This document shows positions 1 through 64,000 of a DNA stretch of 64,000 bases, in pieces. The DNA comes from Bryobacterales bacterium KBS 96 (GTDB lineage: Bacteria > Acidobacteriota > Terriglobia > Bryobacterales > Bryobacteraceae). A model generated the notes under the pieces. The model worked only from the letters and a program-made list of their open reading frames with translations. It did not search any database and was not told the origin of the DNA. The stretch's first letter is position 1. Every line of letters begins with the position of its first letter. The stretch spans positions 3,801,304 through 3,865,303 of the forward strand of contig KB906767.1 in assembly GCA_000381625.1 (NCBI GenBank). Reading direction: 5' to 3'. Position numbers and translations under genes: made by a program.

Positions 1-2
1 CG

Positions 3-8
3 TATAAT
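3..8 (+). promoter_or_regulatory. Possible -10 element ahead of lon
   Basis: A perfect TATAAT lies 86 bases before the lon start codon. The matching -35 element would fall outside the window, so only half of the promoter can be judged. No heat-shock CIRCE-type inverted repeat is visible in the remaining leader. Confidence 0.3.
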
Positions 9-93
9 CAGTCCTGCTAAAATCACCCTCAAGAGAAGGGTTTCCAGTAGTCCCGCTCCCCAGTCCGTGGGAATATCAGCGTAGCGCAAGCAC

Positions 94-2625
94 ATGGTCA
101 CGACAAAAGATAAATCCGACACCAAGCGTCTCCCTATGATGCCGATCCGGGATGTCGTCATTTTCCCGTTCATGATGACGCCGTTCGTCGTGGGCCGGGA
201 ATCGAGCGTCCGCGCTCTTGAAGAGGCGCTGGCCGGCGATCGGAAGATCTTTCTGGCGACTCAGCACGATGCGACCATCGATGAGCCGCGCCCCGACGAG
301 ATTTACAACGTCGGCACGATCGCTAATATCGTTCAGAATTTGAAATTGCCCGATGGCAATATCAAAGTGCTTGTGGAAGGCGTCGAGCGCGGCAAAACTG
401 TTTCCGTTTCCGAGGACGAAGGCTTCTTCCGTGCGGTAGTCCGGACCACTGCATTTCGGGTTGATCAGGGCAATCAGCTTGAGACGCTGGTCGGCCGTGT
501 CACGAATCTCTTCGAGCAGTACGTAAAGCTCAGTCAGAACCTCAACTACGAAACCATGATCGCCGCCATTCGTGTGGACGATCCGGGCAAACTGGCCGAC
601 ACTGTCGGCGCAAACCTGCAGCTTACGATTGAGGAGAAGCAGGAACTACTCGAGATTTTCGATCCCATCGACCGCCTGACGCGCGTCGCGGAGTTGCTCG
701 ATATCGAAATTGAGAAGCTGAATGTCGACCGCACCATTCAAGGCCGCGTGAAGCGCCAGATGGAGCGGGCACAGAAAGAGTACTATCTCAACGAAAAGAT
801 CAAGGCCATCCAGAAGGAGCTGGGCCGCGGTGAAAAGAGCGAATTCGATGAACTGAAGAAGCGTATCGAAACCGCGGGCATGACCAAAGACGGGCTCGAA
901 AAGGCGATGGCGGAGTTGAAGCGCCTTGAAGGCATGCCTCCGATGTCGGCCGAATCCACGGTTTCCCGAAACTACCTGGATTGGCTGCTTGCGGTGCCTT
1001 GGAAGAAAAAAACCAAGGAAATTCGCGACCTGAAGTACGCCCGTGAGGTCCTCGAGAGCGATCACTACGGACTCGAAAAGATTAAAGAGCGCATCCTCGA
1101 ATTTCTTGCGGTGCGCCGGCTCGTGCAAAATCCGAAAGGCTCGATTCTTTGCTTTGTCGGCGCTCCGGGCGTCGGTAAAACATCACTAGGCATGTCGATC
1201 GCGAAGGCGACGGGCCGCAAGTTTGTGCGTATGTCGCTCGGCGGCGTACGCGACGAGGCTGAGATTCGCGGCCATCGCCGCACCTACATCGGCGCTCTTC
1301 CGGGGCAAGTCATCCAGATGATGAAGAAAGCGGGCACAAAGAACCCCATATTCATGCTGGATGAAATCGACAAAATGTCGATGGATTTCCGCGGCGATCC
1401 GTCGGCGGCGTTGCTCGAAGTGCTCGATCCGGAGCAGAACTTCATGTTCGTGGATCACTATCTCGACGTGGAGTACGATCTGAGCCAGGTATTCTTCATC
1501 GCCACCGCTAATGTGTTGCACACGATTCCGGCGGCGTTGCAGGACCGCATGGAAGTGATCAGGCTTTCAGGGTATACCGAAGTGGAGAAGTTAGAGATCG
1601 CCAAACGCTTCCTGGTCCCGAAGCAAATGAAGGATACGGGCGTTGCGGCCGACAGTATCGAATTTACTCACGAGGGTCTCCAGTCGCTCGTGCAGTCGTA
1701 TACCCGTGAGGCGGGCGTTCGGAATCTGGAACGCGAAATCGGCAATGTCTGCCGCAAAGTGGCGCGCAAAATTGTAGACGCACAGTCAACTGGCACGGAG
1801 GCGCCGCCGGAGCTCGACAATTCGGAAGTAGAAGAGGAACTGGCGCCGGCGCCGGAAGAGAAGACCAGAAAATCGAAAAAGCCGGCCAAGAAAGAAGAAG
1901 CAGTCTCGTTGATATCAATCGACAAGATAGTTGTGGACGCTCCAAAGGTTACTGAACTCCTGGGCCCCCAGCGGTTCCGCGACCTCGAACTCGAAAAGAG
2001 TAACGATATCGGCGCGACGACCGGACTTGCCTGGACCGAGGTAGGCGGTTCGATTCTCACTACGGAAGCGGCGGTCATGGAAGGCCGTGGAAAAATGACG
2101 ACGACCGGCAAACTGGGCGACGTCATGCAGGAATCGGCGCATGCCGCGATGAGCTATATACGTTCGCGGGCGCAATATCTCGGTTTGCCGAAGGACTTCT
2201 ACCGCCATCTGGATATTCACGTACACGTGCCGGAAGGCGCCATCCCGAAAGACGGCCCGTCCGCAGGTATCACAATCGCCACCAGCATATCGAGCGCCCT
2301 GACGGGCATTGCAGTTCGCGGCGATATTGCGATGACGGGCGAAATCACCGTGCGAGGGCGGGTTTTGCCAATCGGCGGTCTGAAAGAAAAGCTACTTGCC
2401 GCTCACCGACACGGCATCATGGAAGTAATTCTTCCAAAAGATAACGAAAAGGATCTAGCCGATATCCCGGAGAACATCCGGAAGGAAATGAAGCTGCATT
2501 TCGTCGAGTCGATGGACGCTGTGTTGAAGTTGGCGCTTGTGCGCGACATTGTGGCGCTGACGGTGGCCCCGGCCACTGCCGCCGATCTCGCGGCGCGTTC
2601 CACCGAGGAAAACGTTACGCACTAA
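94..2625 (+). CDS. lon: ATP-dependent protease Lon
   Basis: Lon is a cytoplasmic AAA+ serine protease that degrades misfolded and regulatory proteins. The 843 residues hold an N-terminal LON substrate domain (about 10-205), a coiled helical stretch, the AAA+ module with Walker A GAPGVGKT at 356-363 and Walker B D423-E424, and a C-terminal protease domain. The catalytic dyad is Ser723 (in KDGPSAG) and Lys766 (second lysine of GGLKEK). It is about 60 residues longer than E. coli Lon. Much of the excess is a charged Glu/Lys/Pro-rich linker at about 564-605 between the ATPase and protease parts, probably a flexible tether. engB follows after 45 bases and rho overlaps engB, so the three probably form one operon. 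Confidence 0.97.
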
Positions 2626-2670
2626 GGCGGAGAAGGCAGCCTCTCGAGCGATACGTCCAAAGGGTCAGGC

Positions 2671-3282
2671 ATGCCGGCGACACACACGGAAACGGCGCCC
2701 AGCTTAATCGTTAGCGCGGTTGGGCCTCAGCAGTTCCCGCCGGAGTCTCCCGGAAGGGCCGGGGTTATCGAAATTGCTTTCCTCGGAAGGAGCAACGTCG
2801 GCAAATCAAGCCTGCTAAACAAGCTGGTCGGCCGCCCGGGCCTCGCATTTACGAGCTCGCAGCCCGGCCGCACGCAAATGATCAATTTTTTCCGAGTCGA
2901 TGAAGAAGTACAGTTCGTCGACTTGCCGGGTTATGGGTTCGCCAGGGTTCCGCTGCCCCAAAAGCAAGAGTGGCGGAAGCTGATAGAAGCGTATCTGGTG
3001 AACCGCTCCAGCCTCGCGCTTTCGTTCTTGTTATTGGACGCTCGCCGGGGATGGATGGATATGGACCTGGAACTCAAGCAGTGGCTTGAATTCCACAACC
3101 GTCGATATCAGGTGATTGTCACCAAAATCGACAAACTCAAGAGCAAAAATCAACAAATCGCAGGACTGGCTTCGATCCGCAAACAAATACCGGAGCAGGA
3201 ACCAGTACCGTTCTCGGCCGTAGATGGCCGGGGAGTGAGGGAAATTTGGCAAATCATCTCGAAAATCAGGAAGAGGCAGTAG
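2671..3282 (+). CDS. engB: Ribosome biogenesis GTPase YihA/EngB/YsxC
   Basis: This is a TRAFAC-class GTPase needed for late assembly of the 50S ribosomal subunit. The G1 motif GRSNVGKS is at 39-46, G3 DLPGYG at 84-89 and G4 TKID at 151-154. The length of 203 residues is normal for the family. It lies 45 bases after lon, and its last 37 bases overlap the start of rho, which suggests translational coupling. Gene neighbourhoods with lon and engB together are common in bacteria. Confidence 0.95.
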
Positions 3283-4952
3283 CCTCCGCGGCTTCCACCG
3301 AAGGAAAGCCCACTGATCAAACTGTAGAACCAGCTTCGACGAAGCCGGCAGAGAATGGCAGCAAGCCCGCCGAGGCGAAGGGCGAGGATTCGGAAGTGAA
3401 GCTCGCAGAACCTAAGCCGGAGAAGGCCACAACAGCCCGGCTGCGCGCCGTTGCTTCCGAAGTGCGGCACACCGAGGCAAGGGGAGATGGCCCGCGCGGC
3501 GAGCGTCCGCCCGTGCGATCTACCGAAGCCCGGCCTAACGAAGGGCGCGCCGCGACGGAGCAGCGGCCCCCGGAGAACCGGCCTGCCGATGCAAAGCCCG
3601 CCGAGACGAGAGGCGCGGAGAACAATGGCTCTCCGGTCCAGGATGGCAAGCGTCTACGGCATTCGATCGGCAATACCGGCCAGCAGAAGAATGGCACACC
3701 GACGCTTGACCTAGTCGAGTTGAAGGACATGAGCATTCTGAAGCTCAACCAGATCGCGAAAGATCTCGGTGTGCAGGGCGCTGCCGGTCTGCGCAAGCAG
3801 GAATTGATTTTCAAAATCCTGCAAACGCAGGCAGAAAAGAGTGGCCTCATCTTCTCGGAAGGCGTACTGGAATGCCTGCCGGACGGCTTCGGCTTTCTGC
3901 GCGCGCCTGAGTACAACTATCTGCCGGGCCCCGACGACGTATACGTCTCGCCATCGCAAATCCGGCGATTCGATCTGCGCACCGGCGACACCGTTTCCGG
4001 CCAAATCCGGCCGCCCAAAGAAGGCGAGCGTTATTTCGCGCTGATCAAAGTCGACGCGATCAACTTTGAACCGCCCGAGGAAGCCCGCAATAAGATCTTC
4101 TTCGATAACCTGACGCCGCTCTATCCGCATGGGCGGATCAAAATGGAAACGGCCAAGGACAACTATTCCGGCCGTGTGATGGACTTACTTACGCCGATCG
4201 GCAAGGGACAGCGCGGCTTGATCGTCGCGCCGCCGCGCACCGGCAAGACCATGATGCTGCAGAGCATCGCCAATTCCATTACGACGAATCATCCGGAAAT
4301 CAACCTCATCGTTCTTTTAATCGATGAGCGGCCGGAAGAAGTGACCGACATGCAGCGGTCCGTCAAGGGTGAAGTCATCAGTTCGACGTTCGACGAGCCC
4401 GCATCGCGGCATGTGCAAGTAGCCGAAATGGTGATTGAGAAGGCGAAGCGCCTGGTCGAGCATAAGCGCGATGTCGTAATTCTGCTCGATTCGATCACGC
4501 GCCTCGCGCGTGCGTATAACACGGTCGTTCCGCCGTCCGGAAAGGTGCTTTCCGGCGGCGTCGACTCAAACGCGCTACAGCGGCCGAAGCGGTTCTTTGG
4601 CGCTGCCCGCAATATCGAAGAGGGTGGATCGCTAACCATCGTGGCGACCGCGCTGGTCGATACGGGCAGCCGCATGGACGACGTGATTTTCGAAGAGTTC
4701 AAAGGCACCGGCAACATGGAAATTCACCTCGACCGGAAGCTCGTCGATAAGCGCGTGTTCCCAGCAATCGATATCAACCGGAGCGGTACGCGTAAAGAAG
4801 AGCTGCTGATGCCCAAAGAGGAACTCAACCGTGTCTGGGTATTGCGCAAAGTGCTGAACCCGCTATCGCCCGTCGAATCAATGGAGTTGCTGATCGACAA
4901 GCTCGCAAAGACGCGTAGCAACGCCGAGTTCCTGGCGGCGATGAGCGGTTAG
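3246..4952 (+). CDS. rho: Transcription termination factor Rho, with long N-terminal extension
   Basis: Rho is a hexameric RNA-dependent ATPase that ends transcription. The Rho N-terminal helical domain is at about 155-195 and the cold-shock RNA-binding domain at about 199-280. Walker A is APPRTGKT at 328-335. The C-terminal RNA-translocating ATPase part is complete. The start chosen is TTG, inside engB and preceded by a GGGAG/AGGGA purine stretch. The next in-frame ATG is at 3729 and would remove part of the N-terminal domain. Residues 1-150 are rich in Ala, Pro, Glu, Arg and Lys and are probably disordered. Such insertions are known in Rho of several phyla, but the content here is of no recognised domain. 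It converges on the GH51 gene, with a palindrome between them. Confidence 0.95.
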
Positions 4953-4985
4953 CTACTTCGCGTGCGGGACCGTTGCCTGTTGGAG

Positions 4986-5005
4986 GGGCGAGGCATGCCT
5001 CGCCC
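4986..5005. repeat. Perfect GC-rich palindrome between convergent genes
   Basis: A perfect 20-base palindrome (arms GGGCGAGGCA and TGCCTCGCCC) lies between the ends of rho and the GH51 gene and is followed by CGCCGC. It has no T-run on either side, so a Rho-independent terminator is doubtful. Its GCCCGCC right shoulder resembles the hairpin elements at 21693 and 31660, so it may be a member of an intergenic palindromic repeat family. Confidence 0.55.
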
Positions 5006-5014
5006 GCCGCTTCT

Positions 5015-6562
<1,548 letters not shown>

Positions 6563-6602
6563 TGAGTCTCTCTTCCGTAGAGGGCGTCTGGTCCAGGAGG
6601 AC

Positions 6603-6624
6603 TTTCACTATAGCGAAAGTGAAA
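6603..6624 (-). promoter_or_regulatory. Possible operator over the GH51 promoter
   Basis: An inverted repeat with arms TTTCACT and AGTGAAA separated by eight bases sits 41 bases before the GH51 start. Read on the minus strand the right part contains TATAGT, a five-of-six match to a -10 box, so a protein bound at the repeat would block it. No -35 box is found at the proper distance. The rest of the 227-base gap shows no gene. Confidence 0.35.
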
Positions 6625-6789
6625 TGCTAGGGCGTGCAACCGTGTACACTTCAACTCAAATAGTAAACACGGGCCAGAATGAGAGATAAGTATATCGGCC
6701 GGTTTGACGGCCTGTCAATCAAAATCGGGCTTTCTGAAATCGCTTACAGATTGTGGCTTTGACGGCGGGTGTTCGTCATCCCAACCCGT

Positions 6790-7722
6790 TTACAGATGAA
6801 ATTCCTGCCCGATGTCCTGCAGGCACACGCGGTCGGCGCCTATAGCTTCGATAAGGCGCTCAATCGGCTCATGGCGCGGTTCACGGCTGAGCTGGAAAGT
6901 CTGGTGATGAACCGGGAGAATCCGCTCGGCGCCGGCATCGTTGGCCATCTTCGCGGCTTGCTCGGGATTGCAGTGGAAGCGAATCCAGGGATCGTACGCG
7001 CCGATAGGCATGATGGCGAGGTCGATCGGTTTACTTGTTCTGGCGCTCTTGAATTTGTCCGTCAGAGCGGTATCACCGCCGAACAGAATCCGGCGCTTCC
7101 CAATCTCGATCACATAGCCGTTATAGCCTCGGTATGTGTCGGTACGGACACGAGCTCCCCAGTGATTCACCTCGAACGCTTTAACGAACGCCGCACCAAC
7201 GCGCGCCGACTCGCCCCAGCCAAGCTCCTGCACGGACTGATAGCGACGCACTCGCAGAAGATCGGATGTCCGGTAGGCCGTGATGACCGACGTACGATCG
7301 CTTCGTAGAGCCCGAAGGCTCGGCCGGTCGAAGTGATCCATGTGAGCGTGCGACAGGAGAATCAGGTCCGGACGGGGCAGGTCTTCGGGCTGGAGCGCCG
7401 GCGAAACCAAGCGCTTAATGCCAACCGTGACGGGTCCCAGCTCGATGCCAACGCGGTCGCTAAAAACAGGATCGGTCAGGACTGTATAGCCATCCACCTT
7501 TAAATACACCGTGCTGTGGCCTAGCCATGCGGCGTGAATCCCCTTGTCGGGCCACGCCTTCGGGTTCGGCGCATACGGCGCAGGCAGGATGGGCCGGGGA
7601 ACTTCTTTGGACATCTGCCGGAGCACCTTCGGCGCGGTGCGCATCAAGAGAACGGCTCGGGAAGGCGACTGAATTTCGTGCACCTGGATGTTGTTGCTCA
7701 CCAATCGATTGGATGCTGGCAC
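6790..7722 (-). CDS. MBL-fold hydrolase, NAPE-PLD/UlaG-like
   Basis: A metallo-beta-lactamase-fold enzyme with the metal-binding motif SHAHMDHFD, where H125, H127, D129 and H130 bind zinc. A later GGDTALTD aspartate and a PVHHQTF histidine complete the dinuclear site. The order and the 310-residue length match proteins related to N-acylphosphatidylethanolamine phospholipase D and UlaG. Substrates vary across this family, so phospholipase activity is only a guess. The chosen start is GTG at 7722. No signal peptide is evident, so it is probably cytoplasmic. It lies downstream of tRNA-Gly on the same strand but need not be cotranscribed. Confidence 0.85.
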   Translation of the reverse strand: MPASNRLVSNNIQVHEIQSPSRAVLLMRTAPKVLRQMSKEVPRPILPAPYAPNPKAWPDKGIHAAWLGHSTVYLKVDGYTVLTDPVFSDRVGIELGPVTVGIKRLVSPALQPEDLPRPDLILLSHAHMDHFDRPSLRALRSDRTSVITAYRTSDLLRVRRYQSVQELGWGESARVGAAFVKAFEVNHWGARVRTDTYRGYNGYVIEIGKRRILFGGDTALTDKFKSARTSKPIDLAIMPIGAYDPWIRFHCNPEQAAKMANDAGAERILPVHHQTFQLSREPRHEPIERLIEAIGADRVCLQDIGQEFHL

Positions 7723-7807
7723 GCACTCGTTTGACCCTTCAACCCAGCGGAATGGTCACAATCGAAATTGAGAAAAACTACCAAAGTGCGTCTGCGGAGA
7801 GCGAATC

Positions 7808-7883
<76 letters not shown>

Positions 7884-7900
7884 CCGGAGGAGTAATCCAC

Positions 7901-7929
7901 ATTCTCCAACGATCTTGTTCCGAAGTCAA
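7901..7929 (-). promoter_or_regulatory. Sigma-70-type promoter for tRNA-Gly
   Basis: On the minus strand TTGACT (7924-7929) and GAGAAT (7901-7906) are separated by exactly 17 bases. The second box is 17 bases before the first base of the tRNA. The matches are five of six and four of six. Confidence 0.55.
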
Positions 7930-7979
7930 TTCATGTGATTGTAACTGCTGGTTTTACGAGTGAGGCCTCCCGGTGGAGA

Positions 7980-8202
7980 TGTGGAAAACTGGTGCGACCG
8001 GGAAATCGTTACACCTATTATAGCCTTTTAAATCAATAACTTAAAACCACAACAGATTTGTCTTCCGAACCCTAGCGGCTATGTTATTCTGTTGATTCCG
8101 AAGAACGGAACGGTTCCTCCCCCGGCTGAATTCGAAGCGTTGGCTCGGACCGCCGGGTATCTCCTACAAGTGAAATTCGCTGTTTTCCACAGGTGTGGAA
8201 AA
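7980..8202. other. oriC: Probable origin of replication (oriC), dnaA-proximal part
   Basis: Three DnaA-box-like nonamers of the form TTTTCCACA occur just before dnaA. One is inverted at 7980-7988. The other two, at 8183-8191 and 8194-8202, form a perfect head-to-head palindrome separated by GG. Between them, about 8013-8060 is strongly AT-rich within a GC-rich chromosome, as expected of a DNA-unwinding element. All boxes match TTWTNCACA. Head-to-head boxes immediately before dnaA may also let DnaA repress its own gene. More boxes lie after dnaA. Confidence 0.7.
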
Positions 8203-8255
8203 TGTGTGAGAAACGTGTCCCGTGTCGGTCAAATTCGCATTTGGGGGTAGCGGAC

Positions 8256-9593
8256 GTGAGCACCTTGTGGGAACAGATCAAAGAATGCTTGGCGCGCAAA
8301 TTGAGTCCGGATGCCTACCAGAACTGGATTTCCCGAACGGAACAGGCGGAATACCAGAATGGGCTGTTGGTGGTCAGTGTTCCGGATGAGACGACAAAGA
8401 CCTGGATTGAGCAGGAATACGCGGTTCATATCCGTGGAATTCTTGCAGATCTTGAGACTCCCGTTCAGAAGATCCAATACATACTGGGAGCCCCTCTCCT
8501 GGCCATGGCCGCCCACAATGGGGGCACGAATGGCGCTACAGCTCAATCTATCGCCGAGCCGATGTTTGAAAACTCGGCTTCGTGGCTGAATCCGCGGCTT
8601 ACCTTCGACAGCTATGTCGTCGGATCCTCCAATCAGCTTGCACATGCCGCGGCAATGGCCGTCTCCAAGATGCCTTCCCGCAGCTACAACCCGCTGTTCA
8701 TCTACGGCGCAACCGGCATCGGCAAGACGCATCTGATGCACGCGGTGGGGCAAAACCTCCTGCAGAATTTCAGCGGTCTAAACGTGGTCTACACTTCCAC
8801 GGAAAGATTCGTGAACGAATTAGTTGCCTGCTTGAAGAATGGGCGGATGACGCAGTTTCACCGTCACTATCGCTCAGCGGACGCGCTCCTGATTGACGAT
8901 ATCCATGTGCTCGCCGGCAAGGAGCGGACGCAGGAAGAGTTCTTCCATACCTTCAACGAGTTGCACGAGCATCGCAAGCAGATCGTGATATCGAGCGATT
9001 CGCCGCCGAAAGAGCTCTCGAGCCTTTTCGAGCGTCTCCGGTCGCGATTCGAGTGGGGCCTGATTGTTGACGTCCAACCGCCCGATCTCGAGACAAAAAT
9101 GGCTATCCTCGACAAGAAGGCCGAAACCGAAGGCGTCCACCTACCCGACGATGTCCGGAGCTACATCGCAACGAAGACCAAATCGAACGTACGCGAACTT
9201 GAAGGAGCTCTCACCCGGTTGATCGCTGTTTCTTCGCTCACCGGGGCCCCTATTACCGTAGCCATGGCTCAGCAGACGCTGAAATACATGGGCGCAGCAT
9301 CGGACCGCCGAATTTCGATTGATTCCATTGTCCGGGCGGTGGCCGAAAAGTTCAGTCTTGCCCCGTCGCAGCTCAAGATGAAGAGCAACACCAGGCAGAT
9401 CGCCTACCCGCGACAGATCGCCATGTATTTGTGTAAGGAATTGACCCGTGCTTCTTTGCCGGAGATTGGGCGCGCTTTCGGTGGAAAACATCACACGACG
9501 GTCCTTCACTCGATTCAGAAGATCGAGGACCTCAGACAGCGCGAAGAAGATTTAAACAGGCTTATCCAAAGCCTATTCGACTCATTGCAATAG
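8256..9593 (+). CDS. dnaA: Chromosomal replication initiator DnaA
   Basis: DnaA binds oriC, melts it and helps load the helicase. The chosen start is GTG at 8256, with GGGGGTA seven bases upstream. It gives the usual beginning (VSTLWEQIKECL) and 445 residues. An ATG at 8193 is in frame but lies within a DnaA box. Domain I covers about 1-80, a variable linker follows, and the AAA+ domain has Walker A GATGIGKT at 151-158 and a Walker B segment LLIDDIHVL. The C-terminal domain IV carries the signature helix-turn-helix around GGKHHTTVLHSI. dnaN follows 309 bases later, with its own promoter. Confidence 0.97.
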   Translation: MSTLWEQIKECLARKLSPDAYQNWISRTEQAEYQNGLLVVSVPDETTKTWIEQEYAVHIRGILADLETPVQKIQYILGAPLLAMAAHNGGTNGATAQSIAEPMFENSASWLNPRLTFDSYVVGSSNQLAHAAAMAVSKMPSRSYNPLFIYGATGIGKTHLMHAVGQNLLQNFSGLNVVYTSTERFVNELVACLKNGRMTQFHRHYRSADALLIDDIHVLAGKERTQEEFFHTFNELHEHRKQIVISSDSPPKELSSLFERLRSRFEWGLIVDVQPPDLETKMAILDKKAETEGVHLPDDVRSYIATKTKSNVRELEGALTRLIAVSSLTGAPITVAMAQQTLKYMGAASDRRISIDSIVRAVAEKFSLAPSQLKMKSNTRQIAYPRQIAMYLCKELTRASLPEIGRAFGGKHHTTVLHSIQKIEDLRQREEDLNRLIQSLFDSLQ

Positions 9594-9604
9594 ACTTACA
9601 GGAG

Positions 9605-9760
9605 TTTTCCACAATCACGCCAAAAACCTGGATGTGAAAACGTGTTGGAAACCGGATCAGGGGGCACTCTAGCACCGTCCGACACCTGAAAATCCACAGG
9701 CGGGAAGTGACGGAAGCACTAGGATTTAGTATAATTTAGAGAGAAATCAACATTTCCACA
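9605..9760. other. DnaA-box cluster downstream of dnaA
   Basis: The 309-base gap between dnaA and dnaN holds no gene. It has one good DnaA box, TTTTCCACA (9605-9613), and weaker relatives AAATCCACA (9690-9698) and ATTTCCACA (9752-9760). An AT-rich tract lies at about 9722-9756. It may be the second half of a bipartite origin flanking dnaA. Confidence 0.5.
9707..9735 (+). promoter_or_regulatory. Promoter for dnaN
   Basis: GTGACG (9707-9712) and a perfect TATAAT (9730-9735) are separated by 17 bases. The -35 box matches at four of six positions. It lies 167 bases before the dnaN ATG and among weak DnaA boxes, so transcription may respond to DnaA. Confidence 0.55.
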
Positions 9761-9902
9761 GGACCTACGAATACGAGTCTCTCTTGAGCTTAAAAAATAG
9801 CCTCGTAGAAGTAAGAAGCACAACGGCCGATCCGGCCGGCAGGGTTCCAAGCATTTCTAAAGACGGTTGTAGACTTCACTAGGGAGACACGCAACAACCC
9901 GT

Positions 9903-11012
9903 ATGGAATTTTCGGTTAGCAAGTCCGATCTGGTAAGGGAATTAGGGCTGACGCAGGGAGTTGTCGAAAAGAAGACGACGATTCCGATTCTGTCGAATAT
10001 CTTGATTGAGACTGACAAGGACCAGGTCTGGCTGACGGCAACAGACCTCGAGCTTGGCATCCGTTGTGCGTGCCCGGCGCGGATCAAGAAAGAAGGGGCG
10101 GGCACCATACCCGCACGACGCCTGCTGGACTATGTACGTCTCCTGCCGGACGCGGATGTACAGGTGAAGCTGCAGGAGAACCAGTGGGCGAGCTTAGTTT
10201 GTGGCCGTTCGCGTACCCGGATTGCCGGTATGTCACGGGAGAGCTTTCCGGAACTGCCGCAGATGCCGGACATTCTGGCGAGGCTGCCGCTCGCGATGCT
10301 GTCGCAGATGATCCAGCGCACGATTTTCGCCATCTCGGCCGAGGAGTCACGGTTTACCCTGAACGGCGCGCTGCTGGTTCTACACGATAAGGGGATCATC
10401 ATGGTGGCGACCGACGGACATCGGCTCTCCATGATCGAGCAGGCGGTTCCCCTGGAAGTTGAAGATGTGTATAAGGCTCTCTTGCCCAAAAAGGCGATGC
10501 TCGAGATTTTGAAGCTGGCAAGCGACAATGGCGAAGCGCAAATCGATTTTGCCGGCAATGAGAACCATCTGTTCTTCCAGATCGAGAAACGCCTCCTGCT
10601 GGGCCGGAAGCTGACGGGAAACTTCCCCGATTATGAGCGTGTGCTGCCGAAGGAGCATTCGCATTCGGTTTCAATCGGCCGGGACGATTTGCGTTCCGCT
10701 CTCGAACGCGTGTCGCAGTTCTCGGACGAACGGTCGCGTGCTGTACGCCTGAAAGTGGCGGCGGGCGAGTTGCAAGTGCATTCCTCAATTTCCGAAACCG
10801 GCGAAAGCGAGGAGACCATTCCGGTCGAGTATGGCGGTCCGGATCTGGAGATCGGTTTCAACGCGCAGTATCTGCTGGATTTTCTGCGTGTCGTGGACCA
10901 GACGGAAGTCGAATTTCATTTTAAGGATTCGAACAGCGCGGGCGAATTGCGGCCCAAAGCGGCGCCGGAAGGCGTCAATTACCGCTACGTCGTCATGCCG
11001 ATGCGGATCTGA
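9903..11012 (+). CDS. dnaN: DNA polymerase III beta sliding clamp
   Basis: The beta clamp encircles DNA and tethers the replicative polymerase. The 369 residues have the typical start (MEFSVSKSDLVRELGLTQGV), three repeated clamp domains and the conserved end YVVMPMRI. Length and sequence features fit the family throughout. gyrB follows after 40 bases and recF, often placed between them, is absent. Confidence 0.97.
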   Translation: MEFSVSKSDLVRELGLTQGVVEKKTTIPILSNILIETDKDQVWLTATDLELGIRCACPARIKKEGAGTIPARRLLDYVRLLPDADVQVKLQENQWASLVCGRSRTRIAGMSRESFPELPQMPDILARLPLAMLSQMIQRTIFAISAEESRFTLNGALLVLHDKGIIMVATDGHRLSMIEQAVPLEVEDVYKALLPKKAMLEILKLASDNGEAQIDFAGNENHLFFQIEKRLLLGRKLTGNFPDYERVLPKEHSHSVSIGRDDLRSALERVSQFSDERSRAVRLKVAAGELQVHSSISETGESEETIPVEYGGPDLEIGFNAQYLLDFLRVVDQTEVEFHFKDSNSAGELRPKAAPEGVNYRYVVMPMRI

Positions 11013-11040
11013 GCCCTCGATTGAGGGCACTGGCAAGTGA

Positions 11041-13491
<2,451 letters not shown>

Positions 13492-13559
13492 ACGCGCAGT
13501 CTGAGTAGACTCTTCCGGTGCAGGCGCTCCCTCTCGAAACTTCTAGAATCGCGCGCTGG

Positions 13560-13605
13560 CCGGGCATGCCCGGGCCCTACACGTAGGGGGAGGCTTGTCT
13601 CTCCC
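13560..13605. repeat. Three adjacent GC-rich hairpins after gyrB
   Basis: The palindrome CCGGGC-ATGCCCGG spans 13560-13573. CCCTAC and GTAGGG around a 2-base loop follow at 13575-13588, then GGGAG...CTCCC at about 13588-13605. They lie between gyrB and the vsr relic. The series resembles the other intergenic hairpins in this window and could end gyrB transcription, but there is no T-run. Confidence 0.5.
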
Positions 13606-13748
13606 GCTTTGCCTCAGCTTGATGCGCTGCGCTCAGAAACTTCTTCAGGCGCTTCTTGAGTGTGGAACATCGCGCAGTTCGCATTCCCAGATTTTCAGGC
13701 TCTTCCAACCATTCCGGTGGTGTTGAAAACGCTCGCCGAAGAAGTTCG
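13580..13748 (-). pseudogene. Vsr mismatch endonuclease, C-terminal fragment
   Basis: Directly after the mcrC-like stop codon, one minus-strand frame reads GWKSLKIWECELRD, the conserved C-terminal strand of very-short-patch repair endonucleases (consensus GWRVLxIWECEL). A neighbouring frame continues it with TLKKRLKKFLSAA, the usual last helix. Upstream residues NFFGERFQ also fit Vsr. The catalytic N-terminal part is missing and the frame is broken, so the gene is dead. Vsr normally repairs T:G mismatches caused by deamination at C5-methylated cytosines, which fits the methyltransferase fragment at the other end of the island. Confidence 0.7.
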
Positions 13749-13751
13749 GCC

Positions 13752-15224
13752 TCATGTTGAGATGACCTTCCTGAGTTCATCCGTAAGTCCGGCGGCAATC
13801 CGTTCTACATCAGTAGCCATCGGAACCGCTGTGAGCCACAGATGAACTACCCGCGTACCGACAGTCAGCTCGGCTCGGTGGATCAGCCTCCCTTGCTCAC
13901 GTCGCCAATTCCAGGTATGGGGTGAGCACGGATACGCCAGGCACGCGATCACCCTCGGCGTGCGTCCCAAGTTCGCGTATGCTAGAACCTGGAGTAGATC
14001 ATGCCGATGCTGCTCCCTCAACTCTTCTTCAAGGTTCATCCACGATCGCTGCTGCAACTCCTCCCAGTGGCGTTTGTATTTCGCGTCCACGATGAGCGTC
14101 GTGGATTCCCATTTCAGCCAGATATCCGGCACCAGCGACTTTTGAGAGCCGAGGTAAGGCGGCTCCCAACTAATCGCATGGACCGTTTCTCGCTTCCTTC
14201 CAACGCGGATTTGCCCACCAGTTCGCTGCGCCACAACGCGAAACACCGTCTCGATCCATGCCTCGAAGAACTGATCCATCGACATGGTCCAAGGAATGCC
14301 CTCAAGGTCGCTCAGTCCTGCGAGCCCACGCTCGTCGATCGTCCATTCGATGGCTTGGACGCCGTTCAAGAATGGCGCACTCCGCATGGGTCGCTGACGC
14401 CAGCTGCTCAATGTAGTCGAGGATGGCACGTATTCCGGCACGGTTTGAACTCTGCGCAATAGCCCTTGGCCGAATTCAATCAAGCGATGCACGAACGCAC
14501 CGTGCTCCTTTTGTGTTTCCAATGCCCGCAACTGGCGCTCAACGGTGTGCCGAACCGCACCTTTGAGCAGTCGATCATCGCGCAGGTCTGGAAATGTACA
14601 TGGGATGGAGAGAAACTTCGCGTGCCCCAAGCTCCTGGTCGCGTATTCCGCCCAATGTACCGAACCGCGTGGCGCCTTGCGCGTCTCCGTGGCAAGTTCA
14701 AATCGCCGGTCGAGCGAATCGAGTAGCTCTTTAAGCCTTGTCAAAATCATGAACGACAGCACCCACACTGGTACCCGACGTTCCGAACGGCGGAGGAGCG
14801 GTAACTGGAGCGGTGTTGGGCCGACTCTCCACCCCATCTCTGCCAGCATCCGCCCGATGCCCGCCCACGGAAATCGAGGCTGCACCACAAGCCCATAATC
14901 GAGCCGTGCGGTCGTCGGCGAAATCAAAGGAATGGCGCCGACCGCACTTCCGGCCTGAATTAGCAGATACAAATCGTTCCCGTCGTAATCGCGGTCAATC
15001 CGAACATCCAATCGCGCCATTAGTGAATGATTCTGAACCACGAACTGTTCAGTTAACCGGGCTGCCAGCGTTTGAGGATCGCGCAATCGGCGCAGTTGGA
15101 AGAAATCGATGGCCGACCGACGCGACATCGAATGATCTTCGACCTCAAGACATATTTCCGTTGCCCGCGAGGGCTCCACCAACGGCGCCAATCGTGGTAG
15201 ATGGTGCTTGCGCGTGCGCCTCAC
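13752..15224 (-). CDS. McrC-like restriction endonuclease subunit (DUF2357/PD-(D/E)XK type)
   Basis: This 490-residue protein resembles the nuclease partner of McrB-type ATPases. The C-terminal part contains a PD-(D/E)XK site with Pro366-Asp367 (VPDIWL) and Asp380-Ala-Lys382 (IVDAKYK). A helix with Glu321 (DQFFEAWIE) lies before it. The N-terminal 300 residues would contact the ATPase or DNA. The start is GTG overlapping the last bases of the ATPase gene (GTGA), so translation is probably coupled. No frame lesion is seen. With its ATPase broken the nuclease is probably idle, since McrC-type subunits depend on the motor. Confidence 0.8.
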   Translation of the reverse strand: MRRTRKHHLPRLAPLVEPSRATEICLEVEDHSMSRRSAIDFFQLRRLRDPQTLAARLTEQFVVQNHSLMARLDVRIDRDYDGNDLYLLIQAGSAVGAIPLISPTTARLDYGLVVQPRFPWAGIGRMLAEMGWRVGPTPLQLPLLRRSERRVPVWVLSFMILTRLKELLDSLDRRFELATETRKAPRGSVHWAEYATRSLGHAKFLSIPCTFPDLRDDRLLKGAVRHTVERQLRALETQKEHGAFVHRLIEFGQGLLRRVQTVPEYVPSSTTLSSWRQRPMRSAPFLNGVQAIEWTIDERGLAGLSDLEGIPWTMSMDQFFEAWIETVFRVVAQRTGGQIRVGRKRETVHAISWEPPYLGSQKSLVPDIWLKWESTTLIVDAKYKRHWEELQQRSWMNLEEELREQHRHDLLQVLAYANLGRTPRVIACLAYPCSPHTWNWRREQGRLIHRAELTVGTRVVHLWLTAVPMATDVERIAAGLTDELRKVIST

Positions 15225-15943
15225 AGGCTGCGCAGCTTCTGCAAGTAGCCGCGGATGGGTTCCGCGAACCCACCGACGTAGCCCTGCGCCAGATACTCTT
15301 CGAGCAGCGGAGCTAAATTCACCCGCAGGCTTTGCTTGGCGCGGGCTTCGTCGGATTCCAGGAAGTACGAGTGCCCGGGCACCAGAGGGAAGGCATCATC
15401 CGTTGCGTGCTCGACGAAAATCGAAACCAGTTCCTTGAATGCTTGCCGCATCGTGGCGCAGCCGAGTTGTTCAACGATACTCCTCCGCGGCCACAGCGAA
15501 ACGAACGCGAAGCGCCGCCGCACCGCGACATCGACGATCGCAATACTGCGATCCGCGCTGTTCATCGTTCCCAGGATGTGCAGATTCGTCGGCAGGAAGA
15601 ACGTTCGGTGAAACGGTTCACCGAAGTCATATGGCAGATCGATCTTGCGAGCGGAGCCTACGCTCGCTTCCAGTAAGAAGATCGCCTCGCCCAAAATCTT
15701 GGCTAGGTCAGTGCGATTGATCTCGTCGATATGCAGGAGGTAGCTGTGTTCGGGATCCGAGAGGGCTTGCGCCGCGGCTTCCATCAGGAACCCAGGCGAG
15801 GGTGTGAACCGAAAACCCATTTCCCCGCCTGTCGTCGCCGGTGCCAGGCCGCCGATGAAGTTCTCGTAGGTCGTATTGGGGTGAAACTGGATGCTTCGTC
15901 CCCGGCCGGCGTATTCTTCTCGCAGAAGCTCTGTGGCGATCAT
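15221..15943 (-). CDS. McrB-like AAA+ ATPase, C-terminal half (split by frameshift)
   Basis: The 240 residues hold the second half of an McrB-family AAA+ domain. Walker B is LLHIDEINRTD (Asp73, Glu74). The McrB signature GTMNSADRSI is at about 126-134, and the arginine-finger region VAVRRRF follows. A P-loop is absent: the first residue is the Met that would follow GPPGTGKT. Those residues are encoded just upstream in the same frame but read as RRAPAKQ in the frame of the preceding gene. Adding one C on the minus strand near 15963 would join this part to the 250-residue gene into one protein of about 490 residues. The apparent ATGA overlap is therefore a by-product of the shift. Confidence 0.85.
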   Translation of the reverse strand: MIATELLREEYAGRGRSIQFHPNTTYENFIGGLAPATTGGEMGFRFTPSPGFLMEAAAQALSDPEHSYLLHIDEINRTDLAKILGEAIFLLEASVGSARKIDLPYDFGEPFHRTFFLPTNLHILGTMNSADRSIAIVDVAVRRRFAFVSLWPRRSIVEQLGCATMRQAFKELVSIFVEHATDDAFPLVPGHSYFLESDEARAKQSLRVNLAPLLEEYLAQGYVGGFAEPIRGYLQKLRSL

Positions 15944-16692
15944 TGTTTTGCCGGTGCCCGGCGGCCCTGAACAATGACGTATCGCCGGTTCGCAAGCAAA
16001 TCGGCAACCTGCGAGCGTTCAACCGTTAGCATCAGGTGGTCGAACCAAGCCCCTCGGATCGATTCATAGCTTACCAGGCACGGTGCGATGGGTCGATACC
16101 CGCGTTCCTCAAATAGCAGGTCTATGAACGCGGTCACCGCGGCGTCTGTACCTGCCTGATTCGATGTTGGGCAGTAAAGGGCGTAGACCACTTTGCCGTA
16201 TCGCTCAAATACTTCTCTGTACGCCGGCCAAGCCTGTTTCACGGTGTCCGGAACCGGCACGTCGGTGCGCGTCGGGTCCTGTTTTGCCCAGGCTACAAGT
16301 GATCCGTTGCCATACTCACGGTTCAGCCACGAACTAATTGCCTGGGCCTTCCGAGCGTGACCAGGTCGCCCCAGAATGGCTTCGTCGGGGCTCAACCCTT
16401 GCGTCCCGACGACCAACCCAACGAGAGAAGGTGCATCCGGAACGGGAAATATCACGAACGAAAGGCCGCTATATGGTCCCGAAGATGGGTTCGACGGATG
16501 GATGTAGGCTGCAAATGGGACACCCGAGTCCGCGCTCATCCCCGGTGCCCGCCGCGTCACCGCCTTCGCTGCCTCCTTCGGATAGCGGCCTTCCGGGCTA
16601 CCGAACAGCGCTTCGAAGGCTGCTTTGTTTCGCTCTGACCAAGCATCCTGCGTTGGAGAGTGGATGATTTCGAATAGAGGAGCAAGGCTCAT
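15940..16692 (-). CDS. McrB-like ATPase, N-terminal half (split by frameshift)
   Basis: The 250 residues contain an N-terminal domain probably used for target recognition. It includes YSGLSFVIFPVPD and GTQGLSPDEAILGRPGHARK, which I cannot assign to a named family with confidence. It ends at RRYVIVQG, the beta strand that enters the P-loop of McrB-type ATPases. After that glycine the frame is lost, giving RRAPAKQ and a stop. With one extra base the sequence would read GPPGTGKTM and run on into the next gene. Alone this half has no known activity. It is the first intact gene after the methyltransferase fragment. Confidence 0.8.
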   Translation of the reverse strand: MSLAPLFEIIHSPTQDAWSERNKAAFEALFGSPEGRYPKEAAKAVTRRAPGMSADSGVPFAAYIHPSNPSSGPYSGLSFVIFPVPDAPSLVGLVVGTQGLSPDEAILGRPGHARKAQAISSWLNREYGNGSLVAWAKQDPTRTDVPVPDTVKQAWPAYREVFERYGKVVYALYCPTSNQAGTDAAVTAFIDLLFEERGYRPIAPCLVSYESIRGAWFDHLMLTVERSQVADLLANRRYVIVQGRRAPAKQ

Positions 16693-16754
16693 ACGCTACC
16701 AAGGTCAGAGGTTAACACCAGTACTCCCGTATAGCGCAAATTGGCCGGGTAGTG

Positions 16755-16947
16755 TCAAGGATTTTGTGCTCCATTTCCCGCCAGTGATAAGTCCTGGCAA
16801 GGAAACGACGTCACGGCTCCAACATCTTCGATTCGCAAACTTTCAGCTCTTTGGGTCAACGTCATTGGCGAACAGGCATTCCCAGTCGCTCTCTAAGCCA
16901 GCCCGCGCCATTTCGCCGCCGGCAAAGAATTCATAGAACGTCGGCAT
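16755..16947 (-). pseudogene. C5-cytosine DNA methyltransferase fragment (dcm-like)
   Basis: From an ATG at 16947 one frame reads FYEFFAGGEMARAGLE then WECLFAND and stops. This is motif I (FAGGGM-R) and the following region of C5 methyltransferases. A second frame a little further on reads SFPCQDLSLAGNG, motif IV with the catalytic PCQ cysteine, then stops. In intact enzymes about 40 residues separate these motifs. The gap, a frame change and the absence of motifs VI-X mark a deletion relic of about 190 bases. The remaining part of the 373-base gap up to 17065 holds only a possible GGAG ribosome site before the ATG. Confidence 0.75.
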
Positions 16948-17065
16948 TACGATTCTGTCTCCGGAAAGTCCCCGCCATCCGATTATCGGCGAATCGCGTG
17001 AAACGACGGGCTTACTTCGCCCGCGCCATACAGGTTATTTTCGCCTTGCAAGTAAACTAATTTTA

Positions 17066-19846
17066 ATGACGGCTCGGGTGCTTGTTCTCTCGCTCTATCC
17101 TTGCATTGTGTTCGCCGCCATGAATTCGCCGGCCGGTCCTTCGGCCAATCCCGACACCCCGCTTGATCGCGCCGTCAAAGAATTCAAGACCGAAACAGAG
17201 GCCCTGGGCATTCGTCCGGGGCAGATCAATTCGCAAGCCGGACCGCCCACCCGCAAGCTCGCCTGGCACGGGCGTGTCTTCGAAAATTTCCGTAACGATA
17301 TGCTGGATGCCGTACCCCACGAGATTAAGCAGCGCGGCGAAGATAAGTCGCTCCTGCAGCGAAATCAGTTTGGCTTCAATGTCTCGGGGCCGCTAATCAT
17401 TCCGAAAGTCTTAAGCTCGCGAAGCAATACGTTCTTCTCGCTGTCCTACGAGGGCGTCCGCGAGCGGATTGCCCGCACATACCTCAGGACCGTGCCGACA
17501 CTCCCCGAACGCTTGGGCGACTTCTCGAACACTGTGGATCAGGCGGGAAATACGCTGCCGGTTTACGATCCGGCGGCAACCCGTCCGAACCCCAACTACG
17601 ATGCCAGCCAGGCCGTCTCGTCTACGAATCTTCAGTATTTACGCGACCCTTTTCCGGGCAACAAAATACCCTCCGGACGCATTGACAGCGTGTCACGCGA
17701 GGCTCTATCCCTTTATCCCGCGCCCAACACAAACGTCGGCCCCTTCTTCCAAAACAACCTGTTTATCAACTCGCCGGCCACGAATCTGGCGGATGGCTTT
17801 CTTGGTAATGTGGATCAGACTTTTGGCAGCAAGCACCGCCTTAGCCTCGATTTCAATTTGTCGGATGGGTTTTTGGGGTCGCCGCGCTGGTTTTCCACGG
17901 CGGCGAATCCCGGGGCGCCGGATCGCGATTTTCAAACGCGCAAAGGCTCCGTCCAATACGTTCTGACGGTGTCGCCAAAGACTGTTGAAACTGCCACGTT
18001 TAAGGCCTCGATGAATACGTCGCGGTCCACGACGGGCAGCGATACGCCGTTTCCGGTCTACCAAATCGATCCCTACGTGAGTTTTGGAACCGGATTTCCG
18101 GAATCCCGTATCGCGCGAAACACGTTCGATTTGAGCGATGGAATTTCCACGCGACGCGGCAAGCACTCGCTGAGTCTTTATGCCGAATTTGCGCAGTCTC
18201 AAGTGAATGTGTTCTGGCCGCAGTATCCGTCCGGCTATTACAACTTTTCGTCGGGTCTTACGAGTCTTCCCGGCATTATTAACACCGGCCATGCCTTTGC
18301 GAGTTTCCTGCTGGGAGATCCCGATTATGCGGAGCGTACGTTCGTCACGGCGCCATCTTATTTCCGCCAAACGTCAGCGTTGTTAAGCCTGCGCGACAAG
18401 TACGAGATATCGAAAGAGTTCAGCATCACGGTCGGCGTGAACCTGAATCGCCATGGCGCCCGCACCGAGAAGTACGATCGGCAGAGCACGGTCGACCCGG
18501 CCGCAATCAATCCGGCGAACGGCCGGCCGGGAGCGCTTGTGTTCGCCGGCCGCAATGGCATCAGCGATGGTATGCGGCCGGCGGTCTATAGCGTTAGCCC
18601 CAGCGCGAGCGTCGTCTGGAATCCAGGCGGAAGTTCGAATACGGTCGTCCGCGCCGATTACGCCCGCTCCCACCAGCAGATGCCGATCTACTCGGGGCAA
18701 TGGGCGACCCAGGGGTTCAACTCGCGCGAAGCCATCATCTCGCAAAATAATCAGCTCACGCCGGCTGTCGATCTCGACGCGGGACTCCCGCCGCTGCCGC
18801 ACGCCTTACCGGATCTGCGCCCCGACGCCGCGAACGGAGCTGTCGCCGATTGGATGGACCTCACCGGCCGCGAAGCGGTCTATCAATCGGCCTCAGCCTC
18901 GATCGAACGTCAGTTGCCGTTCTCGCTGGTGGTGACGGTGGGCGTCTATTATCAAGGCGGCCGCGATCTCTACGTAGGCAACGGTTCAGCCAATCCCAAC
19001 GCGATCAGCCCGGATGCGCTCGCCTATCGCGATCTTCTCAATGACCAGAGCTTCAGCGCCTCTTTACGGCCCTACTCGCAATACACCAGCTTCGATTTGT
19101 TCGATCTCTACCCCGCCGGCCGGTATCAGCGCGATGCCGCCTATTTGCATGTGGAGAAGCGCGCGTCAAATGGACTCTCCGTCCGTGCTTCGTATGAGTT
19201 CGGTAAGCAGCTTGACGACTACTCCGGCCCGTACGGGATTCAGGATCTTTTCAATCGTCAAAACGATTGGGCGCAGACGCCGTACAGCGCTCCGCAGACG
19301 CTGCAGGTGAGCTACGTCTACGAGCTCCCAATCGGAGCGAACAAACCATTCTTGAATTATTCGGATTGGCGGCGTCCCCTGGTAACGGGGTGGTCGATCA
19401 GCGGCGCGGCTTACATGGACGACGGATCTCCGCTCGCGCTCCATCCCGCGTTCAATAATACGGGGGGCGTCATCAGCGGCCTCACGGTCAATTCCGTGCC
19501 CGGCGTGGATGCGAACGTTCCGAACCCGGGCCCGGATCTGTGGTTCAATCCAGCGGCATTCGATCAGCCGCCGGACTTTACGCTTGGCACGGCTTCGCGA
19601 ACCAGCCCGACGCTACGTAACCCCGGGAATAATAATTTCGATCTGAGCGTCGCCAAGCGCCTGCAGATTGGACTCGATCGCTCTATGGAGTTCACCGCGA
19701 CCGGGTTCAATTTCATCAATCACGGCGACTGGAACGATCCGGACACATCTATCGGCCCGGCAAGCGCGCCGAACCTCGACGCTGGCAGGATTATTGGTTC
19801 GCATGGCGGCCGGGTCATTCAACTGGGATTGACATTCAATTTTTGA
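17066..19846 (+). CDS. Oar-like TonB-dependent receptor homologue lacking plug and regulatory domain
   Basis: The 926 residues resemble the barrel part of acidobacterial Oar/TonB-dependent receptors. Typical segments are WHGRVFENFRNDMLDA, LLQRNQFGFNVSGPLIIP and NTFFSLSYEG, followed by many alternating strands and an aromatic C-terminus LGLTFNF for outer-membrane insertion. A short signal peptide is likely (hydrophobic residues 4-18). Family members normally begin with a carboxypeptidase-like beta-sandwich of about 100 residues and a plug domain. Here only about 60 residues precede the barrel. It may be a truncated gene or a plugless porin. Its stop overlaps the next gene's possible start. No ribosome-binding site is clear. 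Confidence 0.8.
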   Translation: MTARVLVLSLYPCIVFAAMNSPAGPSANPDTPLDRAVKEFKTETEALGIRPGQINSQAGPPTRKLAWHGRVFENFRNDMLDAVPHEIKQRGEDKSLLQRNQFGFNVSGPLIIPKVLSSRSNTFFSLSYEGVRERIARTYLRTVPTLPERLGDFSNTVDQAGNTLPVYDPAATRPNPNYDASQAVSSTNLQYLRDPFPGNKIPSGRIDSVSREALSLYPAPNTNVGPFFQNNLFINSPATNLADGFLGNVDQTFGSKHRLSLDFNLSDGFLGSPRWFSTAANPGAPDRDFQTRKGSVQYVLTVSPKTVETATFKASMNTSRSTTGSDTPFPVYQIDPYVSFGTGFPESRIARNTFDLSDGISTRRGKHSLSLYAEFAQSQVNVFWPQYPSGYYNFSSGLTSLPGIINTGHAFASFLLGDPDYAERTFVTAPSYFRQTSALLSLRDKYEISKEFSITVGVNLNRHGARTEKYDRQSTVDPAAINPANGRPGALVFAGRNGISDGMRPAVYSVSPSASVVWNPGGSSNTVVRADYARSHQQMPIYSGQWATQGFNSREAIISQNNQLTPAVDLDAGLPPLPHALPDLRPDAANGAVADWMDLTGREAVYQSASASIERQLPFSLVVTVGVYYQGGRDLYVGNGSANPNAISPDALAYRDLLNDQSFSASLRPYSQYTSFDLFDLYPAGRYQRDAAYLHVEKRASNGLSVRASYEFGKQLDDYSGPYGIQDLFNRQNDWAQTPYSAPQTLQVSYVYELPIGANKPFLNYSDWRRPLVTGWSISGAAYMDDGSPLALHPAFNNTGGVISGLTVNSVPGVDANVPNPGPDLWFNPAAFDQPPDFTLGTASRTSPTLRNPGNNNFDLSVAKRLQIGLDRSMEFTATGFNFINHGDWNDPDTSIGPASAPNLDAGRIIGSHGGRVIQLGLTFNF

Positions 19847-19848
19847 TA

Positions 19849-20808
19849 GTGCGGAGACTCTTCACAATTTCCCTTGCGATGCTGGTGTGTCTGGCCCCGG
19901 TTCTGTTCGGCCGCCGCGCGCGGTCGAACGCAGGCTCAAACCCGACCCACGTATCGGTTCCCGTCTGGATCGATCCACAGCCAAAGAGTTTGAACGCTGA
20001 AGATGTCGTGGCGACGCTCAATGGGCAGTCCGCGGCGATTTCTCAGGTGCTCGGCCCGTCAAGCGATCTGGTCGTCCTGGTGGTTCTCGACGTGACCGGA
20101 GATATCAGCCTGATCGACCTCGCAAAACGGGCTTTAATTTCGCAAATCGATGGATTGCCTGAGAACGCGTGGGTCGGTCTGCTTCGCGCACAGGACGGTC
20201 TCAGCGTGATCGCCGATCCGACGCCCGACCGCAAGGCGATCACGGACGCCATCCAGGCGCTTCCCGCTACTGGCAAGGCGGGCCTGATAGATACGCTGGT
20301 CTCGGTTGCCGGAATTGCGGATGGGATTGAGCGCAAGTCGCACGTGCGGGTGGCCGTCCTCTACGTGACGGACAGTAGCATCTACAACTACCGCGAGGAC
20401 TTCACGAATCCGGTGATCAATTCGAGCGACCCGCACGACCTGAGCCGCCGTTTTCCTGAAGCACTGATACAGGAGAAGGTCTCGAATCTTGAGACGCAAA
20501 TCTCTTCGGATGAGGCTCCAGTGTTTGTCGTCCATCTTCGGTATCGTACGGACCGGATGAATCAGGCTTATCAGAACGGCTTGAAGACCCTAGCGGAATT
20601 TACGGCGGGGTACAGCTTGTTTTGCCGGTCCGACGCCGAGATTCCCGATGCCATCCAGAAGGCCTTCGCGTACATCCGCTCCTCGTGGTTCCTCAGTCTG
20701 CGCCTGCCGAAACGAGTGCCAGCAGCCGTACAAGTGCGTTTGAAGCTACCGCAGCAGAAAGATGCGCACGTAGCCTATCGGGCTCATCTGCGATTGAAGC
20801 CTAGATGA
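19849..20808 (+). CDS. VWFA-related secreted protein
   Basis: About 319 residues. A signal peptide (RRLFTISLAMLVCLAPVLFG) is followed by a von Willebrand A-like domain of the kind frequent in Acidobacteriota. The metal site is degenerate: the strand VVLVVLDVTGD replaces the usual DxSxS pattern. The C-terminal part contains SSWFLSLRLP, typical of the VWFA-related group. The GTG at 19849 is chosen; a TTG at 19843 overlapping the receptor stop is possible. The tight junction suggests cotranscription with the receptor and the coiled-coil gene. Function is unknown, and an envelope scaffold role is a guess. Confidence 0.7.
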   Translation: MRRLFTISLAMLVCLAPVLFGRRARSNAGSNPTHVSVPVWIDPQPKSLNAEDVVATLNGQSAAISQVLGPSSDLVVLVVLDVTGDISLIDLAKRALISQIDGLPENAWVGLLRAQDGLSVIADPTPDRKAITDAIQALPATGKAGLIDTLVSVAGIADGIERKSHVRVAVLYVTDSSIYNYREDFTNPVINSSDPHDLSRRFPEALIQEKVSNLETQISSDEAPVFVVHLRYRTDRMNQAYQNGLKTLAEFTAGYSLFCRSDAEIPDAIQKAFAYIRSSWFLSLRLPKRVPAAVQVRLKLPQQKDAHVAYRAHLRLKPR

Positions 20809-20812
20809 CATA

Positions 20813-21643
20813 ATGAAACCTCTCATGTCCAAGTCCGGTCTGGCGTGGGCCGCCGTTTGCGCCGCTCTCGCCGTTTGTTTACTCTGGCAGGAGATTATAC
20901 TGCGCGGCGCCTTGCATGGGCAGGAGCGCGCTAGCGCGGCCCTCGCCCGGCAAGTGGCCCAACTGAAGTCCGGGCTGCAACGCCCACCGGTTCCGGCTGC
21001 GGTGGCGGTGGCGCCCCCGCGAACGCCGCCCGCCCAAGATCTGGATAAAACGCGCGAGATGGCACAGGCGATGGCGGACAAAGATGAAGTGTTATCGAAA
21101 GCGCAGGACGATCTCGCGGCGGTTCGCGCGAAAGCTGGCGAGCTCGAGAATACTGTTCTGACGCTGCGAAGCCAGATCGCCGTTCAGGGGCAGCAGAGCG
21201 ATCAGAAACTCGCCGCCGCTGAAACGGAGTACAACCAGCGTGTTTCCGATCTGCAACATTCCGCCGAACAAATCCAAGCTACTCTTGCGCAAGAGAAGCA
21301 GAAGACAGCGGGGCTGGAAACGGCCAATGCCGCCCTGGAAGCAAAGCTCGCCACGCCCGCTAAACCGGCGCGCGCCGAACTTATGGACGACTTCCGCGAT
21401 CTGACCGAGCAGCGTGAAGCGTACCTCAAAACTCTGGTGAGCCGTTACCACGAAATCACGTCGCAATATCGCTCGCTATCGGGCGCTCTCGCCGGGCGCC
21501 AGGACCAGCAAAGCGCGCCGTGGAACTCCGCCGAACTATCGCGCATTCAGAGCGCAATCAGCTCCGCGGACGAAGATCTTCGGCGGCTGGATGAGTTGAA
21601 TAACAAAGCAGCGTTGCTCGAGAAAAAGCTGCGGAAACCGTAG
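20813..21643 (+). CDS. Membrane-anchored coiled-coil protein
   Basis: The 276 residues begin with one hydrophobic segment (about 6-26, AWAAVCAALAVCLLW) followed by long Ala/Gln/Glu/Lys/Leu-rich helical repeats (about 40-270) with a heptad pattern. This indicates an elongated periplasmic coiled coil. A Pro/Ala stretch at about 58-75 separates anchor and coil. A second Met lies four codons in. It starts four bases after the VWA gene, so the two are probably one operon with the receptor. I do not recognise the family. Confidence 0.7.
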   Translation: MKPLMSKSGLAWAAVCAALAVCLLWQEIILRGALHGQERASAALARQVAQLKSGLQRPPVPAAVAVAPPRTPPAQDLDKTREMAQAMADKDEVLSKAQDDLAAVRAKAGELENTVLTLRSQIAVQGQQSDQKLAAAETEYNQRVSDLQHSAEQIQATLAQEKQKTAGLETANAALEAKLATPAKPARAELMDDFRDLTEQREAYLKTLVSRYHEITSQYRSLSGALAGRQDQQSAPWNSAELSRIQSAISSADEDLRRLDELNNKAALLEKKLRKP

Positions 21644-21675
21644 GCATACGGTGGCGTACGCTTCAGCGCGCCGGC

Positions 21676-21736
21676 GGTGGCTTTAGCCGAGCGCGGGCAG
21701 TGAACTGCCCGCCGGCACGATGAATCGTGCGCCACC
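21676..21736. repeat. Cruciform-like tandem-hairpin repeat, copy A
   Basis: Arms GGTGGC (21676-21681) and GCCACC (21731-21736) enclose two strong hairpins. One is GCGGGCAG/CTGCCCGC with loop TGAA (21693-21712) and the other is GCACGAT/ATCGTGC with loop GA (21715-21730). The inner part closely matches a copy on the opposite strand at 31660-31701: both share GCCCGCC, one base, GCACGAT and ATCGTGC. This suggests a mobile or genome-wide intergenic palindromic element. It may also end the upstream operon. Confidence 0.6.
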
Positions 21737-21795
21737 GAATGTGCACGGCTAGCCGGCAAACGCCGGGCCGGCCGCGATTCGCTACGCTGGTAGCA

Positions 21796-22170
21796 GTGCA
21801 CGTCGTCACGCGAATTGGGCCGGCTCTCCTTACGTTGGTGTCTCTTCTCGCGCCGGCGATGGCCTGCGCGCTTCCCGCTTCGCAAATGACGGCCTCCGAA
21901 CGCGCTTGCTGCAAGCAGATGCGCGACCGGTGCGGTGCTGCAAGCATGCCGGCGTCTCATAGCTGTTGCCGGACGACGCCCGATTTACATCAGATTGATG
22001 CCACGCAGCCGCAATCTCAGTGGGTGGCTCCCGATCTGGCCATCGTAGCGGGTCCGCCTGTCTCGTACGCGGCGTTTCTGTTTCCCGCGTGCGGGAACGT
22101 TTCGGCGCCCCGGCATTACCGTCCTCCGCCTCTTTCATCGAGCGCCGGAATTACCGTTTTGCGAATCTGA
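21796..22170 (+). CDS. Small Cys-rich exported protein beside the efflux operon
   Basis: About 124 residues from a GTG start. An N-terminal hydrophobic segment (GPALLTLVSLLAPAMA) looks like a signal peptide. The mature part carries paired cysteines (ERACCKQM, DRCG, SHSCCRTTP) and a later single one. The spacing suggests disulfides or binding of soft metals. Being directly before cusCBA it may serve as a periplasmic copper or silver binder, but that is inferred from place and composition. The frame is open from 21727 and the exact start is uncertain. Confidence 0.55.
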   Translation: MHVVTRIGPALLTLVSLLAPAMACALPASQMTASERACCKQMRDRCGAASMPASHSCCRTTPDLHQIDATQPQSQWVAPDLAIVAGPPVSYAAFLFPACGNVSAPRHYRPPPLSSSAGITVLRI

Positions 22171-22201
22171 TTCTCCTTCTTCTCTCGCAGATCTCGAATT
22201 T

Positions 22202-22229
22202 GCGCATGGGCGCCGGTGTCGCCATGCGC
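22202..22229 (+). promoter_or_regulatory. Stem-loop in the leader of cusC
   Basis: GCGCATGG (22202-22209) pairs with CCATGCGC (22222-22229) around a 12-base loop. It lies 33 bases before the cusC ATG and just upstream of its AAGGAGA ribosome site. It could separate expression of the Cys-rich gene from the pump genes. No T-run follows. Confidence 0.4.
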
Positions 22230-22262
22230 GTGTCTTCGTTGGTGTGAAAAGGAGATTCGTTT

Positions 22263-23510
22263 ATGTGGGGAGTTGTCCTCATTGCCGCGAGCGTATTGCT
22301 CGCAGGCGCTATTCCGGCGTATAGCGCGGCGCCATCGCCGTTATCGGAACTGATTGCGGAGGCGGAAGCCAACAATCCGCTGATTCGCGCGGTCGAACAT
22401 GACTGGCGTGCATTGACACACGTTCGCAAACAAGTAACGACGCTGCCCGACCCGCAGTTCACGATTCAGGAGTTCAGTGTCGGCAGTCCCAAGCCGTTTG
22501 CGGGGTTTACGACCAGCAACTTCGCATACATCGGCATTGGGGCATCGCAGCAGCTTCCCTATCCGGGAAAACTGCGATTGAAAGGAATCGCGGCGGATCG
22601 CTCCGCCGACGTTGTACGAGCACAGACTGAGATCCTGCGGGCTTCTATCGCCGAGCAAGTGAAGGCTGCGTACTTCCACCTTGCCTATCTGCAGCAGACG
22701 CTCGGTTCGCTGGAGACCAGCCGCATCATGCTCGGACAGCTTATCGATTCCGAGCTGTCGCGCTACAGCACGGGCCAGGGCAGCCAAGCCGATGTCCTGA
22801 AGGCTCAGCTCGCGCGCACGAAGCTGGTGCGCGAGATCACGATGCATCACCAGCAGATGGGACAGGTGCAGGCGGATTTGAAAGAACTTCTGCACAGGCC
22901 GCAAACGTCGCCGGACATTGTCGCCGGAGAGCTCACGGCGACGCCCTTGCGTCAAAGCGTGGCAGACCTGCTGCAACTCGCGCGCAAACAGAATCCGGCC
23001 GTTCAGTTCGACTCGCGCGGCGTTGTTAAGCAAGCGGCCGAACTGAAATCCGCCGAGCGCGCCGGAAAACCCAATTTCAATCTCGGCTACATGTATCAGC
23101 GGACGGGAACCGATTTTCCTGCCTATTACATGCTGACGTTCGGTATCGATTTGCCAAGGCGGCGGCGAGTAAAAGCGGAAATCGCCGAATCGGCCGAATC
23201 TCTACAAAGCGCTCGAGAGCGCCTGGACAATGGGATTCAACAAGAGTTGGCGGAAGTGCAAAAGCAGTATGTGACTGCCACCAACACTGCTGAAGTCCTG
23301 ACTGAGTATCGGCAAGGTTTGCTGCCGCAGGCCGACGCCGCCTTTCACGCGGCGCTTGCCGAATATGAATCGAACAAGCAACAGTTCAGCTCAGTGCTCA
23401 CTGCGCTCGACGAGGCCCTGCAAATGAAGCGCGATTCCGCGCAAACGTTGCTTGAGCACGAGATCGCGATTGCGCGGCTGGAAGCTCTGACGGGAGAAAC
23501 ACTGCGATGA
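22263..23510 (+). CDS. cusC: TolC-family outer-membrane efflux protein (CusC-like)
   Basis: This is the outer-membrane channel of a tripartite heavy-metal pump. The 415 residues have a signal peptide (VVLIAASVLLAGAIPAYS) and two repeats of the TolC/CusC type with long coiled helices. Examples are the stretch around NPLIRAVEHDWRALTHVRKQ and the C-terminal ALAEYESNKQQFSSVLTALDEAL. A good ribosome site, AAGGAGA, precedes the ATG by nine bases. The last four bases overlap cusB (ATGA). Confidence 0.9.
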   Translation: MWGVVLIAASVLLAGAIPAYSAAPSPLSELIAEAEANNPLIRAVEHDWRALTHVRKQVTTLPDPQFTIQEFSVGSPKPFAGFTTSNFAYIGIGASQQLPYPGKLRLKGIAADRSADVVRAQTEILRASIAEQVKAAYFHLAYLQQTLGSLETSRIMLGQLIDSELSRYSTGQGSQADVLKAQLARTKLVREITMHHQQMGQVQADLKELLHRPQTSPDIVAGELTATPLRQSVADLLQLARKQNPAVQFDSRGVVKQAAELKSAERAGKPNFNLGYMYQRTGTDFPAYYMLTFGIDLPRRRRVKAEIAESAESLQSARERLDNGIQQELAEVQKQYVTATNTAEVLTEYRQGLLPQADAAFHAALAEYESNKQQFSSVLTALDEALQMKRDSAQTLLEHEIAIARLEALTGETLR

Positions 23511-25081
23511 ACAAATACATTGTGCGAACGTCGCTCGTATGGCTTGCGGTTCTCGGTATTGGCGCTTCGATTTACTTTTGGAAATTCGGCAAAATCGAAA
23601 AGCCAAATGCCACGCCATCCGGCGTGCAGCCCGTTGCGGTGGGCCCGCCTGCCGCGTCGCCGCCGGCCGCCGTGGCGCCACAATCAAGCTCCGGCAATGA
23701 ATCGTTGCAGGCGCCCGTCCAACTTAAGCCCGAGCGCCTCCAAAGCATCGGCGTAACGACCGCTCTGGTCGAGCGTAAAACGGTAACGGACGAAATCCGC
23801 GCGACTGGCACGATCGATATCGATCAGCGATTGACCAGCTATGTTCAAGTGCGCTTTTCCGGCTACATCCGAAAAGTATTTGCGAACGCGATTTATCAGT
23901 ACGTACGGAAAGGCGATCCACTGTTCACAATCTACAGCCCCGAATTGGCCGCCACTGAGAAGGAATATCTTCTCGCGTTGCACAATCAAAAACTGCTTGC
24001 GGAAAGCAGCGTAGATGGAGTTGCGTCAGGCGCGGCGGCGCTGGCGGCCGGTGCGAAAGCGCGGCTCCTGCAATGGGAGATCCCCGACAGCGAAATCGCC
24101 TCTGTGAAGGAGACCCGAAATCCGCGAGGAACCCCGCTCGTTCGCTCGCCGGTATCGGGATATATCACGGAGCGCAATGCGTTACCGAACCTGTATGTTG
24201 AGCCTGCCACGCGACTCTACACAATCGCCGATCTATCCCGCGTCTGGGTGTATGCGCAAGTGTTTCAGGACGATGTGGGCCGGTTGAAGCCGGGAGATCC
24301 TGCCACGATCACCGTCGATGCCTATCCCGGACGAGCCATACGTGGCCGTATCGAAAGCATCCTGCCGCAAGTAGACATGGCGACCCGCACGGTCCGCGTT
24401 CGTTTGGAGATCGAGAATCCCGATCTACGGCTGAGGCCGGGCATGTTCGTCAACGTCAATCTGAAGTTCTCTCTGGGGCAGCAGCTTGTCGTTCCGGCTT
24501 CGGCATTGCTGCAAACGGGTGCGCGGCAGCTTGCGTTCGTCGATCTGGGCGGCGGACGGCTTCAGCCCAAAGACGTCGTGGCCGGACCGCGCGCCGGAGA
24601 CAACGTAATTGTTTTGAAGGGGCTGGAACCGGGCCAGCGGATTGTCTCATCGGCTAATTTCCTGATCGATTCCGAGAGCCAGTTGCAGGCCGCGGCCGGA
24701 TCGTACGCTCCACCACCGCCGGGAGCGGGAGCCGCTGCCGCACAAGCGGCACAATCGAACCAGGCCAACATTCAATTCACCACGGAGCCAAGCCCGCCGC
24801 GCAAAGGCAACAACGTGTTTCGCGTGGCGTTGACGGACGCGAGCGGAAAACCCGTGCCCGGAGCCCAGGTCTCTATCGGCTTCTACATGGCCGCTATGCC
24901 GGCAATGGGAATGGCGGCCATGACAAGCAGATTCGAGCTTCACGAATCCGGTTCAGGCGCGTACGAAGGCTCAGGCGCTTTGCAATCGGGCGGGTCGTGG
25001 CAGGTCACCATCAGCGCTCAGAAGAATGGCCAGCGCCTCGCAGTGAAGCAATTGCGCGTGAACGCGACGGGGGGTATGTGA
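23507..25081 (+). CDS. cusB: RND efflux periplasmic adaptor (CusB-like) with C-terminal FixH/YtkA-like domain
   Basis: The adaptor links CusA to CusC. The 524 residues start with one membrane anchor (about 8-25) and a Pro/Ala linker. The barrel-sandwich, helical hairpin and beta-barrel domains follow (about 80-390). After an Ala-rich linker (about 395-420) there is an extra domain of about 95 residues of YtkA/FixH type. It carries a Met cluster at 461, 464, 467, 469 and 472 (in YMAAMPAMGMAAM). The N-terminal Met ligands of E. coli CusB are not seen, so the C-terminal cluster may take over copper delivery. That is inference. Confidence 0.88.
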   Translation: MNKYIVRTSLVWLAVLGIGASIYFWKFGKIEKPNATPSGVQPVAVGPPAASPPAAVAPQSSSGNESLQAPVQLKPERLQSIGVTTALVERKTVTDEIRATGTIDIDQRLTSYVQVRFSGYIRKVFANAIYQYVRKGDPLFTIYSPELAATEKEYLLALHNQKLLAESSVDGVASGAAALAAGAKARLLQWEIPDSEIASVKETRNPRGTPLVRSPVSGYITERNALPNLYVEPATRLYTIADLSRVWVYAQVFQDDVGRLKPGDPATITVDAYPGRAIRGRIESILPQVDMATRTVRVRLEIENPDLRLRPGMFVNVNLKFSLGQQLVVPASALLQTGARQLAFVDLGGGRLQPKDVVAGPRAGDNVIVLKGLEPGQRIVSSANFLIDSESQLQAAAGSYAPPPPGAGAAAAQAAQSNQANIQFTTEPSPPRKGNNVFRVALTDASGKPVPGAQVSIGFYMAAMPAMGMAAMTSRFELHESGSGAYEGSGALQSGGSWQVTISAQKNGQRLAVKQLRVNATGGM

Positions 25082-28000
25082 ATGCTCGCCCGAATCATCG
25101 AAACGTGCGCTCACAATCGCTTTCTCGTTTTCACCGTTGTCTTGCTGCTCACGCTTGCGGGAATCTGGTCGCTGCGGCAGATTCCGCTCGACGCGCTTCC
25201 GGATATCTCGGACGTTCAGGTGATCGTCCATACGCCCTGGACCGGCCAGCCTCCGAATGTAATCGAGGATCAGGTGACTTACCCGATTGTGACAAGCCTG
25301 CTGGCCGCGCCTCGCGTCAAAGCGGTGCGTGCACAGACCATGTTTGGCGATTCGTACGTGTACGTGATCTTTCAGGACGGCACGGACCTTTATTGGGCCA
25401 GGTCGCGAGTGCTCGAATATCTCCAGCAGATCGGCGGCCGGCTTCCACAGAACGTCCATCCAGCCATCGGCCCGGACGCAACGGGAGCCGGCTGGGTGTA
25501 TGAATACGCAATTGTGGATAAGAGCCATACGCATAGCCTCGCCGACCTACGCAGCTTGCAGGATTGGCGGCTCAGATACGCACTAGAAACCGTGCCCGGC
25601 GTGGCGGAAATCGCCAGCATCGGCGGCTTCATACGCCAGTATCAGGTGCAACTCGACCCAAGAAAACTGCTGGCCTACAACATTCCCCTATCAACAGTGA
25701 TCGACCGCGTGCGCGCGAGCACAAATGAAACCGGCGGGCGCGTTCTCGATATGAGCGGAGCCAGATACATGGTGCGCGGTCTAGGTTACCTCCATTCGCT
25801 CGCCGACCTTGCCTCGGTTGCGGTCGGCAGCCACGACGGAACGCCGGTGCTGCTTCGCGACCTTGGCTCCGTGAATTTCGGCCCGGACATTCGCGAAGGG
25901 GCCGCCGAATGGAATGGTGAAGGCGAAACGGTTGGCGGTATCGTTGTCATGCGCCAGGGTCAAAACGCGCTGCGGGTCATCGAAGGAATCAAAAGCAAAT
26001 TGCGCGAGCTGGCGCCGTCGTTACCAGCCGGCGTCGAAATCATGCCCGGCTACGACCGCTCCGGCCTCATCCGTGACTCCATCGCGACGCTACGGCGCGA
26101 TTTGCTTGAGGAAGCGATCATTGTCAGTCTGGTGATCGTCATCTTTCTGTTTCATTTCCGGTCTGCCTTGATCCCGATTTTGGCGTTGCCGATAGCTGTT
26201 GTCGTCTCGTTCATCCCAATCTATCTCCTGGGAGTCACATCGAACATCATGTCCCTTGGCGGTCTGGCCCTGGCGATTGGCGTCTTGGTCGATGCCGCCA
26301 TCGTGATGGTCGAGAACGGCTATCGTCACGTTTCGGAATACCAGGAGCAGAACGCCGGACCAATAGCGAAAGGCGTTCGTTTTCGATTATTGATCGATGC
26401 CGCGAAACAGGTGGGACCGGCATTGTTTTTTTCGTTGCTGATCGTCGTAGTCTCGTTTCTTCCCGTATTCCTACTGCAAGCGCAGGAAGGACGGATGTTC
26501 CGTCCGCTTGCCTGGACGAAAACGCTGGCCGTGACGTGCTCGTCGATTCTGGCGATTACCTTGGTTCCTGTGCTGATGACGCTGCTAATCCGAGGGCGAT
26601 TGCGTCCGGAACGCGCGAATCCCATTACTCGTTTAACTCAAGCCCTATATCTGCCGGTGTTGCGCTTCTGCCTGCATCATCGCGTGGTAGTTATCGTGGC
26701 GAACGTTGCGTTCCTGGCGTTGACGCTGCCACTCGCGTCCCACCTGGGAAGCCAGTTCATGCCGCCGCTTTTTGAAGGCTCGGCCCTCTATATGCCGACG
26801 GCGCTGCCAGGCATCGGGATCGAGCAGGCGACTACGCTCCTGAACAAACAGGACCGCATCCTGCGCGGGTTTCCGGAAGTGTTGAGCGTGTTCGGCTCCG
26901 TTGGCCGCTCCGACAGCGCGACCGATAATGCACCGCTCGACATGTACGACACGACTCTGATGCTGAAGCCGCGCACATCGTGGCGCCCGGGGCTTACTTA
27001 CGAGAAGTTGATCCAAGAGATGGACGCGAAGCTTCAGTTCCCAGGCTTATCCAACACCTGGACCATGCCCGTCGAGAATCGTCTCGATATGGAATTGACC
27101 GGGATCAAGACGCCGCTCGGATTGAAGGTGCAAGGCCCGGAGTTGGATGGAATCGAGCGGGTCGCATCCGAAATTCAATCGGTGCTTTCGCGAATGCCGC
27201 AGGTGCGGTCGGTTTTCGCCGAGCGAGTTTCACAGGGGTTCTACATTAACGTCGAGCCGGACCGGCCGCAAGCCGCGCGCTATGGGCTCACGGTGGAGGA
27301 TATTCAGCGGGTAGTGTCGTCCGGCATTGGGGGCGCAAACATTGCTGAGAACATTGAAGGGCGCGAGCGATATCCGGTCAGCGTCCGCTATCAGCGCGAT
27401 TTCCGCAATGCTCCGGAGCGCCTAGCCGATACGTTGGTCGCCACGCCGTCCGGAGCGCAGATCCCGCTAGGGCAAGTTGCCCATATTTCGCTCTCACGCG
27501 GGCCTTCGATGATTCGCGATGAGGATGGGGCGCTGACCGGATATGTGTATCTGGATTTGAAGAATAGCGATTACGGCGGGTTCGTGTCCGCGGCTACCAA
27601 GGAATTGCAATCGCGGCTGCGCCTGCCGGCGAACTACGGTTTCGAGTGGTCCGGCGAATATGAATTCGAACAACGGGCCAAAGAGCGGCTGAAGCTGATC
27701 CTTCCAGTCGTTTTCTTTCTGATCTTTCTATTGTTATATATGTTATTTCACTCAGCTATAGAAGCATTCGTACTAATTGTGCCGACTATTTATGCACTGA
27801 CAGGCGGTTTGCTCCTGCAGTGGCTTCTGGGATACAACTTCAGCGTGGCCGTTTGGGTCGGCTATATCGCGCTGTTTGGCATCGCGGTGGAGACGGGCGT
27901 CGTCATGGTCGTCTATCTTCATGAAGCCGTGGATCGCAGATCCGGCACGGGCGCGCTCACGAAAGCCGAAGTGGAGGAGGCCGTCATCGAAGGCGCCGTG

Positions 28001-28216
28001 CAGCGGCTCCGGCCCAAACTCATGACAGTGATCGCCGTGCTGGCAAGCCTTGTTCCGATATTGTGGGAATCCGGAATCGGTTCGGACGTGATGAAGCCGA
28101 TTGCGGCGCCAATCGTAGGCGGAATGATCACCTCCGCCATTCATGTGCTGATTCTGGTGCCGATCTTCTTCGCGATGATGAAAGAGCGGGAAGCGCGGCT
28201 ACCAAAGGGAGAATAG
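25082..28216 (+). CDS. cusA: CusA-type Cu(I)/Ag(I) efflux RND transporter
   Basis: This inner-membrane proton-driven pump has 1044 residues, twelve expected membrane helices and two large periplasmic loops. The proton-relay Asp404 lies in GVLVDAAIVMVEN. Three methionines, Met571 (LYMPTALPG), Met621 (PLDMYD) and Met670 (RLDMELTG), fall at a constant offset of two from the CusA ligands 573, 623 and 672. This points to monovalent copper or silver rather than zinc, cobalt or nickel. It starts right after the cusB stop. It ends ten bases from convergent purD. Confidence 0.93.
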   Translation: MLARIIETCAHNRFLVFTVVLLLTLAGIWSLRQIPLDALPDISDVQVIVHTPWTGQPPNVIEDQVTYPIVTSLLAAPRVKAVRAQTMFGDSYVYVIFQDGTDLYWARSRVLEYLQQIGGRLPQNVHPAIGPDATGAGWVYEYAIVDKSHTHSLADLRSLQDWRLRYALETVPGVAEIASIGGFIRQYQVQLDPRKLLAYNIPLSTVIDRVRASTNETGGRVLDMSGARYMVRGLGYLHSLADLASVAVGSHDGTPVLLRDLGSVNFGPDIREGAAEWNGEGETVGGIVVMRQGQNALRVIEGIKSKLRELAPSLPAGVEIMPGYDRSGLIRDSIATLRRDLLEEAIIVSLVIVIFLFHFRSALIPILALPIAVVVSFIPIYLLGVTSNIMSLGGLALAIGVLVDAAIVMVENGYRHVSEYQEQNAGPIAKGVRFRLLIDAAKQVGPALFFSLLIVVVSFLPVFLLQAQEGRMFRPLAWTKTLAVTCSSILAITLVPVLMTLLIRGRLRPERANPITRLTQALYLPVLRFCLHHRVVVIVANVAFLALTLPLASHLGSQFMPPLFEGSALYMPTALPGIGIEQATTLLNKQDRILRGFPEVLSVFGSVGRSDSATDNAPLDMYDTTLMLKPRTSWRPGLTYEKLIQEMDAKLQFPGLSNTWTMPVENRLDMELTGIKTPLGLKVQGPELDGIERVASEIQSVLSRMPQVRSVFAERVSQGFYINVEPDRPQAARYGLTVEDIQRVVSSGIGGANIAENIEGRERYPVSVRYQRDFRNAPERLADTLVATPSGAQIPLGQVAHISLSRGPSMIRDEDGALTGYVYLDLKNSDYGGFVSAATKELQSRLRLPANYGFEWSGEYEFEQRAKERLKLILPVVFFLIFLLLYMLFHSAIEAFVLIVPTIYALTGGLLLQWLLGYNFSVAVWVGYIALFGIAVETGVVMVVYLHEAVDRRSGTGALTKAEVEEAVIEGAVQRLRPKLMTVIAVLASLVPILWESGIGSDVMKPIAAPIVGGMITSAIHVLILVPIFFAMMKEREARLPKGE

Positions 28217-28226
28217 TCGGCTCCGG

Positions 28227-29462
28227 CTACCAACGCTTCAGTCCATTGGCTCCGATGTCTCGACGAAAATGCAAGCCATCGAAGTGGACTTTTGCCGCGG
28301 CCGAATACGCATTCTCGATAGCTGTCCGGAGCGTTCTACCCGATGCGGTGATGCCGAGCACGCGGCCCCCTGCTGTGACAAGCCGATCGCTCGATAACTT
28401 CGTTCCCGCGTGGAAAACGACAGCGCATACCGCTTCGGCCTGCTCGATGCCGTTGATCGGATCGCCCAAGCGCGGTTTGGCGGGATAGCCCTGCGCTGCC
28501 AGCACAACACAAACAGACGGATCTTGCTTCCATTGCAGCCGGACTCGTTCGCCACCCGCCGCGAATTGTAGCGCCTCCACGAATCCACCCTCCAGCCGGT
28601 GCATCAACGCTTGTGTTTCGGGGTCGCCGAGCCGGACGTTGAACTCCAACACCTTTGGTCCATCCGGGGTCATCATCAGCCCGGCGTAGAGAAACCCGGT
28701 GAATGGCATTCCTTCCGCGGCCATCCGCGCGACAGCCGGATTCATCACCCGGTCCATGACGATACCGGTCTGCTCGGCCGTGAGAATGCGGCCGTCGCAA
28801 TAGGCGCCCATGCCGCCGGTGTTGGGTCCGGTGTCGCCGTCGCCTACGCGCTTGTGATCCTGGGATGCTTCGAGCGGCAGAACCTCCCTTCCATTACTGA
28901 TCCCGATAAAACTCACCTCTTCGCCTTCCAGGAACTCCTCGATAACCAGAAGCGGGCCTAGGGTCTCAACGGCACGCTTAGCCTCATCGGTGGTATGCGC
29001 GATGATCACGCCCTTGCCGGCGGCGAGGCCATCGGCCTTAATTACGACTGGCAATGTAAAGCGCTTTATGGTGTCAAGCGCTTGCTCCGCCGAGCCGGTC
29101 TCGACAGAGCGCGCCGTCGGAATTCCGGCGCGCGAGAAGAATTGCTTCGCAAAGATTTTGCTTCCTTCGAGTTGTGCCGCCGCGCGTGTTGGCCCAACAA
29201 TCTTGAGGCTTCGTGCGCGAAACTCATCCACTACTCCGGCGACCAGCGGCGCCTCGGGTCCGACCACGGTGAGATCGACCCGCTCAGTCTGTGCGAGGTC
29301 CGCAAAACCGGCAGCGGTGGCCGGAGCCGGAAGGCAGCGCCCCAGTTGCGCAATGCCAGGGTTGCCGGGCGACGCGATCACCTCGCTAACTCCTGGCGAT
29401 TGCTTCAGGCGCCACGCGATGGCATGTTCGCGGCCACCGCCGCCGATGACGAGTATTTTCAA
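28227..29462 (-). CDS. purD: Phosphoribosylamine-glycine ligase (GAR synthetase)
   Basis: PurD joins glycine to phosphoribosylamine in step two of purine synthesis, using ATP. The 411 residues start MKILVIGGGGREHAIAWRL and contain the ATP-grasp region with KADGLAAGKGV and the signature FNVRLGDPETQ. The length is normal. It is divergent from mnmG, with only a short shared leader, and convergent with cusA. No other purine gene is in the window. Confidence 0.96.
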   Translation of the reverse strand: MKILVIGGGGREHAIAWRLKQSPGVSEVIASPGNPGIAQLGRCLPAPATAAGFADLAQTERVDLTVVGPEAPLVAGVVDEFRARSLKIVGPTRAAAQLEGSKIFAKQFFSRAGIPTARSVETGSAEQALDTIKRFTLPVVIKADGLAAGKGVIIAHTTDEAKRAVETLGPLLVIEEFLEGEEVSFIGISNGREVLPLEASQDHKRVGDGDTGPNTGGMGAYCDGRILTAEQTGIVMDRVMNPAVARMAAEGMPFTGFLYAGLMMTPDGPKVLEFNVRLGDPETQALMHRLEGGFVEALQFAAGGERVRLQWKQDPSVCVVLAAQGYPAKPRLGDPINGIEQAEAVCAVVFHAGTKLSSDRLVTAGGRVLGITASGRTLRTAIENAYSAAAKVHFDGLHFRRDIGANGLKRW

Positions 29463-29525
29463 TCGAAATAGCCTCTTCTCGTTAAAATGAAGTCAGCCCG
29501 CAACCCCTTGGTTCAGGCCGAACTA

Positions 29526-31430
29526 ATGTCTACCCTTTTGACCGCCCCGATGGCGCTGGGATCTCAAGCCTCGCGGAAGAAATATGATGTCGTCGTAGTT
29601 GGCGCCGGCCACGCCGGTTGCGAGGCCGCGCGGGCTTGCGCTCGTTTAGGGCTACGGACCGCGATGGTCACCATGAATATTGATCTTATCGCGCAGATGT
29701 CTTGCAACCCGGCCATCGGCGGCATTGCGAAAGGTCACCTGGTCCGGGAGATCGACGCACTCGGTGGTGTCATGGGCGAGTTGACCGATGCTGTCGGCAT
29801 CCAGTTCCGTTTGTTGAACACAAGTCGGGGGCCGGCGGTCTGGTCGCCGCGTGCACAGTGCGACAAGAAGCAATACCGCATCCGTATGCGTGAGTGGTTG
29901 GAGAATGAGCCGAACCTGCGAATTCTTCAAGCCGAGGTAGCCGAGCTGATTTTGGACGGTGAATCCGGCCGGCGGGTATGCCGGGGTGTCCGTCTGAGAG
30001 ATGGCCGGGACCTCTCGGCAGAGACCGTTGTCATCACAACCGGAACATTCTTGAACGGCCTGGCGCACGTAGGCGAGACGCGCTACGCTTGCGGGCGAAA
30101 CGGGGAAGCGGCGTCGAATCACCTGGGCGATCAACTTCGCGCGCTGGACCTGCAATGGACGCGATTGAAGACCGGCACTCCACCGCGGTTGGACGGCCGG
30201 ACCATCGACTGGTCGCGGTTTGAGGCGCAGCCCGGCGATGCTCATCCAACGCCGTTTTCGTTTCTAACCGGGAAGATCGATCGCGAGCAGATTCAGTGCC
30301 ATCTGGCGTACACGACGGACGAGACACATCGTATTTTGAGCGAAGCCATTCCGCGATCGCCACTCTATAGCGGACAGATCGAGGGAGTCGGCCCGCGGTA
30401 TTGTCCCTCGATAGAAGACAAGGTTGTTAAATTTCCCGACAAGAAGCGACATCAGCTTTTCCTGGAACCGGAGGGGTTGGATACCCATGAGGTCTACGTC
30501 AACGGCATGTCGACTAGCATGCCCATCGACGTCCAGGTGGGGATGCTCGCTTCCATTCCCGGCCTGGAGGATGCTGAAATGATCCGGCCGGGTTACGCCA
30601 TCGAGTACGATGCCATCGATCCGCGTGAATTGGCGCCGACGCTGGAAGTGAAGTCCATCCGTGGGCTTTATCTCGCGGGTCAGATCAATGGGACATCCGG
30701 ATACGAAGAAGCTGGATGCCAAGGTCTGGTGGCTGGACTAAATGCCGCCTGCAGGATTAAAAATCTACCGAGATTGGTGCTGAGCCGTGTGGACGGCTAC
30801 ACCGGCATTCTAATCGACGACTTGATCAGTAAAGGCGCGGACGAGCCCTACCGGATGTTTACGTCACGGGCGGAATTCCGGCTCCATCTTCGAATCGACA
30901 ATGCCGACGAGCGGTTGACGCCCAAAGGGCGGCAAATCGGCCTCGTTGACGAACGGAGATGGGCGGCGTTCGTTAAGAAACAAGAGCAGAAGAGCAGAAT
31001 TGCTGAGTTGTTGAATTCGACGCGGGGCCGGGAAATTGCTGGCTTGATCGGGAGTGAAGCGGCGAACGGCGATAATCCTACCTTGGCGGGATGGCTTCGG
31101 AGGCCGGAGGCGCGGATCGAGATGCTTCGCGGCTGGATCGCCAACCGCCTGGGCGAGACGCCAGTTCACGGGGTGTTAACGACGGTTGAAACGGAAGCCA
31201 AGTACGCCGGCTACATCAATCAACAAGAGCGGCAGATTACCCGCTTGAAACAGAGCGAAGGCCGCCCGATCCCAGCGAAATTCTCCTATGAGAGGATCCC
31301 GGGTCTCTCGATCGAGGTAAAGCAGAAGCTCGAGCGTGTACGGCCGGCAACTCTTGGCCAAGCGGGCCGGATTCCCGGCGTGACTCCCGCCGCTATTTCC
31401 GTGTTGGATGTATATCTTTCGCTTCAGTAG
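29526..31430 (+). CDS. mnmG: tRNA uridine 5-carboxymethylaminomethyl modification enzyme MnmG (GidA)
   Basis: MnmG, with MnmE, makes the cmnm5 modification at tRNA wobble uridine using FAD. The FAD motif [10 protein letters not shown] lies near the start. The family signatures [22 protein letters not shown] and [15 protein letters not shown] are present, and the C-terminal helical domain is complete. An upstream ATG at 29487 would give 647 residues. A TAAAAT -10 candidate at 29483-29488 overlaps it, so 29526 or even 29550 is preferred. Three parS sites and parAB follow, as in many bacteria, but rsmG is missing from its usual place. Confidence 0.95.
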
Positions 31431-31433
31431 CCA

Positions 31434-31449
31434 TGTTCCACGTGGAACA
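31434..31449. promoter_or_regulatory. parS: parS centromere site 1
   Basis: TGTTCCACGTGGAACA is a perfect palindrome close to the canonical TGTTTCACGTGAAACA. The symmetry extends to 22 bases (31431-31452). It lies just after the mnmG stop and 650 bases before parA. ParB should load here as a CTP clamp. Confidence 0.9.
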
Positions 31450-31452
31450 TGG

Positions 31453-31931
31453 TCGATCAAAATAGAAATCAACGAGTATCGAATAGACGGATCGCATACC
31501 CAGGCGATAAAGAAGTGGCGAAGCTGAGCCGGGAGCGCCGCGACCAACAGGAGATGCCGTGGCGGTTCACTTCACTCCGGCCGAGCCTCGTTTCTTGGTC
31601 CTTACCCCCACTGGCGTTTGCTGAGGAATTTCTGACCCATTCCGGATCTGGAGTTTCTGGTGCACGATTTTTATCGTGCTGGCGGGCGGTCTACCGTCCC
31701 CGAAACGTGGGCTGAAGCGCACGGCAGCAAGGTCAACTCGCGTCACAATGCCACCTTATGAAACGGCATTCTGCTTGCGCTTCCGGCTCGAAAGGGACCT
31801 GCTTCACTCGGATAGGACAGCGCCTTCTCTTGGTTTAGGACGCCAATCGGACCGCGACCTGTTCGCTCAAATTCCCGACCAAAGCAGGTGCCGACCCTAC
31901 CTGAGATCACGGATGCGCCGTTGACTCGCGA
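31453..31931. other. Gap without recognisable gene between parS1 and parS2
   Basis: About 480 bases. I looked for rsmG (gidB), the usual gene here, and found neither its SAM motif (GSGAGFPG-like) nor its start in any frame. Short open frames on both strands resemble no family. The stretch contains the hairpin repeat copy B. It may be a relic too decayed to identify. Confidence 0.5.
31660..31701. repeat. Tandem-hairpin repeat, copy B (inverted relative to copy A)
   Basis: GCACGAT (31662-31668) pairs with ATCGTGC (31673-31679) around TTTT. GGGCGGT (31684-31690) pairs imperfectly with ACCGTCC (31693-31699). Read on the minus strand, order and sequence match copy A at 21693-21736. It lies in the gene-free stretch between two parS sites. 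Confidence 0.55.
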
Positions 31932-31947
31932 TGTTCCACGTGGAACG
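31932..31947. promoter_or_regulatory. parS: parS centromere site 2
   Basis: TGTTCCACGTGGAACG matches site 1 except for the last base. It is 498 bases from site 1 and 92 bases from site 3. Confidence 0.8.
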
Positions 31948-32023
31948 TGTGTTTTGCTGCTCCAGCCGGGCGATTTGTCTGTCTGGAGCACTTTTGCACA
32001 ACTTTCTTCGAGCAAAACGGCAA

Positions 32024-32039
32024 CGTTTCACGTGAAACA
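32024..32039. promoter_or_regulatory. parS: parS centromere site 3
   Basis: CGTTTCACGTGAAACA matches the canonical parS at 15 of 16 positions. It is 42 bases before the parA start, within the likely promoter region. ParB binding there could repress parAB. Confidence 0.88.
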
Positions 32040-32080
32040 TTCCCGCTCATGTTATCCTCACCTTTGATCGGTGGCTGGAA

Positions 32081-32875
32081 TTGAACAAGGTAATCTCAAT
32101 TGCGAACCAGAAAGGCGGCGTCGGCAAAACGACTACCGCTATCAATCTTGCTGCCTCCTTGGCCGCATGTGAATTGAGGGTGTTGTTGATTGACTCCGAC
32201 CCGCAAGGAAACTCCACGACGGGCCTCGGGATCGAAAAGACGCCAGACCGGCAGACTCTCTACAACGTACTGATCGGTGAAGCAGGATTTACGGAGATAG
32301 TGGCCCCAACTGCGTTCGAAGGGCTCTGGGTTGCGCCCGCCGATCGGAATCTTGTCGCCGCCAATCTCGACCTTATCGAAGAAGAGAACCGCGAATTGAA
32401 GCTCCGAACGGCGCTTGAGCCGATTAAATCGGAGTACGATTTCATCCTGATCGATTGTCCGCCGGCGCTGGATCTGCTGACCCTGAATGCCCTGGTCGCG
32501 TCCGACTCAGTCCTCGTCCCCATCCAATGTGAATTTTTCGCCCTCGAGGGTATCTCGCAACTGATGGATACGGTCGACCGGGTTAAGGAATCTTTCGATC
32601 AAACACTCCAGATTGAAGGCGTCCTCCTAACGATGTACGACGATCGGACAAATCTTACCAGGCAAGTTGAGGCCGATTTGCGAGAGTTTTTCGGCGCCAG
32701 CGTCTTTCATACCGTTATTCCTCGAACTGTCCGGCTCGCGGAAGCGCCAAGTTTCGGCAAACCCATTCTTGCGTACGATCCTCGTTCCCGAGGCGCAGAA
32801 AGTTATATCCAGCTAGCAAAGGAGATCCTCGCCCATGAGCAAAGCCACGGACACGCAGCGCAAGGCGCTCGGTAA
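32081..32875 (+). CDS. parA: Chromosome partitioning ATPase ParA (Soj)
   Basis: ParA is a deviant-Walker ATPase that moves ParB-parS complexes. The 264 residues begin at TTG and give MNKVISIANQ followed by KGGVGKTTT (11-19), with the signature lysine Lys11 and P-loop Lys16. The later DCPPALDLLTLNAL and DSDPQGN motifs are typical. A GGTGGCTGGAA stretch precedes the TTG. parB overlaps by 41 bases, so the two are coupled. Confidence 0.95.
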   Translation: MNKVISIANQKGGVGKTTTAINLAASLAACELRVLLIDSDPQGNSTTGLGIEKTPDRQTLYNVLIGEAGFTEIVAPTAFEGLWVAPADRNLVAANLDLIEEENRELKLRTALEPIKSEYDFILIDCPPALDLLTLNALVASDSVLVPIQCEFFALEGISQLMDTVDRVKESFDQTLQIEGVLLTMYDDRTNLTRQVEADLREFFGASVFHTVIPRTVRLAEAPSFGKPILAYDPRSRGAESYIQLAKEILAHEQSHGHAAQGAR

Positions 32876-33782
32876 GGGCCTTTCCGCGCTTTTGCCGCAA
32901 CGCCAATCCGCTGCAGCGCATGCGCCTTCCCGGCCGGCGGCAGCGCCGACTCCGGAGCCTCTCCAGCCGAAAGCAGAGAAATTGGAAGCACATGCGCTCC
33001 CTGTGCATGCGATTCAGCCCAACCCGTTTCAGCCACGCCAGGATTTCGATGAAACGCGAATTCGCGAACTGGCGCAGTCCATCATGGCGAACGGTGTCAT
33101 CCAGCCAATCACGGTCTGCAAAATGGGCGATTCTTATGCAATTGTGGCTGGCGAACGCCGCTGGCGAGCCGCCAAGATTGCCGGTCTCACCGAAATCCCG
33201 GTCTACGTCCGCAATGTAGACCAAAACAAGATTCTTGAATTGGCGCTCATCGAGAACATCCAACGCGAAGATCTAAATCCGGTCGAAACAGCACAGGCAT
33301 TTGAACAGTTAATCGGCAAGTATCAGCTAACACATGAGCAGATTGCCGAGCGTACCGGAAAAGACCGGTCCACCATCACGAATTTCCTGAGATTGCTCAA
33401 GTTGCCGCAGATGGTGCTTGAGAACCTCATTGCTGGGGCCATTTCTATGGGGCATGCCCGCGCACTTGCCGGGTTGCCCGATCAGCCCTCTCAAATCGAA
33501 ACTTGTGAGAAGGTGGTGGCTGCAGGGCTTTCCGTGCGTGATACTGAGCAGCTAGTAAAGCGCTTGACTTCACCCGCGCTAGAGCCTATCGCCAAGCAGG
33601 AGAAGGAAAAGCAAAGCGTCGATCCGAACACTCGCGCCGCTATCGAGCAGATGTCGATGTCACTCGGAACAAAGGTGAAGATCCATCCTCGGTCTGAAAA
33701 GTCAGGCCGCTTGGAGATCGAGTATTACTCGCTCGACGATCTGCAGCGTATTTTTGAGGTAATTGTCCACGACGGACGGTAA
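32835..33782 (+). CDS. parB: Chromosome partitioning protein ParB (Spo0J)
   Basis: ParB is a CTP-dependent DNA clamp that loads at parS. The 315 residues hold a disordered Ala/Pro N-terminus and the CTP-binding domain with AGERRWRAAK and the ENIQREDLNPVE segment. The helix-turn-helix for parS is at about EQIAERTGKDRSTITNFLRL. A C-terminal dimerisation domain ends the protein. Overlap with parA and three nearby parS sites confirm a chromosomal ParABS system. Confidence 0.95.
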   Translation: MSKATDTQRKALGKGLSALLPQRQSAAAHAPSRPAAAPTPEPLQPKAEKLEAHALPVHAIQPNPFQPRQDFDETRIRELAQSIMANGVIQPITVCKMGDSYAIVAGERRWRAAKIAGLTEIPVYVRNVDQNKILELALIENIQREDLNPVETAQAFEQLIGKYQLTHEQIAERTGKDRSTITNFLRLLKLPQMVLENLIAGAISMGHARALAGLPDQPSQIETCEKVVAAGLSVRDTEQLVKRLTSPALEPIAKQEKEKQSVDPNTRAAIEQMSMSLGTKVKIHPRSEKSGRLEIEYYSLDDLQRIFEVIVHDGR

Positions 33783-33789
33783 ATCGCCC

Positions 33790-34225
33790 AAAGTGAGCAG
33801 CGAACGCGTTCCCTTTTCTACAAGCTTCGGCCCTGAACTCGGGGTCGATGGCGCTCTGCCTTCGCATGAATGCGCCGCACAGCGGCGGCAGCGCCTTAGC
33901 CGGCGCATCCTTCACCTGGTAGCTGGAACTCCCCGGCGTCACAGCGCGGCTCAAGTACCCGGCTCGTCCAAACGTCGTAACGAGGATTGTGCGGACAGGC
34001 AGCCGTACCTTTTGATTCGGATGCCAGTTCGAGCCCGGTGATTTGCGGCATTTCGATATCGGTCAGGACAACGTCGGGTTAGAAATTGAATCGTCCGGAG
34101 AGCCTCGGCTCCGTCTCGGGCTTGTCCGATGACTTCGATCTCAGGCTCCATCTGCAGCAGTAGCGCCGGGCCGCCGAGCACCACGGCTTGATCTTCGGCA
34201 GTATCAGCGTCTTCGACGGCGACCC
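33790..34225 (-). pseudogene. NarL/DesR-type response regulator, decayed receiver domain
   Basis: Pieces of a receiver domain run in order through three minus-strand frames. They are AEDQAVVLGG with MEPEIEVIGQARDGAEALRTI, then DVVLTDIEMPQITGLELA (the phosphoacceptor region), then RTILVTTFGRAGYLSRA, then YQVKDAPAKAL, then AIDPEFRAEA. The order is that of DesR-like regulators of the LuxR/NarL class. Several frame changes are needed and the DNA-binding domain is absent, so the gene is dead. It begins eight bases after parB on the opposite strand. Confidence 0.65.
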
Positions 34226-34790
34226 ACGCGAAGCGGCCAACCGCACTCGCACGGGCGCCATGCTGCAAGGGACGGCGTGCCGGAAATTGCTTCTTGTCGC
34301 CCCGATTCCATCCGGCAAATGACCTCGTGGCCTCGGCGCCCCAAGACGGTATTTGTCGAGATCCGGACCGGGAGCGCACAACACATCGCGGGCGCCTTAC
34401 TCGCCGAAGATCCGGGGACCTGTAGGATTCCTGAGGTCAGAGCCAAATGGAAGATGCCGCTGTACTTTACGGCCACGATCAGTGTATTCGGCGATAAATG
34501 TTTGGCGCCTTACATTCGGCTCGCTGGTTTAGGTTTAATCTGATGTCGTCCGAAATCAGGTGTCGACGTCGTCCTCACGAGGTGGAGCGGATTTCGCGCG
34601 ATGCGTTGGTGCAAGTTCGTGCCGCCGTGCGCGGCCATATAGGAACTGGCTTGAGTGCGGCGATCGAACACAAGAGAGGCACTTGGCCACAGCTGGAATC
34701 GCATTCGAGTGCGCCACGGAACCCGTTGTGCTGCGGCGAGCCCCTTCGTCGGGCGAAGCCAAGCCGAGCGGCAGACGGACAGCGGTCGCC
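34226..34790. other. Gene-free stretch between response-regulator relic and GH2 gene
   Basis: About 565 bases with only short overlapping open frames on both strands. I see no family motif. A partner histidine kinase of the decayed regulator would be expected here, but no H-box or ATP-binding motif can be read. Confidence 0.45.
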
Positions 34791-36608
34791 TCAGTGCAGC
34801 ATGTCGTTCAATTCTTTGATTTTTTCGACGTCGTATTTCGGCTGGCGGTGATACGTCAATAAACCGTTGACCTCTTGCTCCACGTCGGTCAACTGCGTGT
34901 AGCAAATGCCCGCGAAATTGTGCAGCTTCGCAATGCCCTGATAGAGCTGCGTTAATCGCGCCATCGCGTCCTGTTGCGTCTTCTCGACGCCCGAGTACCC
35001 CCACGATTCAGCCGGAACCTCCGTACCCGGCGGAATGTATGCGATACCGCCGAACTCCGAAAGGTAGAGTGGCGAGCCGTTGTATTTATAACCTGCAATC
35101 AGCGCCTCGCGGCCATTCTTCGGAACCGTCGTGCTCTCCGGAGTCACGTCTTTGTATTTCTCGTACAGCTTCTCTCCCGATTTCTCGTAATCGTGAATCG
35201 CGAACAGGTCCGTATCGTTCGTATGCTGCCATCCTTCGTTATCGATGGTGAAGCGCGTACGATCGAGCGTGTGCGTCAACCAGTACAACTCTTTCAGATA
35301 CGCTTGTTGCTGCCGGTCGAGATCGACGTTCGGAACGCCCCAGCTTTCGTTGATCGCATTCCAGATCACGATCGACGGATGGTTGAAATCCCGTTTCACT
35401 TCGCCAACCCATTCCGATGTGAAGCGGCGCACGATGTCTTCGTTGAACTCTTGGGCGTCGGCAATTTCTCCTGAAACCAGCAGGCCGCGCTTATCGGCCC
35501 AATAAAGAAAGCGGGGATCGGCGATCTTCTGGTGCTTGCGAACGCCGTTAAACCCCATTTTGAGGATGTAATCGATGTCTTTGTTGATAGCGGCATCCGA
35601 GGGCGGCGTCAGGATGCTGTCGGGCCAGTAACCCTGATCGAGCAGAAACTTCAGATAGTATGGCTTGCCGTTAATGGTGGCGCGATCATCCGTAAACCCA
35701 ATCGTGCGGAAACCTATGTAGGATTCTACCTGGTCTAACGTTTGCGCGCCGTTCGCCAGCTTATAGCGCACCGTGTATAGATGCGGATCGTCCGGCGACC
35801 AGAGCTTTGGATTTGCCACCGAGATCTTCGCGTCAACGCGGTCTTCTGTCGTATGCGCTTCCGTGTGGCCCACAACGGCGGTCCCGTCGAGCAAGTCGAT
35901 GCTCACTGTCAGCGGCTGCTCGGGAATGGAATCGATCGCTCCGTGAAACTCGGCCACGCCGTCCTGTCCGGCTTGCACGTGAACGTAGTCGAGGTGGTGT
36001 GGACCTGTCGCTTCCAGCCAGACTGGCTGCCAAATGCCGGAGGTGCGCGTATAAAATATGCTTGCAGACTTCGGCTTCCAGTATTGCTTCCCGCGCGGAA
36101 TGGAGAGGTCGGTCGGGGGATCTTCCACACGCAGCACGAGGCGGTTATTGCTGCCGCGCAGTTGGCGGGTGATGTCGAACGAAAACGGGATGCCTCCACC
36201 TTCGTGACGGCCTAGAAACTGACCGTTCAGCCAAACCCAGGCACGATAATCAACGGCGCCGAAATGCAATAGGACATGGCGGTTCTTCCAGTTCGCGGGG
36301 ATCTGGATCGCCCTTTCATACCAGAACACGGGATGAAAGCTGGTATCGGCGATACCGCTTAGTTTGCTTTCAAAGCAATAGGGGACGGTAATGTGCCGCG
36401 AGAAGGCATGCTGGCCGAGTTGCCAGCTTTGCTGCAAACCGGCGTCGCGATCGTCAAATGTAAAGGTCCACTGGCCGTTGAGGCTCATCCACTCGGCGCG
36501 CTCGAATTGCGGCTCTGGGAATTCGGGGCGAGGGATTTCGGCCGCGCTGACGGCGCAGGCCATCAAGATCGCGGAAAACAGCGGCAGAGCACGTTTATAA
36601 GACAGCAT
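34791..36608 (-). CDS. GH2-family glycoside hydrolase (beta-galactosidase/glucuronidase-like)
   Basis: The 605 residues begin with a signal peptide (ALPLFSAILMACAVSA), then the sugar-binding jelly roll (about 30-200), an immunoglobulin-like domain (about 205-305) and the TIM barrel. The acid/base Glu421 is in IWNAINESWG and the nucleophile Glu518 in YLSEFGG. The protein lacks the large C-terminal domains of LacZ, so its size is nearer beta-glucuronidase. The exact sugar cannot be read. Export suggests action on polysaccharide fragments in the periplasm. It is a single gene on the minus strand. Confidence 0.88.
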   Translation of the reverse strand: MLSYKRALPLFSAILMACAVSAAEIPRPEFPEPQFERAEWMSLNGQWTFTFDDRDAGLQQSWQLGQHAFSRHITVPYCFESKLSGIADTSFHPVFWYERAIQIPANWKNRHVLLHFGAVDYRAWVWLNGQFLGRHEGGGIPFSFDITRQLRGSNNRLVLRVEDPPTDLSIPRGKQYWKPKSASIFYTRTSGIWQPVWLEATGPHHLDYVHVQAGQDGVAEFHGAIDSIPEQPLTVSIDLLDGTAVVGHTEAHTTEDRVDAKISVANPKLWSPDDPHLYTVRYKLANGAQTLDQVESYIGFRTIGFTDDRATINGKPYYLKFLLDQGYWPDSILTPPSDAAINKDIDYILKMGFNGVRKHQKIADPRFLYWADKRGLLVSGEIADAQEFNEDIVRRFTSEWVGEVKRDFNHPSIVIWNAINESWGVPNVDLDRQQQAYLKELYWLTHTLDRTRFTIDNEGWQHTNDTDLFAIHDYEKSGEKLYEKYKDVTPESTTVPKNGREALIAGYKYNGSPLYLSEFGGIAYIPPGTEVPAESWGYSGVEKTQQDAMARLTQLYQGIAKLHNFAGICYTQLTDVEQEVNGLLTYHRQPKYDVEKIKELNDMLH

Positions 36609-36777
36609 TGCGTTTCATTCTATAGCCTTCCTCCTTTCGTCATGGCGCCTTGTATCGGCTCCGTTGATAGCTTATCGAGAATGCCGCTTGGACTTAGCGG
36701 TGTGGATATCGCGATACTGGGTGCTGAGATGAAACGATCAATTGCGGCGCCAATGGCGCCGGAAGGAAACAAATGAG

Positions 36778-37734
36778 ATGAAGCCAAACGTCAGGGCCGG
36801 CCTGCTGCTTGGGGGCGTGATTCTGCTGTTCTCGATAGTGGGCGGCTATATTGTTACGTTGCCATGGTGGAATGCGGCCGGCGAGCCGGACGCCACGGAA
36901 TGGAAGCTTCCGGCTCGGATGCCGGCGGGTCAACAGGGCGAACTCGTGCGCTACGGCCAGAAGCTTTTCAACGACACGCCTCTCTATTTGGGACCGGATG
37001 TCGCCGGCGTACAGATGCGATACGCCGGCAACCGTCTTTCATGCCAGAGCTGCCACGCGAACGGCGGCACACAGCAAAACGGACTAGGTCTTATCGGCAT
37101 TACGCGCCGCTTTCCCCAGTTCAATGCCCGGGCCGGGCACGCGATTACATTAGAGGAGCGTATAAACGGTTGTTTCGAACGTAGCATGAACGGCAAGGCC
37201 CTTCCGAACGACAGCCGCGAAATGAAGGCTTATCTTGCCTATATGGATTGGCTCAGCGCGGATGTTCCGAGCGGTACGAAACACATCGACGGCCAAGGCG
37301 TATTGAAACTGGCTTCCCTCGACCGTTGGGCGGACCCGGGCGTAGGCGAAGCTGTATTTAAACAAAACTGCACCGTGTGCCATGGTGCAAATGGCCTGGG
37401 ACAGAAAGCCCAGGATGGTAGGAGTTACAAGTATCCGCCGCTTTGGGGGCCGGACAGTTTTAACGACGGCGCCGGCATGGATAGAGTCCGCACCGCTGCC
37501 GGCTACATCTATGCCAATATGCCGAAAGACAATCCTTCGCTAACAGCGGAAGAGGCTTATGATGTCGCGGCATACATGGATTCGCAGGATCGCCCGCACA
37601 AAGCCCAGCTTGAGCGTGACTATCCGAACTTAAAGGCAAAACCGTTCGATAGCCCGTATGGACCGTATCCCGATGGCTATTCCGAGGAGCAGCACAAATA
37701 TGGACCCTTTCCGGCCACCAGCCCCGCGCCGTAA
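36778..37734 (+). CDS. Dihaem cytochrome c, TsdA-like thiosulfate dehydrogenase
   Basis: The 318 residues start at the ATG after GGAAGGAAAC; a longer frame from 36742 lacks such a site. One N-terminal membrane segment (about 8-28) anchors the protein or directs export. Two haem motifs are visible: Cys89-x-x-Cys92-His93 (CQSCH) and Cys198-x-x-Cys201-His202 (CTVCH). The segment LEERINGCFERSMNGKALP is characteristic of TsdA, and its Cys132 could be the unusual cysteine haem ligand of that enzyme. TsdA joins two thiosulfates to tetrathionate or works in reverse. The next two genes follow in the same direction. Confidence 0.82.
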   Translation: MKPNVRAGLLLGGVILLFSIVGGYIVTLPWWNAAGEPDATEWKLPARMPAGQQGELVRYGQKLFNDTPLYLGPDVAGVQMRYAGNRLSCQSCHANGGTQQNGLGLIGITRRFPQFNARAGHAITLEERINGCFERSMNGKALPNDSREMKAYLAYMDWLSADVPSGTKHIDGQGVLKLASLDRWADPGVGEAVFKQNCTVCHGANGLGQKAQDGRSYKYPPLWGPDSFNDGAGMDRVRTAAGYIYANMPKDNPSLTAEEAYDVAAYMDSQDRPHKAQLERDYPNLKAKPFDSPYGPYPDGYSEEQHKYGPFPATSPAP

Positions 37735-37807
37735 CGTAATTCTTGGTAACAATCAACTAACATCGGCGCTTACTAACCAAGGCCATTTGTAGAAAGTATC
37801 ATCTAAT

Positions 37808-38260
37808 ATGACTACCAAGCTAATCGCCACTCTAATGACGCTGCCGCTCGTACTAACTGCGGCCATCTGGGTTAAGCTGAATGCCGCGCCGGCCGCGAAG
37901 GCCAAGACTTACCACGTGGTTTTCGAAATGACGGAACCGGAGCCCGTGAAATGGGCCGGCACCATCAAAAATGTCGATCACTTAATAGAGGCACTTGGGG
38001 CGGAGAACGTCGACGTCGAAGTTGTCATGCATGGGCCTGGCATTGCGGCCGTGACGAAAGATCAAGGCGCCAGCTTCGCTTCGGATTTCGAGCGCCTGCG
38101 TAAGGAAGGAGTTTTTCTCGCGGCTTGCCATAACTCGCTTGAGGGCAAGCATATCCCGCTTAGTAGCGTGCAGGCCTCATTTACCGTAGTGCCGTCCGGA
38201 GTCGCCGAAGTAGTTAAGAAACAGCACGATGGCTGGCAGTATCTAAAGGCCGCGTGGTAA
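37808..38260 (+). CDS. DsrE-family-like exported protein
   Basis: The 150 residues have a signal or anchor segment (TKLIATLMTLPLVLTAAIWV) and a DsrE/F-like alpha/beta fold. Evidence is the YHVVFEMTE strand, the VVMHGPGIAAV strand and a cysteine in FLAACHNSL at the place of the sulfur-carrying cysteine of DsrE proteins. Export is unusual for sulfur relay proteins of the cytoplasm. Its place between a TsdA-like cytochrome and an oxyanion-binding protein supports a role in sulfur-compound handling. Confidence 0.7.
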   Translation: MTTKLIATLMTLPLVLTAAIWVKLNAAPAAKAKTYHVVFEMTEPEPVKWAGTIKNVDHLIEALGAENVDVEVVMHGPGIAAVTKDQGASFASDFERLRKEGVFLAACHNSLEGKHIPLSSVQASFTVVPSGVAEVVKKQHDGWQYLKAAW

Positions 38261-38266
38261 TCAACG

Positions 38267-39244
38267 ATGAAGTGCACGTTACTATCGCTGATCGCGGCGC
38301 TCTTTGCGGCGGCTTCCGGAATCGCGCAGGTAACCGCGGCGCCCGATTTCCTCGCGGCCACGGCGCCTCTGCCCGGGTTGGCACATTTCTCCGGCAAAGC
38401 ATTCCAGGCGCCGGGAATCGATCAGTTGATGGATTTTTATGGCGATGTGACCGATCCACAGCTCGTCGTCTTCCTCGCGGGAAATCAGTTTATGGTTGTG
38501 CCCGAGCTAATCGATGCGTTCAAGAGGGCGCATCCGGAAATCCAACGCATTTTCGTTGAGACGATTCCGCCCGGGGTGTTGGCGGCGCAGATAGAGCAAG
38601 GGGCGTTGGTCGTCGGGTCCATGCGAATCTCGCTAAAGCCAGATGTCTTTGCGGCCGGCGCGGCAAGCATCAAGCGATTACAGGAGGAACATGGGTGGTT
38701 CGAATCCATAGCCGCGTATGCCAGTAACGATCTCGTCTTGATGGTCCGCAAAGGCAATCCAAAGCACATTGATTCTCTGTCGGACCTTGCGCGGGCGGAT
38801 ATACGGATCTCCATGCCCAATCCGGCGTTCGAAGGCGTCGCCCGGCAGATCCAGGCCGCTTACGTTAAAGCAGGTGGCGCGGCGTTGCGCCACATCGTCA
38901 TGGACGTGAAGACCAAAAACTCGGCGACGATCCTGACGCAAATCCACCACCGCCAATCGGCGGGGTACTTATTGGCCGGCGTTGTCGATGCGGCTCCGGT
39001 CTGGTCTACGGAAGGCGAATATCAGAAGCGCTTGGGTCATGAAATCGAACTTGTGTCGATCCCGCGGGCTCAGAATTCGACAGCGCAGTATGTGATAGCC
39101 GCGATGCGTGGGGCGCCGCACCGCGAGGCGTCCGAAGCATTCGTGAAGTTCGTCAAAGGTCCGGACGGGCAAGCGATCTATCGAAAATACGGATTCAATC
39201 CGGGGCAAAGAGCGCAGGGAGATATCGCGGGCAGTCGGCCGTGA
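38267..39244 (+). CDS. Oxyanion-type periplasmic substrate-binding protein (ModA-like)
   Basis: The 325 residues have a clear signal peptide (LSLIAALFAAASGIAQVTA) and the two-lobed type-II binding-protein fold. Strands read FLAGNQFMVVPELIDAFKRAHPEI, DLVLMVRKGNPKHI and the ModA-like end FVKFVKGPDGQAIYRKYGF. No ABC permease or ATPase gene accompanies it. It starts six bases after the DsrE-like gene. It may bind a sulfur oxyanion for the cytochrome or act as a sensor. The ligand is not readable. Confidence 0.72.
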   Translation: MKCTLLSLIAALFAAASGIAQVTAAPDFLAATAPLPGLAHFSGKAFQAPGIDQLMDFYGDVTDPQLVVFLAGNQFMVVPELIDAFKRAHPEIQRIFVETIPPGVLAAQIEQGALVVGSMRISLKPDVFAAGAASIKRLQEEHGWFESIAAYASNDLVLMVRKGNPKHIDSLSDLARADIRISMPNPAFEGVARQIQAAYVKAGGAALRHIVMDVKTKNSATILTQIHHRQSAGYLLAGVVDAAPVWSTEGEYQKRLGHEIELVSIPRAQNSTAQYVIAAMRGAPHREASEAFVKFVKGPDGQAIYRKYGFNPGQRAQGDIAGSRP

Positions 39245-39247
39245 CGC

Positions 39248-41149
39248 ATGCGGACTCCGCAAGAGCTTGCATATCGGCTCCGTCAAGAGCTTCTCAATAT
39301 CAAGCTGCTGTATAAGCCCCCATATTGGAAGGCGTGCGGCGGCATTCCGGCGCTGCCGGGATTTCCCGCGCCGGCTTCGATAGCGGCGCTCCTCCGCGGC
39401 ACGGAATTAGCCAAACCCATAGAGATACTCGCGGACGATATTCTCGCGCATCGGCTCCCCCTATTTGAAAGTTATATTGTTATCGGACCCGAGATTGACT
39501 GGCGGCGTGATTACGTTAACAAGAAAGTTACGAACACGCGGTACTTTCGACGTGTTCCGTATCTGGACTTGGTTCGCGCCGGCGATCATAAACTCATCTG
39601 GGAGCTGAACAGGCATCAGCATCTTGTGTTACTCGCGCAGGCATATGTGCTATTCGATAAGAAGTTATATCTGGAAGAAATTGTTCGACAAATTGAAAGC
39701 TGGTGGGAACAAAATCCGTTTCAACGCGGCATTAACTGGGTAAGCGCGCTAGAAGTGGCGTTTCGGGCGCTTTCCTGGATCTGGATCTTGCATCTCGCGG
39801 GCGATACTCTTCCGGTCTCCTTTATAACTCGCTTACGCGAGAGCCTTTTTGTTCACGGCCTGCACATAGAAAACAATCTATCCTTTTATTTTTCTCCCAA
39901 TACGCATTTACTAGGTGAAGCGGTCGCATTGCACGCCATCGGTGTTGCCGTGCCGGAAGCACCTTTTTCCGCGCAATGGAAGCGAATTGGCGCGGAAGTG
40001 GCCGAAGCACAAATGGAAAAGCAGGTTCGTGATGACGGTAGTCACTTCGAACAGTCGACTTACTACCACTTATACGCGCTCGATATGCTCTTGTTTCATG
40101 CAGTGCTTGCTAAGCCATCGGAGCAGTACCTCAACAAGCTAGCGCGGATGGCTGATTACCTGTGTGCGCTTCTCGGCTATGATCGCCGGCTTCCGTTTAT
40201 TGGCGATGACGATGGCGGCCGGTGGTTTTTTCCGTATGGCAAACGGGACGAATTTGGCCGCGCCACGCTGGCGACATGCTCCGCATTTTTGAGCCGCAAT
40301 GACTGGACTTGTGAGGAAGCCGATTTCTACAGCCAGGCCTGCTGGTGGCTAGATTGCGAGCCTTCCGTGGCCGCCGCCCGTGTGCCCGCATCCCGGCTTT
40401 TTCCCAATGCGGGCGCCGCCATCATGCAATCTCCATCGTGCAAGGTCATCGTCGATGCCGGACCATTCGGTTCCGGCGCTGCCGGACATAGCCATGCCGG
40501 GGTGCTTGGTGTAACTGTCACGGTAGGGGATCGCGAAATTCTCATCGATCCCGGCACGTTCACTTACCTAGGGCAAGAACGCAATCATTTCCGGGGAACC
40601 GCTGCCCACAACACGGTTCGCATCGACGAATTGGATCAGGCAGATCCCGTGAACCCGTTCCGCTGGATGCACGCCCCGTGGGTCCGCATTTTGCAATGGA
40701 CTAGGAATGAAGCCGGAGGCGTCCTGCAAGCGGAATGCGGGTACCGTGGGTTCACTCATCGCCGGCACGTGCAGACCGTTAACGGGGCGGCGGTCGATCC
40801 TGTTGCTCTAATCATAGTTGACGAAATCAGCGGACCGCCGGGTAGCCATAGCCTGGAGCAATTCTGGCATTTCGGCGACGATTCCGCCGCCGGCCTCCTG
40901 GTGTCGCTCGATACACCCGAACTGATTTCCGGTTGGCGTTCCCATTGTTATGCTCAAAAACAGTCTGCGCCGGTACTGCGCATCCGAAAAGAATGTGAGT
41001 TGCCAGCGCGATTTGCATCGGTAATCCGGCTTCGTGACGACGTTCAAGCGCGGATTCATGATGATGGACGGCGGTTCGAATTCTCGCTTCGCGGCAGACA
41101 GAATGGAGAGCAGGTTATCTCATTTGACTTAGCTAATATCAGGTCGTGA
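39248..41149 (+). CDS. Heparinase II/III-like polysaccharide lyase family protein
   Basis: The 633 residues show an N-terminal alpha/alpha toroid, including INWVSALEVAFRALSWIWILHL and the conserved NNLSFYFSPNTHLLGEAVAL. The C-terminal beta-sheet domain has the heparinase II/III signature AGHSHAGVLGVTVTVG with GDREILIDPGTFTY. No signal peptide is seen. Similar proteins occur in exopolysaccharide clusters, where they trim or modify the polymer. It starts four bases after the binding-protein gene, but the two are probably functionally unrelated. Confidence 0.85.
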   Translation: MRTPQELAYRLRQELLNIKLLYKPPYWKACGGIPALPGFPAPASIAALLRGTELAKPIEILADDILAHRLPLFESYIVIGPEIDWRRDYVNKKVTNTRYFRRVPYLDLVRAGDHKLIWELNRHQHLVLLAQAYVLFDKKLYLEEIVRQIESWWEQNPFQRGINWVSALEVAFRALSWIWILHLAGDTLPVSFITRLRESLFVHGLHIENNLSFYFSPNTHLLGEAVALHAIGVAVPEAPFSAQWKRIGAEVAEAQMEKQVRDDGSHFEQSTYYHLYALDMLLFHAVLAKPSEQYLNKLARMADYLCALLGYDRRLPFIGDDDGGRWFFPYGKRDEFGRATLATCSAFLSRNDWTCEEADFYSQACWWLDCEPSVAAARVPASRLFPNAGAAIMQSPSCKVIVDAGPFGSGAAGHSHAGVLGVTVTVGDREILIDPGTFTYLGQERNHFRGTAAHNTVRIDELDQADPVNPFRWMHAPWVRILQWTRNEAGGVLQAECGYRGFTHRRHVQTVNGAAVDPVALIIVDEISGPPGSHSLEQFWHFGDDSAAGLLVSLDTPELISGWRSHCYAQKQSAPVLRIRKECELPARFASVIRLRDDVQARIHDDGRRFEFSLRGRQNGEQVISFDLANIRS

Positions 41150-41444
41150 TCGAAGCTAATATGCTCGAAGCAAAGACCAGGCTGTCTCAATTGGTCGAAG
41201 CTGCCGAACGAGGAGAAGTAGTGTCTGGGAAATCCAGATTAAGCATGAAAAACATGGCTCACGTTTCAACTTCTCATTGGATCAGCTCGATCAGACGATG
41301 AAGGCCTTTTCGTATATGGAATTGCCAATCGATTACCAGGACACATCCCGGGGCTCAATAACGTGCGCTTTTTTCACCCGGACCCGTTCGACCGGCTACT
41401 CATGTCGCAGGCAAACGCTTCGCTCCGTTTATTTGGCCACGCTT
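41146..41444 (+). pseudogene. Fused relic of a phd-vapC toxin-antitoxin pair
   Basis: The start codon GTG overlaps the heparinase stop. The first residues, ANMLEAKTRLSQLVEAAERGEV, are the beginning of a Phd/YefM antitoxin. At 41220 another frame takes over with SVWEIQIKHE, and a long stretch to MELPIDYQ is the C-terminal half of a VapC PIN toxin. After a T6 run the frame shifts again and reads HPDPFDRLLMSQA, the conserved HxDPFDR block. About 50 residues from the end of Phd and 50 from the start of VapC are deleted, with the catalytic aspartates among them. It cannot act as a toxin. Confidence 0.7.
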
Positions 41445-41728
41445 GATCAGAACATCAAACACATTCGAAATCGATAGGGCGTTTTACATCTTCACGGATC
41501 GGGCCCTCGAAAAGTAAATAGTAATCCTTAATAGCTGGACGTATCCCAACAGGACCGCACACGGTGCAAAAAACTAGGTGTAATTGTTTGACCTCGGTTC
41601 TCGAAGAGTTAGGCTGGTGCGTAATGCCCATCTCGACTCGCTGGCTCCGGAAACGGGAACGGCTCTCTGGGATAGCATCGGCTCTCGTATTGATCCGGTG
41701 AAAGGCGTTGCTGCTTAAGGCTGGAACT
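41445..41728. other. Gap between vapC relic and brkB
   Basis: About 280 bases with no recognisable gene. A short frame ending near 41715 (LVRNAHLDSLAPETGTALWDS) looks protein-like but matches no family I know. Confidence 0.35.
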
Positions 41729-42651
41729 ATGGCGAAGTTATGGAGCCTGCGAGGACTTTCCTGGCTGGAGTTGACCAAACGCACGTGTCGCAAGAGCTGG
41801 GACGATGAGATCTTCGGGCAGTCGGCCAGGATGGCGCTTTATTTTTTCTTCGCCCTCTTCCCCGTGCTGCTCTTATTGCTTATTTTGCTCGGCGGGACCG
41901 TCGGCGGCGCATCTGACTGGCGCGACGCCCTCCTCGATTCCTTCAAGCAGGTTCTTCCTCCGGATGCATCGGCGTTAATGATGCAGACCATACAGCAGAT
42001 AAGCGTAGGATCCGTCCTCGGCGCCGGAGCCATACTGGCAGCCGTGTATGCGGCTTGGGGAACTCTAAACGGAATGTGGGCCGTGATGACCGGCTTGAAT
42101 AAGGCATACGAGGTCGAAGAAATGCGCCCATGGTGGCGGATTTTGTTAATCATGTTCTCACTGACGATTTCTCTGAGTCTGCTGGGCCTGGTTGCGCTCA
42201 CCGCGATCGTTTACGGCAATCGAGGCGGTAAACTGCTCGGCCGGCATCTTGGAGCGGCTGCCCATTTCGAATTTCTCTGGCGCATCGTACAGTGGACGAT
42301 TATCGCGATCCTGCTTCTCTTCTCATTCGCCTCGCTCTATCGCTTCGGGCCGAACTTAAAAGATCGGCGATGGCAATGGAGTATGCCCGGCGCGGTTATC
42401 GCAGTCACATTATGGTTCCTTCTACACTGCTGCTTCGGATGTACCAGGAGCACTTCGGTTCTTCAAGGGTCTATGGAAGACTGAACGCGGTGGCCACGCT
42501 TTTGCTGTGGCTTTATCCAACCGGTGCGGCTATTTTTAGCGGCGGCGAGGCGAACTCCGAAATTGAGAAAGCCGCGGCGGAAGCGGGTCACCCGGACGTG
42601 AGGGGGGCCGGGGAACAGCGCAGCGGTGGCGAAGGCACTTCGAACCAATAG
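41729..42651 (+). pseudogene. YihY/BrkB-family membrane protein, frameshifted
   Basis: The first part (MAKLWSLRGLSWLEL...) has the BrkB pattern: DEIFGQSARMALYFFFALFPVLLLL, five hydrophobic segments, and ends WSMPGAVIAVTLWF. There the frame is lost. The continuation, STLLLRMYQEHFGSSRVYGRLNAVATLLLWLYPTGAAIFSGGEANSEI, lies one base off and runs to 42651. One base missing between about 42413 and 42421 explains this. The joined protein would have about 307 residues and six membrane helices, as usual. Either a recent mutation or a sequence error; the rest looks well conserved. Confidence 0.82.
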
Positions 42652-42901
42652 TATGCAGTAAGCTGCCTCTTCGAAACGATGGGCGCTCGATTCTATCTGT
42701 TGCCGGACGTTTCCGTGGGTTTCAAGCCCGTCGGCGGAACTGGTAGATTTTGTCGTGCGCCAAGGTGATAACACGGAATTTTTTTCGACGTCTATACTGT
42801 ATGCGGCCTCAGCAAACGACACATTCCAGAATCTGAGCCACTCTCTACCGATCTCGATGATCTGTACAGAACCAGAACGCGACAGCCGGCACTATCATAA
42901 C

Positions 42902-43720
42902 GTGAGACCTGTCATTGACCGCTTTCTGCTGATGTGGGTTTGCCGCTGTCTATTCATTGCCATTTTGCTCGAGCGCGGCCCCTTGTCAGCCGAATCCATA
43001 CCTGTACGCTATCCGGAAGGAACTACCCACGGTTTTCTGGCTCTGCGCAGTCTGGAGGGAAAGCTGCTTGCGGCAGGTGATCTCACCGAGGTCATTCATG
43101 GGAACAAGGTGGTGTCCCATCTCGTTTTTCGCTTTAAGGATGGCTCAGTAGACGACGACACGACTGTCTTTTCTCAACATGGCGCCTTTCGACTCATCAG
43201 CGACCACCACATTCAGAAAGGGCCGAGCTTCCCGAACCCGACAAATGTTCTAGTCAACATGGCTACCGGCCAAGTCACAGTCCGCTATAAAGACAAGAAC
43301 CGCGAAAAAGTGGAGACCGAGCACCTGGATCTTCCACCTGATTTAGCCAATGGCATTATTCTTGATCTCTTGAAGAACATCTCGCCCGATGCAAAGGAGA
43401 CCAAAGTCTCCTATCTCGGAGCTTCTCCCAAGCCGCGGCTTGTGCATCTCTCGATCACGCCCGATGGCGACGAAACATTTTCAGTCGCTGGCGCTCGCCA
43501 TCAAGCGATTCGTTTCCGGGTGAAGGTTGAAATTGGCGGCGTCATTGGACTGATTGCACCGCTGATCGGCAAACAGCCAGCCGACGCGAAGATTTGGGTG
43601 GTCAGGGAGGGAGCGCCGGCGTTCGTCAGAGCAGACGAGGCGCTGTACGTAGGTGGCCCGATCTGGAGCATTCAGATGACCGGCCCCGAGTGGGGTCGAG
43701 CCGCGGATTCGGGCCGTTAA
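42902..43720 (+). CDS. Exported protein of unknown function (DUF3108-like beta-rich)
   Basis: About 272 residues from GTG 42902 (ATG 42932 also possible; the frame is open from 42755). Arg-rich residues then a hydrophobic stretch (FLLMWVCRCLFIAILL) and LSA form a signal peptide. The mature part is beta-rich, starting IPVRYPEGTTHGFLALRS with repeated strand patterns (LVFRFKDGS, VTVRYKDKN). It vaguely resembles outer-membrane lipid-handling proteins, but I cannot name the family. It stands alone, followed by a convergent permease gene. The 250 bases upstream show no gene. Confidence 0.6.
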   Translation: MRPVIDRFLLMWVCRCLFIAILLERGPLSAESIPVRYPEGTTHGFLALRSLEGKLLAAGDLTEVIHGNKVVSHLVFRFKDGSVDDDTTVFSQHGAFRLISDHHIQKGPSFPNPTNVLVNMATGQVTVRYKDKNREKVETEHLDLPPDLANGIILDLLKNISPDAKETKVSYLGASPKPRLVHLSITPDGDETFSVAGARHQAIRFRVKVEIGGVIGLIAPLIGKQPADAKIWVVREGAPAFVRADEALYVGGPIWSIQMTGPEWGRAADSGR

Positions 43721-43819
43721 AACAACACCCGCATTTCTTTCCGCTTCGCTCGTGACCGGACACGGCCGGCTACGAACCGCCCGCGATTTGACACGCGACT
43801 CTCTTGCCAAGGCGTCGTA

Positions 43820-46489
43820 CTATTCGTGTCGAAGGGCGCGTATCGGATCGATTCTGGCAGCTCGACGAGCGGGAAGGTAAGCGGCGAATGACGCCAAAAG
43901 TAAGATCAAAAGAACAGCGCCAGCCATCGCTAATGGATCCAACGCCGGAACGCCGAACAGGAAGCTCTTAATCCAGCGCGTGCCGCCCAGCGCGAGCGGC
44001 AGGCCTACAAAAACGCCGATCGCAATCAAAAGCGTGGAATCGCGTAAGACGAGCCAAATCACGTTCTGTCGTTGCGCTCCGATGGCCATTCGTATGCCAA
44101 TTTCACTCACGCGGCCAGCTACCGAGTATGCGAGCGTTCCATAAATGCCGATAGATGCAAGAATTAGGGCGAGAACTCCGAAGATACTGCAAAGACTGGT
44201 GATCGTCTTCTGCTGTTTTAATGACTGCTCAACCTGAGCGTTTAAGCTGGTTACGTTCAGAACGGGCAATCTGCTATTCGTCTGGTCCAGCACACGGCGA
44301 ACTTCGGAAGCAATTCCCCCAGGCGCGCCAGATGTGCGGAGCACCAGTTCGAAACCAGACACCGGCCGCTGCCAAATCGAGAAAAACCCCATCGGTTGCA
44401 CATTTCCCCGCAGGTCGTGATATTTGGAATCGGCGACCACACCAACAATCTCGAAGCCAGGTTCTTTAAAGGGCGATCCCAGCGAAATGCGCCGGCCGAT
44501 CGGGTTCTGGTTTGGTGAATACTGGCGAACAAAAGTCTCGTTGACAACAGCTACCGGAGTGGATTCCGGCGTGTCACGAGCATCGATGCCTCGCCCGAGC
44601 AACAACGGCATGCCAAGGGTCTCGAAGAAATGAGGACCGACCGGCAAATCGGAGAGGTCCATCTTTTTATCAGGACCAGGGCTGTATCCCGCCATTGCAA
44701 ATTTGTAATAGGACGTATTGCCGCTTTCGGGTGCGAAGCGGGCTACTGATGCCGAGATGACCCCGGAAAGCTGATTGAGGCGCTCGTCGAGCGTTCGATA
44801 GAGCGTGAACAGTTTATTCGGCTGATAGCCGGCCAAATCGGCATCAGTTCCGACGAGTAAGATGTTCTCGCGGCGGAATCCAAGTTGTTGGTTCTCCAGA
44901 GCAAGCAGACTGTGAACCAGCAGACCAGCTCCGAGCAGCAGGATGAGCGACAAAGCAACTTGCAACGCGACGAGCGCATGTTGGCCTGTAAAGCGCAGAT
45001 GGCCGAAGTTCGCCATTCGGGCGGCATTGGCCGGCCGGGGATCGAGGCGGCTGAACTTTATAGCGGGCACAATGCCGAACAAGATGCCGCTCAGAACCGA
45101 GAGCAGAACTGCGAACCCCAGGACGGCTGGATCGGGCCTCACTTTAGCTACGGCAGGGAAGTGCAAGAGGATCACAAGTAGGCGGACGCACCACCAAGCG
45201 AAAGCTGCGCCCGCCATGCCGCCGAGCACGGATAACAAGACGCTCTCGGTAAGAACCTGGCGAAGCAGTCTGGTGCGCGAAGCGCCCAGCGCAAGCCGCG
45301 CAAGGAACTCCTGACGCCGTGCTGAAGCACGAGCGAGCAGAAGCGTTGCGACGTTGGCACAGGCAATCAACAGCACAAGCGCGACAACAGCCATCAAGAT
45401 GTGAAGGGGCTTCGAATAGAGGTAGCGAAGGCCGGAGATCCCGCCGCCACCAGGCTTGAGCTCGACGTGAATATTTTCGATTTTCCGGCGGGTGGCCGGC
45501 GAGAGTTGCGAACCGGCCTGCTCCGAATAAAACTGGCGCAGACGAATATTGACCGAAGCCTGCGCAGATTCAAGGCTAACGCCCGGTTTGAGACGCCCCA
45601 TGAAATTGAGCCAATACACATCGCGCGCCGTCAGCCACTTGGCGCGGCTGTTGGACCAGGCATCGCGCTGCAGAACTTGCGGTTGGGTGGAAAGCGGGAG
45701 CCAAAAGTCGGGAGCATTTTCGATGCGCTCGCCAAAGAAACTGCTATCCGTAACACCGACGATGGTGAAGGAGACGTCGTTTAAGACTACCGACCGACCG
45801 AGGACCGAGCGATCGAGATTGAAACGATCCCGCCAGAAGCCATAACTAATGACCGCGACGCGAGCCGCGGAAAGAGTATCGTCAGAGGTGTTGAGTAAGC
45901 GGCCGAGAGCGGCGTTTACGCCAAGTGTCTCGAAATAGTTCCCTGAGACAAGATGAGCGTTCGCGCGTTGCTGCGGGCCTGCTTCGGACGTTCCCGCAAT
46001 ATGCATAACGACCCGGTCTGTGTTCTGACGGAAAGCGCAGAGACTTACGAACGAGTCGTTGTGCGCCTGAAGGTATTGAAAAGAGGGATAGGAAAACTCG
46101 TTGCTGGGGAAATCGTCGCCGCTATATACGCCGGTCGAGATGTCGTCGTTGAAAAGAACCAGATGGCCGGGATCGCGCACGGGCAGAGATTGAAGCATCA
46201 CTGCGTCGATCAGCGTGAAAATAGCCGTATTGGCGCCGATGCCGAGCGCGAGAGAAAGCATGGCAACCGCTACGAGAACAGGAGCTTTACGCAGCTGACG
46301 AATGCCGTAGCGAAGGTCGCGCCACGTGGTCTCGAGCCAGTTGATGGTGCTGGCGTCTCGCATTCGATCCCGAATCAACGTGACATTGCCGAGCGAACCA
46401 CTGGTCTGGGAGCGGTGAAACTCGAGTTCCTCGCGCATCTCGGCTTCGAGGTGGTCTGGCCGGAAGAAATTGAAAAATCTACGCAGCAT
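43820..46489 (-). CDS. ADOP-type MacB/FtsX-like permease 1
   Basis: The 889 residues have two FtsX-like permease domains and two MacB periplasmic core domains, without an ATPase. This is the acidobacterial duplicated orphan permease architecture. The N-terminal cytoplasmic part ends in WRDLRYGIRQLRKAPVLVAVAMLSLALGIGANTAIFTLIDAVMLQSLPV. The central ALVLLIACANVATLLLARASARRQE and C-terminal YSVAGRVSEIGIRMAIGAQ and YLPARRAARIDPIRALRHE are family hallmarks. A PadR regulator precedes it by eight bases on the same strand, and such pairs are typical. The substrate is unknown. Confidence 0.9.
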   Translation of the reverse strand: MLRRFFNFFRPDHLEAEMREELEFHRSQTSGSLGNVTLIRDRMRDASTINWLETTWRDLRYGIRQLRKAPVLVAVAMLSLALGIGANTAIFTLIDAVMLQSLPVRDPGHLVLFNDDISTGVYSGDDFPSNEFSYPSFQYLQAHNDSFVSLCAFRQNTDRVVMHIAGTSEAGPQQRANAHLVSGNYFETLGVNAALGRLLNTSDDTLSAARVAVISYGFWRDRFNLDRSVLGRSVVLNDVSFTIVGVTDSSFFGERIENAPDFWLPLSTQPQVLQRDAWSNSRAKWLTARDVYWLNFMGRLKPGVSLESAQASVNIRLRQFYSEQAGSQLSPATRRKIENIHVELKPGGGGISGLRYLYSKPLHILMAVVALVLLIACANVATLLLARASARRQEFLARLALGASRTRLLRQVLTESVLLSVLGGMAGAAFAWWCVRLLVILLHFPAVAKVRPDPAVLGFAVLLSVLSGILFGIVPAIKFSRLDPRPANAARMANFGHLRFTGQHALVALQVALSLILLLGAGLLVHSLLALENQQLGFRRENILLVGTDADLAGYQPNKLFTLYRTLDERLNQLSGVISASVARFAPESGNTSYYKFAMAGYSPGPDKKMDLSDLPVGPHFFETLGMPLLLGRGIDARDTPESTPVAVVNETFVRQYSPNQNPIGRRISLGSPFKEPGFEIVGVVADSKYHDLRGNVQPMGFFSIWQRPVSGFELVLRTSGAPGGIASEVRRVLDQTNSRLPVLNVTSLNAQVEQSLKQQKTITSLCSIFGVLALILASIGIYGTLAYSVAGRVSEIGIRMAIGAQRQNVIWLVLRDSTLLIAIGVFVGLPLALGGTRWIKSFLFGVPALDPLAMAGAVLLILLLASFAAYLPARRAARIDPIRALRHE

Positions 46490-46497
46490 GACGATTC

Positions 46498-46821
46498 TCA
46501 GGCGAAGTCGAGAAAGCTGGAAACGGCCGCGGTGTTCCGGCGCCAGCGCTCCACCGTTTCGGCAAGATGCTTCTTGCCTGCTCTGGTGACGTGGTCGTAA
46601 CGCGCGCGCCGGTTATTTTCCGACGCTCTCCATTCTGCCTTAATCAGGCCGTCGGCTTCCATGCGGCGCAAGGCTGGATAGAGCGAGCCTTCTTCGACCC
46701 GAAGCTGATTCTGAGAGGCGTTCAGAATGCAGCAAGTGATGCCGTATCCATGCTCAGAACCAGGAGCCAACGTTTTGAGGATCAGGAGGTCCAGTGTCCC
46801 CTGGAGCGTTTCACGCGGCAT
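46498..46821 (-). CDS. PadR-family transcriptional regulator 1
   Basis: The 107 residues form a PadR winged helix. Conserved blocks are LQGTLDLLILKTL, the recognition region VEEGSLYPALRRMEADGLIKAEW and YDHVTRAGKKHL. It is directly upstream of ADOP 1 and probably controls it and itself. A promoter (TTGACT, 18 bases, CATACT) lies just before the gene. Small aromatic ligands are known for PadR, but those of the ADOP-linked group are not known. Confidence 0.92.
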   Translation of the reverse strand: MPRETLQGTLDLLILKTLAPGSEHGYGITCCILNASQNQLRVEEGSLYPALRRMEADGLIKAEWRASENNRRARYDHVTRAGKKHLAETVERWRRNTAAVSSFLDFA

Positions 46822-46846
46822 AAGAAATACCGAGATGTCTGGGGGA

Positions 46847-46876
46847 AGTATGTCGCAAAAGGAGTCTCCGAGTCAA
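46847..46876 (-). promoter_or_regulatory. Promoter for padR 1 with GACTCGGA repeats
   Basis: On the minus strand TTGACT (46871-46876) and CATACT (46847-46852) are 18 bases apart. GACTCGGA occurs twice around the -35 box and could bind the regulator. It does not share the dyad found before the second padR. Confidence 0.4.
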
Positions 46877-46947
46877 CTTCCGAGTCTCAGATCTTCCCAT
46901 CCCTGCGATAATTGTCAGCGGATGCAATTTCGCAGGCCGGCGCCGCT

Positions 46948-48840
46948 ATGTGCGGCATAGCCGGTTTCGTTCTGCGCGAAGGTGTCGCCGAACACGCCGC
47001 GGTCAGGCTCATGTGTGACCAGATTCGTCACCGTGGGCCCGACGATGAAGGATATTACGTAGATGGTCCCTGCGCGCTGGGCATCCGCCGCCTAAGCGTC
47101 ATCGACCTCGACACCGGTCATCAGCCCATCGCGAACGAAGATGGAACCCTCTCGGTCGTTTTGAACGGCGAGATCTATAACTACCGTGAGCTGCGGCAGG
47201 ATCTGATCGCACGCGGTCACCGGTTCCGTACTAACAGTGATACCGAAGTGCTGGTTCATCTCTACGAGGATGCCGCCGAAGCCAGCATCGCTCGCCTTCG
47301 CGGCATGTTTGCGTTTGCCATCTGGGATGCACGCCGCAATGAGTTACTGCTAGCCCGCGATCGTTTCGGCAAAAAGCCGCTCTACTATGCACTTCTGCCG
47401 AATGGCCTATGGTTTGGGAGTGAGTTGAAATGCCTGCACGCCGCGCGAGTTTCGCTCGATCTCGATCGCGAAGCTCTGCAGCTCTATTTGCAACTCGGCT
47501 ATATCCCGGAGCCCGCCACGCCATATCGGCAAGTTCGAAAGCTTACGCCCGGCGGTTGGCTCGCCTTTCCTATTCGCGGCGACCATCGCGAAGGTTGCTA
47601 TTGGAAGCTGCCCGCGTCCTGTGGACAGGCGCCGCCTGAATCCGAAAAACAAGCCGCTCTCGAATTACGCAAGTTATTTGATGAATCCGTGCGTCTTCGC
47701 ATGATCGCCGATGTGCCGCTCGGAGCTTTCCTCAGCGGCGGACTCGATTCGGCTTCTGTCGTTGCGTCGATGGCCCTGCAATCGAGTGCGCCCGTGAAGA
47801 CGTTCTCCATTGGTTTCGACGAAGCTGGGTTCAACGAGTTGCCGGCCGCCAAATTGATCGCGAAGAAATACAAAACCGAGCATCATGAACTGATCGTTCG
47901 CCCCGATGCAGTTGACCTCGTCCCACGAATAATCCGCTGTTTTGACGAACCCTTCGGCGACAGTTCGGCTATTCCCACTTACATCGTTTCCGAATTTGCG
48001 GCGCAACACGTGAAAGTTGTACTGACGGGCGATGGCGGCGACGAATTGTTCTGCGGCTACGATAGCCTGTTCGACGCAGATCGCGCGCGGCGGTTCGATC
48101 GGATTCCGCTCGTGTTGCGCCACGCCCTAACGGCGATATCCGATCGGCTGCCTTACTCAACCTACGGAAAGAACTATCTCCATATGATGGGCCGCGCTGA
48201 TCCCATGGACCGGTATTTCGATCTCGCCTATTCCCAGCACGCGGCCTGCGAAGCACTGTTGCAGAAAGACTGGAAACGCTCAGGCGCCGATGGGAATTTC
48301 ATCCACGTGCCCGCCGGCGATCAAGCCGGAATCCTGAGCCGGGTAATTCAGTTTCAAGCCACGACGCAGTTGACCGGAGACATGCTCGTGAAGGTAGACC
48401 GCATGTCGATGGCGCATTCACTCGAAGTGCGTTGCCCGCTGCTCGATCACAAGCTGGCTGAATTTGCCATGCGGATTCCGCTTGCGTGGAATATGAAGAA
48501 CGGACGCGGCAAACAACTTCTTCGCTCCGCCCTGGCGGAGCGCCTGCCCGCCGAGTTGCTCCGATTGCCCAAGAAAGGCTTCGCGGTCCCTCTGGCACAC
48601 TGGTTTCGCGGATCGCTGCGCAGTTTTTTGCGAGATCATCTCACCAGCCGCTCTTTTCTGAACCGTGGCATCGTCTCTGAGATGATTTTGATGCGCCTCC
48701 TTGATGAACACGACCGGAAGCGCCGCGATCACAATCATGTGCTCTGGATGCTCTTGATGTTGGAGTTGTGGTTCCGCGAATTCGCAACGCCATCAGCGCC
48801 TGTTTCGCAATACGGCATAAGACGAGCAGCCCATGTCTGA
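46948..48840 (+). CDS. asnB: Glutamine-hydrolysing asparagine synthetase of the exopolysaccharide type
   Basis: The start is fixed by MCGIAGF: Cys2 becomes the N-terminal nucleophile of the glutaminase domain (about 2-210). The synthetase domain has the pyrophosphate loop SGGLDS at 263-268. The 630 residues fit amidotransferases found in surface-polysaccharide clusters (often near exosortase genes), which may amidate sugar acids rather than make asparagine. The following glycosyltransferase gene overlaps by eight bases, supporting that view. Confidence 0.9.
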   Translation: MCGIAGFVLREGVAEHAAVRLMCDQIRHRGPDDEGYYVDGPCALGIRRLSVIDLDTGHQPIANEDGTLSVVLNGEIYNYRELRQDLIARGHRFRTNSDTEVLVHLYEDAAEASIARLRGMFAFAIWDARRNELLLARDRFGKKPLYYALLPNGLWFGSELKCLHAARVSLDLDREALQLYLQLGYIPEPATPYRQVRKLTPGGWLAFPIRGDHREGCYWKLPASCGQAPPESEKQAALELRKLFDESVRLRMIADVPLGAFLSGGLDSASVVASMALQSSAPVKTFSIGFDEAGFNELPAAKLIAKKYKTEHHELIVRPDAVDLVPRIIRCFDEPFGDSSAIPTYIVSEFAAQHVKVVLTGDGGDELFCGYDSLFDADRARRFDRIPLVLRHALTAISDRLPYSTYGKNYLHMMGRADPMDRYFDLAYSQHAACEALLQKDWKRSGADGNFIHVPAGDQAGILSRVIQFQATTQLTGDMLVKVDRMSMAHSLEVRCPLLDHKLAEFAMRIPLAWNMKNGRGKQLLRSALAERLPAELLRLPKKGFAVPLAHWFRGSLRSFLRDHLTSRSFLNRGIVSEMILMRLLDEHDRKRRDHNHVLWMLLMLELWFREFATPSAPVSQYGIRRAAHV

Positions 48841-49861
48841 ATCCTGTCCTGCCGTCAGCATTATTGTTCCCGCTCACCAGGTGACCGCCTACATCGGACA
48901 GGCTCTCGATTCCATCCTGGCGCAAACGTTCACCGATTACGAAATCATCGTGGTCAACGACGGATGTCCGGACACTGCGGCGCTCGAAACCACCTTACAA
49001 GGCTATGCGGCGAGGATTCGCTACCAACGCCAGGAGAACGGTGGCGTCGGGGCGGCGCGGCGTACGGCAGTGCTTGCGGCGCGCGCTCCGCTGATTGCGC
49101 AACTCGATCCCGACGATTGGTGGGAGCCAACTTACTTGGAGGCGCAGCTGGCAAGGATGAGCGCCGAGCCAGATCTGGATATGCTCTATCCAAACGGATA
49201 CTACTTTGGAGACGCTTCGCTCGAAAGCAAGCTACTGATGGAATATAGCCCATCGCGCGGTGAAGTTACGTTTTGCCGGCTGATGTCTGGGCACGTCAAC
49301 ATCTTGTATTCGGCGCTCATTCGTAAAGAGGCGATTCTCCGGGCGGGAAACTTCGATCCGGACTTCCGGACGTCGGAGGATTTCGATTTATGGCTACGTA
49401 TCCTGAAAAGCGGCGGCCGTATTGCCTATCACCGCATTCCATTGGTGCATTACCGGAAACGAGCTGGAAGTTTAACGTCCAGTGCGCTTCGGACATGTGA
49501 ATGGATCGTTCGTGTTCTGGACAAGATCGAACGAAGCCTCGCGTTGAGTGATGAGGAGGCAAAAAGCCTGAAGGCGCGGCGCGTGGCGGTACAAATGGAG
49601 CGCGAGCTATTGCTCGGCAAACAAGCCGTGCAGCTACATAACTGGACGAAAGCCCGGCAGCACATCGAGCAGTATCAATGCCATCGTCCCAGTCTAAAGA
49701 TATCCGGTATTTTGCTTCTCTTACGCTGGTCGCCGCAGCTTCTCGGCTGGTTACACGATGCGCGGGACGGGCTGCTGCGTCGCGGTTTCTTCAAGGCGCG
49801 AGCGCCGGAAAGCATTGAAGTCGCCGGCGCCGGGGAATGGAACACCAGGGGAGTTGAATGA
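48833..49861 (+). CDS. Family 2 glycosyltransferase
   Basis: The 342 residues have a GT-A fold: SIIVPAHQVTAYIGQALDSIL at the start, the nucleotide motif VVNDGCPD, the metal-binding LDPDDWWEP and the later TSEDFDLWLRI (ED of the catalytic base region). It would add a sugar to a lipid-linked polymer in the cytoplasm. Overlaps with asnB (8 bases) and the permease gene (4 bases) show one operon. Confidence 0.9.
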   Translation: MSESCPAVSIIVPAHQVTAYIGQALDSILAQTFTDYEIIVVNDGCPDTAALETTLQGYAARIRYQRQENGGVGAARRTAVLAARAPLIAQLDPDDWWEPTYLEAQLARMSAEPDLDMLYPNGYYFGDASLESKLLMEYSPSRGEVTFCRLMSGHVNILYSALIRKEAILRAGNFDPDFRTSEDFDLWLRILKSGGRIAYHRIPLVHYRKRAGSLTSSALRTCEWIVRVLDKIERSLALSDEEAKSLKARRVAVQMERELLLGKQAVQLHNWTKARQHIEQYQCHRPSLKISGILLLLRWSPQLLGWLHDARDGLLRRGFFKARAPESIEVAGAGEWNTRGVE

Positions 49862-50706
49862 ACGGCAGCAACCAGCTTCGGCGAACGAAAGTCATCCGGC
49901 CGGCTACGTTTTCGCCGCTGACAATTGTCCGCGGCGCGCGGGATCTGATCCACTACCGCGATCTGTTGCTGACGCTCACAATCCACCGTATCAATGTGCG
50001 ATACAAGCAGAGCGCGCTCGGCATTGCTTGGGCCGTGCTGCAGCCGCTACTGTTGATGATTGTCTACACGATCATCTTCTCGGTAGTGGTGAAGATGCCG
50101 CACGAAGGCGGCCCATACGCCGTGTTTGTCTATGCGGCCCTCCTGCCCTGGACTTTTTTCTCAACCGCGGTGACAACATCCGCGAGTAGCCTCGTTGCGC
50201 ACAATAATTTGATCACTAAAGTCTATTTCCCACGTGAAATTCTGCCACTCACTTACGTGCTCGCGGCGTTTTTCGATTTTCTGATCGCTTCCGTCATCCT
50301 AATGGCGCTACTTGGCTCCTATCATGTGTCGCTCACCGCCGGCGCATTGCTTGTCTGTCCCATCATGCTCGTGGCGGTTCTCTTTTCACTAGCGATGGCG
50401 CTTCTGCTTTCGGCGTTTCAGGTTCGCTTCCGCGATATCGGCATCGCCATGGGCCTGCTCCTTCAACTGTGGATGTACGCTACTCCGGTTGTATACCCGT
50501 ACTCGATCGTTCCTGACCGCTTTGTATTCTGGTATTCATTAAATCCAATGGCCGGCGTCGTCGAGAATTTCCGCCGCGTGATTCTTCAGCACGGAACGAT
50601 GAATATGGCTGTTCTCTTGCCCGGTGTCATTGTCTGTATGCTGCTTCTGCCCCTGGCTTATCTGTATTTCAAAACATCCGAAGCCACCATGGCGGACGTC
50701 ATCTGA
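49858..50706 (+). CDS. ABC-2 polysaccharide exporter permease (Wzm-like)
   Basis: The 282 residues have six membrane helices. The N-terminal amphipathic segment [32 protein letters not shown] is typical of O-antigen/teichoic-acid exporters, as is the later [17 protein letters not shown]. It forms the channel for a finished polysaccharide on its lipid carrier. It overlaps the glycosyltransferase gene by four bases and is followed after five by the ATPase. Confidence 0.92.
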
Positions 50707-50711
50707 ACGCC

Positions 50712-51932
50712 ATGTACGATCTGGAGTTCCATTCCGTCTCGAAGCGGTACCGCCTAGCCGGGCGTAGCTCGAATCGCGGGCTTCTCGATAAATTGCGCTG
50801 GTTCGGCCGGCGCTCCGGGAGTTTTTGGGCGCTTCGCGATGTCAGCTTTGGGGTGCGCTCCGGTGAAGCGCTTGGAATCATCGGCCACAACGGCGCGGGC
50901 AAGAGTACGCTTCTCAAGCTCATTTCGAATATCACGTCTCCAACCGAGGGCGAGATTCGCATTCGCGGACGAATTGCTGCGCTGCTCGAAGTCGGCTCCG
51001 GTTTTCATCCGGAATTGACTGGACGAGAAAATGTCTATCTCAGCGGTTCTATCCTTGGCATGCGCCGGGCTGAGATCAATAATAAGCTGGATAGCATTCT
51101 CGAATTCGCGGGCGTTCTTAATTTTGCGGATGTTCCGGTGAAGCGCTATTCATCGGGAATGTATGTGCGGCTCGGTTTTGCCATAGCCGCACACCTCGAT
51201 GCCGATATTCTGCTGCTTGATGAAGTCCTCGCGGTCGGCGATGCGAAATTTCAGGAACGCTGCCAGGAACGGATTCTGGAGTTGAAAGCGAATGGCACAA
51301 CCATCGTGTTCATTTCTCACGATCTCGCCTCCGTTCGCCGGCTTTGCGATCGCGGCCTGCTTTTGAATCACGGGCGCTTGATTGCCGAGGGAACACCGTC
51401 TGAAGTAATCTCCGAATACGCGCTGCTCGGCCGTGAGCGCAACCGTGTCGAAGAGAGTGAACTTGTGAACGCGCGCAAGCCGGCGCGAGTGACCGCATTC
51501 ACGTTTCTCGATGAGAGCGGAAGGCCCACGACCGAGTTACAGACCGGATTCCCGGCGTGCGCCATTGTCGAATATGAAGTGATGCATCCGGTTCAACATG
51601 CAGCCATCAGCGTGTTGTTTTATGCGTCGGGCGATTGGACTGTCGCTAGTCATTTTACGACGATAGATCTGCCGCTACATCTTCCTGCTGGTACGGGAGC
51701 AATCGAATTTTCAACCGATGAATTGACGCTGCCGCCTGGAGCCTATGCTGCCGGTTGCTCGATCGAAGACGACCGGCAGCAGATCGATTTTGTCAGTAAA
51801 ACGTACTTCACCGTAGTGGCGGGGAAGCCGGTTCGCGGCCGCTTTCATTCCCCGCACACCTGGCGGGAACTGCGATATACGGAAGCTGTATCGCATGAAC
51901 CATCGCGCACGGAAGGCGATGAAAAACCTTGA
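50712..51932 (+). CDS. Polysaccharide exporter ATPase (Wzt-like) with C-terminal substrate domain
   Basis: The 406 residues hold an ABC ATPase with Walker A GHNGAGKS at 58-65, signature [14 protein letters not shown] and Walker [15 protein letters not shown]-terminal beta-sandwich domain (about 255-395) follows, of the Wzt carbohydrate-binding type. That domain recognises the end of the polymer and gives substrate specificity. With Wzm it exports the product of the preceding enzymes. A hairpin lies 30 bases after the stop. Confidence 0.92.
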
Positions 51933-51962
51933 ATCTGAGCCGGAAGCGTAAGCGCCCCAGAA

Positions 51963-51981
51963 GGCCGGCCACGAGCCGGCC
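51963..51981. terminator. GC-rich hairpin between convergent genes
   Basis: GGCCGGC and GCCGGCC pair around the loop CACGA. It lies between the ends of the exporter operon and the 1344-residue gene. No T-run follows, so it may instead belong to the intergenic palindromes or assist Rho. Confidence 0.4.
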
Positions 51982-52004
51982 CGAGCGTGATCGTCCCGAG
52001 CCTT

Positions 52005-55000
52005 TCAATTCACCGCAACCGCCTGCACTCCACCCGAAACGATTGTTCCCGACGCGTCTTTCCGGTCGACCGCGTAATAAAGCACCCTGCCGCTGATCGC
52101 CGGAATCGTCACCGTGCAACCCGTGCCGCATGATTGCCAGTTGATGGGCTCGGACAACCACGCGAATGCATCGCCATTCGTTGCGCCTGTCGAACACGAT
52201 TCCTTCCGGCTGGTGCAATAGAGGTTTGCGTCGTAGCCGAAACGAATTCTCACGGAGTCCCCGCTTCTGCCGCCCAGCGTAACGGGCACTTTGATGAAAT
52301 CGCCACGGTATTGCGAATCGATTTGCCATGCCGGCAGCTCCGCGCCGAAAATCTCGCTGCGGACGCCGTTCACCCACTTGCCCACGCCGAATACCCATCC
52401 CGTTCCGTCCGTTCCGTGAATGTTGGCGTAGTTGTTGGTTCTACCGGGTCCGCCCCACAATGAAGTCAGCACACGCCAGCGCATGCCGGTAGGATCGGGT
52501 CTCGATACGTCGTATTGCACATAACGTGCAACCTCGTTCGGCAGGCTCGCCAGGCACGGGGTCTTGCGTACGTACCAGATCGTGCATTCTCCCGATGTAT
52601 CGACGTTCGCCACGCTCACAAACTGATCGCCTTTCTGCGATCCTGCAACGCACTCGCCGGCGAAGTCCGCGATGCAGAACGAATCCACGGTTGCGTCTGT
52701 GATTTGCGATCCAGGGCCACTGATGTCTTTCAGCAGCGTATGCCCGTACCAACCGACTAGCGCGCGTCGTTTGCGATCCAGGCCAGTGTTGGGCAGCGGT
52801 TGTCCTCCCGGCGTTTGCAGCGGCAGGCTGATTTTATAGACATGCTGTGTTCCGGAGACGGGCGTCAATGTGTCGTACCAGGCGAGCGGATCGCCGCCGG
52901 TCGCCCCGCCCAGCGGTCGTGCGTCCAAGCCGCTGATGGAGCGTTTCCCTGCCCCGTCGTAAGCGACCAAACTGCCTGGGTGCGTCTGTACGGAGTCGAT
53001 GCCAGTCAAGCTGCCGCTGAATGCATATCCCATCTCAATGCCGAAATCGTACTCCTTTGAAAAGAACAAAGGAAGTTGTCCGCTTCGCACTCCATACCCG
53101 AATCCGTATTGCCCCGGCACATTCCCACCGAGTCCATAAGCGTACGGTGTCCACTGCGTGAACGATCCCGATGCCGAATCGTATTGCAGATTTGTGTGCG
53201 CTCCGTACGGTACCGGATTGTCCGCATAAATCGTATGCGCCGGATCGCCCGCGTTGATCCAATATTCGTTACCTGCGCATCCGAATGGTAGATCCACCAT
53301 AAATGTGAATCCGGCGGCATGGCTCGTCTTTGAGCCGGCGCACAATGAAACTGGCGCCGTCGAGGCTGCGCGCGATAACACAAGGTCGATGCTGCCGTCG
53401 CCGAGGGGCGTCTTCTTAGCAACTAGAAATCGTTCCGCGCCGGCGTCGCCGCCCGGATCGGATAGGTCCCTCAGCCAGTCGCCTTCGCCAATCGGCTGCA
53501 GATACGACCAGCAGTGAGATGTGGTTCCATCTCCGCCGCAGGATGATGCATTATGCGCCCACGCCATCGGACGGCTTCCCGGATTCGCATTCGATATAAG
53601 ATCCTGCTGTGGTGGATTTGTGTCTACCGGTTCGGCTTTTACATTGACCTTAATGCAGTTGTGCCCCGTTGCTCCTTGCGACAACCATCGTGAATCGCCG
53701 ACGCCGAGCTGCTCGCAAGTCGACGGGTCAACGAATGAACTCGACAGCGATGTTGATCCCCCGTCGTTATAGATCTGGTTGATTTGCATTGTATATTGCC
53801 CCACGCCCGTCTCGTTTGGTGATTCCAGACTGCTCATTAAGGAAAAGGTCAACCAGCCATCGGCCGTGCGGTTATCAAAGCCGCCGTGCATGCCGCCCCA
53901 CCGCAAGGGATAGTGGCTCCATGTATCGCTGCAATAGAGCAGTTGCTCGCCGGCCGCTTTTGTCAGGTCGAAAAAGCATGCCCAGGCCAGCGCGTTCTGT
54001 GTGGGGCGCATCTGGAACGTGGCGATTCCGCCCAGTACGCTGCTGAACTGCGGCGGGCCCCAGTAATTCATGTCGATCTGTGGATAACTCCCCTTGATCT
54101 GGCTGACGACATCGTTTCCCGCGCCCGCTGTCAAATTCCCCGTACACGTCAGGTACGGATTCGTCGCCGGAGAGTAGTCGAGCGGCATGCTGCGGAATTT
54201 TCCGTTCGCCGCGTCATACGCGCAACTCTGAATGTTGTGACTGCTTGCGTCGTATTGATAGAACAACAGCGGATTTGAACTATCCTGCGCAACGCCGCTC
54301 GAGGACAGGCGTGCGATAGGCCGTAATTCGCCATTGGAGCTGTTAAAAAAATAGAGAAATGGATTACCCCAAATATCACTGAAAATGCAAATAGAACCAG
54401 TCGCCGGTTCGCTTAACGGTGTGATGCCGTCGGCCGCATAAGTCGCCGTCACGGAACCGGAGCAAACAAGCCCCTGGCCCTCATAACCCACCGTGTAGTC
54501 GGCTGAGCTCGCGTAATCGTACTTCACCGAATCGATGTGAATGGCACCGGCGCTTGTCTGTTTCCAGATCTTCAAACCGAAGTTGGTCAAAATGAAGGAT
54601 TGGCTGGTCACGGCCACGCCCGCCAAGTGATTGCTGTTAATACCCGAGCAACCTGAAAAAGTAGAGCCGGATAACGACGTACACTGGACGGCATCCGATT
54701 CAATCGTCAGCGCGTACATCGGATAGCCGTAGAAGTTCTTAACGAATTCCGATGTGTCGCCCACGGTCAGGGAGGTTGCTCCTGCGCTAATCCCGCTTGT
54801 AAGCGTCGTTTTCGCCCCAGCGAATGAACTGCCGAGGTCCTGTTGTATCGAAAGATGCGTGGCGTCAATGCCGGCCGTGATTGTGCAATCGTTATCCGGG
54901 CAAGTGGGCGCCGAGCCGGCGATGTGAATGTGATCGCCGTCTTGTAAGTCACTCGGGAAAGCGTATTGATAAGTTCCCAGCAGGAGCGGCGTCGTGTTGA

Positions 55001-56039
55001 TCACGAGCGTATGACTCGCCGAGACGCTGCGGCTGTTTCCCGCGAAATCTGCGGCCATGGAATCCACCGGAATATTGGGCGAGCCCCAACCGTTAAAAAA
55101 AGGTGTTGGATACGAACCCGGCCCTGTCACTTCCGCCGCATTCAATAGCGGCAGCAAGAGGCTGATTGTGCGGCCAGTGCATGTCTGCCCAGCGTCGAGT
55201 GTAATACAGGCGTTCATCGTCCGATCGACTGCATTGGCTTGATCGCCATAGCCCTTCAGACGCGCCAGCATGTCGTCGACGTAGTTTTCCGAATAATCCA
55301 TATAAGCGCGCTGGCCTTCAGCCGTAGGCGTGGGGATAAACAGCGCATCCGAGGGGCCGCCCGCGCCCGAGTAGTTCGCGTACTGGCCATCATCGGCAAG
55401 CACGTTTTGAGGATTGTTCCACGTTCCTGACAGATCATATGCGTAAAGCGGAGTCAGCGAGACATGTTGGCCGGGACTGCCGTATCCAGGAGTCGTTAGT
55501 CTCTTCAGCAGAATGCCTGTTTGTGGATCGATATATGTTTTGCTCGTGTCGGAAAAATCGACCGTCGGATATCCGTAGTTGCCATAACCGTTGCTGTTGA
55601 ATGGAAACGGATCGGGCGCCGAGTTGCCTAGCGGAATCGTGCGGGTCCGGAACGCGACGCTTCCGGTGCTGGAACCGCCATCGCAGTTCACCTCAAGCCG
55701 GTACGCTGCGTCAGCCTGCAACGCTCGCGAATACATCCTGCCATCCAGAGCTAGATCGGATTTGCGTTGCCCCACAACCACGATTCGCGACATTCCGTTC
55801 GCGACGTTACCCGTTCGCACATCGCTGTCCGCGCCGGCAAACAGGGTCGCGTCGGTATCGTGAGCCGTGTTGTCCGACGCGTCGATAGCAATGGCGCTGC
55901 ACGCGTTATTATCCGGAGCGTTGTACGCAAATATCGCCTGTGTCGACGTAACGCCCACTAAGCGGACCGGAATGGTAGACGCGTTTGCGATCGCGGCCGC
56001 GCCGGCCGCCGCCGTTAAAAGAACGAAGCGCTTTACCAT
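52005..56039 (-). CDS. Giant secreted protein of unknown function (1344 residues)
   Basis: A signal peptide (FVLLTAAAGAAAIANAS) starts the protein. The rest is rich in Gly, Ser, Thr, Asp and aromatic residues, with about thirty cysteines scattered as in disulfide-bonded secreted proteins. A fibronectin-like segment begins it (TIPVRLVGVTSTQAIFAYNAP...). A segment at about 400-500 (ISAGATSLTVGDTSEF, LTIESDAVQCTSLSG) resembles beta modules of phage tail or adhesin proteins. Blade-like repeats in the centre suggest a propeller, which is not proven. It overlaps the preceding secreted-protein gene by seven bases. I do not recognise the family. Confidence 0.65.
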   Translation of the reverse strand: MVKRFVLLTAAAGAAAIANASTIPVRLVGVTSTQAIFAYNAPDNNACSAIAIDASDNTAHDTDATLFAGADSDVRTGNVANGMSRIVVVGQRKSDLALDGRMYSRALQADAAYRLEVNCDGGSSTGSVAFRTRTIPLGNSAPDPFPFNSNGYGNYGYPTVDFSDTSKTYIDPQTGILLKRLTTPGYGSPGQHVSLTPLYAYDLSGTWNNPQNVLADDGQYANYSGAGGPSDALFIPTPTAEGQRAYMDYSENYVDDMLARLKGYGDQANAVDRTMNACITLDAGQTCTGRTISLLLPLLNAAEVTGPGSYPTPFFNGWGSPNIPVDSMAADFAGNSRSVSASHTLVINTTPLLLGTYQYAFPSDLQDGDHIHIAGSAPTCPDNDCTITAGIDATHLSIQQDLGSSFAGAKTTLTSGISAGATSLTVGDTSEFVKNFYGYPMYALTIESDAVQCTSLSGSTFSGCSGINSNHLAGVAVTSQSFILTNFGLKIWKQTSAGAIHIDSVKYDYASSADYTVGYEGQGLVCSGSVTATYAADGITPLSEPATGSICIFSDIWGNPFLYFFNSSNGELRPIARLSSSGVAQDSSNPLLFYQYDASSHNIQSCAYDAANGKFRSMPLDYSPATNPYLTCTGNLTAGAGNDVVSQIKGSYPQIDMNYWGPPQFSSVLGGIATFQMRPTQNALAWACFFDLTKAAGEQLLYCSDTWSHYPLRWGGMHGGFDNRTADGWLTFSLMSSLESPNETGVGQYTMQINQIYNDGGSTSLSSSFVDPSTCEQLGVGDSRWLSQGATGHNCIKVNVKAEPVDTNPPQQDLISNANPGSRPMAWAHNASSCGGDGTTSHCWSYLQPIGEGDWLRDLSDPGGDAGAERFLVAKKTPLGDGSIDLVLSRAASTAPVSLCAGSKTSHAAGFTFMVDLPFGCAGNEYWINAGDPAHTIYADNPVPYGAHTNLQYDSASGSFTQWTPYAYGLGGNVPGQYGFGYGVRSGQLPLFFSKEYDFGIEMGYAFSGSLTGIDSVQTHPGSLVAYDGAGKRSISGLDARPLGGATGGDPLAWYDTLTPVSGTQHVYKISLPLQTPGGQPLPNTGLDRKRRALVGWYGHTLLKDISGPGSQITDATVDSFCIADFAGECVAGSQKGDQFVSVANVDTSGECTIWYVRKTPCLASLPNEVARYVQYDVSRPDPTGMRWRVLTSLWGGPGRTNNYANIHGTDGTGWVFGVGKWVNGVRSEIFGAELPAWQIDSQYRGDFIKVPVTLGGRSGDSVRIRFGYDANLYCTSRKESCSTGATNGDAFAWLSEPINWQSCGTGCTVTIPAISGRVLYYAVDRKDASGTIVSGGVQAVAVN

Positions 56040-56884
56040 GACGCGAGCTGCGCCCTTCGCCAGGTATTAGGAGCGGTGCAAATGTAAATGTAGTTGGCGT
56101 CGTAGGACCACGACCCCGCGTCGCAAGCGCTGGTCGAGCTTCCGGGCGTCGCGACTCGCAATCCGATCAGCGTTGAATCGACGCTCACGACCGCGCTGCC
56201 GTTCGCGTCCGTTGTCACGATGCCTTGTCCGGCAACGACGTTCTTTGTTCCGAGTAGTGCCCGGAAATCCTGGCCGCCCGCGGCATTCAACGCACCGTTC
56301 GTCACCGGCCATGTCTCCAATGCAATGCTGTCGGGTGGAAACGAGGTCACGCCCGATTGCGCGCTACAACTCGAACAAGCCACGCTGAGATTGCTTCCCA
56401 CCGTCAGGACGCCGGCATTCGTGACGTAGATGTACAGCATTCCGGTTGCGGAACCGGAGATAGTTGCTGTCGACGTAGAAGCAATTGAATAAACCGTGGT
56501 GCCAAAATGAACGTTGCAGGGCGTTGCCGTCGAACAACTTGCGCCGATGGTTAGCACCGTGTTTGAAGTGCGCGTCACCTGCAGGTCGCCCAGTTGGCTG
56601 ATCATCGTGGCGGCCGTGCCGGGCGCCCCGCCGCTTTGCACTGTCCATGCGTTGGTTGCCGTGCAGCCATATAGATTCAACCCGGCCGTAGCATCCGACT
56701 TAAAAAAGAGCTGCCCGGTCTGGCAGCTTGCGGGCAGCGTCGTTCCCACTTGCACGGGGCGAGTTGAGGGTGAAGACGAAAAATCGACGCTTTTACTTTG
56801 TGTGCGTAAGTCGAGCTGCGTCTGCCCGAACGCACAACCGGCCAGCAGGAGAGCTGGTAATGTTTGAAAAAATCGTATTCGCAT
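56033..56884 (-). CDS. Secreted protein of unknown function with tail-fibre-like segments
   Basis: The 283 residues begin with a signal peptide (FFQTLPALLLAGCAFG). The segment TLPASCQTGQLFFKSDATAGLNLYGCTATNAWTVQ, and its echo near the end (CDAGSWSYDANYIYICTAPNTWRRA), resemble short beta modules often found in secreted and phage-fibre proteins. The middle is Ser/Thr/Ala rich. It is translationally coupled to the giant protein downstream, so the two may form one surface structure. A possible lipobox (LLLAGC) could make it a lipoprotein. Confidence 0.6.
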   Translation of the reverse strand: MRIRFFQTLPALLLAGCAFGQTQLDLRTQSKSVDFSSSPSTRPVQVGTTLPASCQTGQLFFKSDATAGLNLYGCTATNAWTVQSGGAPGTAATMISQLGDLQVTRTSNTVLTIGASCSTATPCNVHFGTTVYSIASTSTATISGSATGMLYIYVTNAGVLTVGSNLSVACSSCSAQSGVTSFPPDSIALETWPVTNGALNAAGGQDFRALLGTKNVVAGQGIVTTDANGSAVVSVDSTLIGLRVATPGSSTSACDAGSWSYDANYIYICTAPNTWRRAQLASW

Positions 56885-57057
56885 GAATCCATCAGCCCCT
56901 TTGCTGAGGTTATTCCTGCCTAGAAGCTAGCATGCGAAACGATTAGGTAAGGCCTAACTGCTTGATAACAAAGGTGAATTTTCCCGAACTGGATAGCGCC
57001 GCGGCATGGGACGCCTCAAAATCTCGTTATACTGAGCGTCGGCGGTGCGGCATCCGG

Positions 57058-57795
57058 CTACAACGTCCGCAAATGGAATCCGCCGTCGACGTGCAGCGTT
57101 TGTCCCGCGCAATAATCCAGCAGTCCGTCCGCAATAGCGCGAACCGCCCGCGCGACATCGTTCGGTTCGCCCATTCGGCGCTGCGGCAGCAGGCCGTTGG
57201 CGATCTTCTCCTCGTACGCGGAGGCGACACCGGCAATCATGTCTGTTCGTATGATGCCTGGCTGGATCTCGAAAACTCCAATACCCACCGGCGCAAGGCG
57301 CGCTGCGAACAGCTTGGCGGCCATGCTGAGCCCGGCCTTGGAGATGCAATAATCGCCTCGATTCACCGAGGCCGTGAACGCGGAGATCGATGAAATGAAT
57401 ACGATTCTCCCGTGCCGCTGGCCCGCCATGAACCGAGCAATCGCCTGCGTCAAAAAATACGGGCCTTTGAGGTTTGTGCCGAGTAGCTCATCGAAGCTCT
57501 CTTCGCCCGCGTCCAGGATGTCCGCCCTGACGCGCGGCGCCATGCCGGCATTGTTGACCAGCAAATCAATGCGGGGAAACCGCTTCGCCAAGTCCGCCAG
57601 GAAAGCCTCGCGCGATGCCCGATCCGCGAGATTGCACGGGAACAGGGCGGCTCCGGTCGCCTTCGCAAGCGATTCCGCGGCTTCACGGTTTGAGTTATAG
57701 GTGGCGACGACCTGATGAGTTCTTGAAAGCTCTTCGGCAATGCCGCGACCGATGCCGCGGCTTCCCCCGGTGACAACAGCGACGGGCTTGCTCAC
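57058..57795 (-). CDS. Short-chain dehydrogenase/reductase (ketoacyl reductase-like)
   Basis: The 245 residues carry the NAD(P) motif TGGSRGIG at 9-16, NNAG at 81-84, and catalytic Ser136, Tyr149 and Lys153 (in YCISKAG). The C-terminal PGIIRTDM and LHVDGGF segments are typical. An asparagine at 108 completes the tetrad. The substrate cannot be told from sequence. The 173 bases upstream of the neighbouring secreted protein gene, partly shared, contain no further gene. Confidence 0.88.
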   Translation of the reverse strand: MSKPVAVVTGGSRGIGRGIAEELSRTHQVVATYNSNREAAESLAKATGAALFPCNLADRASREAFLADLAKRFPRIDLLVNNAGMAPRVRADILDAGEESFDELLGTNLKGPYFLTQAIARFMAGQRHGRIVFISSISAFTASVNRGDYCISKAGLSMAAKLFAARLAPVGIGVFEIQPGIIRTDMIAGVASAYEEKIANGLLPQRRMGEPNDVARAVRAIADGLLDYCAGQTLHVDGGFHLRTL

Positions 57796-57800
57796 AGAAA

Positions 57801-58646
57801 CTATAATTGCAGGTCGTTCTTCAACGTGAATGTGAGCCGCGTTTCGGGCGGAATTTGCACGTGCTGCCCGGACGTGACTGCCTGCACGCCTGCTCCGGTA
57901 GCGGCGCCCGCGCCCGCGCCGATGGCCGCTCCTTTACCGCCGCCCGCGATGGCGCCGATAATGGCGCCTAATGCGGTCGTGCCGCCGACAACCTTTGCGG
58001 TCCGCGACCCGCGGCCGTTGCTTGCTTCAATCACGCCCGTTGTTCGCACAGGATACGTGCGCCCGTCGGCCTGAATGGATTCAATATCAAGAGTCAGTTC
58101 GGCTCTGCCTTGGAATTTCCCGGACTGTTTGGCGTTTGTCAGGATAGTTGTAACGTCCGCTCCGCGCGGAATCACGGTATTGCCGTCCACCATTACCGGC
58201 TGATCCAGGCTGGCGTGAAACGTCTGTCCGGTTCGGGCATCCTTCGAATCCACGCCGTCGATCATTCGGACTACGATCGGTGTGCCGGCGGGAACAACCG
58301 TGCCAGCTCCCACGGCGGCGTCGGGAGGAGGCGCTGCGCTTGTGGCCGAATCCGCGGCGTTCCGGCTCGCATTTTCCTGCCGTGCAGCCGGCCATTGCGA
58401 ATTTGCGGAACTTGCGGCATCCTTGGCGGCCTGGTCCGCCTGCGGGCCGCCGAATTTGATGGAGTCGATATCCGTGACGCTATACGTGTTCACATGATCG
58501 CCCGTAGCGAAGCGGATACTACGATCGCTTCCACTGATAAATGAGCCTTGAACGGTGGCCCCGTTCTTTAAGACCAGCGTGTCGGCAAAAACCAAACTCA
58601 GGCAACTAACAATGCCGAGTGCCACTCGTGCAATACGAAGCAACAT
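57801..58646 (-). CDS. Exported glycine-zipper protein
   Basis: The 281 residues have a signal peptide (ALGIVSCLSLVFA) followed by a beta segment (LVLKNGATVQGSFISGSDRSIRF) found in several acidobacterial envelope proteins. An Ala/Ser-rich linker and a beta domain (PAGTPIVVRMIDGVDS, VIPRGADVTTIL) come next. The C-terminal part has a long glycine zipper at about 220-255 (GAIIGAIAGGGKGAAIGAGAG). Glycine zippers insert in or cross membranes. It ends five bases from the SDR gene. The role is unknown. Confidence 0.68.
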   Translation of the reverse strand: MLLRIARVALGIVSCLSLVFADTLVLKNGATVQGSFISGSDRSIRFATGDHVNTYSVTDIDSIKFGGPQADQAAKDAASSANSQWPAARQENASRNAADSATSAAPPPDAAVGAGTVVPAGTPIVVRMIDGVDSKDARTGQTFHASLDQPVMVDGNTVIPRGADVTTILTNAKQSGKFQGRAELTLDIESIQADGRTYPVRTTGVIEASNGRGSRTAKVVGGTTALGAIIGAIAGGGKGAAIGAGAGAATGAGVQAVTSGQHVQIPPETRLTFTLKNDLQL

Positions 58647-58777
58647 ACTTTCTCCTCCAATTATTCTCCTATGCTGATGATGCCCGCGCGCGTGGCTCGG
58701 TTTCGAGAACCCGGCCGTGCCGCTTTGGCGGGCGGCGCATGAGCCGCGCCCATTGAGAACTGTGCGTCGGAAGGCGC

Positions 58778-59320
58778 TCAGCGTGAGAAAAAACGTTCGC
58801 TATCGACCGTAACGGCTAGAGCGGGAGACTCGAAACGTGCGCCGCGAGCATAGCGGGTCGATAGTCCACCTGTTTGATGGACGTAAATAGATCCGGTGCT
58901 GGGATAGATCAGCCATACCTCTTTGACACCTGCCGCGAGATATTGATGAGTCTTGCGCTCCAGATCTTCCGCGTCGTGGTTTTGGGACACGACTTCCACG
59001 GCGACGACGAATGGCTTACGCGCGTACGTATCGTCGACCGTTTCGTTCTCCACGACAGCGATGTCCGCGCCACGGACCGTCGGGGTGCTGGAACTTGAGT
59101 CGAGAATAATACCCGCTTCTCCTACTAGCACCGTGAACCGATCTGCCGGGAGAATCTGATCAAGGTAGCTGCCGGCTCTTAACACGATAGCGGCATGCGT
59201 TTTGCCGGCTGGGGGCAAGCGGATTAGCCCGCCTTCGTCGAGTTCATAATGCACGCCGTGCGTGGTTTCGGGCGGCAGCTTCAGGAATTCGTCGAGGCTA
59301 ATCGTCGCTTTTGCCGCCAT
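58778..59320 (-). CDS. Uma2-family putative endonuclease (DUF820)
   Basis: The 180 residues have the PD-(D/E)XK-like core of Uma2 proteins: GADIAVVENE, then VAVEVVSQNHDAEDLERKTHQYLAAGVKEVWLI. The acidic residues in the EVVS strand and the lysine after LER are the expected site. These proteins are numerous in cyanobacteria and Acidobacteriota. Some may act on DNA, but biology is unsettled. It is a single gene, divergent from recA. Confidence 0.82.
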   Translation of the reverse strand: MAAKATISLDEFLKLPPETTHGVHYELDEGGLIRLPPAGKTHAAIVLRAGSYLDQILPADRFTVLVGEAGIILDSSSSTPTVRGADIAVVENETVDDTYARKPFVVAVEVVSQNHDAEDLERKTHQYLAAGVKEVWLIYPSTGSIYVHQTGGLSTRYARGARFESPALAVTVDSERFFSR

Positions 59321-59445
59321 ATTCCACCTCGCCCCAATTGTACGCGGATGATGTGTTCCCCACGCAACCTACCCGAAAAGCCTGACGCGGTGAGAGTTTG
59401 CCTGCGTTTAGGCCACTCTCTTCATGATTTTGGGAGGAGCGCACT

Positions 59446-60504
59446 ATGACGGATCGCCAGCGGCAAATTCTCTCCATGCTGGTTCAGATGGATAAACAGT
59501 TTGGAAAGGGAGCGGTTCTCATGCTCGGCGCGGACTCCGCGCAACCGGTGCCCGTCATTTCGAGCGGCTCGATTGCGATTGATAGCGCTCTCGGCGTCGG
59601 CGGCTTCCCGCGTGGCCGGGTGATTGAAATCTTTGGCCCGGAATCCTCTGGCAAGACGACCCTCGCGCTTCATCTCATAGCCGAAGCGCAGCGGGCCGGC
59701 GGTGCCGCCGCTTTTGTCGATGCCGAACACGCCCTCGATCCTATCTACGCGCGAAACATCGGCGTGGATATCGAGAGCCTGATCGTCTCGCAGCCCGACT
59801 ACGGCGAGCAGGCGCTCGAAATTACGCAAGCCCTCATCGCATCGGGCACGCTCGATATCGTAGTGGTCGATTCCGTGGCTGCCTTAACGCCCAAAGCCGA
59901 GGTGGAAGGTGAAATGGGCGACAGCCACATGGGGTTACAGGCCCGGATGATGTCGCAAGCGCTTCGCAAGCTGACTGCGGTTGTGTCCCGCGCGAACGCG
60001 TGCCTCGTCTTCATTAATCAGATCCGCGAGAAGATCGGGGTCATGTTCGGCAACCCGGAAACCACCACGGGTGGCCGCGCGCTGAAGTTTTACGCCTCCA
60101 TAAGAACGGAAGTTCGCCGGACCGCTGCCATTAAGGACGGCGATACCGTCGTCGGTAACAGAACAAAAATCAAGCTTGTAAAGAATAAGGTCGCGGCGCC
60201 ATTTCGGGAGGTGGAGGTCGACATCCTTTATGGCAAAGGCATTTCGCGAGAAGGAGACCTTCTCGACTTGGGGGCACAGCACAACGTTATTGAGAAGAGC
60301 GGATCGTGGTACAGCTACAAATCGGAGCGAATTGGCCAAGGCAGGGAGAATGCGCGGCAGACCCTGATTGACAAGCCGGAGCTTTACCGCACGATCGATT
60401 CGGAACTACGCCAAGCACTGGGGATGCCAAATCCCACGGCTCCGGAGAAGATAGTGCCGGAAGTCGAGCGCCGGGAGAGGAAGGCCGCCGTTACGGTTGG
60501 CTGA
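59446..60504 (+). CDS. recA: Recombinase RecA
   Basis: RecA pairs homologous DNA and activates LexA cleavage. The 352 residues begin [26 protein letters not shown]. Walker A is GPESSGKT at 64-71 and Walker [11 protein letters not shown]. The L2 region [22 protein letters not shown] is intact. The C-terminal tail ends in a charged stretch. GGGAGGAG precedes the ATG by eight bases. I see no standard LexA box upstream. Confidence 0.97.
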
Positions 60505-60682
60505 GAGCCTGTCTACGGGACACTGCTCAGACCAGCGACAATTACCTTCGGCGCGCCACATCGTAGTTGCCCGCCTTACTGTGAAGCTTCCAGTTGGCTA
60601 CGCGATCGGAAACACTGAAAGCCAGGAATGTTCGACCTCGAATGGTTGAAGCAACTGGCTATCTCGATCAAGCGCCATGGTC

Positions 60683-60710
60683 TTGCTAACCGAGAGCAAG
60701 AAGGTATAAA
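60683..60710 (+). promoter_or_regulatory. Promoter for padR 2
   Basis: TTGCTA (60683-60688) and TATAAA (60705-60710) are separated by 16 bases. They lie 29 bases before the GTG start of padR 2. The -10 box is enclosed in the dyad described next. Confidence 0.55.
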
Positions 60711-60722
60711 CTTGTCCTCGGT
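60689..60722. promoter_or_regulatory. Candidate PadR operator, 12-base inverted repeat over the -10 box
   Basis: ACCGAGAGCAAG (60689-60700) and CTTGTCCTCGGT (60711-60722) are inverted copies, matching at 10 of 12 positions, separated by ten bases that contain TATAAA. A dimeric winged-helix regulator bound here would block the promoter, so autoregulation by PadR 2 is likely. Confidence 0.6.
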
Positions 60723-60739
60723 AATCGAGAGCAATCGCC

Positions 60740-61075
60740 GTGAGCAAACCTTCCGACCTGGTACAAGGCACCCTGGACCTTCTTATCCTCAAGATTCTTG
60801 CGCTGGAGCCGCTACACGGCTGGGCCGTTAGCCAACGTTTAAAGCAGGTCTCGGGCGATGTGCTGCAGGTCAGCGACGGATCGCTCTATCCGGCGTTGCA
60901 CAAACTGGAGCAGGAAGGGTGGATCACCGCCGAGTGGAAGACAAGCGATCTGGGAAGGCGAGCTAAGTTCTATTCGCTCACACGTTTAGGTCGCAGACAA
61001 CTGGCGAAGGAATCAGCCAATTGGGACCGGCTCTCTAACGCGATCAGCCACGTCGTGCGCCTGCAGGAGTCCTGA
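60740..61075 (+). CDS. PadR-family transcriptional regulator 2
   Basis: The 111 residues from a GTG start form a PadR winged helix: LVQGTLDLLILKILALEPLHGW, then VSDGSLYPALHKLEQEGWITAEW and FYSLTRLGRRQL. It is three bases before ADOP 2 and preceded by its own promoter with a dyad. The arrangement repeats that of padR 1 and ADOP 1 (opposite strand), 14 kb away. Confidence 0.93.
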   Translation: MSKPSDLVQGTLDLLILKILALEPLHGWAVSQRLKQVSGDVLQVSDGSLYPALHKLEQEGWITAEWKTSDLGRRAKFYSLTRLGRRQLAKESANWDRLSNAISHVVRLQES

Positions 61076-61078
61076 CGC

Positions 61079-63838
61079 ATGCGATTCGAGCATTGGCTGT
61101 ATACAATTCCGCTTCGCTTGCGGTCTCTTTTTCGACGCAACCGTATCGAGCAGGAGCTCGACGAGGAGCTACGCTTCCACCTTGAACAGCGCATCGAACA
61201 GGAGATAGCGGACGGCAAAAAACCGGAGCAGGCGCGCTACGCGGCGCTGCGAGCAATGCAGGGTCTGGATCAGCGGAAGGAAGAGTGCCGGGATACGCGC
61301 CGGATGAGCCTTGTCGATGACTTATGGCGAAATCTGCGATACGGCGTACGCGGCTTGAAGCGCAGCCCCGGATTTGTCGCTACGACAGTGATTACGCTTG
61401 CGCTCGGCATTGGCGCCAATACCGCCATATTCTCGCTCGTGGATACCGTCATGCTGGAACTGCTTCCTGTAAAAGCGCCGGAGCAGTTGTATTTCGTTGG
61501 GCACAGTCCGCAACGAGTGAGCATGACCTGGAATTATCCGGATTATCGCGCCATGCGGGATCGCAACACCGTGTTCACCGGTCTGGCAGGCTACAGTCTC
61601 GGCCTGGAACCCATTGGCATCCAGGCCGGTAACGCAACCGAACTCTCGTCTGGCATTTTCGTTTCGGGAAACTATTTTAACGTGCTTGGGGTTTCTGCCG
61701 CATTGGGGCGGGCGTTCAACGACGCCGATGACCGCGCTCCTGGCGCTTCACCCTACGTGGTTCTTAGCTACTCTTACTGGCAATCGCATTTTAACGGCGA
61801 TATGCAGGCGATTGGACGCAAGCTGCGCGTCAACGACTATCCGTTCACTGTGATCGGCGTGGCTCCGCGCGGGTTTGCGGGTGCGGACGTGGCTTACAAA
61901 CCTGATCTGTTCATGCCCATCATGATGCGCAGCGAAGTGTTGCATATCCCGTTCGCGAGCTGGAACGACCGCCACAACTGGTGGATGGCTGCCGTTGGCC
62001 GGCTCAAGCCGGGCGCCTCCATTCAGAAGGCGGCGGGCGAGTTGTTCAGCATCTGCAAACACCAGGAATCAGCCGAGCGCCGGAGTCTCGCAAACCCTCA
62101 ATTGGCAAATACGGCGGATCAGGTTGTTCTCGAGCCGGCCGCTCGCGGGTTTTCTTATCTTGCGGGCCAGTTGAAGAAACCCCTTTCAATCTTGTTCGTC
62201 ATAGTCGCGGTCGTGCTGCTGATCGCGTGCGCCAACGTCGCCAATTTGATGCTCGCCCGCGGCGCGACCAGACGACGCGAAATCGCGGTTCGTCTGGCGC
62301 TTGGTGCAAACCGCCGGCGCGTGATATCGCAACTGCTTACCGAGAGCATGTTGATTGCATTTCTCGGCGGTGCATGCGGCATTCTGGTTTCATTGGCCGG
62401 AATCCACGTCCTTTTGCGGTTTGTGCCACAAAGCGGTTCGCAGCTAGTCAACGGTATCAACGCGACACTCGACTGGCGCGTGCTCGCCTTCACGGTAACG
62501 GTTTGTATCCTTACCGGCCTTCTATTTGGCATCGTGCCGGCTTGGCAGTCTACCCGGCCCGACCTTGTTCGTCCCCTAAAAGAAGACGTGCCCGGCTCGA
62601 CAGCGACGCGTTTTACGCTCCGACGAGGACTCGTCGTTCTGCAGGTAGGCTTATCGCTGCCACTGCTTGTCGGAGCGGCATTGTTCGCGCGAACACTCGG
62701 CAATTTACGCGAACGGGACACAGGGTTCGCCCCCAAAAACGTTTTCGTAGCGTCTGTCGATCCCACGCGTTTTGGGTATACCGGTCAGCGTACCCGAGAT
62801 TTCTACGATCGCCTCTGCGCGCGGACCGCAGCCCTGCCGGGGGTGCGCGCCGCCAGTCTTGCCTTGCTGACGCCTCTTACGGGTTCGAGTTGGAACGGCA
62901 GCGTCACAGTCGAGGGCTACACCTGGAAGCGCGGTGAGAGGAACAAAATTTGGCTTGATGCCGTGGGACCCCGCTATTTCGATGTCATCGGGACGCCGCT
63001 GCTGTTGGGCCGTGACTTCACCGACCTGGACAATCCTGCCACTGCGATCGAACTGCCGGATCATATTGTTCCTGGACAGCAATTGCCGGATCAGCCGGGC
63101 CGGCATGTCGCAATCGTGAACGAAACGTTCGCCCGGCATTTTTTCGGAGATCGCGGCGCTGTCGGCATGCACGTCGCCATGGGCGGGCCTTTCCGCAACT
63201 CTTATGAAATTGTTGGCGTCGTAAAGGACGCCCGCTATTTCAGCGTCCGGAATGCTGCCGACTCTATGATGTTCATCCCGGTCTGGCGGCGCTTTGCGGC
63301 GCAGCGCGAGCTTGTGATCCGCGCCTCTGGCTCGATGCCCCAACTTTCAGATCTCCTGCGGAGGCAAATTCACGAACTGAATCCGGCCATCCCGCTTCTG
63401 AACATCCGCACGCTGGAGCACGATGTGAACGAGAGCATTTTGGTGGAGCGATTGGTGGCCACGCTTTCCGGATTCTTTGGCATCCTCGCGCTGCTGCTTT
63501 CCGCTGTCGGGTTATACGGTGTCGTAGCCTATACCGTGACCTGCCGCACGCGTGAAATCGGCATCCGCATCGCGGTTGGCGCGAATCGTGGGTCTGTGTT
63601 GCGCCTGGTTTTTCAAGACGTCATCGCGATGGTCTTTATTGGCGCCGCGATTGGCGCCCTCGTGGCATTTGTGGCGACTCGAGCTGTCGGAAGCATTCTG
63701 TACGGGGTAACCCCGGACGATTTGGTCAGCATGATCGGGGCGGGGCTGTTGCTAGTCGGCGCCGCCACAGGTGCGAGCTTCATTCCCGCACGCCGCGCGG
63801 CCAAAATCAATCCGATCGTGGCTTTACGATATGAGTGA
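61079..63838 (+). CDS. ADOP-type MacB/FtsX-like permease 2
   Basis: The 919 residues share the architecture of ADOP 1. The N-terminal cytoplasmic part RIEQELDEELRFHLEQRIEQEIADG is followed by LWRNLRYGVRGLKRSPGFVATTVITLALGIGANTAIFSLVDTVML. The central LLIACANVANLMLARGATRRREIAVRLALGANR and C-terminal FIPARRAAKINPIVALRYE are typical. Sequence differs clearly from ADOP 1 outside the hallmark blocks, so it is not a recent duplicate. There is no partner ATPase in the window. The role may be transport or signalling. Confidence 0.92.
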   Translation: MRFEHWLYTIPLRLRSLFRRNRIEQELDEELRFHLEQRIEQEIADGKKPEQARYAALRAMQGLDQRKEECRDTRRMSLVDDLWRNLRYGVRGLKRSPGFVATTVITLALGIGANTAIFSLVDTVMLELLPVKAPEQLYFVGHSPQRVSMTWNYPDYRAMRDRNTVFTGLAGYSLGLEPIGIQAGNATELSSGIFVSGNYFNVLGVSAALGRAFNDADDRAPGASPYVVLSYSYWQSHFNGDMQAIGRKLRVNDYPFTVIGVAPRGFAGADVAYKPDLFMPIMMRSEVLHIPFASWNDRHNWWMAAVGRLKPGASIQKAAGELFSICKHQESAERRSLANPQLANTADQVVLEPAARGFSYLAGQLKKPLSILFVIVAVVLLIACANVANLMLARGATRRREIAVRLALGANRRRVISQLLTESMLIAFLGGACGILVSLAGIHVLLRFVPQSGSQLVNGINATLDWRVLAFTVTVCILTGLLFGIVPAWQSTRPDLVRPLKEDVPGSTATRFTLRRGLVVLQVGLSLPLLVGAALFARTLGNLRERDTGFAPKNVFVASVDPTRFGYTGQRTRDFYDRLCARTAALPGVRAASLALLTPLTGSSWNGSVTVEGYTWKRGERNKIWLDAVGPRYFDVIGTPLLLGRDFTDLDNPATAIELPDHIVPGQQLPDQPGRHVAIVNETFARHFFGDRGAVGMHVAMGGPFRNSYEIVGVVKDARYFSVRNAADSMMFIPVWRRFAAQRELVIRASGSMPQLSDLLRRQIHELNPAIPLLNIRTLEHDVNESILVERLVATLSGFFGILALLLSAVGLYGVVAYTVTCRTREIGIRIAVGANRGSVLRLVFQDVIAMVFIGAAIGALVAFVATRAVGSILYGVTPDDLVSMIGAGLLLVGAATGASFIPARRAAKINPIVALRYE

Positions 63839-63891
63839 AGCTGTTACCAGCCGAGTTCCTGCTTCAACTTGGCTGCGTGAGCCTGTTACGC

Positions 63892-64000
63892 TCAACCCTC
63901 GAGCTTCGTGATCCGATCGGACATCGACTCCATCTCAACATCCAACGCCCGCAATGCGGCAGCATGGCTGCGTTGCCGCACCTCAACCGGAGAAGCCCAT
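63892..64000 (-). CDS. C-terminal end of a gene running out of the window
   Basis: One minus-strand frame is open from the window edge to a stop at 63892-63894. It encodes about 35 residues (WASPVEVRQRSHAAALRAL, then DVEMESMSDRITKLEG) that look helical and coiled-coil-like. Too little is present for a family assignment, and it may be a chance frame. Confidence 0.3.
   Translation of the reverse strand, partial: WASPVEVRQRSHAAALRALDVEMESMSDRITKLEG

Follow-up and report, generated by a model that had tools for sequence, protein, structure and literature searches.

Four gene parts lie side by side downstream of gyrB in Bryobacterales bacterium KBS 96: the start of a C5-methyltransferase (dcm) gene, McrB, McrC and the end of a Vsr gene. 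Are they what is left of one restriction system, or of more than one? The original prediction, made for the stretch of 64,000 nucleotides analysed here (the window), took them for a decayed island that had encoded one joint LlaJI-like system and had been disabled in a safe order. We found that the locus is decayed and that the four gene identities hold; however, the joint system does not stand. Instead, a stand-alone, Type IV-like McrBC cassette probably came to lie within a type II dcm-endonuclease-Vsr module, by insertion into the middle part or by replacement of that part, and then lost McrB.

Results

The block is absent from a same-genus genome

All four parts are on the minus strand of the window, between gyrB on one side and an outer-membrane gene on the other. 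The order, strand and coordinates predicted for the island (13580–16947) are right; however, when both flanks were aligned to locus L112 by blastn and local alignment, we found that the unit missing as a whole from G001, the single same-genus genome compared, is slightly larger (13568–17025, no strand assigned) and that approximately 13 bp stand in its place there. We noticed no target repeat at the block junctions, and no pre-insertion state was seen downstream of gyrB.

McrC is intact and McrB is broken at Walker A

The identities of the two middle genes are supported by profiles. McrC (13752–15224, minus strand) is an intact frame of 490 aa that matches the McrC of the related locus L021 at 80%; it has a PD-(D/E)XK nuclease centre with the motif PD...DAK and matches Pfam PF10117 at 1.8e-9, above the cut-off, as expected for the McrC of a Type IV McrBC system. 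PF10117 misses part of the present McrC family (G024 and G163, for example, match the protein and not the profile), and a plasmid search with McrC gave no match.

McrB is split between two frames, both on the minus strand. Its N-terminal part (15940–16692, 250 aa), with the putative DNA-recognition domain and the lead-in to Walker A, aligns at 75% with residues 1–243 of the intact, 494-aa McrB of L021, and its C-terminal part (15221–15943, 240 aa), with the AAA+ motor lacking its Walker A, aligns in the other frame at 82% with residues 243–490. The C-terminal half matches Pfam AAA_5 at 3.8e-6, above the cut-off, and NCBIfam PRK11331 (McrB) at 5e-27, scoring 94.7 bits where the cut-off is 637, and the motor matches E. 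coli McrB chains. For the N-terminal domain, we detected no match among the sequences of solved structures (PDB), no consistent Pfam family over 25 members and no Foldseek match better than E 0.63. The predicted model of this domain has a pLDDT of 89.2, and the top VIA row is the McrBC DNA-binding domain 8ik8, a chain of E. coli McrB (Z 6.8, rmsd 3.8, 137 aligned); at such a Z, as the tool notes, the match may reflect a common arrangement.

The frame break falls at the Walker A codons, leaving the window copy without the in-frame Walker A of a working AAA+ motor, and with McrB broken there this McrBC copy is probably inactive now. All 25 relatives in alignment A1 have an unbroken McrB, with Walker A conserved among them. 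We rejected a programmed frameshift because the eight relatives printed pass through Walker A in a single frame, which makes plain loss of frame the simpler account. It is also doubtful that the living cell has an unbroken McrB and that the break arose in sequencing or assembly (or, with lower probability, is read through), although this would be compatible with any of the origins discussed below. The break stands alone in a stretch of 2.9 kb that purifying selection has otherwise kept, and this single site may still be such an error; however, comparable conserved genes of the window match G001 and five family genomes in single frames, so indel errors are not rampant in the window and a general sequencing error is disfavoured.

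The dcm and Vsr relics are likely the ends of a separate module

The dcm relic (16767–16947, minus strand) has the gene start in one frame (16947–16849) and then the stretch SFPCQDLSLAGNGA in another, with codons missing between and inside its two segments; the later part of the gene was not found. It matches an intact dcm of genome G027 at 79% over 33 aa and scores 60.8 bits, compared to at most 26.6 bits in 1000 dinucleotide shuffles of the flank (0 of 1000 reach the score). The Vsr C-terminal relic (13577–13755, minus strand) has an alignment-supported part at 13716–13636 (GWKSLKIWECELRD...), and the remainder was read by eye in a second frame. It matches the Vsr of G027 at 52% over 27 aa and that of G050 at 50% over 26 aa, and its 33.5 bits compare to at most 22.7 bits in 1000 shuffles, again with none reaching the score.

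Family profiles do not find these relics: searched alone against Pfam and NCBIfam, neither gave any family at E 0.1, and whole-genome searches with Vsr and C5-methylase profiles at E 1 listed other places in the genome and neither relic. PADLOC gave methyltransferase matches for the dcm relic only after its two frames had been joined by hand, and the Vsr relic, joined likewise, gave no match. The relic identities rest on direct comparison with intact genes for this reason; the lack of a significant profile match, which the original prediction had named as counting against it, is found with profiles and does not extend to the direct comparison.

Intact modules of matching order are present in other genomes, as dcm-DUF4928-Vsr twice in G027 and as dcm-NgoMIV-Vsr in G050, and the two relics share their strand and order. 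We also found that McrC borders such a module at two other loci, although these junctions may share one event. In L048, NgoMIV and Vsr relics begin at the McrC stop, with 81–82% DNA identity to G050, and in L023 the final 28 bp of dcm, together with a complete NgoMIV gene, lie approximately 70 bp past McrC. The comparison suggests that the dcm and Vsr relics are likely the ends of a separate dcm-endonuclease-Vsr module.

The relics could instead be scraps that, like McrBC, arrived independently at a DNA-collecting site downstream of gyrB, in which case no single module was interrupted. The dcm relic matches the DUF4928 type, whereas the Vsr relic scores nearly alike against both types (33.5 bits for DUF4928 and 32.7 bits for NgoMIV). 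Between the relics, a tblastn search of L001 (covering 13492–16724) found no NgoMIV, DUF4928 or GIY-YIG match at 1e-3, and an NgoMIV profile search of the genome (G000) gave no match; because endonuclease remains were not found, no one type of module is singled out and dcm and Vsr are possibly separate in origin. However, the relics are arranged, in strand and in order, as in an intact module, G001 misses the block as a whole and the McrC ends in L023 and L048 touch such a module, and we consider independent arrival unlikely.

The methyltransferase seems to have died before McrBC

Between the window and L021, dN/dS is 0.083 for McrC and 0.080 and 0.078 for the two McrB parts, similar to other pairs and with synonymous sites near saturation; values of approximately 0.08 indicate that McrB and McrC stayed under purifying selection. 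Counting by eye, we found 1 indel in the 2941 bp of McrBC as compared to approximately 4 in the 360 bp of the relics (binomial 0.0006, or 0.005 without the least sure). Because McrBC was under purifying selection and lesions built up more in the dcm and Vsr relics, it seems that loss of the methyltransferase came first and that McrBC outlasted it, the reverse of the predicted order in which the motor was disabled first.

McrBC stands without a detected C5-methyltransferase neighbour in relatives

The intact locus expected in relatives, with C5 methyltransferase, McrB, McrC and Vsr genes adjoining, was not detected in 39 related McrBC loci; with five queries each of dcm and Vsr, we detected neither gene intact beside McrBC in these loci, some of which are on contigs that end nearby. 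The sister locus L021 (98/90 in the 37-row tree) has McrBC by itself, in a genome that gave no match to the C5-methylase profile PF00145. There is no C5-methylase match, even at E 1, in 11 of the 16 genomes with this McrC, and PF00145 is lacking in 14 of 19 and 22 of 31 McrC genomes of further, overlapping sets. Other methyltransferase families were looked for in 44 flanking proteins, among the matches listed. McrBC alone in relatives, the other outcome named beforehand as telling against a joint system, is largely what we found. These relatives carry McrBC with no apparent need of a cognate methyltransferase, and because the pair occurs in them without a methyltransferase neighbour, it is most likely a Type IV, modification-dependent nuclease.

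A single type II system of the LlaJI or PcaI kind, in which protection comes from dcm, cleavage of unmethylated sites from an McrB-like and McrC-like pair and repair of deamination from Vsr, and which decayed from its ends, is quite improbable on these counts. The order and orientation would suit one operon, and the McrC stop overlaps the Vsr reading frame. Systems that join dcm to McrB-like and McrC-like genes are known, LlaJI (PMC1459862) and PcaI (PMC8989522), and some McrB branches show a methyltransferase linkage (PMC11090510). However, the cognate C5 methyltransferase of such an operon is a relic in the window and was not detected beside the relatives' McrBC, McrBC was still under selection after dcm decayed, and Vsr goes unmentioned in the excerpt of the PcaI paper (PMC8989522). 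In a class sample of 399 genomes (assumed to be the same for both class-wide searches), PF10117 and Vsr matches are not close: among the matches listed, PF10117 is on 44 contigs and Vsr on 148, with one contig shared, where they are 636 kb apart. We rejected the four-gene system as unseen both in the 39 relatives' loci and, among the matches listed for a profile that misses part of this McrC family, in this co-location.

C5-methylase genomes are fewer among McrC carriers (8/31 vs 168/368; Fisher p 0.038, among the matches listed and with phylogeny ignored), and broken McrBC is commoner with a C5 methylase (6/17 vs 4/36, p 0.058, with states assigned by eye and phylogeny ignored). The second comparison left out rows that a contig end truncates (such as L034, L043, L048/G423, L051 and L053), merged records of one genome by eye and counted G355, which has one stop inside, as intact; the PF00145 matches in the McrC genomes G182, G407, G411 and G423 are short frames and may be fragments. 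A PF00145 match and a McrBC that appears intact occur together in 11 genomes, so conflict between McrBC and C5 methylases is not general.

Discussion

We favour an origin in which a two-gene McrBC cassette entered a dcm-endonuclease-Vsr module in its middle part, or took the place of that part, so that the beginning of dcm would remain on the upstream side of McrBC and the tail of Vsr on the downstream side. As in the general mechanism of E. coli McrBC, the McrB N-domain would read a modified base, the AAA+ ring would move along the DNA and McrC would cut. Loss of the C5 methyltransferase would then be the loss of a possible source of McrBC targets in the host, and such a conflict may have been the reason for the insertion; McrB would have broken at Walker A later.

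Like E. coli McrBC and its Type IV homologues, the pair combines an McrB AAA+ motor and an McrC PD-(D/E)XK nuclease in one operon and stands alone in relatives; unlike E. coli McrBC, the window McrB is broken and its N-domain lacks a sequence match to solved structures. The type II modules with DUF4928 (G027) or NgoMIV (G050) share the order of the relics and are their likely source, although the window keeps two ends only, with the endonuclease not found. LlaJI (PMC1459862) and PcaI (PMC8989522) likewise have C5 methyltransferase gene(s) adjoining McrB-like and McrC-like genes; here, in contrast, the methyltransferase is a relic that the nuclease outlived, and close relatives are without one. 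Fukuda et al. 2008 (PMC2614495) reported mcrBC homologues inserted in restriction-modification gene complexes. The window also has McrBC within such a complex; however, only two relics of the module are left here, the comparison includes an empty site as well as a stand-alone sister, and the likeness drawn is one of gene arrangement.

The locus fits the older idea that McrBC competes with DNA-methylating systems and is not their partner. Its empty site, its stand-alone sister and the two parallel junctions make it a readable case of the competition that has been proposed between nucleases dependent on methylation and restriction-modification systems that methylate DNA. We put forward only tentatively, as an unlikely extension, that in Bryobacterales and related bacteria the methyltransferase side of dcm-R-Vsr modules is displaced time and again by McrBC cassettes, which by landing there would remove the very methylation that would make McrBC suicidal; the three junctions (window, L023 and L048), the scarcity of C5 methylases in McrC carriers and the breakage of McrBC in genomes with a C5 methylase hint at it. 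Recurrent displacement, if borne out, would tie the architecture of genomes to the model in which McrBC kills its host (PMC2614495).

Composition and support of the block

Read on the minus strand, the window carries four pieces, as the original prediction had observed: a C5-methyltransferase (dcm) relic, McrB, McrC and a Vsr relic, which we place in a slightly larger block of 3458 bp (13568–17025). Pfam identifies gyrB (11053–13491) on one side of the block and an outer-membrane beta-barrel gene of 926 aa (17066–19846) on the other. McrB lies in two frames (16692–15940 and 15943–15221) with the frame break at the Walker A codons, and McrC is a single 490-aa frame (15224–13752). When compared with a dcm of genome G027, the dcm relic (16947–16767) is seen in two frames, the first reading MPTFYEFFAGGEMARAGLESDWECLFANDVDPK and the second IEDVG...SFPCQDLSLAGNGA; jointly they correspond to approximately the first 84 residues of that protein, with gaps of about 12 residues between the stretches and 13 within the second. 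The aligned part of the Vsr tail relic spans 13716–13636, with outer limits set by eye at 13755 and 13577. By Pfam, dnaA, dnaN and gyrB are consecutive at 8193–13491, with dnaA and dnaN just upstream of the block site; the block is thus near a likely replication-origin gene cluster.

Neither relic alone reached any Pfam or NCBIfam family, and both were absent from the matches of genome-wide profile searches at E 1. Because profiles miss them, both rest on comparison with intact genes, in which the dcm relic scored 60.8 bits (best of 1000 dinucleotide shuffles of its flank, 26.6) and the Vsr relic 33.5 bits (best of 1000 such shuffles, 22.7). Their gene order is that of two dcm-DUF4928-Vsr modules in G027 and of one dcm-NgoMIV-Vsr module in genome G050; in G014 the order is Vsr-dcm-GIY-YIG. 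The dcm relic is closest to a G027 dcm (79% over 33 aa; G014 dcm, 70% over 30) and shows no meaningful similarity to the NgoMIV-module dcm, while the Vsr relic is about equally close to the G027 and G050 proteins (33.5 vs 32.7 bits). A search of the block for endonuclease remains (NgoMIV, DUF4928, GIY-YIG) found none.

An empty site in the same genus

In G001, the sole same-genus genome compared (gyrB 97% identical), gyrB and the membrane gene are adjacent without the block. Homology stops near 13567 and restarts at 17026, leaving about 13 bp in G001 as compared to 3458 bp in the window; G001 is 88% complete, and one contig spans the site.

McrBC without detected intact dcm or Vsr neighbours in relatives

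We found McrC in 16 of 101 relatives, 31 of 399 class genomes and 39 genome_contigs loci (overlapping counts). In the McrC tree (37 rows), the window pairs with the sister locus L021 (support 98/90), whose McrBC stands alone; its genome (G163 in one sample, G433 in another) gave no match to the C5-methylase profile PF00145 and, as G163, one Vsr match. Five dcm and five Vsr queries (E 0.01; some contigs end near McrBC) found no intact dcm or Vsr beside McrC in loci with the window's McrC, only a Vsr relic beside McrC in L048, and in L096 of G050 a dcm-like frame and Vsr about 10 kb beyond McrB. Among the matches listed for 44 flanking proteins, families were mostly housekeeping; a handful of defence models, including NgoMIV nuclease and AbiE, were each matched by single proteins. 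PF00145 was present in 5/17 genomes (5/16 with McrC), 5/19 and 9/31, in overlapping sets. In the class sample, the McrC profile PF10117 matched in 41 and Vsr in 157 of 399 genomes; the contigs listed (44 and 148) had one in common, with hits 636 kb apart. An intact dcm-McrB-McrC-Vsr arrangement was seen neither in relatives' loci nor among the class-sample matches listed. The idea that the four genes formed one LlaJI-like system is thus not supported, since neither an intact dcm nor an intact Vsr was detected next to McrBC in relatives' loci and PF10117 and Vsr are not co-located among the matches listed.

The window's McrC is also carried by L054 (CALQCC020000015.1) and L043 (record titled Nevskia soli). 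McrB or McrC is split or shortened at differing places in L028/G014, L045/G027, L027, L044/G029, L058/G010 and L057/G220.

Similar junctions in other loci

McrC touches restriction-modification (RM) remains in 2 of 39 loci plus the window. In L048 (same contig as L131 of G423, with the McrB side beyond the contig), the DNA directly after the McrC stop is 81% identical to the interior of the G050 NgoMIV gene and the next DNA is 82% identical to the end of the G050 Vsr, both remains being broken. In L023, the stretch homologous to the G050 module begins about 70 bp past McrC, within the final 28 bp of dcm, and spans the NgoMIV gene, an open 289-aa frame with 78% protein identity to G050 (Pfam 4.5e-90); a 5-residue gap relative to the G050 protein means that it may be inactive. 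No Vsr was found beside it and no PF00145 in its genome, G435, so that L023:8558–9424 is an open NgoMIV-type endonuclease gene after McrC without a visible methyltransferase in G435. The clade of four that contains L023 and L048 also includes L022 and L024; no such remains were detected in the latter two, and the L023 and L048 junctions may stem from a single event.

Likely order of decay

Between the window and L021, pairwise dN/dS is 0.083 for McrC and 0.080 and 0.078 for the N and C parts of McrB; other pairs are similar (0.05–0.12), with synonymous sites near saturation. The McrC branch of the window (0.16) is no longer than that of L021 (0.17), and by eye we counted 1 indel in 2941 bp of McrBC as compared to about 4 in 360 bp of relics (binomial probability 0.0006; 0.005 without the least sure indel). 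These sequence comparisons suggest that selection continued to act on McrBC once dcm and Vsr were lost, which argues against a nuclease needing dcm for self-protection, and that the McrB break is recent, unless it is an error. The window's conserved genes comparable with G001 and five family genomes were each matched in a single frame. On this reading, the "safe order" of disabling in the original prediction is reversed: dcm and Vsr seem to have gone first, with McrBC persisting.

Predicted activity and possible conflict with methylation

The McrB profile matched E. coli McrB chains at 9e-49, and a full-length model of L021 McrB (494 aa; mean pLDDT 87.9) matched McrB structures in Foldseek at 5.9e-17. 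With a model of the window's McrB N-domain (mean pLDDT 89.2), Foldseek gave nothing better than E 0.63; of the Foldseek candidates, VIA ranked 8ik8, a DNA-binding domain of McrBC, highest (Z 6.8, with 137 aligned at rmsd 3.8, as compared to Z 5.6 for the next row), where Z below 8 can reflect a common arrangement. Taken with the stand-alone context, these matches and models make a modification-dependent Type IV nuclease the likeliest prediction for the intact McrBC of relatives. As its McrB motor is broken, no activity is expected of the window's copy.

According to PMC2614495, cells that acquire methylation can be killed by McrBC of E. coli. PF00145 is rarer with McrC (8/31 McrC genomes vs 168/368 others, p 0.038), and McrBC is broken in 6/17 genomes with PF00145 vs 4/36 without (p 0.058), neither value being corrected for descent; PF00145 and apparently intact McrBC occur together in 11 genomes. 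These data lean weakly toward McrBC-methylation conflict as the driver. Elsewhere, the window's genome carries a Vsr-dcm pair whose frames are open (C1 ~2108702–2110437; L097:6703–8438); in G001, PF00145 had no match and Vsr none better than E 0.11. This pair would be a reason for McrBC being off.

Taken together, the block is likely an McrBC cassette in RM wreckage. mcrBC homologues inserted within RM complexes are described in the same paper (PMC2614495), so the phenomenon is already in print; what is new here is the clean empty site and the parallel junctions.
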